This document shows, in pieces, positions 1-51,252 of a DNA stretch of 51,252 bases. This stretch comes from Pseudomonadota bacterium. GTDB taxonomy: Bacteria > Pseudomonadota > Alphaproteobacteria > GCA-2731375. Positions within the stretch are counted from its first letter, which is position 1. Every line of letters starts with the position of its first letter. The position numbers and the translations under genes were made by a program. Under the pieces are notes generated by a model. The model was given only the letters and a program-made list of their open reading frames with translations, was not told the DNA's origin and ran no database searches. The DNA lies in NCBI GenBank assembly GCA_027623205.1, contig JAQBYC010000021.1:1-51252 (forward strand), in the 5' to 3' direction.

Positions 1-65
1 CTAGCAAATAAAAGCGGACATTTAATGTGCTACAAAAACCGGACATCTGTATGTGTCATTGACAC
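1..65. mobile_element. Possible terminal repeats of an IS21-like element, cut by the window edge
   Basis: Two imperfect tandem units are visible, each reading CGGACAT followed after a few bases by ATGTG (near 15-30 and 40-54). The stretch then closes with a near-palindrome GTGTCATTGACAC at 53-65. Multiple short repeats of this kind, with GTCC and TTGTAG words on the other strand, resemble the ends of IS21-family elements. That family resemblance is from memory, not a search. No transposase lies inside the window, so this would be an end of an element extending to the left, or a relic. Confidence 0.35.
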
Positions 66-95
66 GCCGATGGGCAAATTTCAATGCCGCCGTTT

Positions 96-199
96 CTCGA
101 GCATGTTTCCTTAAAACATGCCCGGACTCATTAAGATTAGAGAAATTGAACCAATTACTTAAGCCGCGAAAGCGACTCCGATTAATCGAAAATGGCTCT
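96..199 (-). repeat. Two-hairpin dispersed repeat, copy 1
   Basis: Read on the minus strand, this copy matches the copies at 12723, 16140, 47171 and 51101. The shared blocks are a proximal GAGC-ATTTT arm, an inner stem AGTCGC / GCGGCT with loop TTTC (one G-U pair), the segment TAATTGGTTCAATTTCTCT, then GCATGTTT / AAACATGC around TAAGG. It starts about 55 bp after the stop of the YbaK-family gene and has the same orientation as that gene. Confidence 0.8.
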
Positions 200-253
200 A
201 CGCGGGGTGCCGGCCTTCGTCGACTTGCTGCAGATCGAAAATGCGTCAGCAAA

Positions 254-769
254 TCATTTAGCCAAATTGGGCACAATCTCGGTAGCCGGGGTTTGGCCAA
301 ATATGGCCGGGTCGACGATGATCTTCGAAGCGCGGTCGCCACCGCCCAGGATGATGCGGCTGGGTGCCATGACCCTGGCGTCGATCCAAAGGGGCAGATC
401 GGCGGGCAGTCCCAGGGCGGTGACGCCGCCCAACTCCATACCCATGATCGCCGTGGTTTCCGCCGCCGAGGCAAAAGAAACCTTGCGCGCGTTCAGACGT
501 TTGCGCACCACATTGTTGACGTCCAGCCGCGTCGTGGCCAGGACCAGACAGGCGACGTATTCCACATCGCCGCGCTTGCTGCGGACCAGAATGGTATTGG
601 CGGAAATCTCTGGCGCATATCCGTAATGCGCACAGAAAACGGCGGTGTCGGACAAAGCCGGGTCGCAGGCGATAATCTCGTAATCCAAGCCCGATGCCGC
701 CAGGACTTCGCGGACCGCCGGCGTCGAGCCCATCGCCCCGCTCTTGCCGCTCGCCGGATCAATCACCAT
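254..769 (-). CDS. YbaK/EbsC-family aminoacyl-tRNA deacylase-like protein
   Basis: The 171-residue protein has the length and layout of the single-domain YbaK/EbsC family, whose members hydrolyse mischarged aminoacyl-tRNA in trans (for example Cys-tRNA(Pro) or Ala-tRNA(Pro)). Family-like features are the early TPAVREVL helix, the central VLATTRLDVNNVVRKRL stretch containing the basic helix, the GMELGGVTALGLP loop and a C-terminal GGGDRASKI segment. Its ATG overlaps the stop of the upstream dehydrogenase gene by 11 bp, so it is probably translationally coupled as the last gene of the minus-strand operon. Which tRNA it edits cannot be told from the sequence. A catabolic operon is an odd place for an editing enzyme, so a different substrate is possible. 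Confidence 0.8.
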   Translation of the reverse strand: MVIDPASGKSGAMGSTPAVREVLAASGLDYEIIACDPALSDTAVFCAHYGYAPEISANTILVRSKRGDVEYVACLVLATTRLDVNNVVRKRLNARKVSFASAAETTAIMGMELGGVTALGLPADLPLWIDARVMAPSRIILGGGDRASKIIVDPAIFGQTPATEIVPNLAK

Positions 770-1667
770 CGGGCGTTTGCGGTTCCAGCGTGGGGTCTAT
801 GACCGTCAACAGGGCGGGCCAGTATGCGTCTTCCATGCCACCTTGCGCGGCGGCTTTCAGAATGTCATTGGTGGTTTGTGCGCCTTTTATTTCAACACCT
901 GTTTCTTCAGCTAATTCAATAGCATATCTCATATCTTTAAGCATGTAGTTTACTGAAAATGCGCGCAGGGGAAAGATCCCCGGCAGCATCGCCTTGATGC
1001 CGTGATTGCGCAGCACGAAACTGTCCGCCGAGCCTTTGGTCAGGGTATCCAGCAACAAGGCGCCATCCAGACCCGCGCGGCGTCCAATGGTCAGCGCCTC
1101 CGCCACCGCATTGACGGTTTCGGCCACGATCATGTTGTTGAGAATTTTCACGACTTGCCCGCTGCCCACCTCACCGCACAGGGTGATGTCGTTGGCATAA
1201 CAGGCGATCAGCGGTTCTATCCGTGCGAACACCGCCGCGTCGGCGCCGACCATGACAGCCAGGGTACCATCACGGGCCGCCTGGCGGGTGCGGGCGATCG
1301 GTGCATCGGCGTAATCGACACCCGCATCCTGGAACCGCGCCGCCAGGTCCTTGGTCAGAGCGACCGGCGCCGTGGTGGTATCGACGACCGTCTGCCCGGA
1401 TCTCATGTGGGGCAGTAGCGCTTCGCAAATCTGCTGTAATTGGACCCCGCTGGGCATGGAAATGAAGATCGTGGCGCAACCCTGTGCGATCTCCTCCAGG
1501 CTGCCCGCCACGGCCATACCGGCCGCGGTCGCCCGCGCCAAGGGGGCTGGGTCGATGTCATAGGCGGTGACGGTCTGGCCCGACTTTTCGTGCAGATTGT
1601 GGCACATGGGCTCTCCCATCACGCCCAGTCCTATGAAGCCTATGAAACCGCCAAGATCGATACTCAT
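759..1667 (-). CDS. 3-hydroxyisobutyrate dehydrogenase-like NAD(P)-dependent oxidoreductase
   Basis: The 302-residue protein belongs to the beta-hydroxyacid dehydrogenase family, which oxidises short beta-hydroxyacids to semialdehydes. The N-terminus carries the dinucleotide-binding motif FIGLGVMGEPM (residues 11-21). The substrate motif is seen as DAPIARTRQAARDGTLAVMVG, and the catalytic lysine region as GSGQVVKILNNM. The length is normal for the family. It begins 5 bp after the FAD dehydrogenase gene and overlaps the YbaK-like gene by 11 bp. The true substrate is unknown; the family also includes tartronate semialdehyde reductases and imine reductases. Confidence 0.85.
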   Translation of the reverse strand: MSIDLGGFIGFIGLGVMGEPMCHNLHEKSGQTVTAYDIDPAPLARATAAGMAVAGSLEEIAQGCATIFISMPSGVQLQQICEALLPHMRSGQTVVDTTTAPVALTKDLAARFQDAGVDYADAPIARTRQAARDGTLAVMVGADAAVFARIEPLIACYANDITLCGEVGSGQVVKILNNMIVAETVNAVAEALTIGRRAGLDGALLLDTLTKGSADSFVLRNHGIKAMLPGIFPLRAFSVNYMLKDMRYAIELAEETGVEIKGAQTTNDILKAAAQGGMEDAYWPALLTVIDPTLEPQTPDGD

Positions 1668-1672
1668 TGGCC

Positions 1673-3145
1673 CTAACCTTTCGCGGCGCTGGCGCCGGCG
1701 ATACGGCCAAAAACCGAACCGGACATCAGCCCGGTGCCGCCGGGATAATTGAAATAGAACAGGCCGCCGACCATCTCGCCGGCTGCATATAGTCCCGGGA
1801 TGGCGATCCCGTCCGTATCGATCACGTTGGCGTCGGTATTGATGCGTACACCGCCGAAGGTAAAGGTGATGCCGCAGGTGACGCCAAAGGCCAAATAGGG
1901 CGGTTCGTCCAGGGTGTTGGCCCAGTTGGTCTTGTCGATGGCCAGACCCTCGGTGCGGCGGCCGTCCTTGACGGTGGGGTCATAGGGGATGTCGGTTTGC
2001 ACGGCGGCGTTGAACTCTTTCACCGTGCGGAGAAATTGTTCGCTATCAACCCCTTCCATCTGTGCGACCAGGCCTTCCAAAGTATCCGATTGCGCCTTGG
2101 TCACTTCGCGTATGCGGTATTCATCGCGCAGCAAAGGGACGGCCTTTTGATCGAACACCTGATAGGCGAACTGCCGCGGCTGATTGAGAATTTCCCGGCC
2201 ATATTTGGCGTAGGTGTAGTTGCGGAAATCGGCACCCTCGTCGACGAAGCGCTTGCCGTCGGCGTTAATGATCAGGCCAAAGGGATAGCTGTGTTTCTGG
2301 AAGCCGTCACCGACCGCCAGATCGCCGAATTCCGGCGCGTTGCGGTCCCAGGCCACGGCGTGGCAGCCCGACCAGTTACCCCGTGGGCTGGCACCGGCCG
2401 CCAGGGCCATCTGGATGCCGTCGCCGGTATTGAAACGGGTGCCGCGCACCGGCGCCAGTTCCCACCCCGGACCCAGATACCGGGTGCGCATTTCCGCATT
2501 GGCCTCGAACCCGCCGCAAGCCAGGATCACGGCCCTGCCGCGCAACTCGGCGGTCTTGCCATTCTGGCGCAAACTCACCCCGTGCACGCCGTCATCGTCT
2601 TTCAGCAGTGACAGCGCGCGGGCGTTATAACGGATTGCGATACCTTCCCGGCCGCAGGCCTCCGTCAGGCCTTCGACCAGTCCAGGGCCGCCGCCCCAGG
2701 CTTCCACGGTCAGGCCGCCCCAGAACTTGAAACGGCCATCGATCTTGAAGGCCTGTTTGGCATACAGCGGCAGATAGCGCAGGCCCTTGCCTTGCAGCCA
2801 TTTCAAGGTGGGAAAGGATTGCTTGATCAGCAGTTCCGCGAGGTCCGGATCGGCCCGGTAATCGGTGACCTGACCCATGTCATCAAAAAATTTTTCTTCC
2901 GTATAGCTGCCGAAATCCGTGTTCTTGCGCTCCTCATCCGTCAAATCGGGCATCAGCTCCAGAATATCATCCAGGCCATTGTAGACGGTGCGGATGGCGC
3001 CGGCGGTAAAGCGGGTATTGCCCCCGGCTTCCGCCTTGGGCGCCCGCTCCAGGACCACAACCGACGCTCCATTTTCGCGGGCGGACAAGGCTGCGCATAG
3101 AGCGGCATTTCCGCCCCCGACAACAATGACGTCAAATTCGGGCAT
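1673..3145 (-). CDS. tcuA: FAD-dependent tricarballylate dehydrogenase-like oxidoreductase (TcuA/fumarate-reductase flavoprotein family)
   Basis: The 490-residue flavoprotein has an N-terminal FAD-binding motif (VVGGGNAALCAALSA, about residues 8-22), a second nucleotide segment (VILACGGFEAN) and a C-terminal FAD/substrate loop (GLYAAGEMVGGLF, then GGTGLMSGSVFGR). This is the architecture of fumarate reductase/succinate dehydrogenase flavoproteins. The overall pattern is closest to TcuA, which oxidises tricarballylate to cis-aconitate in Salmonella. The TcuA partner proteins TcuB and TcuC are not present here. The gene sits between an alpha/beta hydrolase and a hydroxyacid dehydrogenase, so the substrate may be a different small di- or tricarboxylate. 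It lies 5 bp from each neighbour, which indicates co-transcription. Confidence 0.8.
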   Translation of the reverse strand: MPEFDVIVVGGGNAALCAALSARENGASVVVLERAPKAEAGGNTRFTAGAIRTVYNGLDDILELMPDLTDEERKNTDFGSYTEEKFFDDMGQVTDYRADPDLAELLIKQSFPTLKWLQGKGLRYLPLYAKQAFKIDGRFKFWGGLTVEAWGGGPGLVEGLTEACGREGIAIRYNARALSLLKDDDGVHGVSLRQNGKTAELRGRAVILACGGFEANAEMRTRYLGPGWELAPVRGTRFNTGDGIQMALAAGASPRGNWSGCHAVAWDRNAPEFGDLAVGDGFQKHSYPFGLIINADGKRFVDEGADFRNYTYAKYGREILNQPRQFAYQVFDQKAVPLLRDEYRIREVTKAQSDTLEGLVAQMEGVDSEQFLRTVKEFNAAVQTDIPYDPTVKDGRRTEGLAIDKTNWANTLDEPPYLAFGVTCGITFTFGGVRINTDANVIDTDGIAIPGLYAAGEMVGGLFYFNYPGGTGLMSGSVFGRIAGASAAKG

Positions 3146-3150
3146 ATTCG

Positions 3151-3999
3151 TTATCGTCCTCTGATTTGATCCAATATGGGCATGATATAACGGCGGAATT
3201 GCTGTGGATCTTCCGACATGGGAAAATGTCCCAGCCCCTCCATGATTGTTGCCTCGGCCCCTTTGATCCGCGCGGCAGTGCGCAGGGTATCTTCAGGGGT
3301 ACAGGAAAAATCATATTCTCCCGTCAATAGATAGACCGGACATCGCGCTGTATCAATATCACCAATGCGCTCCCGGTAATCGGAATCGGCGCGATAAAAA
3401 TACAAATCACCCTTGAAGACGCCGGGCCCGCTTTGCAGGTAGCCCCACAAGGTCTCCCAGCGAAATTCATCCGGACTTTGCGGCGCCACCAGGCCCGAGA
3501 CCAAAGCGGCAGACACCTCGCCGCCATGCACATCCGGCCGGTGCAACCAGTCGGTATCATACCAGGGTTCCTGATGATCGGCGCTTTCCAGGCCGATCAC
3601 CGCGCGCATCTCCGCACCATGGGCCAAGGCCAACTGCAGCACGATGCGGCCGCCCATGGAACAGCCCATGATAACGGGTTGCTCCAATGTCAATCCCCGG
3701 CACACCGCCAGGACGGTTTCAACATACAGATCAGTGGTCAGTCGATATTCTTCCAAATGATAGCCAATGGGCGGCAGGCTTTTGCCATGCCAAGGCATAT
3801 CGAACGCGATGACACGGTAATTCCGGGTGATCTCAGGATCATTCAACAGGTGCCGGAACTGGCTGCCGTTGGCCCCGGCGGTATGCAGGCAAAGCAGGGG
3901 AATGCCCTGGCCCGCTTGTTCGAAATAGACCCGGTTCTGACGTCCCTGGATTTCCAGCTGCATATAGTGGCCGGTTACCGCTTCCAATTTAGCCGCCAT
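3151..3999 (-). CDS. Alpha/beta-fold hydrolase
   Basis: The 282-residue protein has the alpha/beta hydrolase signature. The oxyanion region is LLCLHTAGANGSQF, the nucleophile elbow is MGCSMGGR (Ser), the acid is in LTGEYDFSC, and the catalytic His is in GLGHFPMSEDP. Start choice: a longer reading frame runs to 4194, but that extension overlaps the upstream SCP2-like gene out of frame. The ATG at 3997-3999 gives an 11-bp overlap with that gene's stop, the same arrangement as the last two genes of the operon. Likely reaction: hydrolysis of an ester, thioester or C-C bond feeding the adjacent dehydrogenases. The substrate is not predictable. Confidence 0.82.
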   Translation of the reverse strand: MAAKLEAVTGHYMQLEIQGRQNRVYFEQAGQGIPLLCLHTAGANGSQFRHLLNDPEITRNYRVIAFDMPWHGKSLPPIGYHLEEYRLTTDLYVETVLAVCRGLTLEQPVIMGCSMGGRIVLQLALAHGAEMRAVIGLESADHQEPWYDTDWLHRPDVHGGEVSAALVSGLVAPQSPDEFRWETLWGYLQSGPGVFKGDLYFYRADSDYRERIGDIDTARCPVYLLTGEYDFSCTPEDTLRTAARIKGAEATIMEGLGHFPMSEDPQQFRRYIMPILDQIRGR

Positions 4000-4387
4000 G
4001 ATCGGCCTCGGTGGGTTTTGGACGCGCCGTGGCCAGCAATTCCTGGAAGTAGCGCAAATTCGCCATAAGCGGATGAAGATCACCCTCGATCCTGGCCACG
4101 CCCAACTTGCACATGGCGAACAGGTCATGATAGCCGGGCCTTGGCACGGTTTGGCAAAATTGAAACCAGGCCTCCGCCTGGATATGGACGGCAAAGCGCC
4201 AGGGCCGCATGAGCATGGGTCCCGGCGTAATGGCGGTCAATTGGCCGTTGCTGATGCAGAGATAATGCGCCTGGTCGCCGATTTGCAGCATAAACTCCAA
4301 GTCGACGAAACGGCCGCGCCGGACCAGGCCCGCATTGCAATTCACCCGGTCCGCCAGTTCCGCCACTGTTGCCGCCATCGTGCTCAT
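3989..4387 (-). CDS. SCP2-like sterol/lipid-binding domain protein (tentative)
   Basis: This 132-residue protein has the features of a small SCP2-like fold: an N-terminal helix, a strand-rich core around LEFMLQIGDQAHYLCISNGQL, and a helical tail ending near YFQELLATARPK. SCP2 domains bind fatty acyl-CoA, sterols and similar lipids. No catalytic motif is seen. It is the first gene of the minus-strand operon that continues with the hydrolase, and its last codons overlap the hydrolase start. A role in presenting a hydrophobic substrate to the hydrolase is inference. The fold assignment rests on pattern only and should be tested by profile search. Confidence 0.55.
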   Translation of the reverse strand: MSTMAATVAELADRVNCNAGLVRRGRFVDLEFMLQIGDQAHYLCISNGQLTAITPGPMLMRPWRFAVHIQAEAWFQFCQTVPRPGYHDLFAMCKLGVARIEGDLHPLMANLRYFQELLATARPKPTEADHGG

Positions 4388-4427
4388 GGCGTCACCATAA
4401 TGGCGGCTTGCCGTGCGGTCAAAAGCT

Positions 4428-6248
4428 CTACTGCGGGACCTGGAATAGTTTGAAGTTTCGCGCCAGTTTGGCGGGCAGGGTGACCGGCGTGAGCCAGGGC
4501 GGCGGCTGATCCGCCTCCAGCCGCATCAACAGGGTCGGGGGTCCCTTGCTGCTCCGATAATTGCTGGCTTCGGGATCGGCCGGACAGATCAGGATAAGAT
4601 TGATCCCCCGCGCCGCGATCAAAGCCTTGGGTAGGGTATCTGTCGTGCTGCGGAGGAAATTAATGGTGTCCACAATTCCGGCGGTATTGCGGTGATAGGG
4701 CGTTGCCACCACGGAATGTTGAGTGTGATACAGCAGCTCCGGCCCGGAATAGATGAAATTGAGCAGATGGTGTCGCTGATACGGGTAGTTTTCAGCCAGA
4801 AACCGCGCCATTACCGGTAATTTACAGGACCTGCCGTGATCCGGAACCGGTAAGGCCAGACGCAACAGTCCGCCGCCGATCAGGGGGCCTGTCGCGACGA
4901 TAATGACTGCGCCGACCCGTGCTGCGGCGTGGCCCAGGCCGAGGCCGGCAAAGCGATAGAACAAGATCCGCAACAGGATGATACAGGGCGGTAATGTCAG
5001 CACCTGCGGGTAGCCCATCCAGCGCACTTCGCGAAGAGCCAGCAGCAGGGTAACGGCCAGAAAGACCGCCAATATTACCCAAATTCGCCGTCTTTCCGCC
5101 TGACTGCGGCGAATTTGGTACAGCAATGCCGGTATGGCCAGCAGCACCAGGCCAAGATGGGCCAGAGTTTTGGGACCTGTGCGGCGTAAATCATCAAAAC
5201 GTAGGATCGGGCTGACTTCGGCGTTATGGTTGAACCAGACCTCGTAGACCAGGGGGTCCATCGTGGCCAGCGGACCGTGAAAAATCTCGGGTACCCAAAG
5301 GCCCATGACGATCATGATGACCGCTGCGCCCGCGACCGACAGGCCAAAGCGGTAGGATTTTCGCACCGACCAACGCGGCATGGCCAAGGCCGTCAGCACG
5401 CATAGGGTCAGGAGCAGGAATAGCGCCAGATGAACCAGCGACAGCCGGTCGAGCTCCAGCGCCATCAGGTATTTTGGTGGCCGTTCCAGCATCAGGGCAA
5501 TAGCCAGACCCAGGCAGAGGGCAATCAGAAACTGGCCCAAACGGCGCAGGAAAATACCCCCCTCCGTGATCCAGGCGACGATTAGCACGGTCAGGATCAT
5601 CGCCGTGCCGACCATCCCTTCGACACTGACCCACAAGCCGATGCTTGCCGGCAGAGCGGCCCAAAGCGCCAATTTTGCCGGGGCTTGAGGTTGCGAGAGG
5701 CGAAAGGCGAAACCCATTTGCCAAATGAACAGCAGGATGTTCAAGCCATGATGATCGGGACGCCCGACGGCGAATTGAAAGCTGATGAAGAATTGCACCG
5801 CAAAGAGCAGGCCCAACAATATCACGCCGCGCTGGCTGAGCAGGGGCCAGCAGGCCCACAGCAGCACGACAAGTGCCATGAGATGCAGAACCGGTCCGAT
5901 CAGCGCGGCCCAGACAAACAGCGCGGCATCGAACCCCGCGAACGGCGCGCCTATCGCCCCCCCCAGCAGGAGCAGCAGATCCAAGGGCCGGGTCCAATGC
6001 AACACCTCGCCAAAGGGCGCGTTGCTGCGTTCTGAAATGGGGTCGTACCAGACGCCGTCATGCGCCAAATCCATCACCCGTAGCACCCGCATATACGCAT
6101 CTGGACCGATCAGCCGGCCTTCCAGCACAAACCAGTCGGCCAGCACCTGCAGCAAGACATGCGCCCCTACCACCAGCAGGCCCGGTATAAAAGCAAACAG
6201 CAGCAGGCGGCGCAGGGTCATGGCCGCGCCCGATGTGGGCTGCACCAT
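4428..6248 (-). CDS. GT-C/STT3-like polytopic membrane protein
   Basis: This 606-residue protein has an N-terminal membrane segment, a loop containing GPDAYMRVLRVMDLAHDGVWYDP, then about ten further hydrophobic segments and a C-terminal soluble part. The first-loop acidic motif and the later GRPDHHGLN motif resemble GT-C glycosyltransferases of the STT3/PglB/PMT type, which transfer sugars from lipid carriers on the outer face of the inner membrane. The catalytic WWDYG-type motif of STT3 is not evident, so an N-oligosaccharyltransferase activity is not claimed. It lies 40 bp upstream of the start of the catabolic operon on the same strand, and may or may not be co-transcribed with it. Confidence 0.6.
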   Translation of the reverse strand: MVQPTSGAAMTLRRLLLFAFIPGLLVVGAHVLLQVLADWFVLEGRLIGPDAYMRVLRVMDLAHDGVWYDPISERSNAPFGEVLHWTRPLDLLLLLGGAIGAPFAGFDAALFVWAALIGPVLHLMALVVLLWACWPLLSQRGVILLGLLFAVQFFISFQFAVGRPDHHGLNILLFIWQMGFAFRLSQPQAPAKLALWAALPASIGLWVSVEGMVGTAMILTVLIVAWITEGGIFLRRLGQFLIALCLGLAIALMLERPPKYLMALELDRLSLVHLALFLLLTLCVLTALAMPRWSVRKSYRFGLSVAGAAVIMIVMGLWVPEIFHGPLATMDPLVYEVWFNHNAEVSPILRFDDLRRTGPKTLAHLGLVLLAIPALLYQIRRSQAERRRIWVILAVFLAVTLLLALREVRWMGYPQVLTLPPCIILLRILFYRFAGLGLGHAAARVGAVIIVATGPLIGGGLLRLALPVPDHGRSCKLPVMARFLAENYPYQRHHLLNFIYSGPELLYHTQHSVVATPYHRNTAGIVDTINFLRSTTDTLPKALIAARGINLILICPADPEASNYRSSKGPPTLLMRLEADQPPPWLTPVTLPAKLARNFKLFQVPQ

Positions 6249-6722
6249 TGGCCCAGGTCCGCCGTCGGGTCCGGGGAGGGAGGCCGGGATGGCGCCGGGC
6301 GGGGCCGGTCGTGGTTATCGCTATGCGGATCTCGCGGACAGTTCAATACCAGAGCGATCTTTCGCCGCTTTGCGGTTTCAAACGCGGTCACGGTCACGGC
6401 AGACCACCGAAATGCCATGTAACCGGCGCTTCCCTCCCGTGTTGGGGCAATTTCGCTTTGCAATGACCTCATGGCCGCTAAGATACAGTATTGTTGGCAT
6501 ATTGATGTGGTTATTCCCACATACAAAGCTGCGCCCCCCGGCAAAAATCTTACATGCTTCGGACGACCAAGCGTTGCAACGATTTGATCGCCATCCAAAC
6601 GACCGGTCACTGTCTGAACTTGACTGCCCATGGACCCCGTCGGTGGAAACACAGCAATGGCGGCTCGGCCCACCCGGACGCAGCACAATGTCGAACGATC
6701 AGCAGCTTAGGTAGATGACGCC
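6249..6722. other. Non-coding stretch between divergent genes
   Basis: No convincing gene is seen over about 470 bp; the open frames here have shadow-like composition. The centre (about 6475-6545) is AT-richer than its surroundings. It holds a perfect small inverted repeat, ATGTGG-TTATTC-CCACAT, at 6505-6522, which could be an operator for either flanking gene. No -35/-10 pair stands out. Confidence 0.4.
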
Positions 6723-7031
6723 GTGAAACTATTTCTTGCCCATCAGCCAAATCAACCGTCACGCAAACCTTTCGAGCCTGGCAACGAAATTCTGCGCCTG
6801 GCCGCGGAACTGTTGGAAGACAGCGGACACTGGGCCGCCATTGATGTGCGTGACGCACACCTCAAGCATTGGAACGGCCGCAAGGTTTCCATCGCCAGAT
6901 CGGATATTGCCGATCTGATCGATCGCGGCCTGCTGGACCGCGATGGCCGCTGGACCGATTTTGGCCGCCACGAACTGGCCCGGCTTGCCGGCATGGAGGC
7001 GACGGTTGCTCTGCTCAGACAGCTGCCTTAG
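6723..7031 (+). CDS. Small hypothetical protein, possible winged-helix-like fold
   Basis: The predicted 102-residue protein would start at GTG 6723, preceded by a weak AGGTAG about 9 bp upstream. The composition is protein-like (acidic and basic residues alternating in helices). The C-terminal half, IADLIDRGLLDRDGRWTDFGRHELARL, reads like a helix-wing of a small DNA-binding fold. I do not recognise a family. An overlapping 102-codon frame runs on the other strand (6759-7067); its composition is less convincing. The gene stands alone between two divergently placed envelope genes. Confidence 0.45.
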   Translation: MKLFLAHQPNQPSRKPFEPGNEILRLAAELLEDSGHWAAIDVRDAHLKHWNGRKVSIARSDIADLIDRGLLDRDGRWTDFGRHELARLAGMEATVALLRQLP

Positions 7032-7242
7032 CCGGTATTTCCCAAATGGCATTCGTATCCGGGCCAATCGTAGACGAGTCCGTTCGCATCAGTCGCCAGA
7101 AGCCCTGTCTCGAACCACCCCATTATTGTTTCAACTCATTGATGCTTATGGCGACACCGTCCGGTAACAGGACTTCCGGGATCAGCATGTCGTGTATCTG
7201 TCCCACATCAAAGCCTCGAACCAACGAAAGCCAAGCTGGTCC

Positions 7243-8833
7243 CTACTTCTCCTCATGATAATCGGCTTCGGTGTTGACGGACCAGATGTTTGATTTATCA
7301 GTCTTATTGGCGATAATGTTGTCCACCGCGACCATGGCGGTCAGCATCGAATGATCCATATTGTTGTAGCGGTGCATGCCGTTGCGGCCCAACAGGTACA
7401 AATTCTCCAAACTGTCGGTAAATTCGCGCACTTCAGCGAATCGATCATAGCTGCCGAAATAGGCCGGATAGGTCTTGGGTACCCGGATCACCACATGATC
7501 CAGTACGGCGTCCGCCTCGATCACGTTGATCCGGTGCAATTCCTCTATGGCGAACGAAGACATGGTATCGTCATCCATGGTCCATAAAATATCGCCTTCG
7601 TCGCAGAAATACTCCAGGCCGATCCAGACATAATCGGGATTGGCAACCATATAGGGGCTCCAATTGTTGAAAAACTGCAGCCGGCCCACCTTTACGCCCG
7701 GCTCTTGTACGTAAATCCAATTGTCGGACATTCTCCCGGCAATATCCTTACCCGTTGCGCCTCCTCCCAGCTTCAGACGCTGCAATAATAGGCCTACTGT
7801 GATGAAGTCGCGATAGATCAGGCCTTTCGAGACTTCGTTGGCGGCGGCTGGCGGGGCCGGTGCCATGGCATTCATCAACTGGCGTACATCTGTGGTGGAA
7901 AAGTAATAGTCCCCTCGAACCGCCTGCGGGGCACCCGCGCCGTTCAACATTGTGGCACCGACGATCTGGCCGTTCATATGCTGCAAGCCGGTAATCCGGC
8001 AGTTGGTGTGAACTTCGCCGCCCCCCCTGGCGGACCAAATCCGCCACCCGCTCCCACATTTGGCCGGGTCCGTACTTGGGGTACAGGAATTGTTCGATCA
8101 ACGAGGTCTCGACGTCTTTTTGCGCGATGTTGCCCCGGCGGCGGAAGAGCGCGCCGAAAGCATGTTTGACAACACCCAATAAAGACAATCCCTTGACCCG
8201 CTGTGCCCCCCATTCGGCGGAAATCAGTTCGCAGGGCACCCCCCAGACCTTTTCCGTATAGTCCCGGAAGAAGGTGTTATAGAGACGCCGGCCAAAGCGG
8301 TTGATGAAAAAATCCCTTAGGGAACGTTCCGGCCGGATCGGGGCGAGCCGGCTGCGTAGAAAGCTGAAACCGATCAGTATGGTGGCGCCCAGGCCCAGTT
8401 TGCGAAGGGTTTTCAGGTTCAGGGACAAGGGATAATCGAATAGCTTGCCGTTCCAAAGGATGCGCGACTTGCGTGCCCGCAGCAACATGACATCATCCAC
8501 TAGGTCCGGGTTCGGGCCATCAGCAGGCATATCGAGCCAGCGGGATTTATTCTGATAACCAAGCGAGACAGGGCCGTCTCGCCCATCGTCGCGTCCCTGC
8601 AATGGCAGAATGCGTGACCACCAGTCCATTACCCGATCGGATTTAGAAAAGAAACGATGGCCGCCAATATCGATACGATTGCCCGCATGCATGAAGGTCC
8701 GCGCGATACCGCCCACATTGTCGGAGCCTTCATAGACAATGGGCTTAATATCCGTGCGCTCCAGCAACTCCAGGGCCGCCGTCAATCCGGCCGGACCGCC
8801 GCCGATGATGATGGCCGTGCGTCGTTTGCTCAT
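7243..8833 (-). pseudogene. FAD-dependent amine-oxidase/UDP-galactopyranose-mutase-like protein, frameshifted at a C7 tract
   Basis: The N-terminal part (from ATG at 8833) has an FAD motif [19 protein letters not shown], then [10 protein letters not shown] and the conserved [10 protein letters not shown]. These fit the NAD(P)-binding Rossmann/amine oxidase proteins related to protoporphyrinogen oxidase and UDP-galactopyranose mutase. This frame loses sense after VADLVRQGG. The C-terminal part continues in another frame from [10 protein letters not shown] to LLGRNGMHRYNNMDHSM (the second FAD/substrate region) and stops at 7243. A run of seven C at 8021-8027 (plus strand) lies exactly at the switch. 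Six C would give one continuous protein of about 529 residues. The stop of gtrA overlaps its ATG by 4 bp. The break could be a real mutation, phase variation or a sequencing error. Confidence 0.85.
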
Positions 8834-9285
8834 GCCGAGAACAGAACCATTTTCCGGATGATGAAATTAATGGCGAAGGATGCCATTGCCGCCGCGGCAT
8901 TGGCAAACAGCAGGGACAGTGCCGCTACCTCGATCCCCAACCACAGAATACCCACGTTGACCGCCAGGCCGCCAATACCGATGCCTATAAACAGGACCAA
9001 TTCCAGGCGCCTGTTGGATATCTTGCGGTGGCGGAAGGCCCAGTGCACCGAGCCGGCGTAAGCCATCAAGGCGCCAAGCGCGAAGGTCATGGGATTGGCA
9101 ATCAGATAATGGGTGCCCAAAACTTCCGACAGCACGAACAAAGAGCAGAAATCTAACGTCAGCGCGGCAACACTGACGGCCAAGTAACGGAACATTTCCG
9201 CCGATACCGCCTCGCCACCCATGCGTCGGGACCTGCGTCGGCTCTGAATAGTGAATTGTTCTTGTTCACAAGTCAGTTGCGACAT
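8830..9285 (-). CDS. GtrA-family membrane protein
   Basis: The 151-residue protein has four predicted membrane segments and the GtrA-like opening [15 protein letters not shown], followed by [13 protein letters not shown] and a C-terminal [13 protein letters not shown]. GtrA-like proteins are thought to move polyprenyl-linked sugars across the inner membrane for surface polysaccharide modification. Start choice: a longer frame reaches 9363, but the ATG at 9283-9285 is preceded by a strong GGGAGGGAG at suitable distance, so it is preferred. The last bases overlap the ATG of the FAD-dependent gene, so the two form one translation unit. Together with the GT-C protein this suggests an envelope glycan function. 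Confidence 0.85.
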
Positions 9286-9460
9286 ACGGTCATCTCCCTC
9301 CCAGGGGCGATTGTCCCTGAGCCGTGGGTCTGGCGGCTCTGGCAGCGACCGCCAGTGACGCATCTCACATTCCGGGCGGATGGTGTCCTAGCCACCGCTA
9401 AATTGGAAGCCATTTCGTAGCGGGTCTGGGTAAAGACCCCGTAAAGATGAGAACATCGCA

Positions 9461-10276
9461 ATGAATGATGAACCGTTTCATCCCGTGAAGGCCTATCACG
9501 ACGCGGAATTTCTCGATGGCCGCTCCGCCCGGCCGTTACGGATACTCGCCGAATATATGGAGCCCGAGGAGCGTTTTCGTCAGGCCCGTGTCCGCGATAC
9601 CATCGTCATCTTTGGCTCAGCCCGCTTCTTGTCTGCCGAAGCAGCGGAAGCGGCCTTGAAAACGGCCAAAGCGGAGGGAGGCGATCTGGCTAAGGCGCAA
9701 AGGGCGGTGAAAATGTCCCGTTACTACGAAGACGCCCGCGCCTTATCGGGGCGCTTGACGGAATGGTCCAAGGGCCTTGACCGGGACGACAAGCGTTTTG
9801 TTATTTGCACAGGTGGTGGGCCCGGCATCATGGAGGCGGCCAGCCGCGGCGCCTCGGAAGCCAGGGGGCTGAATATCGGCCTGAATATCTCTCTGCCCTT
9901 CGAGCAATTCGCCAACCCTTACGTCACCCGCAATTTGGCCTTTGAATTCCATTACTTTTTCACGCGGAAATTCTGGTTCGCTTATTTGTCCAAGGCTATC
10001 ATTGCCATGCCCGGCGGCGTGGGCACCTTGGATGAGTTGTTCGAAACCTTTACGCTTATGCAGACGCACAAAATTCGCAAGAAAGTGCCCATTATTCTCT
10101 ACGGCAAGGAATACTGGGATCGGGTAGTGGACTTTCAGGCATTGGTGGATTTTGGCACAATCGACGCCGAGGATTTGAAACTGTTCCACCTCTCCGACAG
10201 TGTCGACGACGCATTTGCATATCTGACCAAAGAGCTGACGGATCATCATTTATCCGATCCAAACCCATATATGTAA
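9461..10276 (+). CDS. LOG-family protein (TIGR00730 Rossmann fold)
   Basis: The 271-residue protein carries the two LOG-family signatures: GGGPGIMEAASRGA (around residue 111) and PGGVGTLDELFE (around 184). Characterised members act as cytokinin riboside 5'-monophosphate phosphoribohydrolases or nucleotide 5'-monophosphate nucleosidases. The N-terminal extension of about 45 residues, plus an insertion around residues 60-85, puts it in the longer bacterial subgroup rather than the ~190-residue plant-like one. A small perfect hairpin (GGGTCT-GGGTAA-AGACCC, 9422-9439) lies in the leader 21 bp before the ATG and could influence expression. No operon partner is apparent. Confidence 0.85.
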   Translation: MNDEPFHPVKAYHDAEFLDGRSARPLRILAEYMEPEERFRQARVRDTIVIFGSARFLSAEAAEAALKTAKAEGGDLAKAQRAVKMSRYYEDARALSGRLTEWSKGLDRDDKRFVICTGGGPGIMEAASRGASEARGLNIGLNISLPFEQFANPYVTRNLAFEFHYFFTRKFWFAYLSKAIIAMPGGVGTLDELFETFTLMQTHKIRKKVPIILYGKEYWDRVVDFQALVDFGTIDAEDLKLFHLSDSVDDAFAYLTKELTDHHLSDPNPYM

Positions 10277-10403
10277 GCTTAAAAACAAAATGTTATACGG
10301 TTTAGTTAATCATGAATATTAAACATACCTTCCGTCGACGAGCCACCGGACCATGCCCTGGCTTGGCCATGACAACCGGACGCCAAAACGGGAGGAGATC
10401 AGC

Positions 10404-10439
10404 ATGAAATTCGGAATGATCTTGCGGGGTGTGCGATGA
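10404..10439 (+). CDS. 11-codon leader ORF or relic of a luciferase-like monooxygenase start
   Basis: An ATG with a strong GGGAGGAG ribosome-binding site (10390-10397) opens a frame MKFGMILRGVR that ends at TGA 10437-10439. The TGA overlaps the ATG of mct (ATGA). The peptide resembles the first residues of luciferase-like flavin monooxygenases, which often start MKFG. It is either a translational-coupling leader for mct or the remnant of a deleted monooxygenase gene. mct itself has no separate good ribosome-binding site; GCGGGGTGTGCG is just upstream. Confidence 0.4.
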   Translation: MKFGMILRGVR

Positions 10440-11665
10440 ACGGCATATTACGCGGCCTTCGGGTTATCGAGGGCTCCGCCTTTATCGCGGCACCCAGCGC
10501 GGGCATGACGCTGGCGCAAATGGGAGCGGAGGTAATCCGTTTTGACCCGCTGGGCGGTGGCCTGGATTATCGCCGCTGGCCGGTAACGGATAGCGGCGAA
10601 AGCCTCTATTGGGCCGGCCTGAACAAGGGTAAGAAGTCCATCGCCGTGGATATTCGTAATCCCAAGGGGCGGGAATTGTTGAGCCGGCTGATCTGTGCGC
10701 CGGGTGAGAACCGCAAAAACACCGGCATATTCATGACCAATTTTCCCGCCTCGGGCTGGATGTCCTACGAAACCCTGAAGGCGCAACGCGATGATTTGAT
10801 CATGCTGAATATCAAGGGCAACCGCGATGGCACGTCAGAAGTTGATTACACCGTCAATCCAGCCACCGGATTTCCCAATTTGACCGGCCCGATGGGGGCG
10901 GAGGCCCCAGTCAATCATGTTCTGCCGGCATGGGATATCGCCACCGGCTTGGCGGCGGTCAACGGCATTCTGGCGGCCGACCGTCATCGCCGCCTCACGG
11001 GAGAGGGGCAGTTAATTTCTCTGGCGTTGACCGACGTGGCATTTGCCGCCCTGGGGACCCTGGGCTTTATCGGAGAATCCCAAATCAATGGGACCGAACG
11101 CCCGGCCACGGGCAATGACCTTTATGGCGCTTTTGGGCGCGATTTCGTAACCCGTGATGGCCGCAGGGTGATGATCGTCGCCATAACCGGACGGCAATGG
11201 CCGGCTTTGGTGGAGACTGCCGGGATTGCCAGCGGAATCGCGGCGATCGAAGCACGGCGGAATTTGGATCTGAACCGCGAGGGCGACCGTTATCTGGCCA
11301 CGGATGACATTGCGGCCTTGTTGGAACCTTGGTGCAGGGACAGGGATTTCACCGATCTGGCGGCCACATTGACGGCAGGCGGGGTATCCTGGGGCCCCTA
11401 TCAGAGCGTTGCCCAGGCCTTGACCGAGGATTGGCGCTGTTCGACGGAAAATCCCGTGTTCGAAAACGTCGAACAACCGGGTATTGGCCACTACCTGACG
11501 CCAGGATCACCGATGGACTTTGGCGCCGCGCCGCGCGAAACTGTACGACCCGCCCCGGCCCTGGGCCAGCACACGGACCAGATACTGGCGGATATTCTTG
11601 GCTTGAGCGATGGCGAGATCGCCAGCCTGCGCGATGACGGCATCGTGGGTGGTGCGGCGCATTAG
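10436..11665 (+). CDS. mct: Mesaconyl-CoA C1-C4 CoA transferase (2-methylfumaryl-CoA isomerase), CoA-transferase family III
   Basis: The 409-residue class III CoA transferase follows the Mct pattern closely. Visible blocks are VIEGSAFIAAPSAGMTLAQMG, GGGLDYRRWPVT, GLNKGKKSIAVDIR, SEVDYTVNP with the catalytic Asp, VLPAWDIATGLAAVNG and GNDLYGAFGRDF. In Chloroflexus, Mct moves CoA intramolecularly from C1 to C4 of mesaconate in the 3-hydroxypropionate bi-cycle. The two following genes encode both halves of a HTD2/MaoC-type hydratase, the expected next step. The start overlaps a leader ORF. The match to Mct is from recalled family sequence, not a search. Confidence 0.82.
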   Translation: MNGILRGLRVIEGSAFIAAPSAGMTLAQMGAEVIRFDPLGGGLDYRRWPVTDSGESLYWAGLNKGKKSIAVDIRNPKGRELLSRLICAPGENRKNTGIFMTNFPASGWMSYETLKAQRDDLIMLNIKGNRDGTSEVDYTVNPATGFPNLTGPMGAEAPVNHVLPAWDIATGLAAVNGILAADRHRRLTGEGQLISLALTDVAFAALGTLGFIGESQINGTERPATGNDLYGAFGRDFVTRDGRRVMIVAITGRQWPALVETAGIASGIAAIEARRNLDLNREGDRYLATDDIAALLEPWCRDRDFTDLAATLTAGGVSWGPYQSVAQALTEDWRCSTENPVFENVEQPGIGHYLTPGSPMDFGAAPRETVRPAPALGQHTDQILADILGLSDGEIASLRDDGIVGGAAH

Positions 11666-11696
11666 CGCGTTTGGGAAAAGCGGAAAGAGGTGAAAA

Positions 11697-12152
11697 TTGA
11701 GCGAATTGATTAGTGCGGAAGCCAAATCCTGGATCGGACGCAGTGGAGAGCCGCAAAGGGTGGAGATAAACCGTAGTGATATCATCAAGTACGCCATCGC
11801 GACGGAACAGCGCCAGGCGAAATACTTGAAGGGCGAGGAAGCGCCGCCAATGTTCATGTTTGGCGCGCTGCGCCCCTTGGTGCCCATGGATGAACTGGGC
11901 CCGGACGGTATTTCGGTGGATAAGTTCCTACCAGAATTGCCGCTCAAGCGGGTCATGGCCGGGGGTACCGAAATGAAGTTCCATCGCAGCATTCATCCCG
12001 GCGATGTGCTGTGCGCCACGCGGTCTCTTAGCGATATATATGAAAAGCAAGGCGGCACAGGTCCACTGATCTTCGTGGTCTATGATCTGCGCGTTGAAAC
12101 GGAAGCCGGCGAACTGGTCATGGAAGAACGGCAAACGAGGATACTACGATGA
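11697..12152 (+). CDS. FAS1/HTD2-like dehydratase domain protein, N-terminal half of a probable mesaconyl-C4-CoA hydratase
   Basis: The 151-residue protein starts at TTG 11697 with AGAGGTG 6-12 bp upstream. It has the N-terminal hot-dog domain pattern seen in HTD2-type hydratases: an early helix SDIIKYAIATEQ, a FMFGALRPLVP stretch, and the strand set GGTEMKFHRSIHPGDVLCATRSL. The catalytic hydratase-2 motif is absent here and is found in the next gene, whose ATG overlaps this stop by 4 bp. In Chloroflexus the mesaconyl-C4-CoA hydratase (Meh) is one polypeptide; here it appears split in two. Role: hydration of mesaconyl-C4-CoA to citramalyl-CoA, inferred from the neighbour mct. Confidence 0.65.
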   Translation: MSELISAEAKSWIGRSGEPQRVEINRSDIIKYAIATEQRQAKYLKGEEAPPMFMFGALRPLVPMDELGPDGISVDKFLPELPLKRVMAGGTEMKFHRSIHPGDVLCATRSLSDIYEKQGGTGPLIFVVYDLRVETEAGELVMEERQTRILR

Positions 12153-12565
12153 GCGCGATCAACATTTCCGCCCTGGCCGTGGGTGAAGCCCTGCCCGAAC
12201 GCAGCCACACGGCCACCAATGTGTCTTTGTTCCTGTACAACGCCATAATCTGGAACCCCCATCGCATCCACTATGACGAAACCTACACCACGCAGGTGGA
12301 AAAGCACCCCGGCGTGGTGATCGATGGCCCGTTGCAGGGCGATTGGCTGAACCAGGTGGTGCTCAACTGGATGGGCGACAACGGCACTTTGACCCAGTTC
12401 AACTATTCCAACCGCCGAGCCGCCTATCTTGGCGAAACCCTGACCTCTGGCGGCGTCATCACGGCCGTTGATACAGTGGCTGGGACGGTCGATTTGGAGA
12501 TCTTTATTAAAAACGAAAAGGGCGACATCATCACGCCCGGCGCGGCGCAGGTGCGATTTTCATAA
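12149..12565 (+). CDS. MaoC-like hydratase, C-terminal catalytic half of the split mesaconyl-C4-CoA hydratase
   Basis: The 138-residue hot-dog protein carries the hydratase-2 motif WNPHRIHYDETYTTQ (residues about 35-49) with the expected Asn, His and Asp-type residues. GPLQGDWLNQ and the central YSNRRAAYLGETLTSGG strand follow. Single-domain MaoC enzymes normally dimerise; here the obvious partner is the FAS1-like protein encoded immediately upstream with a 4-bp overlap. With mct this gives mesaconyl-C1-CoA to mesaconyl-C4-CoA to citramalyl-CoA. The lyase that would split citramalyl-CoA to acetyl-CoA and pyruvate is not in the window. Itaconyl-CoA hydratase is an alternative assignment within the same fold. 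Confidence 0.7.
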   Translation: MSAINISALAVGEALPERSHTATNVSLFLYNAIIWNPHRIHYDETYTTQVEKHPGVVIDGPLQGDWLNQVVLNWMGDNGTLTQFNYSNRRAAYLGETLTSGGVITAVDTVAGTVDLEIFIKNEKGDIITPGAAQVRFS

Positions 12566-12722
12566 GTAAATCCAGCCCAGCCATACCTGGCCGCCTGCCT
12601 AAATGCTCAGAATTCGATTCCCGTGGCTTTGAACCGGCTGCGGCACCTGATCGAAGTTGATGCTTCAGGGCCATGGATGACCGCTTGAATTGAACCCGAA
12701 GGCGGCATGCCTGGTTCCGCTG

Positions 12723-12825
12723 GCGCAATTGTCAGTAAATTAGAGTTGCGAACGGGACGTAAGTTATTGGTTCAATTGCTCTTTTTTTAAGGGTTCGAGT
12801 ATGTTTAAAAGAAACACGCTCTAGG
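12723..12825 (+). repeat. Two-hairpin dispersed repeat, copy 2 (degenerate left half)
   Basis: The right three quarters match the other copies well: TTATTGGTTCAATTGCTCT, a T-rich joint, then GAGTATGTTT-AAAAG-AAACACGCTCTAGG. The left hairpin arm is weakened. It follows the end of the MaoC gene on the same strand after 157 bp in which I see nothing else. Its right end overlaps the stop codon (12821-12823) of the convergent PAS gene. Confidence 0.75.
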
Positions 12826-13300
12826 ATCGGGTGAATTTCCGATTGAGATATTGCGTCATGTTGAGAAGCATATCCACATCTCGACCGTTTGACGCCAGCG
12901 GCAAATGCAATATTTCCGCCATGGCATTAGTTTGTCCAGGGTTGGAAATCACTTTGCGCGTCCTATAAAGGGGCTTGCCGTGCAAGACACATGCGCTTTT
13001 GCAAAGCAATGCGTCCGTGTCCTCGCGGTCACCACATAATTCATCGCACCATTCACCGGTCCGATCGAGACCGGTGAATTCATTGATTGCCATCCCGCTC
13101 AACCTGACGCGAAATCGCAGCGGTTGCCGATAGACATCAAGCAACCAGATATTAGGCAGCAGGCGTGGTATATCGACCGGGTCAAAATGCCTCCGGCCGG
13201 GCAAACCCGCGTCGGGATGAATCGATCGCCAATAATCAAAAAGCCGGGCGATTTCAGGGGCACAATCTTCGGGTAACTCTGAAAACTCGAAATCGGTCAT
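12821..13300 (-). CDS. PAS_5-family single-domain PAS protein
   Basis: The 159-residue protein has the layout typical of PAS_5 proteins common in Rhodospirillales and related groups. It shows an N-terminal helix ending YWRSIHPDAGLPGRRHFDP, the motif VDIPRLLPNIWLLDV, then FRVRLSGMAINEFTGLDRTG and a C-terminal sheet ending LASNGRDVDMLLNMTQYL. The function of these proteins is unknown; they are assumed to sense a small ligand. The frame continues upstream to 13372, but MTDFEFSE at 13300 matches the usual family N-terminus. The stop codon lies inside the end of the two-hairpin repeat. It is convergent with the mct operon. Confidence 0.8.
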   Translation of the reverse strand: MTDFEFSELPEDCAPEIARLFDYWRSIHPDAGLPGRRHFDPVDIPRLLPNIWLLDVYRQPLRFRVRLSGMAINEFTGLDRTGEWCDELCGDREDTDALLCKSACVLHGKPLYRTRKVISNPGQTNAMAEILHLPLASNGRDVDMLLNMTQYLNRKFTRS

Positions 13301-13664
13301 TTGTATTAAATTACCTATGAATACCAAAGTCCTGCCGGTAATCCAGGAAACACAGCTAGCACCGCCCGGCATGATATTGACGGAACTAACAAATGATTGT
13401 GCAGGATCCGTGCCAAATTGATTAAACTAGGTAAAGGGCTGTTAACCGATGTTTCAAATCGTGTGGAATACACAAAGTGTGCCATGTTGGGACGACCGGA
13501 TACAGTATAGTGCGCCAGTCTGGGCGTCCGACCCAGAAAAGACCGCGTTACCGATTATGGGCAGAGCTGCCGTTTCCCGCCAGCCGCACGAGCGGAACAC
13601 TGTATACGGGGGCTTGCAGCGAGCCCGTAACAGGGCTGGAAATTGGTGGAATAAAGAACGACCG
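13301..13664. other. Non-coding stretch with a small inverted repeat
   Basis: No gene is credible here; the open frames on both strands are continuations or shadows of neighbours. Downstream of the flavoprotein gene, read on the minus strand, is a perfect AGCCC-TGTTAC-GGGCT hairpin (about 13620-13640). It lacks a following U-run and so is a weak terminator candidate. Confidence 0.4.
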
Positions 13665-14870
13665 TTACATAAAAATCGTGTCGACATCCAGTTCCAGCAT
13701 GAAGCGACCCACGGTTTCGTAATTGGTATGCCGGGCCTGGACCTGTTGCGAGACGGCGTGGATGTCGCGAAAGCGCCTCTCGAACGGCTGGTCTTCGAAG
13801 ATCGCGGTGGATCCGGCCAGACGGTAGATCTGTTCCACCACCGCCGTCGCTTCATTGATGGCATAGGTGGTCGCCAGGCGAATGCGGGCCCGGTTGGCCA
13901 TGCTTAGTTCGCCGGTTGCATCCACCACCTCCCAGACGTCGGCCACGGCGCTTTGCTGATAGGCCCGGGCCGAGCCAAGTTGGGCTTCAAGTTCGGCCAG
14001 TCTGGTTTGAAAGACCGGACTGTCGCGCAGGGAACTGCGGGCGGCGCGGGGTTTTTTCTCCAACCCCAGGGCCAGCATGTCATCAAAGGCACTGCGGGCA
14101 ATGCCCAGTGCAACGCTGGAGAATAACGCGGCATAGACAATCGTGGTGGGAAAGCGAAACAGGGTGCTATGGACACGGCGCTCGGCCTCGGTCTCCCGGT
14201 CCAGGGCCAGGCCTTCGGCGACGAACAGGTTTTCAACCGTATAACCTTCGCTGCGGGTGCCGCGCAGGCCCATGACATGCCAGTCATCGGCCATCTCGGC
14301 TGCAGCGCGGGGAAACAGCGCGGTGCGGTCCGCCTGGCGGCCATGTGGGCCGGGGCGGGGGCTGCCGTCCGCCTCGAACACCTTGCAATGGCCGCCCAGC
14401 CAGGTCGCGTGATGACTGCCGGAGGCAAAGCGCCAGGTGCCGTTGACCAGATAGCCGCCGGTGGTCGCCACCGCCTTGCCCTGAACCCCCGCGCCCCAGG
14501 CCAGAACCGCATCCCGTGGATCAAACACCTCTCGCGCCGGCGCTTCGTCCATGAAGGCGGCGGACATGGCGCAGCCCGATGCCTGACCCAGGCACCAGGC
14601 AGCGGACGCATCGGCCCCGGCGATGATCTCGGCGACCTGGGTCAATCGGGGCAGTGGCAATTCCGCCCCACCGTGACGCCTGGGCAAAGTCAGACGAAAC
14701 AGTTCGCCATCGTGCATCGCCGCCACCACCTGTGGCGGCAAGGCGCGCTCCGCTTCGATCTGGGCCGCGGCGCAACGCAGTACCGCAGCCACGGCATGGG
14801 CGTTATCCAGCGCATTTTCGGCCAGGATTCGACCGGTTTCTGACATTGCTGCCGTAAGTTCACTTGCCAT
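13665..14870 (-). CDS. Acyl-CoA dehydrogenase-fold flavoprotein (HsaA/DszC-like monooxygenase group)
   Basis: The 401-residue protein has the acyl-CoA dehydrogenase fold. The helical N-terminus contains the substrate-side motif LPRRHGGAELPLPRLTQVAEIIAGADASAAW, the middle beta domain shows GTWRFASGSHHATWLGG, and DWHVMGLRGTRSEGYTV precedes the C-terminal helical domain. The catalytic Glu of true acyl-CoA dehydrogenases is not evident. The RHGG and GLRGTRS patterns are those of the group that includes HsaA, DszC and other two-component flavin monooxygenases. A flavin reductase partner is not nearby. It is monocistronic as far as seen. Substrate unknown. Confidence 0.78.
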   Translation of the reverse strand: MASELTAAMSETGRILAENALDNAHAVAAVLRCAAAQIEAERALPPQVVAAMHDGELFRLTLPRRHGGAELPLPRLTQVAEIIAGADASAAWCLGQASGCAMSAAFMDEAPAREVFDPRDAVLAWGAGVQGKAVATTGGYLVNGTWRFASGSHHATWLGGHCKVFEADGSPRPGPHGRQADRTALFPRAAAEMADDWHVMGLRGTRSEGYTVENLFVAEGLALDRETEAERRVHSTLFRFPTTIVYAALFSSVALGIARSAFDDMLALGLEKKPRAARSSLRDSPVFQTRLAELEAQLGSARAYQQSAVADVWEVVDATGELSMANRARIRLATTYAINEATAVVEQIYRLAGSTAIFEDQPFERRFRDIHAVSQQVQARHTNYETVGRFMLELDVDTIFM

Positions 14871-15465
14871 ACATCTTGCTCGACATAATTTAACCCGCGC
14901 GGAACGCTATACCCTAGTTTCTAATAACATGACCAGGCAAGCCAAACCGTCGTGCCGCGATGCCCGGTCAGGGGAAATGTTTACCTATGCGGCAATCTAT
15001 TTCTTAGCCGCGCGGCAAGTCCAATCGGCCTAAAACGAAAAGAAACAGAAATGGACTTTTTTACACATGCCGGTGGCCTGCTTCGCGGTCTCGGTTCCCC
15101 GGTTTATGACGGGCGGATTCGTACGGCCCGTTATTGCCGTCATTGTAGTTGCCATGGGCGCCTGTTCTTTGTGGCGCCGGGCCTGCAATGGCTGGCGATA
15201 GGATGCAGGGCCGGGACGAAACTACGTTGAGGGGGGGGGGTGAAAAGCTGAATGTTGCGGCGGCGGAAGCTACGGGGTGTCTCCAATCCGTCAACGCAGG
15301 ATCGGACCATGGCGACGTCCGGGGATAAGGCGCTTTCCAACGGCAGCGCGATTTGCGTACCATGGCCAAAAGTGTAATGACTGTGGCGAATATGCCGGAA
15401 GACTAAGGCCGGTATCGATTTGAATGCCACCTGGGAAATGTGGCCAGGACGTGAAAGGACGCCAG
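14871..15465. other. Long intergenic region with a G10 tract
   Basis: About 595 bp without a convincing gene. Two small plus-strand frames exist (15051-15230 and 15067-15201). The second could read as a short peptide with a hydrophobic stretch ending in a Cys, but neither has a clear ribosome-binding site or family match. A run of ten G sits at 15231-15240. The last 100 bp lead into the isochorismatase-family gene. Confidence 0.4.
15231..15240. repeat. Homopolymeric G10 tract
   Basis: Ten consecutive G follow TTGA. It is the longest homopolymer I noticed in the window. It lies 225 bp upstream of the isochorismatase-family start and outside any confident gene, so slippage here would alter spacing or a minor ORF rather than a known protein. 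Confidence 0.8.
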
Positions 15466-16137
15466 ATGGATCCGGAAATTAGGGCGGCGTTGGACAAACT
15501 GTTTGCCACCGACAGCAGTCTCTATCAGGCGCGCGGTTTCCAGCGGCGCATCGGCTGGGGCAAGAAGCCGGCATTGGTCAATATTGACCTGGCCAATGCC
15601 TGGACGCGGGAGGATAACGCTTTTACCTGCGAGGGCATGGATACGGTCATCCCGGCGGTGCAGCAGGTTCTGGCGGCGTTTCGCGCCAAGGGGCTGCCGA
15701 TCGTCTTCACCACCACGGCCTACGATATCATCGAGGGCGAGCATAGCGACATGGGGCTTTGGGGCCGGAAAATTCCCGCGGAGGTTTTGCGGGCTGGTTC
15801 GGAAGCGGTGCAAATCGATGCGCGCCTGGAACGCCGCGATAGTGAACTGCTGATCGTCAAGAAACAGGCCAGTGGTTTTCGCGGCACCAATCTGAACAGC
15901 TATCTCAACGCCTGCGGCGTCGATACGGTTGTGGTGACCGGCGCCACGGCCAGTGCCTGTATTCGGGCCACGGTGGAAGATGCCATTGCCGACGGTTTCC
16001 GCCCGATCGTCGTGCGTGAATGTATCGGCGACCGTATCGCCGGCGCCGTCGAGTGGAACCTGTACGACATCGACGCCAAGTTCGGCGACGTGGAATCCCT
16101 GGACGCCGTGCTGGAACACCTGAGACAGAACGAGTGA
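15466..16137 (+). CDS. Isochorismatase-family cysteine hydrolase
   Basis: The 223-residue protein has the three catalytic positions of the family. The Asp is in LVNIDLANAWT, the Lys is in LLIVKKQASGF, and the Cys is in VTGATASACIRATVEDAI. The family includes N-carbamoylsarcosine amidase, nicotinamidase and isochorismatase; the spacing and the N-terminal ~35-residue extension look most like N-carbamoylsarcosine amidase-type members. ATG 15466 is chosen over the upstream frame start at 15424 because of AAAGGAC 7 bp before it. The stop is two bases from a copy of the two-hairpin repeat that carries the IS element. The substrate is unknown. Confidence 0.82.
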   Translation: MDPEIRAALDKLFATDSSLYQARGFQRRIGWGKKPALVNIDLANAWTREDNAFTCEGMDTVIPAVQQVLAAFRAKGLPIVFTTTAYDIIEGEHSDMGLWGRKIPAEVLRAGSEAVQIDARLERRDSELLIVKKQASGFRGTNLNSYLNACGVDTVVVTGATASACIRATVEDAIADGFRPIVVRECIGDRIAGAVEWNLYDIDAKFGDVESLDAVLEHLRQNE

Positions 16138-16199
16138 TGGAGCAATTTTCAATTAATCGGAGTCGCTAACGCGACATAAGTAATTGGTTCAATTTCTCT

Positions 16200-17723
16200 A
16201 GTCGGCTGTTAAAAAGCTTCTGAAGCCTTGATTGGCTGGGCTTTGCGGCTGATTTGAAGCTTTTCAAATTGCAAGAAAACTGCGTTTTGACGGTGATTTT
16301 CTTGCGATTTGGGATTCATTTTTTGGTCGATTCGTGGCATTTTGGAGCATTGAATCTGGGGGTTTTGATGCGACCGAAACAGCAGGAAAGAGCCACTCAC
16401 GATGACCTGTTCAGGTCCCGGCTCGATCAAATCATCAACCTGAAGCACGAACTCGTGGTCCTGGCGGACAAGATCGACTGGGCCTGGCTGGACGCGCAAT
16501 TGGCGGACTACTTTTCCGACCAGGGCCGGCCGGCGGAACCGGTACGCTTCATGCTTGGCATGTTCATTCTGAAGCATACCTACGCCCTGTCCGACGAGCA
16601 GGTCTGGGACCGCTGGGTGCATGATCCTTACTTCCAGTACTTCACCGGCGAAGAGTTCTTTCAACACGATTTGCCCCACGAGCGGTCCGGCATGAGCCAT
16701 TGGCGCAACCGCATCGGCGAGACCCTGGACATTCTGTTGCAGGAAAGCCTGCGTGTCGCTCATGACACGGGTGCCCTGAAGAAGAGCGACCTGGCCCGCG
16801 TCACCGTGGATACCACGGTGCAGCCGAAAAACATTACCCATCCGACCGACGCCAAGCTTCTTTTGGTGGCGATCCAACAGCTTGGCAAGCTGGCTAAGGA
16901 ACATGGCGTGCCCCTGCGCCAGTCCTATGGCCGCGTGGCCAAGACGGCGTCGATGATGGCGGGGCGTTATGCCCACGCCAAGCAGTTCAAGCGCATGAAC
17001 CGGCAAATCAAGTTCCTGCGCACCCGCCTGGGCCGGATCATCCGCGACATTGGACGCAAGATCGAGGGGGACGACGCGCTCGGAGCGGTCTTCGCGGTGC
17101 CCTTGATCAAGGCCCGTCAGATCCGGCGCCAGAAGCAGCGTCAGAGAGGCTGGAAGCTTTATTCCTGGCACGCACCCGAGACAGAATGCATCGGCAAGGG
17201 CAAGGCCGCGAAGCCCTATGAGTTCGGCGTCAAGGTCTCCCTGACCACCACCAACAAACGCTGCATGGGCGGTCAATTTATTCTGCATGCCAAGGCTCTG
17301 CCCGGAAATCCCTATGACGGCCATACCTTGAAAGAGGTGCTCGCGGAGACCAAGGATCTGACCGGCCGCGAGATCGAAAGGGTCTATGTGGACAAAGGTT
17401 ATCGCGGCCACCATGCGCCCAAGCCCCTTCGGGTCTTCCGCTCGGGCCAGAAGCGCGGTGTGCACGGCCAGATCAAACGGGAGCTCCGGCGCCGCTCGGC
17501 CATCGAAGCCGTAATCGGGCATTGCAAAACCGATGGCCATCTCAACCGCAACTACCTGAAAGGCCGACAAGGCGACAACATCAACGCCGTCATGAGCGCC
17601 GTAGGCTACAACTTCCGCCTCATCCTCAAGTGGTTGAGGTATCTCTTGCGCAAAATTATCGCCGCAATATGGGCCGCGATAGCGCCTGCCTCAATGCTCA
17701 AAATGGCTTCTTAACAGCCGACT
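16200..17723 (+). mobile_element. Complete IS5-family insertion sequence
   Basis: The element of about 1524 bp is bounded by inverted repeats AGTCGGCTGTTAA (left, 16200-16212) and TTAACAGCCGACT (right, 17711-17723). The match continues imperfectly inward (AAAGC against GAAGC). It is flanked by a CTCT duplication (16196-16199 and 17724-17727); a six-base reading TCTCTA is also possible. One transposase gene fills it. The intact ends, duplication and open frame suggest recent insertion. Confidence 0.93.
16368..17714 (+). CDS. IS5-family DDE transposase
   Basis: The 448-residue transposase has the IS5-type N-terminal domain (RPAEPVRFMLGMFILKHTYALSDEQV) and a DDE catalytic domain. The first Asp is in VTVDTTVQPKNI, the second is in VYVDKGYRGHH, and the Glu is in SAIEAVIGHCKTDG followed by LNRNYLKG, as expected for the Y-R-E-K block. 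The frame runs upstream to 16254, but ATG 16368 follows a purine-rich CTGGGGG and matches the MRPK start common in this group. The C-terminal tail is Ala/Trp-rich and ends just inside the right inverted repeat. There is no sign of a programmed frameshift. A 453-codon minus-strand frame covering the same region is a shadow. Confidence 0.95.
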   Translation: MRPKQQERATHDDLFRSRLDQIINLKHELVVLADKIDWAWLDAQLADYFSDQGRPAEPVRFMLGMFILKHTYALSDEQVWDRWVHDPYFQYFTGEEFFQHDLPHERSGMSHWRNRIGETLDILLQESLRVAHDTGALKKSDLARVTVDTTVQPKNITHPTDAKLLLVAIQQLGKLAKEHGVPLRQSYGRVAKTASMMAGRYAHAKQFKRMNRQIKFLRTRLGRIIRDIGRKIEGDDALGAVFAVPLIKARQIRRQKQRQRGWKLYSWHAPETECIGKGKAAKPYEFGVKVSLTTTNKRCMGGQFILHAKALPGNPYDGHTLKEVLAETKDLTGREIERVYVDKGYRGHHAPKPLRVFRSGQKRGVHGQIKRELRRRSAIEAVIGHCKTDGHLNRNYLKGRQGDNINAVMSAVGYNFRLILKWLRYLLRKIIAAIWAAIAPASMLKMAS

Positions 17724-17857
17724 CTCTATTCTTAAAGAGTCCGGGCATGTTTCAGGGAAGCATGCTCTAGGCTTGCGGCTTTAAGTTTCTCGTAGCTTGC
17801 CCGCGCGCATGGCCAGATTGGTCGCGTGGCGCGGAACCCAATCTCCCGAATAACAAA

Positions 17858-18958
17858 TTAGTCGATTTTGGCGGCATAGTCTCGGATCACGTCCAGATCC
17901 GGTTCCAGGCCCAGGCCGGGTCCGGTGGGGACGGTGATGTTGCCGTCCTTGGCGAGAATGGCGTCGCCGTAAAGACTGGCTTCCAGGGTTTTGTAGTAGA
18001 AGGTTTCCGCCAGGCATTCATCGGGCATGGTCGATAGCAAGTGCAGGGTGGCCAGCAGGCCGGGCGCGAAATAGGGCGCGTGGGGCATCACCGTGGTGCC
18101 ATGAATTTCGGCCAGGGTGTTGATCTTGCGGAACTCGGTGATGCCGCCGACCTTGGTCACGCTGGGCTGGACATAGGTGACGGCGTCAGCCTCCATCATT
18201 TTTTGAAACTCAAAAGCCGTGCAGGCGTTTTCCCCCGCCGCCAGCGGGATATCAACCTCCAGTCCCAGACGGGCCAGGCTGTCGAAGTCCTCCGGCGGAA
18301 AAATCGGTTCCTCCAGCCAATGCAGATCATAGGGCTTGAAGGCCAGGGCTTTTTCCTTGGCCTGCCAGGGTGTCCAGGGACAATTGGTGTCCACCATCAG
18401 GGGGATGCCGTCGCCCATGGCGATCCGCGCGGCGCGGACCTGCGGTTCGGCGGTTTCGTGCAGCTTGATGGATTTGAAACCTTCACCCAGGGCCCTTTGA
18501 CAGTGTTCCGCCACCAGATCGGGATCGTTGTATTTAAACAACGAGGCATAGGCCGGAATCTCCGTCCGCCGCGCCCCGCCCATCAGGCGCGATAGCGGCA
18601 GACCCGCCGCCTTGCCGGCGATATCCCAAAGCGCGATATCAACACCGGAAATGGCGAACATGGTCACGCCATAGCGGCCCCAGATATGGTTCTCCTGCTG
18701 TAGGTCATGGGAGATACCGGCGATATTGGCGGCATCCCGGCCAATCAGGCTGGGCCCGATCATGTAATCCACCGCGGCCTTGGTCGCCCGCGCGGAGCCA
18801 TAGCCGAAGCCATCGCCCCAACCGACCAGGCCGCTTTCCGTTTCGATCCGGATCATCACATAATCCAGGGTGGTCCAATCCATATCACCCCATTTATTGG
18901 CTCCGCCCGTGGTATAGGGGAGTTGTATGAGAAAGCTTTCAACCTTGCCGATTTTCAT
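17858..18958 (-). CDS. Mandelate racemase/muconate lactonizing enzyme-family protein (enolase superfamily), paralog A
   Basis: The 366-residue protein has the capping domain (residues 1-125) with VGWGDGFGYGSARATKAAV, and a TIM barrel. The barrel carries the catalytic-base region GFKSIKLHE, metal ligands in MVDTNCPW, WLEEPIFPPED and AGENACTA, and a later VMPHAPYFAPG His segment. The base motif reads KxH rather than the KxK common in the MLE subgroup, as in some sugar-acid dehydratases. Likely action: abstraction of the proton alpha to a carboxylate, in dehydration or epimerisation of a sugar acid or related compound. It lies 19 bp downstream of paralog B on the same strand. Confidence 0.85.
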   Translation of the reverse strand: MKIGKVESFLIQLPYTTGGANKWGDMDWTTLDYVMIRIETESGLVGWGDGFGYGSARATKAAVDYMIGPSLIGRDAANIAGISHDLQQENHIWGRYGVTMFAISGVDIALWDIAGKAAGLPLSRLMGGARRTEIPAYASLFKYNDPDLVAEHCQRALGEGFKSIKLHETAEPQVRAARIAMGDGIPLMVDTNCPWTPWQAKEKALAFKPYDLHWLEEPIFPPEDFDSLARLGLEVDIPLAAGENACTAFEFQKMMEADAVTYVQPSVTKVGGITEFRKINTLAEIHGTTVMPHAPYFAPGLLATLHLLSTMPDECLAETFYYKTLEASLYGDAILAKDGNITVPTGPGLGLEPDLDVIRDYAAKID

Positions 18959-18977
18959 GGTCTGACTCCGTGTTTCG

Positions 18978-20063
18978 TCACGTCACACTATAGCGCCCGA
19001 TGGCGTCTGGATTGAAGGTAAAGCCCAGGCCCGGCCGGTCCGGCACAAGCAGATCGCCGTCCACCAGTTCCATGGCCTCGTTATACAAAGGTCCGAACCA
19101 GGGCATCATCTCGGAATAGCTGATATTGCTCAAGGCGCCGCAGAGCTGCAAACTTTGTTCTGTATAGAGGTGGGGCGAGACCGGAATATCGAAGGCATCG
19201 GCCATATGCGCCACCTTGATAAATTCAGTGATGCCGCCCACCCGTTCCAGATCGGGCATCAGCACGTCGGCCGATTGGCGCTCCAGCATATCGCGAAAGC
19301 CATAGCGGGCGTATTCGGTCTCGCCGCTGGCAACGGGGGTATCGATTTCGGCCGCAACCCTGGCCGAACCCGCCAGATCATAGGCTTGCACCGGTTCCTC
19401 GAACCAGACCAGGTTATAGGGCTCCAACGCCCGGCCCAGGCGGATGGCATGGTTTACGGTGAAGCCTTGATTGGCATCGGCCATCAGGTCAACATCCGGG
19501 CCGATGGCTTCGCGAACAGCCGCCACCCGCTCGATATCTTCCGCTACGGTGGGCTTGCCCAGACGCATTTTCATGGCACGGTAGCCCTGGGCCAGGAAAT
19601 CCTTGGCCTCGGCCTGCAATTCTTCGATGGAAAGCGAGACCCACAGGCCGCCTGAATGATAGGCTCGGACGCGATCGCGGCTTTGCCCCAACAGGCGGCA
19701 GACCGATAGACCATGGGCCTTGCCCACCAGATCCCACAGCGCCATGTCGATCGCGCTCAGCCCAAACAATGTGATGCCCTTGTGTCCGAAGAAATTGATG
19801 TCGCCCCACATCGCGTCCCATAGGCCAGCATGTTCATGCGGGTCCCGGCCCACCACCACATGCGCCAGACTGTGGATCATCGCATCCAGCACCGCCAGCC
19901 GTCCCGTGTCCATGCACCAGACCAGAGCCTCGCCAACCAGGCCCTCGTCCGTATCAACCTGCAACAGTACACAGGCGACGGATTCGACCCGGTGAATGGC
20001 GGTGCGGATCGGCTTTGCAAATGGGATCCGCACATGCTGTGTGCGCAACTGGGTAATTTTCAT
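18978..20063 (-). CDS. Mandelate racemase/muconate lactonizing enzyme-family protein (enolase superfamily), paralog B
   Basis: The 361-residue protein carries the canonical KxR/K block as YRAMKMRLGK. Metal ligands are in LMADANQGF, WFEEPVQAYD and ASGETEYARYG, and the general acid region is in VSPHLYTEQS. This is clearly a different specificity from paralog A, although the two share the fold. Members with this pattern include galactonate, mandelate and related acid-sugar enzymes. The ATG overlaps the stop of the rhomboid gene by 4 bp, so the three minus-strand genes form one unit. No transporter or dedicated regulator accompanies them. Confidence 0.85.
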   Translation of the reverse strand: MKITQLRTQHVRIPFAKPIRTAIHRVESVACVLLQVDTDEGLVGEALVWCMDTGRLAVLDAMIHSLAHVVVGRDPHEHAGLWDAMWGDINFFGHKGITLFGLSAIDMALWDLVGKAHGLSVCRLLGQSRDRVRAYHSGGLWVSLSIEELQAEAKDFLAQGYRAMKMRLGKPTVAEDIERVAAVREAIGPDVDLMADANQGFTVNHAIRLGRALEPYNLVWFEEPVQAYDLAGSARVAAEIDTPVASGETEYARYGFRDMLERQSADVLMPDLERVGGITEFIKVAHMADAFDIPVSPHLYTEQSLQLCGALSNISYSEMMPWFGPLYNEAMELVDGDLLVPDRPGLGFTFNPDAIGRYSVT

Positions 20064-20716
20064 GAATTTCCCCTTCCGAATCGCCGCCCGTGTCTATTCA
20101 GGCCATCCAGCAGCGGGAATAAAACAAACCCGGCCAGAAAGCCGCCAATATGAGCCTCCCAGGCGATTGAACGCACCTCGCCCGTGCCCGGAACACCTGT
20201 GTAACCCAAGACGACATTGCTGCCGATAAAGATGGCGATGACCAGCAAGGCGCGGCGCGTGGTCAAACGCAGGACAGCCCCAAACAGGCCCGAAATGGCG
20301 CCCGAGGCGCCAACCATTATGGTCTGCTCGTGACTGTAGGAAAACAACGCCAGGCTGGCCCCGGCGCCGCACAAGGCGCAGGCGAAATAAAGCCCCAGAA
20401 ACCGGCCCCGACCCAACCGCCGTTCCATGGGCGTGCCGAATGCCAGCAAAAAAGCCATGTTGAGGGCCAAATGCAGCAGGTCCGCATGGAGAAAAGCGTA
20501 GGTGAGGGGCGAGGCCAGCAGGATCAAGGTATAGGGTGCGCCCTCGCCCATGACCGCGGCCAGAAACCATGGCGGCGAGAAACCGCCCAGGGTGCCGGCG
20601 ATCATCGACCACTGTTCGGGCAGTACCAGGCGGACCGCGTGAACGCCGGCGTTTATGGCAATCAGGGCCAGCACCACGGGCGTGGCGTTGAAGACGGGCT
20701 GAGAGGTTTGTGACAA
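20060..20716 (-). CDS. Rhomboid-family intramembrane serine protease
   Basis: The 218-residue protein has six hydrophobic segments and the rhomboid catalytic dyad: Ser in VGASGAISGLFGA and His in EAHIGGFLAGFVLF. The HADLLHLALNMAFLLAFG segment holds the conserved HxxxN. Rhomboids cleave membrane proteins within the bilayer. The start is TTG at 20714-20716, because the in-frame region upstream closes at a stop codon without ATG or GTG. It is the first gene of an operon with two enolase-superfamily enzymes, an unusual pairing that may be only transcriptional. Confidence 0.85.
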   Translation of the reverse strand: MSQTSQPVFNATPVVLALIAINAGVHAVRLVLPEQWSMIAGTLGGFSPPWFLAAVMGEGAPYTLILLASPLTYAFLHADLLHLALNMAFLLAFGTPMERRLGRGRFLGLYFACALCGAGASLALFSYSHEQTIMVGASGAISGLFGAVLRLTTRRALLVIAIFIGSNVVLGYTGVPGTGEVRSIAWEAHIGGFLAGFVLFPLLDGLNRHGRRFGRGNS

Positions 20717-20850
20717 TGAGGGCTCGTTCGATTGGCGTTGGATAGGCTAATTGTGCAGCATAAGGGCTGGCTGTGGCCAATCAAGGCTGGTGAAGGGGTG
20801 GCCGGTCGGGTAATTTTCCCTGCAGCCGTGAAAGTCGAGAGGAACAGGTT

Positions 20851-21264
20851 ATGAGTGAGATCAATTATCAGGCTATTTTACCCGAGGGCTGGAACCGGGC
20901 GCGGGGGTTTTCCTATGGGGTTGCCGCCGTCGGCAGCCGGGTCCTGCGCATCGCCGGGCAGATCGCGGCCACCAACGGCAATCAGCCCGTGGACCCTGGT
21001 CTTGACTTCGGCGGGCAGTGGGAACGTGCCATGGGCAATCTGGTAACCATTCTGCGGGCCGCGGGCGGCGAACCCGCCAATCTGGTCATGCTGCGGGCCT
21101 TCGTGACGGATATTGATGCTTTTAACGCGGCGGGCCCCGCCGTTGGCGCGGCCTGGGGGACGCACCTGGGCAAGCATTTTCCGGCCATGACCCTGGTTCA
21201 GGTCAGCCGCCTGATCGACCCCAACGCCATGGTCGAGATCGAGGGCGAGGCAGTGTTAGCCTAA
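20851..21264 (+). CDS. RidA (YjgF/YER057c/UK114) family protein
   Basis: The 137-residue protein shows the RidA pattern: RGFSYGVAAVGSRVLRIAGQIA, then DFGGQWERAMGNLVTILRAAGG, LVMLRAFVTDIDAF and MTLVQVSRLIDPNAMVEIEGEAV. RidA proteins hydrolyse reactive enamine/imine intermediates released by PLP enzymes. The Arg usually found near residue 105 in true RidA is in the VSRLIDP block. The gene has a good GAGAGGAAC site upstream and is divergent from the rhomboid operon. An inverted repeat follows the stop codon. Confidence 0.85.
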   Translation: MSEINYQAILPEGWNRARGFSYGVAAVGSRVLRIAGQIAATNGNQPVDPGLDFGGQWERAMGNLVTILRAAGGEPANLVMLRAFVTDIDAFNAAGPAVGAAWGTHLGKHFPAMTLVQVSRLIDPNAMVEIEGEAVLA

Positions 21265-21272
21265 TACATGCC

Positions 21273-21329
21273 GTTGTTATGGGCCTCGTTGAAAATGATC
21301 CTGCCGGCCTGCCTAAGGGCCATAATAAC
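21273..21329. promoter_or_regulatory. Imperfect 13-bp inverted repeat between ridA-like and crp-like genes
   Basis: The arms GTTGTTATGGGCC (21273-21285) and GGGCCATAATAAC (21317-21329) match at 11 of 13 positions, with a 31-bp loop. A weak FNR/DNR-like sequence TTGAAAATGATCCT (7 of 10 consensus positions) lies inside at 21289-21302. It could be an autoregulatory operator of the following Crp/Fnr gene or a factor-dependent terminator of the ridA-like gene. Confidence 0.4.
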
Positions 21330-21358
21330 CTTTGCGCCACTGGGGATGGGACTAGCTG

Positions 21359-22081
21359 ATGGCGAAGCTTGATCGCGATACCTTCGAGCGGCGGACAGGC
21401 ATTCGCTCCGCCGACTATGATCAGCTCAAGAAAATCACGCTTTTTGCCGGCATGACGGATGAAACCATTATGCGCCTGCTGGTGGATTCCACCGCGCGGC
21501 GCTATCCCCGTGGCACCTCGCTATTCATGCAGGGCGAACAGGCGGATAGATTTTTTGTCGTTCTGGAGGGTTGGGTCAAGGGCTTTCGCCAGGCCCCGGA
21601 CGGTCATGAAAGCGTGATCGCTGTGTTCGGTCCCGGCGAAACCTTTGCTGAAGCGGCCATGTTCGTTTCCGGAAATTTTCCCATCAGTACGGAAATCGCG
21701 GCAGATGCGCGGCTGCTGGTGATACCGCGTAACGGCCTTTTGAAACAGTTGCGCGAGGATCCCGATATAGCCCTGAAGATGCTGGCATCGATGTCCCGGC
21801 GACTGCGCGGGTTCGTCCAGCAAGTGGAACAATTGACGGTTAAATCGGCGACCCAGCGCCTGGCGTCCTTCTTGGAAAAACTGATCGACGTTGAAGAAGG
21901 TTCGGACGAGTTCCAATTGCCTTTGGACAAAATGCTGATTGCCGGGCGCCTGGGTATGCAGCCGGAAACCTTGTCCCGCGCGTTATCCAAGCTACGTTCC
22001 ATAGGTGTGGCAACCGAAGGGCATCGGGTCATCGTCAAGGATGTCGCGGCCCTGCACGCCATCAACGACGACGATGAATAG
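21359..22081 (+). CDS. Crp/Fnr-family transcriptional regulator (DNR-like)
   Basis: The 240-residue protein has a cyclic-nucleotide-binding-like sensor domain (about 25-145, with YPRGTSLFMQGEQADRFFVVLEGWVKG and FGPGETFAEAAMF) and a C-terminal HTH. The recognition helix region is LGMQPETLSRALSKLRSIG. The N-terminal cysteine cluster of FNR is absent, and PGETFAEAAMF differs from the CRP cAMP pocket. This fits the DNR or haem/NO-sensing subgroup that often controls anaerobic respiration. It lies 103 bp upstream of the molybdoenzyme operon on the same strand and is the obvious candidate regulator of it. Confidence 0.85.
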   Translation: MAKLDRDTFERRTGIRSADYDQLKKITLFAGMTDETIMRLLVDSTARRYPRGTSLFMQGEQADRFFVVLEGWVKGFRQAPDGHESVIAVFGPGETFAEAAMFVSGNFPISTEIAADARLLVIPRNGLLKQLREDPDIALKMLASMSRRLRGFVQQVEQLTVKSATQRLASFLEKLIDVEEGSDEFQLPLDKMLIAGRLGMQPETLSRALSKLRSIGVATEGHRVIVKDVAALHAINDDDE

Positions 22082-22184
22082 CGCCGTGATGAAGCTAATC
22101 GACCGGGACGGGCGCCGATATGCTACCTAACAATGACCTAACAATGCGTGATGGCCACTCGAACAGCAGACCAGGGGATTGGCG

Positions 22185-24905
22185 ATGAGCACCATAAAAA
22201 AAGTTCCGCAATATTGTTATCAATGTGTCGCCGGGCCGGATTTCCTCACCGTCAAGGTCGAGGACGGCGTGGCGACGGAGATAGAGCCGAACTTCGCCCT
22301 GGCGGATGTCCATCCCGGCGGCGGCAAGTCCTGCGTCAAGGCCTATGGTCTGGTGCAAAAGACCTATAATCCAAACCGCCTGCTGACGCCCATGAAGCGG
22401 ACCAATCCGAAAAAGGGTCGTGACGAAGATCCCGGTTTCGTTCGCATTTCGTGGGACGAGGCCTTGGGAATGGTGGGTGGAAAACTCAAGGAAATTCAGG
22501 CCAAGGGTTTGCACGACCCATTGGGCTATGCCCGTGTCGCGGCCTCATTTGGCGGCGGCGGCACACCGACCTATTATATGGGGACCTTTCCCGCTTTTCT
22601 GTCCGCTTGGGGCGCGGTGGATTTCAGCTTTGGTTCGGGGCAGGGCGTCAAGTGCACGCATTCCGAACATTTGTACGGTGAATTATGGCATCGCGGCTTT
22701 ACGGTTGCCGCCGATACGCCGACGACGAATTATATCCTGTCTTTCGGCGGCAATCCGGAGGCCTCCGCGGGGGTGATGGGTATTACACGCCATGCGGATG
22801 CCCGGGCACGGGGCGCCAAGCGGGTGCAGATTGAGCCGCATCTTTCCGTTACTGGAGCCTGTTCCGCGGAATGGGTGCCAATCCGACCCAAGACGGATCC
22901 CGCATTCATGTACGGCCTGATCCATGCCATGTTGCATGAAATGCCGCGCGAGCGGCTTGATATCGAATTTCTCACCAACCACACCGGCTCCCCCTATCTG
23001 GTGGCGCCGAACGGCTATTTCCTGCGCGATCTGGTCAGCCACAAGCCCCTGATGTGGGATTTGAAGCGGGGCGCCGCCGTGCCCTTCGATACCCCGGACA
23101 TCGAACCGGCCTTGGAGGGCAGCTTTACCGCCTCGGGCATCGAGATCGGCGCGGACGACGAAGAATGGCAGCATGAAGAGATTGAGGTGGATACCGCCTT
23201 TAGCCTTCTGGTCAAACAGATGGCCGAATACACCCCGGAATGGGCCGAGGAAATTTGCCAGGTACCGGATGGCTGTATCCGCCGCATCGCCGATGAGTTC
23301 GTCAGCCACGCCCAGGTCGGCGATACCATCGAGATCGATGGCGAAATATTGCCCCTGCGTCCCGTGGCGGTGATCCTGGGCAAGACCGTCAACAATGGCT
23401 GGGGCGGTTACGAATGTTGCTGGGGGCGTACCCTGCTGGCCTGTCTGGTCGGCGCCCTGGAGGTGCCCGGCGGCACCCTGGGCACCACGGTGCGCCTGAA
23501 CCGGCCCGCCACCACGCGTCAGGCCAGCGTCATCGGCGGCCCGGATGGCTTCATGCAATACCCCATGAACGCCACCGACAAGGAAAACTGGCAGGAGGCG
23601 CCAACCGCCCGCAATGCCCATTCAACCCTGGTGCCCCTGTCGGCGAATTCGCCGTGGAGCCAGGCCTTGGGTCCGACCCATCTGGCCTGGATGTTCCGCA
23701 AGGAAAGTCCGGAAAACTGGCCGGCGGTCTCGGCCCCTGATCTGTGGTTCGTCTATCGCACAAATCCCGCGATTTCGTTTTGGGATACCAAGGCGATAAC
23801 GGAGCGGATCGCGGAATTTCCCTTCATCGTCTCGTTCTGCTACATCCCCGACGAGACCAATTATATGGCCGATGTCCTATTGCCCGAATGCACGGATTTC
23901 GAGAGCACCCAACTGATCCGGGTCGGTGGCACCAAGTTCATCGAAAGCTTTTGGGATCATGAAGGCGTGGCCCTGCGCCAACCGGCCATCAAGCCCTTGG
24001 GCGAGACGCGGGATTTCACCGATATCGCCACTGAACTGGCCGCGCGCGCCGGCATCCTGGATAAATACAACAATGCCATCAATCGTGGCGCCGCGGGCGT
24101 GCCCTTGCGCGGCGGCAACTATGACTTCAGCCTGGATATTGAGCAGAGCCATGGCGCGGAGCAAATTTGGGACGCCATGTGCCGGGCTGCTTCCGCCGAA
24201 CTGACCGATGGGGCCGAAACCGATGGTCTGGATTGGTACAAGGAGCACGGTATCCGCACGCGGCCGATCTCGCGCCTGATCTGGTATCTGTTCCCGGAAT
24301 TGCGTAAAAAGGGCCTGCGCTTTGAAATGCCTTATCAGGAACAGCTTTACCGGGTCGGCAAACAGCTTGGCAATCGTTTGCACGAAAAGGGCATCGAGTG
24401 GTGGAATGAACAACTTAAGGAGTATGAACCCTTGCCACCCTGGAAGGATTTTCCGGGGATATGGGAACAGGCCACGGTGAATTCCGGCGGTGCTTTGGAG
24501 GATTATCCTTTCTGGCTGCTGACCTCCCGCAGCATGCAACTCGCCTGGGGCAGCAACAGTTCGATCCAGATGATCGACGAGGTGGCGAAGAACATGCACG
24601 GCCACCGGGCTGTCGTGATGAATACCGGCAGGGCGGCGGAAATGGGGATCGCGGACGGCGATCTGGTAGAGATCAAATCGACCTTGCGCAGCACCAAGGG
24701 CCGGGTCGCGCTGAAACAGGGCATCCGGCCCGACACAATTTTGATCCAGGGCCAGTTTGACCATTGGGTTACGCCATTTTCAAAGGATAATCCAGCGCCC
24801 AGCATGAATACCGTCGTACCCATGTCTTTGGCGTTGACCGACTCCACGGGTTCTTCCGCCGATATCGTCCGGGTCGCGGTACACCGGCTGGAGGGCAAGG
24901 CGTGA
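22185..24905 (+). CDS. Molybdopterin-dependent oxidoreductase, catalytic subunit (DMSO reductase family)
   Basis: The 906-residue protein has the family order: N-terminal Fe-S domain (residues 8-60), MGD-binding domains (FGGNPEASAGVMGITRHAD; VPIRPKTDPAFMYGLIHAM) and the C-terminal MGD domain from about 780 (WLLTSRSMQLAWGSNSS; GIADGDLVEIKS). The Fe-S motif is Cys11, Cys14, then Pro18 where a third Cys is usual, and Cys50. So only three of the four typical ligands are present. No Tat signal is seen, so it should act in the cytoplasm. ATG 22185 is chosen over TTG 22179 because of AGGGGA 7 bp upstream. Size and partners fit phenylacetyl-CoA:acceptor oxidoreductase (PadB-like); that function is a hypothesis. 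Confidence 0.85.
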   Translation: MSTIKKVPQYCYQCVAGPDFLTVKVEDGVATEIEPNFALADVHPGGGKSCVKAYGLVQKTYNPNRLLTPMKRTNPKKGRDEDPGFVRISWDEALGMVGGKLKEIQAKGLHDPLGYARVAASFGGGGTPTYYMGTFPAFLSAWGAVDFSFGSGQGVKCTHSEHLYGELWHRGFTVAADTPTTNYILSFGGNPEASAGVMGITRHADARARGAKRVQIEPHLSVTGACSAEWVPIRPKTDPAFMYGLIHAMLHEMPRERLDIEFLTNHTGSPYLVAPNGYFLRDLVSHKPLMWDLKRGAAVPFDTPDIEPALEGSFTASGIEIGADDEEWQHEEIEVDTAFSLLVKQMAEYTPEWAEEICQVPDGCIRRIADEFVSHAQVGDTIEIDGEILPLRPVAVILGKTVNNGWGGYECCWGRTLLACLVGALEVPGGTLGTTVRLNRPATTRQASVIGGPDGFMQYPMNATDKENWQEAPTARNAHSTLVPLSANSPWSQALGPTHLAWMFRKESPENWPAVSAPDLWFVYRTNPAISFWDTKAITERIAEFPFIVSFCYIPDETNYMADVLLPECTDFESTQLIRVGGTKFIESFWDHEGVALRQPAIKPLGETRDFTDIATELAARAGILDKYNNAINRGAAGVPLRGGNYDFSLDIEQSHGAEQIWDAMCRAASAELTDGAETDGLDWYKEHGIRTRPISRLIWYLFPELRKKGLRFEMPYQEQLYRVGKQLGNRLHEKGIEWWNEQLKEYEPLPPWKDFPGIWEQATVNSGGALEDYPFWLLTSRSMQLAWGSNSSIQMIDEVAKNMHGHRAVVMNTGRAAEMGIADGDLVEIKSTLRSTKGRVALKQGIRPDTILIQGQFDHWVTPFSKDNPAPSMNTVVPMSLALTDSTGSSADIVRVAVHRLEGKA

Positions 24906-25552
24906 CCCGCTATGTGATGATTGCCGATCTGCGCCGCTGCGTCGGTTGCCAGACCTGCACGGCGGCCTGCAAGCATGCCAACGCGACCCCACCGGGGGTG
25001 CAATGGCGTCAGGTGCTGGATATGGAAACCGGCACCTACCCTCAGGTGCAACGCACGTTCGTGCCGGTCGGCTGCATGCATTGCGCCGATCCGCCCTGCG
25101 AATCCGTCTGCCCCTCGACGGCGACCAAGATCCGCGACGATGGCATTGTCGAAATAGATTATGATCTGTGCATTGGCTGTGGCTACTGCGCCGTGGCCTG
25201 CCCCTACCAGGCCCGTCATATTGTGCACAAACGGGACCTGGCCTATGACAAACAGGCCATGGCGCACGAAGAGGCGCGCTTTGACGAGGGGCGCATGTCC
25301 GTGGCCATGAAGTGCAATTTCTGCCAGAGCCGCATCGATACCGCCAAACAGACCGGGCAGACCCCCGGCGTCGATCCGGAGGTGACGCCGGCGTGCGTCA
25401 ATTCCTGCATTGCCGACGCCCTGCATTTCGGTGATCGCGATGATCCCAACAGCAATGTCTCCGTCCTGTTGGCGGAGAACCAAACGTTTCGCATGCACGA
25501 GGAACTGGGGACGGATCCCGGCTTCTATTACATCTGGGACAAAAACGAATGA
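24902..25552 (+). CDS. Four-cluster ferredoxin-type electron-transfer subunit of the molybdoenzyme (DmsB/PadC-like)
   Basis: The 216-residue protein contains the cysteine sets for four [4Fe-4S] clusters: CVGCQTCTAAC near the start, CMHCADPPCESVC, CIGCGYCAVAC, and CNFCQSR with two later Cys in ACVNSC. This is the usual arrangement of DmsB/NrfC/PsrB subunits passing electrons between the molybdenum subunit and a membrane anchor. The start is GTG at 24902, overlapping the stop of the catalytic-subunit gene (GTGA). The stop overlaps the next gene's ATG, so the three subunits are translationally coupled. Confidence 0.92.
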   Translation: MTRYVMIADLRRCVGCQTCTAACKHANATPPGVQWRQVLDMETGTYPQVQRTFVPVGCMHCADPPCESVCPSTATKIRDDGIVEIDYDLCIGCGYCAVACPYQARHIVHKRDLAYDKQAMAHEEARFDEGRMSVAMKCNFCQSRIDTAKQTGQTPGVDPEVTPACVNSCIADALHFGDRDDPNSNVSVLLAENQTFRMHEELGTDPGFYYIWDKNE

Positions 25553-26457
25553 GCCGTATTGAACCCTGGCATCAGCTCAATTGGGATTGGCGCGCCGCCG
25601 GCAATTTTATAGGCGGCGGCAGCGGCACAGGCTTGCTGATACTGGCAGCGGTGGCCGCAGGCCAGGGGACCGCCTATTGGCCCCTCGGCTTTTTCGGCGC
25701 CATTCTGGTAGGCATAGGCCTCGTCTGCGTCTGGTTGGAGATCGGCCGACCCTGGCGCGCCCTGCATGTCTTCTATCATCCGCAAACCTCGTGGATGACC
25801 CGTGAAGCCTTCGTTTCCGCCTTGTTGCTGCCAGTCGCACTATTGGCGGCCGCGGCTGCGGCCCCCTTTATTCATTTGCCGGCCATCGCTGGTGGTGCGA
25901 TCTGGCTGGCGGCGCTGCTGGCCGCGCTCTACCTCTATTGTCAGGCCCGCATCCTGCATGGCTCGAAAGGTATTCCAGCCTGGCGGCATCCTAGCCTTAT
26001 GCCGGTTATCATCCTGACGGGATTAACAGAAGGGGCAGGCTTTTTGGTGCTGGCGATTGCCTTGATCGGGGGCTTTTCTGTTTGGCCTTTGATACTGCTA
26101 TTCATCTTGTTGTTGGGACGCTGGATGTCATGGCGCCGCTATCTGGCGAACCTGACGGAAACCGGCGCACCGAACAAGGCTCTGGCTGTCTTGAACGGCG
26201 CCACACCGATGATCAATATTCTCGGACATTATGGGCCAGCCATCTTGATGTTATTGGCCCTGGTTACCGGTTCACTAGGCCCTATATTTTTTGCCCTGGC
26301 GGGATTGGCCGCTATTGCCGGCGGCTGGCAGATGAAATTCGTTGTCGTCGCCCGGGCTGCCTTTAATCAAGGCTTTGCCCTGCCCCTGACCCCGGTGCGC
26401 GGGACCGGAAAGCCCGGCCCGGGTGATAAACCTGGTTGGAACAAGAGCGGGCAGTAA
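25549..26457 (+). CDS. NrfD/DmsC-like membrane anchor subunit (PadD-like)
   Basis: The 302-residue protein has eight hydrophobic segments and the DmsC/NrfD-type features: the N-terminal RAAGNFIGGGSGTGLLIL, an early LEIGRPWRALHVFYHPQTSWM loop, and a final VVARAAFNQGFALP. It anchors the ferredoxin subunit and exchanges electrons with quinone. The opening, with WHQLNWDW, resembles the anchor of phenylacetyl-CoA:acceptor oxidoreductases as I recall it. It overlaps the preceding gene by 4 bp and is followed after 2 bp by the DUF2249 gene. Confidence 0.85.
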   Translation: MSRIEPWHQLNWDWRAAGNFIGGGSGTGLLILAAVAAGQGTAYWPLGFFGAILVGIGLVCVWLEIGRPWRALHVFYHPQTSWMTREAFVSALLLPVALLAAAAAAPFIHLPAIAGGAIWLAALLAALYLYCQARILHGSKGIPAWRHPSLMPVIILTGLTEGAGFLVLAIALIGGFSVWPLILLFILLLGRWMSWRRYLANLTETGAPNKALAVLNGATPMINILGHYGPAILMLLALVTGSLGPIFFALAGLAAIAGGWQMKFVVVARAAFNQGFALPLTPVRGTGKPGPGDKPGWNKSGQ

Positions 26458-26459
26458 CT

Positions 26460-26717
26460 ATGACGGTGCAGCCTAGCGCGCCGCGTTGGCAGGCCGACGA
26501 CGGCTACCATATCGATGTGCGTGGCTTGCCGGCGCCACAGCCCATGCTGCAAATTCTGGCTCTGCTGGAGACCATCCCGGCGGGCGCGGTGATCGTGCAT
26601 CACGATCGCGAGCCGATTTATCTGTATCCGGAATTGACGGAACGGGGCTGGAACCACGAATTATTGCCGGGCGCGGGCGATGAAGTTCGCCTTCGCCTGT
26701 GGCGGAACGATGTTTAG
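26460..26717 (+). CDS. DUF2249-domain protein (TusA-like fold)
   Basis: The 85-residue protein is a single DUF2249 domain: HIDVRGLPAPQPMLQILALLE, then HHDREPIYLYPELTERGW and a C-terminal VRLRLWR strand. The family resembles TusA/SirA and is frequently found beside nitrogen-oxide and hemerythrin genes; the biochemical role is unknown. ATG 26460 is chosen rather than the upstream frame start at 26436, which lies in the NrfD-like gene. The position, 2 bp after the anchor gene, indicates it is part of the operon. Confidence 0.8.
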   Translation: MTVQPSAPRWQADDGYHIDVRGLPAPQPMLQILALLETIPAGAVIVHHDREPIYLYPELTERGWNHELLPGAGDEVRLRLWRNDV

Positions 26718-26729
26718 GCCGATCGTACT

Positions 26730-28016
26730 ATGGCCCTAGGTGCGACCTCATTCCTAGGGAGCGCGGCGGAACGTTTGTTGCCCCTGTCGGTGCCTTTTAG
26801 GTTTTTCGGTGCGGCCGTGTTGTTTCATGTGGCGGCGTGGGCGACCTTGGTGGCCGGCGCCGGCGAGCTGGCGACGTTCAGGGGCGGTGGTGGAGCGGTT
26901 TTGGCTGCTATCCATCTGATGACCCTGGGCGTGTTCGTCATGACCGCCGTGGGCGCCAGTCTGCAACTGCTGCCTGTCGCCACCCTGCAAGGCTTCGCCG
27001 CGCCCGCTAGGATCAATGCTATTTGGTGGCTGCTCAACGCTGGCACCATATGCCTGGCCATGGGCATGTACTTGAGGTGGCACGAGATAATGGCGGTCGG
27101 GGGCGCGTTGCTGACGTTCGCCATCGGCCTCTATCTGTGGCTGTTGGTGGGTAATTTGCGGCGTGGCGGTGCCATGATGGCGGTGGTGGCCCATGGCTGG
27201 CTGGCGGCCGGCGCCTTGATCGGATTGCTGGTGCTGGGCCTGGTCCTGATTATCAATACGGAGCATGGCTTTCTGGCGAACAGTCAGCGCGCCGCGGTGA
27301 GCCATATGTTGGTAGCCGCCTATGGCTTCATGGGTTTGTTGGCCATGGGTTTCAGTTATGTCCTTGTGCCCATGTTCGCCCTGGCGCCGATGCCTTCGGA
27401 CAAATGGGCGCTGGCGGCCATGTTTTGCGCTTGTACCGGGCTGGCACTGGGGTTTGCGGGTACCTGGTTTGCCCAGGATGCCTGGGCTGCCCTGGGCGGA
27501 GGTATCGGCCTGATCGGCGCGGCGATCTATCTCAGCCTGATGGCGATCATCTTAAAGCAAAGAATGCGCAGAAAATTGGGTCCGGCCTTTGATTTGATGC
27601 GGTTGTCATGGGCATTGTTGCCTTTGAGTCTGTTAGCTGGGACCGCCTGGGCTCTGAATTTACTGCCGGACTGGGGTGCGGTGATATTCGGCTTATGGTT
27701 ATTCGGCTGGATACTGGGCTTTCTATTGGCGATTTTGCAAAGGATCGTACCGTTTTTGGCCTCCATGCATGCGGCCTTCGCCGTGAAACGCCGCCCCCCC
27801 ACCGTGACTGCGCTGACCGCCCGGGGGCCGCTTGCCGCACATCTTTATTGTCATTGTGCGGCGTTGGTATCGTTGTCTGCCGGGATTATCTGGCCGATAC
27901 CCTTCCTCGTTACCCTGGGCGCCGTGGCGGGATTGCTGGGCGCGGCTTCTTTTGCCTGGTTTTTTCTGTTGGCGGTGCTGAGGTATCGCACTGCCCTGAG
28001 GGCGCCGTCCGCTTGA
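26730..28016 (+). CDS. NnrS-like polytopic membrane protein
   Basis: The 428-residue protein has about twelve hydrophobic segments. Conserved-looking His residues occur in AAIHLMTLGVFVMTAVGASLQ, AVSHMLVAAYGF and HEIMAVGG, consistent with a haem/copper-binding membrane protein of the NnrS or cytochrome oxidase subunit I-related type. NnrS protects against nitrosative stress during anaerobic metabolism. The neighbours (DUF2249 before, hemerythrin after) often accompany such proteins. Family assignment is by pattern only; it may be a distinct NnrS-related group. Confidence 0.6.
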   Translation: MALGATSFLGSAAERLLPLSVPFRFFGAAVLFHVAAWATLVAGAGELATFRGGGGAVLAAIHLMTLGVFVMTAVGASLQLLPVATLQGFAAPARINAIWWLLNAGTICLAMGMYLRWHEIMAVGGALLTFAIGLYLWLLVGNLRRGGAMMAVVAHGWLAAGALIGLLVLGLVLIINTEHGFLANSQRAAVSHMLVAAYGFMGLLAMGFSYVLVPMFALAPMPSDKWALAAMFCACTGLALGFAGTWFAQDAWAALGGGIGLIGAAIYLSLMAIILKQRMRRKLGPAFDLMRLSWALLPLSLLAGTAWALNLLPDWGAVIFGLWLFGWILGFLLAILQRIVPFLASMHAAFAVKRRPPTVTALTARGPLAAHLYCHCAALVSLSAGIIWPIPFLVTLGAVAGLLGAASFAWFFLLAVLRYRTALRAPSA

Positions 28017-28094
28017 CCGCAATCAATGAAGCAATCCGCGTGGTGACACTATACTTTGCCTGAAGTTCATTGTTGTTGATGTTGGGACCGACGC

Positions 28095-28595
28095 ATGCAC
28101 TACGAAAGCCGAATTGCCCAGGTGTTGCACGACGAACATCTGCGGGTCATTGACTTGATGAATCGTCTGGAAGGCTTCACCACGGGCCGGAAGGCGAAAC
28201 TCGCGCCTGCCAAAGACGACGCGGCGGCCGGCGCCCTGCTGGCCGATCTGAAGGCCGAATTGCAAGGCGTGTCAGGCCATCATTTCAACTTCGAGGAAGA
28301 GAATTTGTTCCCCGCATTGATAGCCGTGGGCGATGTTGCGATCCCGCACATGTTGCGTCAGGAACATGATCTGCTGCGTAATCTTTCGGAAGTCATGCTG
28401 CCCATGGTCCAGGAGGCCTGCAGCAATGGTTTCACGGCGGAAGCGTGGGCGGCGTTCCGCGATCTGGCGTTGGAATTGGTGGAACGGCAGATCACCCATA
28501 TCCAGAAAGAGGAAATGGGCCTGTTGCCAGCCTTGAGCGGCGTGTTCGAAGAACAGCAGGATGGCGAACTGGCGCTTCTATTCGCCGAAGCATAG
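28095..28595 (+). CDS. Hemerythrin-like HHE cation-binding domain protein
   Basis: The 166-residue four-helix protein has His/Glu iron-ligand candidates in each helix: VLHDEHLRVIDLM, GHHFNFEEENLFP, PHMLRQEHDLLRNL and RQITHIQKEEMGLLPAL. HHE proteins bind a di-iron centre and act in oxygen or nitric-oxide sensing, storage or repair of Fe-S damage. It ends the regulator-molybdoenzyme-DUF2249-NnrS-like group, 78 bp after the membrane protein. The ribosome-binding site is weak (GGGAC). No FNR-type box is seen in the gap, so it may be read through. Confidence 0.85.
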   Translation: MHYESRIAQVLHDEHLRVIDLMNRLEGFTTGRKAKLAPAKDDAAAGALLADLKAELQGVSGHHFNFEEENLFPALIAVGDVAIPHMLRQEHDLLRNLSEVMLPMVQEACSNGFTAEAWAAFRDLALELVERQITHIQKEEMGLLPALSGVFEEQQDGELALLFAEA

Positions 28596-28855
28596 GGCGC
28601 TTTGCCAGCTTGAAAGACGGGACATCCCGCCAGTCAGGTGCGGAGGGCTTCCCCGCTCCAATTCCGCGCCCTCATTTGAGCGCGCTCTGCTTTTCAAAAC
28701 GCAGGCGATTGCGGGCCGCCCTAAACGCCTCCGGCTTGATAATCAGAGACAAGGAATAGGATGGTCGACAGGACCGGTGGCTCGTGGAAGACTTTAGCCG
28801 ATTCTTGAGCGCCGAACGCCCTGAGCAGCAGATAGATATAGATAGAGAACACCCC

Positions 28856-31800
28856 ATGTCACACGCTGATTTCGTCCACCTTCGCGTACATTCGGCGTTT
28901 TCCTTGTCCGAAGGAGCCATTCATATCAAGGATTTGGCGGATCTTTGCCGTCATGGCGAGATGCCGGCGGTGGCGATCACCGATACGGGTAATCTGTTCG
29001 GTGCCTTGGAATTCTCCGAGGCCATGATTGCGGCTGGCGTGCAACCCATCATCGGCGCTGCCATGGCACTATGCCGGGGTGATGGGGGATCCGGCGGTGC
29101 CTATCTCGAACCTGACCGCCTCGTCTTGCTGACGCAGTCGGAGGTTGGTTACGAGAATCTCTCCCGGCTCTCCTCGAAATCCTACTTGCAGAGCGAGGGG
29201 GGTGAGACGCCACAGATCGAGATGGCGGATTTGCGCCAATGGGGCGAGGGGCTGATCTGCCTCACCGGCGGCGCCGAGGGGCCCGTGGGCCGACTGTTGA
29301 TCGCCGGCCAGGTAGATCATGCCCGCGCGTTGTTGCAGGAACTTGGCGCTGCTTTCCCGCACCGGTTATATGTTGAGTTGCAGCGCCACGGACTGGCGGA
29401 GGAAGCAGCCTGCGAGGCCGCGATGGTCGATCTGGCTTACGAATTCGATCTGCCTCTGGTCGCGACCAACGATGTTTATTTCGCCGACCCCGGCATGCAC
29501 GAAGCCCATGATGTCCTGTTGTGTATCGCGCAGAAGAATACAGTCAGCCGAACTGATCGCCGCCGCTTGACGGCTCAGCATTATTTCCGCTCTTCCCGCG
29601 AGATGCGGGCGCTGTTCGCCGATTTGCCCGAGGCCTTGGATAACACTCTGGTGATTGCCCGGCGTTGCGCCTTCCGGGTGCCCACGCGGGACCCGATACT
29701 GCCCAGTTTTGGGGATGGCGGTGATGAAATAGCCGCCATGCGCGCCATGGCCGAAGCGGGGCTTGGGGAGCGCATGCAGACCTTCGGCATTGCCATGGCT
29801 TCGGAACAGGCCGCGCCGTACCGGGCGCGTCTGGACTTTGAATTGGACGTGATCATCGATATGGGTTTTGCCGGCTATTTCATGATCGTGGCGGATTTTA
29901 TCCAATGGGCCAAGGCGCGGTCTATTCCCGTGGGGCCGGGACGCGGTTCGGGTGCCGGCTCGGTGGTGGCATGGTGTCTGAAAATTACCGATCTGGATCC
30001 CCTGCGCTTCGGCTTGCTGTTCGAACGCTTCCTGAATCCGGAACGGGTATCCATGCCTGATTTCGATATCGATTTCTGTCAGGACAAGCGGGATCAGGTG
30101 ATCCGCTATGTGCAGGATAAATACGGCCATGATCAGGTGGCGCAGATCATCACCTTTGGTAAATTACAGGCCCGTGCGGCGCTACGTGACGTCGGCCGCG
30201 TGTTGGAAATGCCGTTCGGACTGGTCGACCGTCTCTGCAAGATGGTGCCGAACAATCCGGCCAATCCCACCACACTGCCCGAGGCGCTGAAGGCCGAACC
30301 CCGGATTAGAGAGTTATTGCGCAACGAGCCGGGCGTCGACCGCCTGTTCGACATCGCCATGAAGTTGGAGGGGTTGTACCGTCATGCCTCGACCCATGCC
30401 GCCGGCGTGGTAATCGCGGATCGGCCACTGGAACAGCTTGTGCCGCTTTACCGCGACCCCAATTCGGACATGCCGGTGACCCAGTTCAACATGAAATGGG
30501 TAGAGCCGGCGGGACTGGTGAAGTTTGATTTTCTGGGCCTGAAAACATTAACGGTGCTGGATCGGGCAGTAGACATGATCCACGGTCGCGATAAAAACTT
30601 CGCTCTTGACCGGATACCCCTGGATGATCAATCAGCCTATCAATTGATCGCGCGGGGTGACACCGTTGGCGTATTCCAGTTGGAAGGTTCGGGCATGCGC
30701 GACATGTTGCGTCAGATGCGGCCTGATTGCTTTGAGGATATCATCGCCGTGGTTGCCTTGTACCGGCCCGGTCCCATGCACAACATTCCCCGCTTCTGCA
30801 ACGTGAAATTGGGCGCGGAGGCAGCGGACTACCTGCATCCCTGCCTGCAAAGTATCCTGACCGAAACCTACGGCGTGATCGTCTATCAGGAACAAGTTAT
30901 GCAGATTGCCCAGGTAATGGCGGGTTACAGTCTGGGCGAGGCGGACCTGCTGCGCCGGGCCATGGGTAAGAAGATCAAGTCGGAAATGGACGCACAGCGC
31001 GCCCGCTTCGTGGACGGCGCGGTCGCCAACGGCATTGAGGCGGATAGGGCTGAATATGTCTTTGATCTGGTTGCCAAGTTTGCCGGCTATGGTTTCAACA
31101 AAAGCCACGCTGCGGCTTATGCCCTGATTGCCTATCAAACGGCCTATCTGAAGGCCAACTATCCGGTTGAATTCATGGCCGCGACCATGTCCCTGGATAT
31201 GACCAATACCGACAAGCTGAACCTGTTCAAGCAGGAGGTTCAGCGGATGGGTATTCGTCTGCTGCCGCCCGATTTGAATAAATCGGACGTTGTTTTTACC
31301 GTGGCGGTGGAGCCGACGGAACAACACCCGGGCGCCATCCACTATGCCTTGGCGGCGGTTAAGAATGTCGGCCGTGAGGCGATGGCGGCTGTCGTGGCGG
31401 AACGGCAGACAAATGGCCGTTTCAGAGATGTTTGGGATTTTGCCGGCCGCCTGGATCCCCGTCAGGTGAATAAGCGGCAGGTGGAAAATCTGGCCCGCGC
31501 CGGGGCCTTTGACAGCCTAAATCCGAACCGGGCGCAAATGCTGGCGGCGGCGGAAATTTTGCTGCGTTTTGCCGGCCATGCGGCCGGGGAGCGGGAGTCC
31601 GCCCAGGTCAGTCTGTTTGGCGGCGACGATGGGGCGGGCAACGTACCGCCGCCGCCGTTGCCCCTGGTGGCGGAATGGCTGCAGTTGGACAAGTTGGCAA
31701 ATGAGGCCCAGGCTATTGGGTTTTATCTTTCCGCTCACCCGTTGGAATCCTATCCCGCCCTTTTGGCCCAGAAGTCCATGGTCAATTATGTGGAATTGGA

Positions 31801-32308
31801 GGCCCGTGCCGATCAGGGCGGCAAGCAGTTCCGCATTGCCGCCACGATCGAGGAGGTGAGCGAGCGGAAAAGCGCCAAGGGTAATCCCTACGCTTTTGTC
31901 CGGGTCTCGGATCAGACTGGCATCTTCGAGTTGACCCTGTTCGGCGATGATCTGGCGGCGAGCCGGGATTTGCTGATCAAGGGGCGCTCCGTGGTGATGA
32001 CCGTCGACGTGCGCGATGATGGCGAGCGCCGCCGCATGATTGCCTCGCAGCTGGTTGATATAGAGCAGGCCAGCTTAACCGTGGCCAGTGGGGTGCGGGT
32101 TTTTTTGAAAAACCCCGACCCACTGGCTTCGCTGCGCCGTCTATTGGGCGATCATAGTTCGGGTCGTGGCCAGGTCACTCTGTTATTGGAATTGGCGGCA
32201 AAAGGCCGCGAGGTGGAAATCACCCTGCCAGGCGGTTTTGCCATCACCCCGCAAGTGCGAGGCGCATTGAAGGCGATCCCCGGCGTTTTGGACGTGCATG
32301 ATGCGTGA
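28856..32308 (+). CDS. dnaE: DNA polymerase III subunit alpha
   Basis: The 1150-residue replicative polymerase has the N-terminal PHP domain (FVHLRVHSAFSLSEGAIHIKDL), and the polymerase core with catalytic acidic residues in PGRGSGAGSVVAWCL and MPDFDIDFC. The motif KFAGYGFNKSHAAAYA, the tandem HhH region and an OB-fold (about 1000-1080) follow. Length and order are normal for alphaproteobacterial DnaE. The frame extends upstream to GTG 28784, but the usual MSHADFVHLR start is at 28856. A GATAGATATAGATAGA string lies directly before this ATG, replacing a good ribosome-binding site. No terminator is seen before rpsB. Confidence 0.96.
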   Translation: MSHADFVHLRVHSAFSLSEGAIHIKDLADLCRHGEMPAVAITDTGNLFGALEFSEAMIAAGVQPIIGAAMALCRGDGGSGGAYLEPDRLVLLTQSEVGYENLSRLSSKSYLQSEGGETPQIEMADLRQWGEGLICLTGGAEGPVGRLLIAGQVDHARALLQELGAAFPHRLYVELQRHGLAEEAACEAAMVDLAYEFDLPLVATNDVYFADPGMHEAHDVLLCIAQKNTVSRTDRRRLTAQHYFRSSREMRALFADLPEALDNTLVIARRCAFRVPTRDPILPSFGDGGDEIAAMRAMAEAGLGERMQTFGIAMASEQAAPYRARLDFELDVIIDMGFAGYFMIVADFIQWAKARSIPVGPGRGSGAGSVVAWCLKITDLDPLRFGLLFERFLNPERVSMPDFDIDFCQDKRDQVIRYVQDKYGHDQVAQIITFGKLQARAALRDVGRVLEMPFGLVDRLCKMVPNNPANPTTLPEALKAEPRIRELLRNEPGVDRLFDIAMKLEGLYRHASTHAAGVVIADRPLEQLVPLYRDPNSDMPVTQFNMKWVEPAGLVKFDFLGLKTLTVLDRAVDMIHGRDKNFALDRIPLDDQSAYQLIARGDTVGVFQLEGSGMRDMLRQMRPDCFEDIIAVVALYRPGPMHNIPRFCNVKLGAEAADYLHPCLQSILTETYGVIVYQEQVMQIAQVMAGYSLGEADLLRRAMGKKIKSEMDAQRARFVDGAVANGIEADRAEYVFDLVAKFAGYGFNKSHAAAYALIAYQTAYLKANYPVEFMAATMSLDMTNTDKLNLFKQEVQRMGIRLLPPDLNKSDVVFTVAVEPTEQHPGAIHYALAAVKNVGREAMAAVVAERQTNGRFRDVWDFAGRLDPRQVNKRQVENLARAGAFDSLNPNRAQMLAAAEILLRFAGHAAGERESAQVSLFGGDDGAGNVPPPPLPLVAEWLQLDKLANEAQAIGFYLSAHPLESYPALLAQKSMVNYVELEARADQGGKQFRIAATIEEVSERKSAKGNPYAFVRVSDQTGIFELTLFGDDLAASRDLLIKGRSVVMTVDVRDDGERRRMIASQLVDIEQASLTVASGVRVFLKNPDPLASLRRLLGDHSSGRGQVTLLLELAAKGREVEITLPGGFAITPQVRGALKAIPGVLDVHDA

Positions 32309-32345
32309 TATTGTCTGGACCAAGGTTTTTCCTTTGTGAACCGCC

Positions 32346-32374
32346 TTGCTAAGGCTGGAAAATCCGTTTATTAA
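32346..32374 (+). promoter_or_regulatory. Candidate sigma-70 promoter of rpsB-tsf
   Basis: TTGCTA (32346-32351), a 17-bp spacer and TATTAA (32369-32374) lie about 115 bp before rpsB. The -35 box overlaps a small GCCTT-GCT-AAGGC hairpin. Each hexamer matches 4 of 6 consensus bases. Confidence 0.35.
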
Positions 32375-32491
32375 GCGGCCATTATTTCTTAAATCGCACG
32401 TGGGCTTGCGTCGATGGGACAGACAGACCCTATCGATGCTCCGGTGTCCGGCAACGGATGGGCGCCCGCGGAGGCATAACCGGAGAAGATG

Positions 32492-33310
32492 ATGACACTT
32501 TCGGACGTCCCGACATTTACAATGCGTCAGCTGTTGGAGGCTGGTGTTCATTTTGGCCATCAAACCCATCGTTGGAATCCCAAGATGGCCCCTTTTATCT
32601 ATGGTGCTCGCAATAACATCCACATCATGGATTTGCGCGAAACCTCACCCATGCTGCAACGGGCCCTGGTTAAGATACGCGACGAGGTCGCGCGCGGTGG
32701 CCGGGTGTTGTTCGTTGGAACCAAGCGGCAGGCTTCCGCGCCGTTGACCGCGGCAGCCAGTGCCTGCGGGCAATATTACGTCAATCATCGATGGCTGGGC
32801 GGCATGCTGACCAATTGGCGGACCATCTCAAATTCCATTAAACGCCTGCGGGTATTGGAAGAGCAATTGGGCGAGGAAAGCAGCGGCCTGACCAAGAAGG
32901 AGTTGTTGCAGTTGAACCGGGAGCGGGACAAGCTGGAACGCGCTCTGGGCGGCATCAAGGATATGGGCGGTTTGCCGGCGGTGATGTTCGTGATCGACAC
33001 CAACAAGGAAGAGATCGCGATTCAAGAAGCGAAGAAGTTGAACATTCCGGTGGTCGCGGTGGTGGACTCCAATTGCGATCCGGATCTTATCGACTTTCCC
33101 ATTCCGGGTAATGATGATGCGGCGCGCGCCATCTCCCTATATCTTGATCTGATCTCGCGCTCGGTCATCGCCGGCCTGCAGCTGGAACGGCAGATCGGCG
33201 GCGAAGACCTGGGCGCGGCGGAAGAATTGCCCATGGAGGAAATTGCGGCCATGGAAGAGGCGGTCGCGTTGCCCGAGGCTGCGGCAGAACCGGAAATACC
33301 TGCGGCATAA
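32492..33310 (+). CDS. rpsB: 30S ribosomal protein S2
   Basis: The 272-residue protein has the S2 pattern: [22 protein letters not shown] near the start, then [27 protein letters not shown] and the C-terminal [26 protein letters not shown] Glu/Ala-rich tail of about 40 residues is common in alphaproteobacterial S2. Of two adjacent ATG codons (32489, 32492), the second is 6 bp from GGAG and is preferred. It heads the rpsB-tsf-pyrH-frr block and assembles on the 30S platform with S1. Confidence 0.97.
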
Positions 33311-33369
33311 TCAGGCTTATTGGCTTTGCCGCAGCAAATCGCGCTGTGTTTTTATCTAGGAGATTAGCT

Positions 33370-34299
33370 GTGACCCAAGTTTCAGCGGCAATGATCAAGG
33401 ACCTGCGCGGCAAGACCGGCGCCGGCATGATGGATTGCAAAAAAGCCCTGCAAGAAGCCGAGGGCGATATCGAGGCGGCTGTCGACTGGCTGCGCACCAA
33501 GGGTTTGGCGGCGGCCGCGAAAAAGGCTGGCCGCGTGGCGGCCGAGGGTTTGGTTGCCGTCGTCGCCGAAGGTAACAGGGGCGTCGTCGTCGAAGTCAAC
33601 AGCGAGACCGATTTCGTCGCCCGCAATGACCAGTTCCAAGCTTTCGCCCGCACCATTGCCGCGTTGGTTTTGGCCACCGGGAATGGTGATATTGAGGCTT
33701 TACAGGCGCAACCATATCCTGAAGAAGACCGTAGTGTCGGTGAAGAATTGACCCACATGATTGCGACAATCGGTGAAAACATGTCCCTGCGCCGGGCTGT
33801 GACTCTTTCGGTGGATGAGGGCGTGGTGACCTCTTATGTGCACGCGGCGATCGCCCCCGGCCTGGGCCGGATCGGTGTCTTGGTCGCCCTGGAATCGTCC
33901 GGTGATCAGGCGCAATTGTCGGCTCTGGCCAAGCAACTCGCCATGCATGTGGCGGCCGCTGCTCCGCAATCTGTCAGCGTCGATGATCTGGATCAGGACG
34001 CAGTGGAACGGGAACGCGCCGTCTTGACCGAGCAGGCCCGGGACAGCGGCAAACCGGAAGAGATTATTGCCAAGATGGTCGAGGGCCGCCTGCGCAAGTT
34101 TTATCAGGATGTGGTTCTGACGGAACAGACCTGGGTGATTGACGGCGAAAGCAAGGTTGCTGCGGTGTTGGCGCAGGCAGGCAAGGATCTGGGAACGCCG
34201 GTGAAAGTGGCCGGGTTCGTCCGTTATGTGTTGGGTGAAGGCATTGAGCGGGAAGAATCCGACTTCGCGGCCGAGGTGGCGGCGCAAGTATCGGCCTAG
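33370..34299 (+). CDS. tsf: Elongation factor Ts
   Basis: The 309-residue guanine-nucleotide exchange factor for EF-Tu shows the N-terminal UBA-like domain ([20 protein letters not shown]), the TDFVARND motif that displaces GDP, and the core domain ending [17 protein letters not shown]. The start is GTG 33370 with AGGAG 7 bp upstream; the longer frame from 33346 is rejected. The gap to rpsB is 59 bp without a terminator, so the two should be co-transcribed as in most bacteria. Confidence 0.97.
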
Positions 34300-34379
34300 A
34301 CCGACCAGCACTTCTGCTACCGCAGCGGCACTGGGGACCATCCCGCCCGACCAGCGTTCAAAATGAAGAGGGTTCGCCT

Positions 34380-35144
34380 GTGATGACGCCCGAGCAAGCC
34401 AATTCCAGCGGGGCTGATGGCGGCCAGGGATTGCGCTATCGCCGGGCCTTGTTGAAGATATCCGGCGAGGCCCTGATGGGTAGCGGCGAATATGGCGTGG
34501 ATTTTGATACGGTGCGCCGCATTGCTCAGGATGTAAAGCAGGTGCGTGACCTTGGCGCACAGGTTTGCCTGGTCATTGGCGGCGGTAATATCTTTCGCGG
34601 CATTTCCGGCGCCACGGTTGGGATGGAACGCGCCAGCGCTGATTATATGGGCATGCTGGCAACGGTCATGAATGCCCTGGCCATGCAAAGCGCCCTGGAA
34701 GGAATCGGCCAGCCGACGCGGGTTCTCTCCGCCATTCCCATGGCTACGGTCTGTGAACCCTATATTCGTCGCCGCGCCATGCGCCACATGGAAAAAGGCC
34801 GGATCGTGATCTTTGCCGCTGGTACCGGCAATCCGTTTTTCACCACAGATACCACCGCCGCCCTGCGGGCTGCTGAGATGAATTGCGATTGTCTGTTAAA
34901 GGGCACGCAGGTGGATGGCGTTTATGCGGATGATCCAAATAGCAATCCCGCTGCCGAGCGTTACGACCGGTTGAGCTACCACGACGTATTATCCCGTGAT
35001 TTAAAGGTTATGGATGCGGCTGCCATTTCTCTTGCACGAGAGAACGCGATCCCTATCCTTATATTCTCTATTCACAACGACGGTGCCTTTGCGGACGTAT
35101 TGCGCGGAAGGGGCAGATGCACCATGATTGACGAAGGAGAGTAA
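34380..35144 (+). CDS. pyrH: UMP kinase
   Basis: The 254-residue amino-acid kinase phosphorylates UMP to UDP. Visible motifs are [11 protein letters not shown] at the N-terminus, [25 protein letters not shown] and [20 protein letters not shown], all diagnostic for bacterial PyrH. The start may be GTG 34380 or ATG 34383; AGAGGG lies 7 or 10 bp upstream respectively. An N-terminal extension of about 17 residues precedes the conserved core. It is followed 3 bp later by frr. Confidence 0.97.
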
Positions 35145-35147
35145 GCG

Positions 35148-35705
35148 GTGGCGGATCCCGACTTAGACGACCTGACGAGACGTATGAATGGCGCGATTGA
35201 GGCGTTATCCCATGAATTTGCGGGCCTGCGCACGGGGCGGGCATCAATCGGACTGTTGGAGCCCGTCATGGTGGACATTTATGGCATGCAAATGCCTTTG
35301 AACCAGGTGGGTACGATCGGCGTACCGGAACCGCGCATGTTGACCGTGCAGGTTTGGGATAAAGGCGCGGTGGCATCGGTGGATAAGGCCATCCGCGCCG
35401 CTGGCCTAGGTTTGAATCCGTCCGCGGACGGTCAATTGTTGCGTGTTCCAATTCCGGAATTGACCGAGGAACGCCGCCTTGAAATGGCCAAGATCGCGCA
35501 TAAGTATGCGGAACAGGCGCGCGTCGCCGTCCGCAATGTCCGGCGCGATGGCATGGATAATTTAAAGAAGATGGAAAGAGACGGCGAACTGAGTGAAGAT
35601 GATCAACACCTTTGGGGTGACGAGATCCAGCAGCTGACTGACAAAATGATCGCCAGGATCGATCAGGCCTTGGCTGCTAAGGATGAAGAGATCATGAAGG
35701 TGTAA
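35148..35705 (+). CDS. frr: Ribosome recycling factor
   Basis: The 185-residue protein has the RRF three-helix bundle and hinge domain: [50 protein letters not shown] and [24 protein letters not shown]. It separates ribosomal subunits after termination together with EF-G. The start is GTG 35148, 3 bp after pyrH and preceded by AAGGAGAG. The stop directly abuts the ATG of uppS. Confidence 0.97.
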
Positions 35706-36443
35706 ATGGTCACGAACACATCGCTCAAAACTGGCGCGCCATCGCCGCCCCGGCATATCGCAATTATCATGGATGGTAATGGCCGTTGGGCCAAGGCCCG
35801 CGGGTTGCCTCGCGTCGCCGGCCATCAGCGCGGTGTCGATGCTTTGCGCGGCGTGGTTGAAGCAGGCCAGGAACTGGGAATCGATTACCTGACCCTGTAT
35901 GCATTTTCCTCGGAAAATTGGAAGCGTCCGCCAACCGAAGTCGATGACTTGATGGGCCTGTTGCGCCTGTACCTCCGACGCGAGTTGCGCGAATTGCACC
36001 GCAATGGAGTGCGTATTCGTTTCATTGGGGAATGGCGGCGGTTGGCCCTGGACATTGTTAAACTGATTGAGGATGCGGAACAGACCACCGCCGGCAATAT
36101 GGGTCTGACCCTCGTCATTGCCGTCAACTATGGCAGTCACAGCGAGATTGTCGAGGCGAGCCGCAGGATCGCAGCGGCTGTGATCGACGGCAGTCTGACA
36201 CTTGATGAAATAAACGAAACGACTTTCGCGGGCTATCTTTACACAGTGGGCATTCCTAATCCCGATCTGGTTATTCGAACCAGCGGTGAGCAGCGTTTGA
36301 GTAACTTTCTGTTGTGGCAGGCCTGCTATGCGGAATTGGTCTTCATGGATTTGCTTTGGCCTGATTTTACCAAACAGAGTCTGGAACAGGCCGTGGATGA
36401 ATTTCATCGCCGTGAACGACGCTATGGCGCAACCAGCGGCTGA
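35706..36443 (+). CDS. uppS: Undecaprenyl diphosphate synthase
   Basis: The 245-residue cis-prenyltransferase makes the C55 lipid carrier for peptidoglycan and LPS. Signatures are [20 protein letters not shown] with the catalytic Asp, [24 protein letters not shown], and the C-terminal [19 protein letters not shown] and [12 protein letters not shown]. It starts immediately at the end of frr and its last 20 bp overlap the chosen start of cdsA. Confidence 0.97.
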
Positions 36444-37248
36444 TCGCATCAGCTCACCGCTGCGGACGCGTGTCCTTTCGGCGCTAGTATTATTGCCCGT
36501 GGTTTTGGGAACGCTCTATCTTGGCGGGTGGGGGTTCGCCCTTTTACTGGCTTTGGCGGCCGTCTTGATGACCGGTGAATGGGATCGCCTGACCGGCGGT
36601 GTTGGATTTGGCCTGCTCGGTCTGGCGTCGGCGCTGGGTTTGTTGGTGATCCTGGCGTTGGCTTATTTTGGACATGTGGGATGGGCGCTACTGGCGCTGT
36701 TGCCAGCGGTGCTGGTTCTTGTTGCGTTAAGCCGTCTGGACGGACGATCGTTGATCTGGCCGGTGCTGGGATTGTTCTGGTTGGGGCTGCCATGTTTGGC
36801 GTTGTTGTGGTTGCGTATGGGGGATAACGGTATGTTTGCCGTTTCGTGGTTATTCCTGGCGGTGTGGTCCTGTGATACCGGGGCTTATTTTGCCGGTCGG
36901 CGTATCGGTGGGCCGAAACTTGCGCCCAGTGTCAGCCCCAAGAAAACTTGGTCCGGACTGTTGGGTGGAATGTTTTTGGCCGCCGCGGCTTCGGCGCTGT
37001 TGGCAATCGTGGTTGAACTCAGGGAAACGGCGCATTTTGCCGTGCTGGGTGCGCTGTTGGCGTTGATTTCACAATGCGGGGATTTGGCCGAATCGGCGCT
37101 GAAGCGACACTTTGACGTCAAGGACAGCGGCGCCTTGATCCCAGGCCATGGCGGCATACTGGACCGAGTTGACGGCGTTCTGTTCGCGGCCCCCGCCTTA
37201 GCCTTGGCGACCCTGGTTCCGACCTTAGGAGTACTGCCATGGCAATAG
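36424..37248 (+). CDS. cdsA: Phosphatidate cytidylyltransferase
   Basis: The 274-residue membrane protein makes CDP-diacylglycerol from phosphatidate and CTP. It has about eight hydrophobic segments, the middle [28 protein letters not shown], and the C-terminal CdsA signature [31 protein letters not shown]. The frame opens at 36328 inside uppS; ATG 36424 gives a normal N-terminus with [15 protein letters not shown]. It overlaps dxr by 10 bp. Confidence 0.95.
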
Positions 37249-38489
37249 CCCGCAAAAATGGCGATGACGGGGCGCGCGAGTACAATGATGGAGGCACTAC
37301 GCCGCGCCGGGTCTCCATATTGGGCGCGACCGGCTCCGTTGGTCGAAGCACCCTGGACTTGATCGGCCGTCGACAAGCGGCCTACAAGGTGGTGGCTTTG
37401 ACCGCACAGAGCAACGTGGGGCTGTTGGCGGCCCAGGCCCGTCTGTTTAAAGCCGAGTTGGCGGTGATCGGGGATGAGGGCCGCTACGGCGCTCTGAAGG
37501 AGGCATTGGCAGGCAGCGGTGTTGAGGTGGCTGCGGGTCCTCGAGCCTTATGCGAGGCCGCCGAGCGGCCCAGTGATTGGTTGATGGCAGGAATTGTAGG
37601 CGCGGCTGGATTGGGACCAACACTGGCCGCCATACGTCGGGGTGCGATCGTGGCCCTGGCCAACAAGGAATGCCTAGTCTGCGCCGGCGAATTGATTTTG
37701 GAAGAGGTGCGTCGGGGCAACGCCACTTTGCTACCGGTGGATTCCGAACACAATGCGATTTATCAGGTCTTTGATTTCGATCGCCCCAAGACCATTGACC
37801 GCATCATTCTGACGGCATCAGGTGGTCCGTTCCTGAATTTGGATGTTACGGCCATGGCCCAAGTCACTCCGGCACAGGCGGTGGCCCATCCCAATTGGGA
37901 TATGGGTGACAAGATTTCCGTGGATTCAGCCACTATGATGAACAAGGGCCTGGAATCGATCGAGGCTTTCCATCTGTTTCCGGTCGCGGCGGAGCAGATA
38001 GAAATTTTGATCCATCCGCAATCGGTGGTACACAGTTTAGTCGGGTATGTGGACGGCTCGATCCTGGCGCAATTGGGCGCACCGGATATGCGCACACCCA
38101 TCGCATATACTTTGGCGTGGCCAGACCGAATGTCGACGCCGACCGAGCGTTTGGATTTGGCCCGCATGGGCGATTTGTCATTCGAGGCACCTGATCCCAT
38201 GCGCTTTCCCTGTTTGCGCCTGGCGCGTGAGGCCTTGCTGGCGGGGGGCACGGCGCCGACAATTTTGAACGCCGCTAACGAAATTGCTGTGGCCGCCTTT
38301 TTAGCCGAACGTTTGGGTTTCCTTGAAATTGCCCGGGTGGTGGAGGAAACCTTGGGTAAGATAGCCGTGACGTCCGTTGCCGATTTGGCGGACGTCGGGG
38401 CAGCGGATGCAGAGGCGCGGGCGACAGCGCGCGCGCTGGCTGGTTTGCCGGCGTTGGGGGATAACCGGTTGAGCCTGGTACAGGGGTGA
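37239..38489 (+). CDS. dxr: 1-deoxy-D-xylulose 5-phosphate reductoisomerase
   Basis: The 416-residue enzyme catalyses the first committed step of the MEP isoprenoid pathway. It has the NADPH motif ILGATGSVGRSTLDLI, then ALANKECLVCAGELI, the metal/substrate acidic residues in PVDSEHNAIYQ, TASGGPFL, and MNKGLESIEAFHLF. The N-terminus has an extra charged stretch of about 22 residues before the Rossmann strand. It overlaps cdsA upstream and rseP downstream, so supply of isoprenoids and UppS are encoded in one unit. Confidence 0.96.
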   Translation: MAIARKNGDDGAREYNDGGTTPRRVSILGATGSVGRSTLDLIGRRQAAYKVVALTAQSNVGLLAAQARLFKAELAVIGDEGRYGALKEALAGSGVEVAAGPRALCEAAERPSDWLMAGIVGAAGLGPTLAAIRRGAIVALANKECLVCAGELILEEVRRGNATLLPVDSEHNAIYQVFDFDRPKTIDRIILTASGGPFLNLDVTAMAQVTPAQAVAHPNWDMGDKISVDSATMMNKGLESIEAFHLFPVAAEQIEILIHPQSVVHSLVGYVDGSILAQLGAPDMRTPIAYTLAWPDRMSTPTERLDLARMGDLSFEAPDPMRFPCLRLAREALLAGGTAPTILNAANEIAVAAFLAERLGFLEIARVVEETLGKIAVTSVADLADVGAADAEARATARALAGLPALGDNRLSLVQG

Positions 38490-39919
38490 TGGACGTGTTG
38501 CTGGATTTCACCGCCAATTTCGGGGGCTATGTATTGCCCTTTCTACTGGTTTTGACGGTTCTGGTTTTTGTCCATGAAATGGGTCACTACTTGGTGGCCC
38601 GCTGGAATGGCGTACGGGTCGAGGTGTTTTCCATTGGCTTCGGCCCCGAGATCAAGGGCTGGAACGATCGTACCGGTACCCGCTGGAAGTTCTGCTGGAT
38701 TCCCTTTGGCGGCTACGTCAAATTCTTTGGCGACAGCGACGGTGCCAGCCGGCCTGATGGTGAAGCACTGCGGGATTTGAGCGATGATGAGCGGGCGGTT
38801 TCGTTTCATCATAAGCGCCTGGGTCAGCGCGCCGCAGTCGTGGCGGCGGGACCCATGGCCAATTTCATTTACGCCATCGTCGTGCTTGCCGCGATGTACA
38901 TGGTCTTTGGACAGCGGGTCACACCGGCGGAAATCGGCCGTGTCATCGATCACAGCGCGGGGCAGGCCGCGGGCTTTGAAGAAGGCGATGTCGTCCTGGC
39001 CATCGACGGCGATCGAATCCACCGTTTTGAACAGTTTGAGCAGGCTGTCTTTCTTAATCCCGGGCGGCCGCTCAGCTTTCGTATTCGCCGATTTGACGGT
39101 GAAAAGACATTATCGGCCACTCCGCGCCTGGTCGAAAAAGCCGATCGTCAGGGTATCGTGCATAAATTTGGCGACCTGGGCCTGTGGCCGGCCAGTCCCG
39201 CCATCGTCGGTAAAGTCTATCCAGACAGTCCCGCGGCGGCGGCGGGCTTTCTCGTTGGAGATCGAATTCTAGCCATTGATGGCCAGATTCTCGACAATTT
39301 CGAACGTTTGCAGGACATCGTCGCGGCTAGCAATGGACGCCGCCTGACCGTCACGGTGCTGCGCGATGGCACCGAAGTGCGTTTGTACGTGGCTGCGCGG
39401 CGGGCAGAGCCAGCAAAAGATTCCGCCAAGAGTCCCACCGGTACTGCGCGTTGGCTAATCGGTATTTTGCGGGCCCAGCGCGCACCGGTTCGCCTTGGCC
39501 TCACCGACGCCGTGACGGAAGCGACTGCGACCTGCTATGAAATGCTGGCGCAGACACTGGTCTATGTGGGTCAGATGATTTCCGGCAGCCGGGGTACCGA
39601 GGATTTGGGCGGGCCCTTGCGTATCGCCCATGCCTCGGGTCAGGCGGCCCAGGTTGGTATTGAACAGTTGATCATGCTTTCGATACTGTTGTCCCTGAAC
39701 CTGGGCATGATCAATTTGTTCCCTATCCCTATATTGGATGGTGGCCATCTACTTTTCTATGGCTTTGAGGTGATCTTGCGTCGGCCCTTGACGGAACGAA
39801 CTCAGGAATTCGCTTTTCGTATCGGTCTGGCGTTGGTGCTGACACTTACGGTCTTTGCTACCTGGAATGATCTGGTAAACTTGCGTGTCGTCGAGTTTAT
39901 TGCGGATCTGTTCTCATAA
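38486..39919 (+). CDS. rseP: Site-2 intramembrane zinc metalloprotease RseP
   Basis: The 477-residue protein has the zinc motif HEMGHYL in the first membrane segment, two PDZ domains (about 125-210 and 215-300, the second with SPAAAAGFLVGDRILAIDG), and the C-terminal NLFPIPILDGGHLLFY metal-ligand segment. RseP cleaves anti-sigma factors and clears signal-peptide remnants at the inner membrane. The start is GTG 38486 or ATG 38489; both overlap or touch the dxr stop. It sits before bamA, as in most proteobacteria. Confidence 0.95.
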   Translation: MMDVLLDFTANFGGYVLPFLLVLTVLVFVHEMGHYLVARWNGVRVEVFSIGFGPEIKGWNDRTGTRWKFCWIPFGGYVKFFGDSDGASRPDGEALRDLSDDERAVSFHHKRLGQRAAVVAAGPMANFIYAIVVLAAMYMVFGQRVTPAEIGRVIDHSAGQAAGFEEGDVVLAIDGDRIHRFEQFEQAVFLNPGRPLSFRIRRFDGEKTLSATPRLVEKADRQGIVHKFGDLGLWPASPAIVGKVYPDSPAAAAGFLVGDRILAIDGQILDNFERLQDIVAASNGRRLTVTVLRDGTEVRLYVAARRAEPAKDSAKSPTGTARWLIGILRAQRAPVRLGLTDAVTEATATCYEMLAQTLVYVGQMISGSRGTEDLGGPLRIAHASGQAAQVGIEQLIMLSILLSLNLGMINLFPIPILDGGHLLFYGFEVILRRPLTERTQEFAFRIGLALVLTLTVFATWNDLVNLRVVEFIADLFS

Positions 39920-39951
39920 TCCCAGAATCAGGTCCATTGGAGGCCGTACTT

Positions 39952-42249
39952 TTGCGTTTACGCCTAACCGCCCTGTCCGTTGCCACGACGATGTTGGGCG
40001 CGTGTTTTTGGCTCATGCTGCCTGCTGTGCCAGCTATGGCTGCGGAGAGCGCTTCGTCAGTTGCCATTGCGCGGATTGATGTGCAAGGCAACCAGCGGAT
40101 AGAGGCACTGACCATACAATCCTATATGACGATTGCTGCCGGCGATCAGTTTGACCCCGGACGGGTTGATCAATCCTTAAAGGCCTTGTTCGCGACCGGC
40201 TTGTTTGCCGATGTCTCGATTCGCCGCCAAGGCAATCGATTGGTCGTTGATGTGGTGGAAAACCCGATCATCAACCGCCTGGCGTTTGAAGGTAACCGTC
40301 GCGTTACGGACGAGGTGTTGGAGCAGGAAGTGCAATTGCGCCCCCGCGTCGTCTATACCCGTAGCCGGGTGCAGGCGGATGTGCAACGTATCCTGCAGGT
40401 CTACCGCCGCAACGGTCGTTTCGCCGCTTCCGTTGAACCCAAAGTGGTGCAATTGGAACAGAACCGCGTCGATTTGATCTTCGAAATTGCCGAGGGACCC
40501 GTAACGGGTATTCGCCGCATTGATATTATCGGCAACCGTAATTTTGATGACGGAAAGCTACGCCGGGCTATTGCCACAAAGGAATCCCGCTGGTACCGAT
40601 TTTTTTCGTCTGACGACAGCTATGATCCCGATCGCGTGACCTTGGACCGGGAATTGCTGCGAAAATTTTATTTGGAGCGCGGCTACGCGGATTTCCGGGT
40701 CCTGTCGGCGGTCGCCGAACTTACCCATGACCGGAGCGACTTTTTTATCACGTTCACGGTCGAGGAGGGGGAGCTTTATAAGTTCGGCGAGATCGAACTG
40801 GCCACCAACCTCCGCAATCTGGATCCGGAAACCCTGCGCCATGCGCTGACGATTGTTAAAGGTGAAACATACAATGCAGAATTGATAGAGGAATCTATTG
40901 AAGAACTGAATTTTGAGGTTGGTCGACTGGGTTATGCCTTTGTCGACATTCGTCCCCGGGTCAAGCGTCAAAGAGATGAGCGGTTGATCGATTTGGTGCT
41001 CGAGATCAACGAAGGGCCGCGAGTCTACATTGAACGGATCAATATTACCGGCAACATTCGGTCCTTGGACAAGGTGATCCGGCGCGAATTGACATTGGCG
41101 GAGGGTGATGCCTTCAATACCGCAAAGCTGCGCAGATCAAGAGAGCAAATAAGGCGCCTTGGCTTTTTTGACAAAGTTGATCTGGCGCAAAAGCAAGGCG
41201 AAGCGCAGGATAAGGTGGTGATCGACGTCGATGTGCAGGAGCGGTCGACGGGGGAATTAAGCTTTGGCCTTGGCGTTTCCACCGAGGAAGCCGTGATCGG
41301 TGATGTCTCGATCCGCGAACGCAATCTTTTAGGCAAAGGGCAGGACCTGAAATTGTCTCTCGGCCTATCCGCGACCAGACAGCAGGTGGATTTGTCCTTT
41401 ACAGAACCTTATTTTTTAGATCGCAACGTGTCTGCGGGATTTGATCTATTCATCAGGGAAGAAGATCAGCAGGATCGCAGTTCATTTGACGAAAAATCAA
41501 AAGGTTTTGGCTTGCGCACCCGCTTTCCCATTACTGAAAACCTGAAGCAAGGCCTGCGCTATACCTTGCGTGCGGACGAGATCGAAAATATTGACGCTGA
41601 TACATCACCCTTCATTCGCCTGGACGAGGGGGATTATATTACTTCCGCCGTGTCCTATAGTTTGATCTATGATACCCGCGACGACATTATTCTGCCCACA
41701 AAGGGTATAGTTATTGTTGGTGGTCAGGAATTTGCCGGGGTGGGTGGCGATGTACGCTATGTACAAAGCACTGGGCGCTGGTCCTATTTTTACCCAATCA
41801 CCCGGGACGTGGTCGGCAATGTATCACTATCCGGCGGCTATATTGTCGGCCTGGACCAGGATGTTCGCGTATTGAACCGGTTTTTTCTAGGCGGCAATTC
41901 CTTTCGTGGTTTTGCGACGGGTGGCGTTGGTCCCAGGGATTCCTCGACGGATGACTCGATCGGCGGCAATGTCTTTTATGTGGCAACGGGGGAACTTCGC
42001 TTTCCTATTGGCCTGCCCCAGGATTTTGGCGTTTTGGGCCGGACCTTTACTCAGGTCGGTACCTTGTTTGACCCCGATGTCAGCGGCGCGAATTTGCAGG
42101 ATTCAAATAGTGCGCGCGTGAGCGTCGGTATCGGGATATCGTGGCGGTCTCCCTTTGGTCCGATCAACGTCGATTTGGCTCAGGCGGTCGTCAAGGAGGA
42201 TTTCGACAAGGACGAGGTATTCAAGTTTAATTTCGGCACCAAATTTTAA
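39952..42249 (+). CDS. bamA: Outer membrane protein assembly factor BamA
   Basis: The 765-residue protein has a signal peptide (hydrophobic core ALSVATTMLGACFWLML, cleavage after AMA), five POTRA domains (to about 420) and the C-terminal beta-barrel. The barrel ends SWRSPFGPINVDLAQAV and FKFNFGTKF with the terminal Phe used by the BAM machinery. Start: no ATG is available. TTG 39952 lies 8 bp after GGAGG (39939-39943), whereas the earlier TTG 39937 overlaps that site, so 39952 is chosen. It folds outer-membrane proteins with the Skp-like chaperone encoded next. Confidence 0.96.
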   Translation: MRLRLTALSVATTMLGACFWLMLPAVPAMAAESASSVAIARIDVQGNQRIEALTIQSYMTIAAGDQFDPGRVDQSLKALFATGLFADVSIRRQGNRLVVDVVENPIINRLAFEGNRRVTDEVLEQEVQLRPRVVYTRSRVQADVQRILQVYRRNGRFAASVEPKVVQLEQNRVDLIFEIAEGPVTGIRRIDIIGNRNFDDGKLRRAIATKESRWYRFFSSDDSYDPDRVTLDRELLRKFYLERGYADFRVLSAVAELTHDRSDFFITFTVEEGELYKFGEIELATNLRNLDPETLRHALTIVKGETYNAELIEESIEELNFEVGRLGYAFVDIRPRVKRQRDERLIDLVLEINEGPRVYIERINITGNIRSLDKVIRRELTLAEGDAFNTAKLRRSREQIRRLGFFDKVDLAQKQGEAQDKVVIDVDVQERSTGELSFGLGVSTEEAVIGDVSIRERNLLGKGQDLKLSLGLSATRQQVDLSFTEPYFLDRNVSAGFDLFIREEDQQDRSSFDEKSKGFGLRTRFPITENLKQGLRYTLRADEIENIDADTSPFIRLDEGDYITSAVSYSLIYDTRDDIILPTKGIVIVGGQEFAGVGGDVRYVQSTGRWSYFYPITRDVVGNVSLSGGYIVGLDQDVRVLNRFFLGGNSFRGFATGGVGPRDSSTDDSIGGNVFYVATGELRFPIGLPQDFGVLGRTFTQVGTLFDPDVSGANLQDSNSARVSVGIGISWRSPFGPINVDLAQAVVKEDFDKDEVFKFNFGTKF

Positions 42250-42270
42250 ACCTGCTTGGGATGAATAAGC

Positions 42271-42828
42271 ATGCGGCTCTTATTTGCTTCACGTCTTCTT
42301 ACGCTCGCCCTGCTGCTCGTTGTGCCGGGTGGTGCCGGCACCTGGGCCGAACCCATGCCAAAGGCGGTCATTGCGGTCCTGGACTATGCGCGAATCCTGC
42401 AGGAATCCGATGCGGCCAAGGATATTCGCCGGCAAGCGGGGCAATACGGTGATCGTTTTCGCAATGACATTCAGACGGAGGAGAAACGTCTCCGCGAAAT
42501 GGAAGCGGAATTGAAGCGCCAGCGCGGCGTGTCAAGCCTCGCAGCCTTTGAAGAGAGTAGTCAAAAGTTTAAAAGACAGGTTATGGCGGCGCAACGACAG
42601 GGACAGGATTTCAAACGGAAACTGGATGAAGCGCTCAAGCTGGCCATGGCCGAGGTGCAGCAGGCCGTAATCCCCATCGTTAGAAAATTGACGGTGGAAA
42701 AGGGCTACACCATTGTGGTGGATAATTCACAGGTTTTGTTTGCTGACCGGGCGCATGATATCACCAAGGAGGTGATGGACCGTTTGAACCAGACATTACG
42801 CACGGTTGCCGTTGCGAAGCCGCAATAG
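42271..42828 (+). CDS. OmpH/Skp-family periplasmic chaperone
   Basis: The 185-residue protein has a signal peptide (LLTLALLLVVPGGAGTWA), then IAVLDYARILQESDAAKDIRRQ, a long Glu/Lys/Gln-rich coiled coil (about 70-135) and the closing EKGYTIVVDNSQVLFADRAHDITKEV block of OmpH. Skp holds unfolded outer-membrane proteins in the periplasm. The position between bamA and lpxD is the standard one. The ribosome-binding site is weak, so coupling to bamA is likely. Confidence 0.92.
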   Translation: MRLLFASRLLTLALLLVVPGGAGTWAEPMPKAVIAVLDYARILQESDAAKDIRRQAGQYGDRFRNDIQTEEKRLREMEAELKRQRGVSSLAAFEESSQKFKRQVMAAQRQGQDFKRKLDEALKLAMAEVQQAVIPIVRKLTVEKGYTIVVDNSQVLFADRAHDITKEVMDRLNQTLRTVAVAKPQ

Positions 42829-42851
42829 TGATGGATGGGTATTAAAGGGTC

Positions 42852-43892
42852 ATGGCGGATCCCAGATATTTTCAACGGCAAGGTCCGTTCCGACTTGCTG
42901 AACTGGCGGCAATCTGCCAGATCGAATTAAGCGATCCCGCTGCCGCCGATCTGGCAATTGTGGATGTCGCCGCCTTGGAAACAGCAGGCCCGGGACAGTT
43001 AAGTTTTCTTGACAATAAGACCTACATGGATGCCTTTTCAGCCAGCTTGGCGAGTGCATGTATTGTTGAGCGGCGATATGCCGCGCAGGCTCCCGATGGC
43101 ATGGTGCTGTTGCATTGTGATCAACCATATCGTGCCTTCGCCCTGGTTGCCCAGGCCTTCTATCCCAGGCCTCGGCCACTGGCGGGAATTTCACCCGCGG
43201 CTACGGTGGATGCGACAGCGACGTTGGGTCCGGATTGCCAGGTTGCCGCCGGTGTCGTGATCGCCGCCGGTGTGGAAATCGGTGCGCGGTGCATTATCGG
43301 CGCCAATGCGGCCATTGAGTCCGGCGTGATCCTTGGTGACGATTGCATTATCGGGGCTGGGGTCTCGCTTTCCCATTGTCAGATCGGTAACCGCGTGACA
43401 TTGCACCCGGGCGGACGAATTGGGCAGGACGGTTTTGGCTTTGCGATAGACCCCGGCGGCCATGTAAAAGTACCCCAGATCGGGCGGGTCCTGATTGGCG
43501 ATGATTGCGATATCGGCGCCAATACGACGATTGACCGGGGGTCAATGCGCGATACCTTGATTGGGGCCGGATGCTGGATTGATAATCTGGTTCAGATCGG
43601 GCACAACGTGGAACTGGGGCGTGGTTGTGTGATCGCCGCCATGACCGGTATATCGGGCAGCACGACAGTGGGTGACTTCGTGGCAATGGGTGGGCAGGCT
43701 GGTTTGGCCGGTCACTTAAATATTGGTGACGGCGTTCAAATCGCCGCGCAAAGCGGTATCATGTCCGACGTGCCGCCGGGATTGACCGTGTGTGGCTCGC
43801 CGGCGGTACCGATCAAGGAGTTTTTTCGGCAGGTAGCGACCTTGCGCCGGTTGGCGCGGCAACAGCTACATAGAGGTGGCGAGGAGCAATGA
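42852..43892 (+). CDS. lpxD: UDP-3-O-(3-hydroxyacyl)glucosamine N-acyltransferase
   Basis: The 346-residue lipid A enzyme has the N-terminal uridine-binding domain ([25 protein letters not shown]) and a left-handed beta-helix of hexapeptide repeats (about 105-310). The catalytic His lies in [14 protein letters not shown], and [11 protein letters not shown] forms the adjacent conserved loop. It adds the second acyl chain to UDP-3-acyl-GlcN. It overlaps fabZ by 4 bp. Confidence 0.96.
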
Positions 43893-44356
43893 CCGAGGCT
43901 GTGGCAGCAGGGCGGGCGGATGCCGTCGACATTACCCGCATCATGGAGATGATACCCCATCGTTATCCGATGTTGTTGATAGACCGCGTGGTTGACATTG
44001 TCGCCAATGAAACCGCCGTGGGCATCAAGAACGTGACCATCAACGAACCACAATTTCAGGGTCACTTTCCCCAGCGCGCCATAATGCCGGGGGTATTGAT
44101 CGTTGAGGCTATGGCGCAGACGGCAGGGGTTTTGGTGATCCACTCCATGGGAGAGGATGCGGAAGGTAGCTTGGTTTATTTTATGTCCATTGATAAATGC
44201 CGTTTTCGACGACCCATAGTGCCGGGAGACTGCATGCGCATCAATGTTGCCAAGGAACACAAAAGAGGCAATGTCTGGCGGTTTCAGGCTAAAGTCTTTG
44301 TTGATGAGCACCTTTGCAGTGAAGCGCGTTTCGCCGCGATGTCGGTACAGGGATAG
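43889..44356 (+). CDS. fabZ: 3-hydroxyacyl-[acyl-carrier-protein] dehydratase FabZ
   Basis: The 155-residue hot-dog enzyme has [13 protein letters not shown] with the catalytic His, [21 protein letters not shown] with the catalytic Glu, and the [13 protein letters not shown] strand. It dehydrates 3-hydroxyacyl-ACP and so balances fatty-acid synthesis against lipid A acylation. The location between lpxD and lpxA is classic. An N-terminal extension of about 12 residues precedes the core. Confidence 0.96.
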
Positions 44357-44371
44357 GGATAGGGTAGGACA

Positions 44372-45172
44372 ATGGCCAGAATTCATCCGACCGCCTTCGT
44401 TGAAAGCGGCGCGGCGTTAGGCGAGGGGGTGCAAATTGGACCCTATTGCATCGTATCGGCCGAAGCGAAATTAGGCGACGGTGTCGTACTCGACAGCCAT
44501 GTGGTGATTGCCGGTCGGACGACGATTGGACCGAACAACCGCATCTTTCCATTCGCCGCGATTGGTACGCCGCCCCAGGATACGAAATACGCGGGCGAGT
44601 CCTCGGAATTGATCCTGGGCGCCAACAATATTATCCGCGAACATGTCACCATGCATCCGGGGACCAGCGGCGGCGGTCTGATCACGCGGGTTGGCAATAA
44701 CTGCCTGTTCATGGTCGGTGCGCATTTAGCGCATGATTGCCAGATCGGCGACCATGTTATCCTGGTCAACAATGTCATTCTTGGCGGTCATGTGGAAGTT
44801 CAGGATCATGCCATTCTTGGCGGCATGTCGGCGGTGCATCAATTTGTCAGGATCGGCCGCCATGCCATGATCGGGGGTAAGTCGGCGGTTGAAAGCGATG
44901 TCATTCCCTATGGCTCGGTGCTGGGCAATCGGGCCTATTTGAGCGGCCTGAATATTATCGGATTAAAACGGCGCGGCTTTGGGCGGGATGAAATTCACGG
45001 CTTGCGTGCCGCCTATCGTCTGCTGTTTGCTCAGGAAGGCACCATGCAGGAACGCCTTGTCGATGTCGCCGCGATGTTCGCGAACCATGAACAGGTGATG
45101 GAGATCGTCGCCTTTATCCAGGCGCATTCATCCCGCGCCCTGTGCCAGCCGAAATTGGATCGTGCCGCCTAA
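44372..45172 (+). CDS. lpxA: UDP-N-acetylglucosamine acyltransferase
   Basis: The 266-residue beta-helix enzyme starts the lipid A pathway by moving a 3-hydroxyacyl chain from ACP to UDP-GlcNAc. Hexapeptide repeats run from [21 protein letters not shown]. The catalytic His region is [14 protein letters not shown], and the later [18 protein letters not shown] and C-terminal helical domain ([10 protein letters not shown]) are typical of LpxA. The last 11 bp overlap the start of lpxI. Confidence 0.96.
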
Positions 45173-46007
45173 ACTGGGCATTCTGGCCGGGCGGGGGGAG
45201 CTGCCCCGCAGCATCGTCGAGGCCTGCCAGGGGTCAGGACGGGAGATCTTCGTCATTGCCTTCAACGGCGATACGGACCCGGCGACGGTCGCGGGCGGAG
45301 TTGCTCACGCCTGGGTCGATCTGCCGGCGGTGGGCCGCACAATTAGGCTCTTGAAGGAGGCCGAGGTACGGGATCTGGTTTTGATCGGACCCGTGGGGCG
45401 ACCGGATTTTTCCGCGTTGCGGCCGGACTGGCACGGCGCAAAATTGTTGCCGAAAATCATTCGGGCAGCACGTCAGGGTGATGATGCCTTGATGAAAGTG
45501 ATCGTGAATGACCTGGAACAACAGGGCTTCAGCGTCTTGGCAGCGGAGGCGGTTTTGTCCGATCTGGGCGCACCCAGGGGAAGTATGGGTTCGCATGAAC
45601 CCGATGCCAGTGACCGCGCCGATATCAAACGTGGAATGGAAGTGGTGGGCCTGTTGGGCCGTCTGGACATCGGCCAGGCAGTGGTCGTGCGGGATGGCTA
45701 TGTATTGGCCGTGGAAGCGGCCGAGGGCACCGACGCCATGTTGCAACGCTGTGGTCAGTTTCGCGCAGCGGGACCCGCGCGGGGCCGCGCCGGGGTTCTG
45801 GTGAAACGACCCAAACCCAATCAGGAACGCCGGGTCGATTTGCCGACCATAGGTGTCGCCACGGTGCGGGCGGCGGCGGCGGCTGGCTTGAAAGGCATTG
45901 CGGTCGAGGCCGGCGGCGCCTTGGTTGCCAATCGCCAGGCCGTGGCGGATGCGGCGGATGCGGCGGGAATTTTTGTCTGTGGTGTCGCCGTGGGAGATGA
46001 ACCCTGA
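45162..46007 (+). CDS. lpxI: UDP-2,3-diacylglucosamine pyrophosphatase LpxI
   Basis: The 281-residue DUF1009/LpxI protein has [19 protein letters not shown], then [39 protein letters not shown] and the C-terminal [24 protein letters not shown]. It hydrolyses UDP-2,3-diacylglucosamine to lipid X, doing the job of LpxH in enterobacteria. LpxI was characterised in Caulobacter and is common in alphaproteobacteria. The start is GTG 45162 inside lpxA. Its stop TGA (46005-46007) overlaps the proposed CTG start of lpxB. Confidence 0.93.
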
Positions 46008-47164
46008 GCGACAAGGCGCGTCATTTCGTTCTTGTAGCGGGTGAAGCATCGGGCGATGTTTTGGGCGCGAGATTGATCGCCGCCCTGCGTCAACGGCACA
46101 CTGGCGAACTTACGTTCAGCGGCGTCGGCGGCAAGCAGATGGCGGAGGAAGGTCTGGCTAGCTTGTTCCCCATTGCTGACTTGTCGGTCATGGGATTGGC
46201 CGAAATACTACCACGGGTGCCCCTGTTGCTGCGCCGCCTGCGGGAAACCGCGGCTCACGTTAAGGCGGTTCGTCCGGCAGCATTGATTACCATAGATGCG
46301 CCGGGCTTTTCCTTTCGTTTGGCGAAACGCCTGGCCGGCGAAGGGATACCCTTGATCCATTATGTGGCGCCCCAGGTCTGGGCCTGGCGGCCGGGTCGGG
46401 CGCGTCATCTGGTGGGATGCATAGACCATCTATTGGCTCTGTTGCCGTTCGAGCCGGATTTTTTTCGTGAATATGACCTGCCGTGCGATTTTGTTGGCCA
46501 TCCGGTTATCGAAGGCGTGGCGGAGGCGCCGGGGGACGGCCCGGAATTTCGACTCCGTTCGGCAATACCGGCCGATGCCCCGGTACTGGTCCTGCTGCCG
46601 GGCAGCCGGATTGGCGAGGTCAGCCGTCTATTGCCGGTTTTTGCGGACGTGGCCGCTAGGCTGCACGCTCAGCGGCCCCGTTTGCACGTTGTTGTACCGA
46701 CGGTGGAGCAAGTAGCCGGCGTGGTCGCCGCCGCCGTGGCGGGCTGGCCCATGCCGAGCCATCTGGTTGAAGGCAATGCCAGCCGCGCGGATGCCTTCGC
46801 CGCCGCCGATGTGGCGTTGGCCGCCTCCGGCACAGTGTCGTTGGAATTGGCTCTGCGGTGTGTCCCCACCGTGGTGGCTTATCGCACCAATCCATTTACC
46901 GCCGTATTGGTGCGCCGCATGCTGACCATACCGCACGTGGCCTTGCCCAACATTCTGGCAAACAAAGCAGTGGTGCCGGAATTCTTGCAGGAGGATTGCC
47001 GGCCGAAAGCCATTGCCGATACCCTAATTCATCTGCTGGATGACCCCGACCAACGGTCGAGGCAAAAGAAAGACCTGGCACACATTGCGGAAATGTTGGG
47101 GCAGGGCGGCACCTTGCCTAGTTTGCGGGCCGCGGATGCCGTGCTACAAATTATCGCTGATTGA
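46004..47164 (+). CDS. lpxB: Lipid-A-disaccharide synthase, with a CTG start
   Basis: The 386-residue GT19 enzyme joins lipid X and UDP-diacylglucosamine. Motifs are FVLVAGEASGDVLGARLIAALR at the N-terminus, ITIDAPGFSFRLAKRL, HYVAPQVWAWRPGRA, VLLPGSRIGEVSRLLP and ASGTVSLELALRCVPTVVAYR. The conserved N-terminal motif lies before the first ATG/GTG/TTG in frame (TTG 46061). An in-frame stop at 45998-46000 limits the start to the eight codons before it. CTG 46004, 7 bp after GGGAG (45992-45996) and overlapping the lpxI stop as CTGA, is the only sensible choice. A single-base error in an ATGA overlap is the alternative. Confidence 0.92.
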   Translation: MSDKARHFVLVAGEASGDVLGARLIAALRQRHTGELTFSGVGGKQMAEEGLASLFPIADLSVMGLAEILPRVPLLLRRLRETAAHVKAVRPAALITIDAPGFSFRLAKRLAGEGIPLIHYVAPQVWAWRPGRARHLVGCIDHLLALLPFEPDFFREYDLPCDFVGHPVIEGVAEAPGDGPEFRLRSAIPADAPVLVLLPGSRIGEVSRLLPVFADVAARLHAQRPRLHVVVPTVEQVAGVVAAAVAGWPMPSHLVEGNASRADAFAAADVALAASGTVSLELALRCVPTVVAYRTNPFTAVLVRRMLTIPHVALPNILANKAVVPEFLQEDCRPKAIADTLIHLLDDPDQRSRQKKDLAHIAEMLGQGGTLPSLRAADAVLQIIAD

Positions 47165-47170
47165 ATATAA

Positions 47171-47272
47171 GAGCAATTTTAAATCTATTGAAGTCGCTAA
47201 TGCGACTTTAGTGTTTGGTTGAATTGCTCTTCCTTAAAGATTCCGAGCATATTTGGATCAAAGGTGCTCTGG
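47171..47272 (+). repeat. Two-hairpin dispersed repeat, copy 4
   Basis: The outer arms GAGCAATT / AATTGCTC and the inner stem AAGTCGC-TAAT-GCGACTT are perfect here. The right hairpin pairs GAGCATATTTG with CAAAGGTGCTC imperfectly. It begins 7 bp after the lpxB stop, in the same direction, and ends 15 bp before the gloA start codon. Confidence 0.85.
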
Positions 47273-47287
47273 GAAGGATTGCAGACA

Positions 47288-47692
47288 ATGCCCGAAAATG
47301 ATGGATTTCGCCTGTTGCATACCATGTTGCGGGTCAAGGATTTGGATAAGTCGCTGGATTTCTATACCCGCCTGTTGGGCATGAATTTATTACGCAAGAC
47401 GGATTTTCCGGGCGGTAAATTCACCTTGGCGTTCGTTGGCTATGGCGACGAGGAAAATAATACGGTGATCGAACTGACCCATAATTGGGATCAGGCGGAG
47501 CCGTATAACCTGGGCGATGGCTATGGCCATATCGCGATCGCGGCGGCCGATGTCCATGCGGTGTGTGAAGCACTTGAGAAAGAGGGGGCAGAGATTCCCC
47601 GTCCCGCCGGGCCCATGAAACATGGCACCCGGATAATCGCTTTCGTCAAGGATCCGGACGGCTATATGATCGAATTGGTCGAGCGTAGCTGA
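47288..47692 (+). CDS. gloA: Lactoylglutathione lyase (glyoxalase I)
   Basis: The 134-residue vicinal-oxygen-chelate protein has metal ligands in RLLHTMLRVKDLDKSLDFY (His), IELTHNWD (Glu), GYGHIAIAA (His) and YMIELVERS (Glu). This is the GloA pattern, with the nickel-type short form expected in proteobacteria. It converts the methylglyoxal-glutathione hemithioacetal to S-lactoylglutathione. ATG 47288 is used, with AAGGA 10 bp upstream; the frame extends back to 47219 into the repeat and that part is rejected. A strong terminator follows. Confidence 0.95.
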   Translation: MPENDGFRLLHTMLRVKDLDKSLDFYTRLLGMNLLRKTDFPGGKFTLAFVGYGDEENNTVIELTHNWDQAEPYNLGDGYGHIAIAAADVHAVCEALEKEGAEIPRPAGPMKHGTRIIAFVKDPDGYMIELVERS

Positions 47693-47713
47693 GCCGTATG
47701 CAGCTGCGAAAAA

Positions 47714-47739
47714 AAAGGGCCCGCAGATGCGGGCCCTTT
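47714..47739. terminator. Bidirectional intrinsic terminator between gloA and gltA
   Basis: A perfect stem GGGCCCGC-AGAT-GCGGGCCC (47717-47736) is preceded by eight A and followed by TTTATCTTT. It gives a U-run for transcripts from both directions, serving convergent gloA and gltA. Confidence 0.92.
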
Positions 47740-47771
47740 ATCTTTGGCTGGACCTGTATTTGGCAGCTTGA

Positions 47772-49061
47772 TCAGGTACGTTTGTCCAGGGGCAAAAAGG
47801 CCCGTTCGGTTGGGCCGGTGTAGAGTTGCCGCGGCCGGGTTATTTTCTGCGAAGGATCCTCGATCATCTCGGTCCACTGCGCCACCCAGCCGACCGTGCG
47901 TGCCAAGGCGAAGATCACCGTGAACATGGAGGTCGGAAAGCCCATGGCGCGCAGGATGATGCCGGAATAGAAATCTACATTTGGATACAGCTTGCGGTCC
48001 ACGAAATAGGGATCACTCAGGGCGATTTTCTCCAGCTCCATGGCCAGCTTCAACAGTGGGTCATTGACCCCCAGTTCCTGCAGCACTTCGTGACAGGTTG
48101 CCTGCATGACTTTGGCGCGCGGATCGTAGTTCTTGTAGACCCTGTGGCCAAAGCCCATCAGGCGGAAGTTGTCGTCGGCATCCTTGGCCCGCGCCAGCGC
48201 CCGGGGAATGTTTTCAATGTCGCCAATCTCGCCAAGCATGTTCAACACGGCTTCGTTGGCGCCGCCATGCGCCGGGCCCCACAGCGAGGCGATGCCGGCG
48301 GCAATGCAGGCAAAGGGATTGGCGCCTGAAGAGCCGGCGGTGCGCACGGTAGAGGTCGAGGCATTCTGTTCGTGATCGGCGTGCAGGATCAGGATCCGGT
48401 CCATGGCCTTGGACAACACCGGATTAATTTCGTAAGGCTCGCACGGCACCGCAAACATCAGATGCAGGAAATCTTCAGCATAAGACAGATCGTTGCGCGG
48501 ATACATGAACGGCTGGCCAATAGAATATTTATAGGCCCAAGCCGCAATTGTCGGCATTTTTGCAATCAACCGATAACTGGCGACCATGCGCTGGTGCGGA
48601 TCATCGATGTCCGTGCTATCATGATAAAAGGCCGACAGCGCCCCGACGACGCCGACCATAATGGCCATGGGGTGGGCATCCCGGCGAAAGCCACGATAAA
48701 ACTGGGCCAATTGCTCGTGCACCATGGAATGATAGGTGATGTCGTGCACGAATTTATCTTTTTGCTCACCGTTGGGCAGTTCTCCATTCAACAACAGATA
48801 GCAGGTTTCCAGGAAGTCACTTTCTTCCGCCAATTGGTCGATCGGATAACCACGGTGAAGTAAAATGCCTTTATCGCCATCGATGAAGGTGATTTTGCTT
48901 TCGCAGCTCGCCGTCGAAGTGAAGCCGGGATCGTAGGTGAACCGATCGGTGAGGCCATATAATTTGCGAATGTCGATCACATCCGGACCCAATGTGCCGG
49001 ACATGACCGGAAAATCTACGCCCCCGTCCGCGCCGCCAAGGGAAATTGTCTTTTCCGCCAT
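47772..49061 (-). CDS. gltA: Citrate synthase (type II)
   Basis: The 429-residue enzyme condenses acetyl-CoA and oxaloacetate. It has the type II N-terminal beta domain ([32 protein letters not shown]), the catalytic His in [17 protein letters not shown], the His in [16 protein letters not shown], and [14 protein letters not shown], with the catalytic Asp later in PNVDFYSG. Hexameric NADH-regulated forms share this layout. A GGAGAG site is 6 bp before the ATG. It is convergent with gloA and ends at the shared terminator. Confidence 0.97.
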
Positions 49062-49143
49062 GGAATCTCTCCAGTTATTTGTGATTGGCCAACTCTCCTA
49101 AACCAGAGCAGGCCTTTTAGATAATGCATTAGCTGCTGCCGCC

Positions 49144-49149
49144 ATTATA
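49144..49149 (-). promoter_or_regulatory. Candidate -10 box of the gltA promoter
   Basis: A perfect TATAAT on the minus strand lies 83 bp before the gltA start codon. The expected -35 position holds TACGCT, a poor match, so an activator may be needed if it is real. Confidence 0.35.
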
Positions 49150-49214
49150 GCCGAGGCAGCGCCATTAGCGTAGGGTGGATTTTGTCGCATGAAACAATAT
49201 ATGAACATAAATTG

Positions 49215-50615
49215 TTAAACCAGATGGTCACCGATCCGGTCCAAGCTTTCCTGGCGTCCCAGAAAATATAGCACTTCGAAAATTCCGGGCGAGGCATTAC
49301 GGCCGGTTAGGGCCGCACGCAGGGGCTGGGCCAATTGCCCCAGTTTCAGGTCCTCCGCCTCGGCCAGGCCGCGGATGGCCGCCGTCAAATCGTCCAGGTT
49401 CCAGTCTTCAACTGATTGCAGGCAGGCATGGGCCTTGGCCAATTGGGCCGGCGCCTCGCCCGTTAGCAGGCTGGCCGCCTTTGCCTCCATGGCCAGGGGG
49501 CGGCCGGCGACCAGAAATTCGGCCTTGTCGGCCAGTTCCAGCAGGGTTTTGGCCCGTTCTTTCAGAGGCCGTATCGCCAGGGGAAGGCGGCCGGACTCGG
49601 TCGCGCTCAAATCTCTGCCGAGTGTCGACCGCAATTGATCGGCCAGCAACTGGCACAGTTCGCCCTCGTCCATGCTGCGGATATAGTGACTATTGAGATT
49701 TTCCAGCCGGGGCGTGTCGAAACGCGCGGCGGACTTGCCCACCCCATCCAGGTCAAACCAGGCGATCGCCTGTTCAGTTTCGATAATCTCGTCATCGCCA
49801 TGGCTCCAGCCGAGGCGCAATAGATAATTCCGTAACGCGGCGGGCAGAATGCCCATCTCCCGGTAAGCCTCGACCCCCAGGGCGCCGTGGCGTTTCGACA
49901 GTTTGGCGCCATCGGCGCCATGTATCAGGGGAATATGGGCGAAGTGCGGCGCGGTCCAACCCAACAGGTCATAAATCTGCCGTTGGCGAATGGCATTGGT
50001 CAGGTGGTCGTCGCCGCGAATGATATGGCTGATGGCCATGTCGTGATCGTCAACCACGACCGCCAGCATATAGGTTGGGGTGCCATCGGCGCGCAGCAGC
50101 ACCATATCGTCCATCTCGGCGTTTTGCACCGTGACTTGCCCCTGCACCAGATCATTGATCACCGTGGCGCCGCTCCGTGGCGCCTTCAAGCGGATCACCG
50201 GCGCGCCGTCCCTTGGCGCTTCGTCTGGGCCGCGGTCCCGCCAGCGGCCATCATAGCGCATGGAACGTCCTTCGGCCTTGGCGGTCTCGCGCATTTCGGC
50301 TAATTCCGCCGGCGTGCAATAACAGTGATAGGCTTTGCCGTCGGCCAGCAATTGCCGGGCGACTTCGGCATGACGGTCGGCGCGGGCAAATTGCGAGATC
50401 GCCTCGCCCTGCCAATCCAGACCCAGCCAGTGCAGGCCGTCGGTGATGGCCGCAACCGCCGCGTCGGTTGAGCGCGCCCGGTCCGTATCCTCGATGCGCA
50501 GCAACATGTGGCCGCCATGGTGTTTGGCGAACAGCCAATTGAACAGCGCCGTGCGGGCCCCGCCAATATGCAAAAAACCGGTAGGGGAGGGCGCGAAACG
50601 TGTGATCACTGACAT
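49215..50615 (-). CDS. gltX: Glutamate--tRNA ligase
   Basis: The 466-residue class I synthetase has the HIGH-type motif in [21 protein letters not shown] and the KMSKS-type motif as [13 protein letters not shown] (about residue 238). Between them is [13 protein letters not shown], the region that holds the zinc-site residues of some GluRS. The C-terminal anticodon domain continues to the end. Alphaproteobacteria often have two GluRS paralogs, and this could be either. It is 153 bp upstream of gltA on the same strand. Confidence 0.95.
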
Positions 50616-50778
50616 GCTTTTGAGTTCCGGAATGTGGACCTGTGATGACGGGTGGCGTTATCTATCACATCGTTTTGGCGGTGGCCAACGACCCGCCCCG
50701 CGGCGGTGGCCGTGGCTAGCCATCTTGCCGGCGGCCGGGATTGCGCGCCGCCAGCTGAACGGAGGGGAAGGAAAACCT

Positions 50779-51057
50779 ATGATTAAGACGATCATTGTAG
50801 CGGTCTTTATTGCGGTAGCCATCCCGGCTTTCGCCCATGCTCACGACGCCGCGCAACTCCGTGCCTTGGACAACCGGATCCGGCAACTGGAACGCGGCAG
50901 CCGGACCCAGGCGCCGAAAGCAATCTTGTCTGGCGATACCTCGATCCTGGAACGAAAGGTCGACATGCTGACACGCGATAACATCGCCCTACGGAGGCAG
51001 CTCCTTGAGTTGGTGGAGCAGGTCAAAAAACTCGAAACGGCCCAGCACGCCCATTAG
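50779..51057 (+). CDS. Small secreted coiled-coil protein
   Basis: The 92-residue protein starts at ATG 50779 after GGAGGGGAAGGA. Residues 1-20 form a signal peptide (IIVAVFIAVAIPAFAHA). The mature part is almost all helix with heptad-like Leu spacing: LRALDNRIRQLERG, then ILERKVDMLTRDNIALRRQLLELVEQVKKLE, predicted coiled coil. I do not recognise a family. A longer frame from 50443 overlaps gltX on the opposite strand and is rejected. Confidence 0.7.
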   Translation: MIKTIIVAVFIAVAIPAFAHAHDAAQLRALDNRIRQLERGSRTQAPKAILSGDTSILERKVDMLTRDNIALRRQLLELVEQVKKLETAQHAH

Positions 51058-51100
51058 GCGGCGGGCCGCGGCACTCGGGATGGCTCGCCGTCGGGATCAG

Positions 51101-51186
51101 CTTTCAATTACTCTTCCTTAAAGAGTTCCGAGCATGTTTTAAGGAAACATGCATTAGGTTTTAAAGAGTCGGAGCATGTTCTAAGC
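51101..51186 (+). repeat. Two-hairpin dispersed repeat, copy 5 (left hairpin truncated, right hairpin partly duplicated)
   Basis: The right hairpin is excellent (GAGCATGTTT-TAAGG-AAACATGC). Only the 3' arm of the left hairpin remains (TTTCAATTACTCT). A second, partial right unit, TTAAAGAGTCGGAGCATGTTCTAAGC, follows at 51159-51186. It lies 44 bp after the coiled-coil gene, in the same orientation. Confidence 0.75.
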
Positions 51187-51252
51187 TTGCCTATCCGCCT
51201 TTCACCCACACCTACCACCTATAGTGTGCTGCCATTCCCCGGAATAGAGTTC

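Follow-up and report, generated by a model that had tools for sequence, protein, structure and literature searches.

A PadBCD-type enzyme operon ending in a portable module with a probable NO or O2 role in an alphaproteobacterial genus

In the window, the whole 51,252-nucleotide stretch of alphaproteobacterial DNA analysed here, the genes for a PadBCD-type molybdoenzyme, a kind with which bacteria degrade phenylacetate-like compounds anaerobically, are followed by a separable three-gene module. On balance (a probability of roughly 0.6) this cluster is best explained as a system for arylacetyl-CoA oxidation to quinone in a denitrifier, accompanied by an NO/O2 guard module common to pad and bcr operons. 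Family membership, synteny, the placing of the module at one operon or another, its co-occurrence with bcr and a conserved regulatory box are direct findings; we infer the substrate, the electron route and the chemistry of the guard. A cytoplasm-facing, membrane-anchored enzyme would oxidise phenylacetyl-CoA, or else a closely similar arylacetyl-CoA, yielding the arylglyoxylate and handing electrons from the catalytic subunit to the ferredoxin subunit, on to the anchor and finally to quinone. The arylglyoxylate would be expected to reach benzoyl-CoA, to be dearomatised by BcrCBAD, encoded elsewhere in the genome of this marine lineage with cd1 nitrite reductase. Since the ligase PaaK is missing, phenylacetyl-CoA is proposed to arise from phenylpyruvate by an indolepyruvate-type ferredoxin oxidoreductase. 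The DUF2249, oxidase-fold and hemerythrin proteins of the module most likely sense or remove NO or O2 harmful to the Fe-S enzymes of the pathway.

All genes named by the first-pass annotation were found in their places and order, on the plus strand, although a conserved RidA-family gene just upstream (20851..21264; PF01042, 3e-16), 80–96% identical in the same place in relatives, had been missed. It is followed by genes for a Cys-less Crp/Fnr-family regulator (21359..22081; PF00027, cNMP_binding, and PF13545, HTH_Crp_2), the 906-aa PadB-type molybdopterin catalytic subunit (22185..24905, with an alternative TTG start at 22179; PF00384/PF01568), the PadC-type 4Fe-4S ferredoxin subunit (24902..25552; Fer4 families; syntenic in nearly all homologous loci), and a DmsC/NrfD-like, PadD-type membrane anchor, presumably the quinone site (25549..26457; likewise syntenic, and matched weakly by PF04976 at 23.0 bits against a cut-off of 22.3). 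The module comprises genes for a DUF2249 protein (26460..26717; PF10006, 2.9e-13), a membrane protein modelled with the fold of heme-copper oxidase subunit I (26730..28016), and a hemerythrin-like diiron protein (28095..28595; PF01814, 3.9e-14). The catalytic subunit and ferredoxin genes overlap by 4 bp, as do those for ferredoxin and anchor; 2 bp separate the anchor from DUF2249, 12 bp DUF2249 from the membrane protein, and 78 bp the membrane protein from hemerythrin. The entire order from RidA to hemerythrin recurs at 54–97% identity in four congeners (G001, G002, G005, G006), is likewise kept in a member of the next genus (G012, small subunits merged in the gene call), and is thus not due to chance; in another congener (G010) it is spread over two contigs, and further congeners show it on partial contigs. 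Genes in the relatives' loci were called with a codon-scored ORF caller suited to GC-rich DNA. The source genome (G000) is 5.0 Mb in size and 96.9% complete. The named members of its genus, an alphaproteobacterial one, are MAGs under the label Rhodospirillaceae or Alphaproteobacteria.

Upstream of RidA, on the minus strand, lie two mandelate racemase/enolase-family genes and a rhomboid protease gene (17858-20716), kept there in congeners. A phenylglyoxylate-related role for the mandelate-racemase-like genes was considered and rejected, and they are given no role, since their best profiles are of sugar-acid dehydratases, all under cut-off. A nearby transposase (16254-17714; DUF772 and DDE_Tnp_1) has no family member in the same position in the congeners' loci. 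RidA-family genes also recur in aromatic-degradation loci of other lineages (L177:2171-2566, L127:3086-3484, L129:2759-3160).

The enzyme core (22185-26457) is well supported by sequence and tree position as belonging to the PadBCD-type family, a lead already suggested by the first-pass annotation. A genome-wide scan gave 80 named loci; outside the window's family the catalytic subunit is matched best in betaproteobacteria (70–72% identity), and nine loci of this group carry padE, padF, padH or padI homologues downstream, as do Azoarcus taiwanensis (L112, 66%) and a Rhodospirillales MAG (L095, 65%). Representatives of these genes exceeded the NCBIfam equivalog cut-offs in three of four cases (PadF, PadH, PadI), PadE scoring 273 against 300 bits. 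A PaaK ligase (671 bits, cut-off 646) adjoins the same pad genes, and relatives 65–72% identical often have PaaK beside padBCD. In a tree of 92 catalytic subunits, built by a quick method and with one long row flagged, the window copy falls in a 27-row group (SH-aLRT 95) together with nine of the padEFGHI-linked loci, and the remaining two such loci lie in the sister group. This placement, which the first-pass annotation had proposed as a check, argues against its idea of a single uncharacterised respiratory system, as does the separability of the tail. The PadB clade is recognised here by padEFGHI linkage; the 80 loci include neither the Thauera aromatica nor the Aromatoleum aromaticum PadB by name, and a search of the plasmid collection for a named PadB likewise found nothing near, the best-covering match being 28% identical. 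Because the window copy nests among padEFGHI-linked loci, the simplest reading is that arylacetyl-CoA oxidation was ancestral around its branch.

Like PadBCD of Thauera aromatica and Aromatoleum, the enzyme has three subunits in the same order, with the Fe-S and membrane subunit genes directly downstream of the catalytic subunit gene, a membrane anchor and no Tat signal visible at the catalytic N-terminus, and its relatives carry padEFGHI and PaaK. It differs in that the window itself lacks both, none being over cut-off in the genus, and in its surroundings, with RidA and Crp/Fnr genes before it and the DUF2249–oxidase-fold–hemerythrin genes behind. The closest solved relatives by sequence are ArrA, PsrA/PhsA and other membrane-complex molybdopterin catalytic subunits, but these matches are partial and distant. 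In addition, the third cysteine of the N-terminal FS0 motif CxxCxxxC (residues 13-21, window 22215-22241) is replaced by an invariant Pro20-Asp21 in every PadB-clade row with data, whereas the distant relatives retain it. An Asp-ligated or a three-Cys cluster is possible there. Cys159, invariant across the clade, is a candidate Mo ligand. A second PadB-like copy, 57–65% identical and with ferredoxin and anchor apparently fused, occurs in the source genome (G000:C131 and C47; L051, L052) and at L044-L050. In eight genomes it is divergent from a conserved set of genes for a thiolase, an OB-fold protein, a UbiD decarboxylase and a TPP enzyme, most often accompanied by an AMP ligase. This locus is read as a route, so far uncharacterised, for aromatics or acyl-CoAs.

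Phenylacetyl-CoA or a close arylacetyl-CoA is the likely substrate in the window's genus, as suggested by the company the enzyme keeps. BcrC exceeds its curated cut-off in 9/11 congeners, the source genome included, and in G003 subunit profiles also identified the adjacent bcrBAD-ferredoxin genes; profile searches found no BcrC in G007 and G008, though both keep PadBCD. More widely, PadB homologues occur in 11 of 276 sampled alphaproteobacterial genera, nine of which also have BcrC. The phenylacetate-CoA ligase that the first-pass annotation had thought worth seeking was looked for and not found: none of the 11 congeners has a PaaK (TIGR02155) over the curated cut-off (best 240 against 646 bits), nor is PadI (NF045766) over cut-off in any of them, so that the steps before and after PadBCD must have replacements. 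Indolepyruvate-type ferredoxin oxidoreductases are found in every congener genome, and in G000, G002, G003 and G006 one of the paralogues shares a contig with bcr; in the source genome a family III CoA-transferase lies between it and bcr. Since Aromatoleum IorAB converts phenylpyruvate directly to phenylacetyl-CoA (PMC9765128), ligase-free supply by an arylpyruvate:ferredoxin oxidoreductase encoded near bcr is plausible by analogy. For the step from phenylglyoxylate to benzoyl-CoA only a candidate can be named, the oxidoreductase on the bcr side. The supposed link to denitrification was borne out by cd1 nitrite reductase (nirS) in the source genome and by a nor-adjacent copy of two module genes, described below. 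At five bcr loci (L171, L172, L187, L188, L213) a recurrent set comprises a divergent 2-oxoacid oxidoreductase, a rubrerythrin, a GNAT protein and an Rrf2-family regulator, the set being another possible link to oxidative or nitrosative stress.

The first-pass annotation had noted that phenylacetyl-CoA oxidation itself does not explain the last three genes, and their distribution agrees, for in the genus the module ends the pad operon in six genomes (G000, G001, G002, G005, G006, G010) and directly follows the bcrCBAD-ferredoxin operon in three others (G003, G004, G009). It is absent from G007 and G008, the two congeners without bcrC. Across the 15 genomes of the order, the membrane-protein gene is present in ten, namely 9/9 congeners with bcrC, 0/2 without, and G012; another member of the order (G013) has bcrC and lacks the module membrane protein. 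Elsewhere the triad follows PadBCD-PaaK in G197 (L175) and a Sneathiellales MAG (L078). In G378 (L177) it comes after HcrCAB (4-hydroxybenzoyl-CoA reductase), which adjoins bcr, and in Zeimonas arvi (L135; HcrA 1197 bits) after PadBCD-PaaK-HcrCAB; in four betaproteobacterial loci PadBCD is followed by hemerythrin and a membrane protein more distantly related to that of the module. In G312 (L184) the DUF2249 and membrane-protein genes and two Crp/Fnr genes lie beside norC, norB, norQ, norD and a COX3-type gene, which is a direct NO link of the module. Among the 276 alphaproteobacterial genera, which are not fully independent, BcrC is present in 6/10 with the membrane protein versus 5/266 without (Fisher p 1.6e-7). 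The tie to bcr is not exclusive, given the four of ten genera without BcrC and the case of G013. The tail is a portable module separable from PadBCD; its position and co-occurrence support a role in dealing with NO or O2 as an accessory of pathways for anaerobic aromatic degradation. As in relatives it closes either the pad or the bcr operon, it probably guards the oxygen-free pathway rather than forming one new respiratory chain with the enzyme.

The name 'NnrS-like' given to the membrane protein did not hold, as six members tested matched no Pfam family and the model (AF2, pLDDT 88, 12 sequences) instead has a predicted 12-helix heme-copper oxidase subunit I fold, its top fold matches being CcoN and NorB/cNOR (Z 34-35, rmsd about 3 over 380-396 residues). 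At the sequence level, its profile found no match among PDB sequences and hhalign to a NorB sequence was not significant. Only H62, H192 and H347 (helices 2, 6 and 10) are conserved histidines in the alignment, with none in helix 7. Since helix 7 usually supplies two ligands of CuB in the heme-copper oxidase superfamily, the protein would probably hold just one low-spin heme and no binuclear centre. It does share with NnrS a polytopic architecture, conserved histidines and a neighbourhood with Crp/Fnr genes, joined in one genome by nor genes, although its closest folds are CcoN and NorB. NnrS itself is a heme-copper-containing membrane protein of NO regulons (PMC1274295). The hemerythrin retains the HHE diiron ligands, H15, H63, E67, E68, H91, H135 and E139 being invariant in the family alignment. 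DUF2249 proteins are known from nitrogen-oxide settings, where DrpA of Thermus acts in nitrate respiration (PMC6282519) and haloarchaeal denitrification induces DUF2249 genes (PMC11218638); an association of the family with hemerythrin and heme-copper oxidase families is reported (PMC11218638, PMC6282519). Unlike those systems (DrpAB and the haloarchaeal genes), the module in the window is tied to pad, bcr and hcr aromatic operons.

The hemerythrin gene appears to stand somewhat apart in its regulation. A perfect FNR/FixK-type box, TTGACCGCAATCAA (28013..28026, no strand assigned), lies 82 bp before its start, and a perfect TTGA-N6-TCAA site is found upstream of the pad-linked hemerythrin in 7/7 congeners having one (the window and six others), at 79-90 bp in the five measured; in four loci of other lineages (L135, L174, L088, L102) a perfect site lies 69-100 bp upstream of hemerythrin. 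Such a box is expected by chance in about 1.4% of 200-bp stretches. Triads linked to bcr are without such a perfect site before hemerythrin, and in G009, where the triad is at bcr, a hemerythrin gene with its own site remains behind padD. On this sequence pattern the pad-linked hemerythrin probably forms, at least in part, its own transcription unit, so that the seven-gene set is not one simple regulatory unit. Independent regulation of the later genes, which the first-pass annotation had named as counting against its single system, thus applies to hemerythrin. Scans of the cluster for sigma-70 promoters and terminators gave shuffle-level results, and no perfect FNR-type box was found upstream of padB or the regulator in the window, or between bcrC and the divergent oxidoreductase in five genomes. 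The alphaproteobacterial NnrR consensus is of the TTGCG type (PMC1274295), so that FNR/FixK-type control fits the box better. The regulator gene, kept upstream of padB in congeners except G008, was initially called DNR-like; its Crp/Fnr domains stand, but no specific subfamily profile was over cut-off (NCBIfam's closest, FtrB, is below), and with no cysteine it is not an Fe-S FNR. It is one candidate for binding the hemerythrin box.

Other explanations draw on the same data. The tail could be a general denitrification or NO-stress cassette, near pad and bcr only as both are anaerobic loci and with no functional tie to aromatics; the DUF2249 precedents (PMC11218638, PMC6282519), the norCBQD neighbourhood of L184 and the genera that have the membrane protein and lack BcrC all fit this, yet it is doubtful given that in several lineages the module repeatedly closes a pad, bcr or hcr operon, and that its presence tracks bcrC within the genus. 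A change of substrate is unlikely too, the enzyme having then left phenylacetyl-CoA for a genus-specific acyl-CoA or arylacetyl-CoA, with PadEFGHI and PaaK lost as a result. Its 70–72% identity to padEFGHI-linked homologues and position inside their clade, the prevalence of bcrC among congeners and the known ligase-free supply via IorAB weigh against such a shift, while the want of PaaK and PadI throughout the genus, the two congeners keeping PadBCD without bcrC, and the conserved mandelate-racemase/enolase-family and RidA neighbours weigh for it.

Far less credible is one new respiratory system embracing all the genes, with the oxidase-fold protein a terminal NO reductase fed by the molybdoenzyme. 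The heme-copper oxidase/NO reductase fold, the common gene direction and the tight spacing behind the anchor gene would suit it, but no conserved histidine occupies the helix expected to hold the CuB ligands, the module occurs without adjoining PadBCD (L171, L177, L184), and PadBCD also occurs without the module. Under the preferred reading, arylacetyl-CoA oxidation with a guard module, NO and O2, and protection and signalling, are equally compatible with the data.

A narrower proposal, held tentatively and at somewhat under even odds, is that the triad is a dedicated NO/O2 guard or an NO-gated switch for anaerobic aromatic degradation in denitrifiers, taking the last place in the pad or the bcr operon. 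The Fe-S centres of benzoyl-CoA reductase and of the enzymes feeding it are sensitive to oxygen, yet denitrifiers operate these enzymes while producing NO. If true, the triad would serve phenylacetyl-CoA oxidation as well as benzoyl-CoA reduction, as an accessory not described before; among the papers searched, none combines NnrS with benzoyl-CoA. A small module that tracks bcrC and is attached to the pad or the bcr operon offers named genes for a direct test, and would give a concrete setting to three poorly understood families, the DUF2249 proteins, the NnrS-like membrane proteins and the bacterial hemerythrins.
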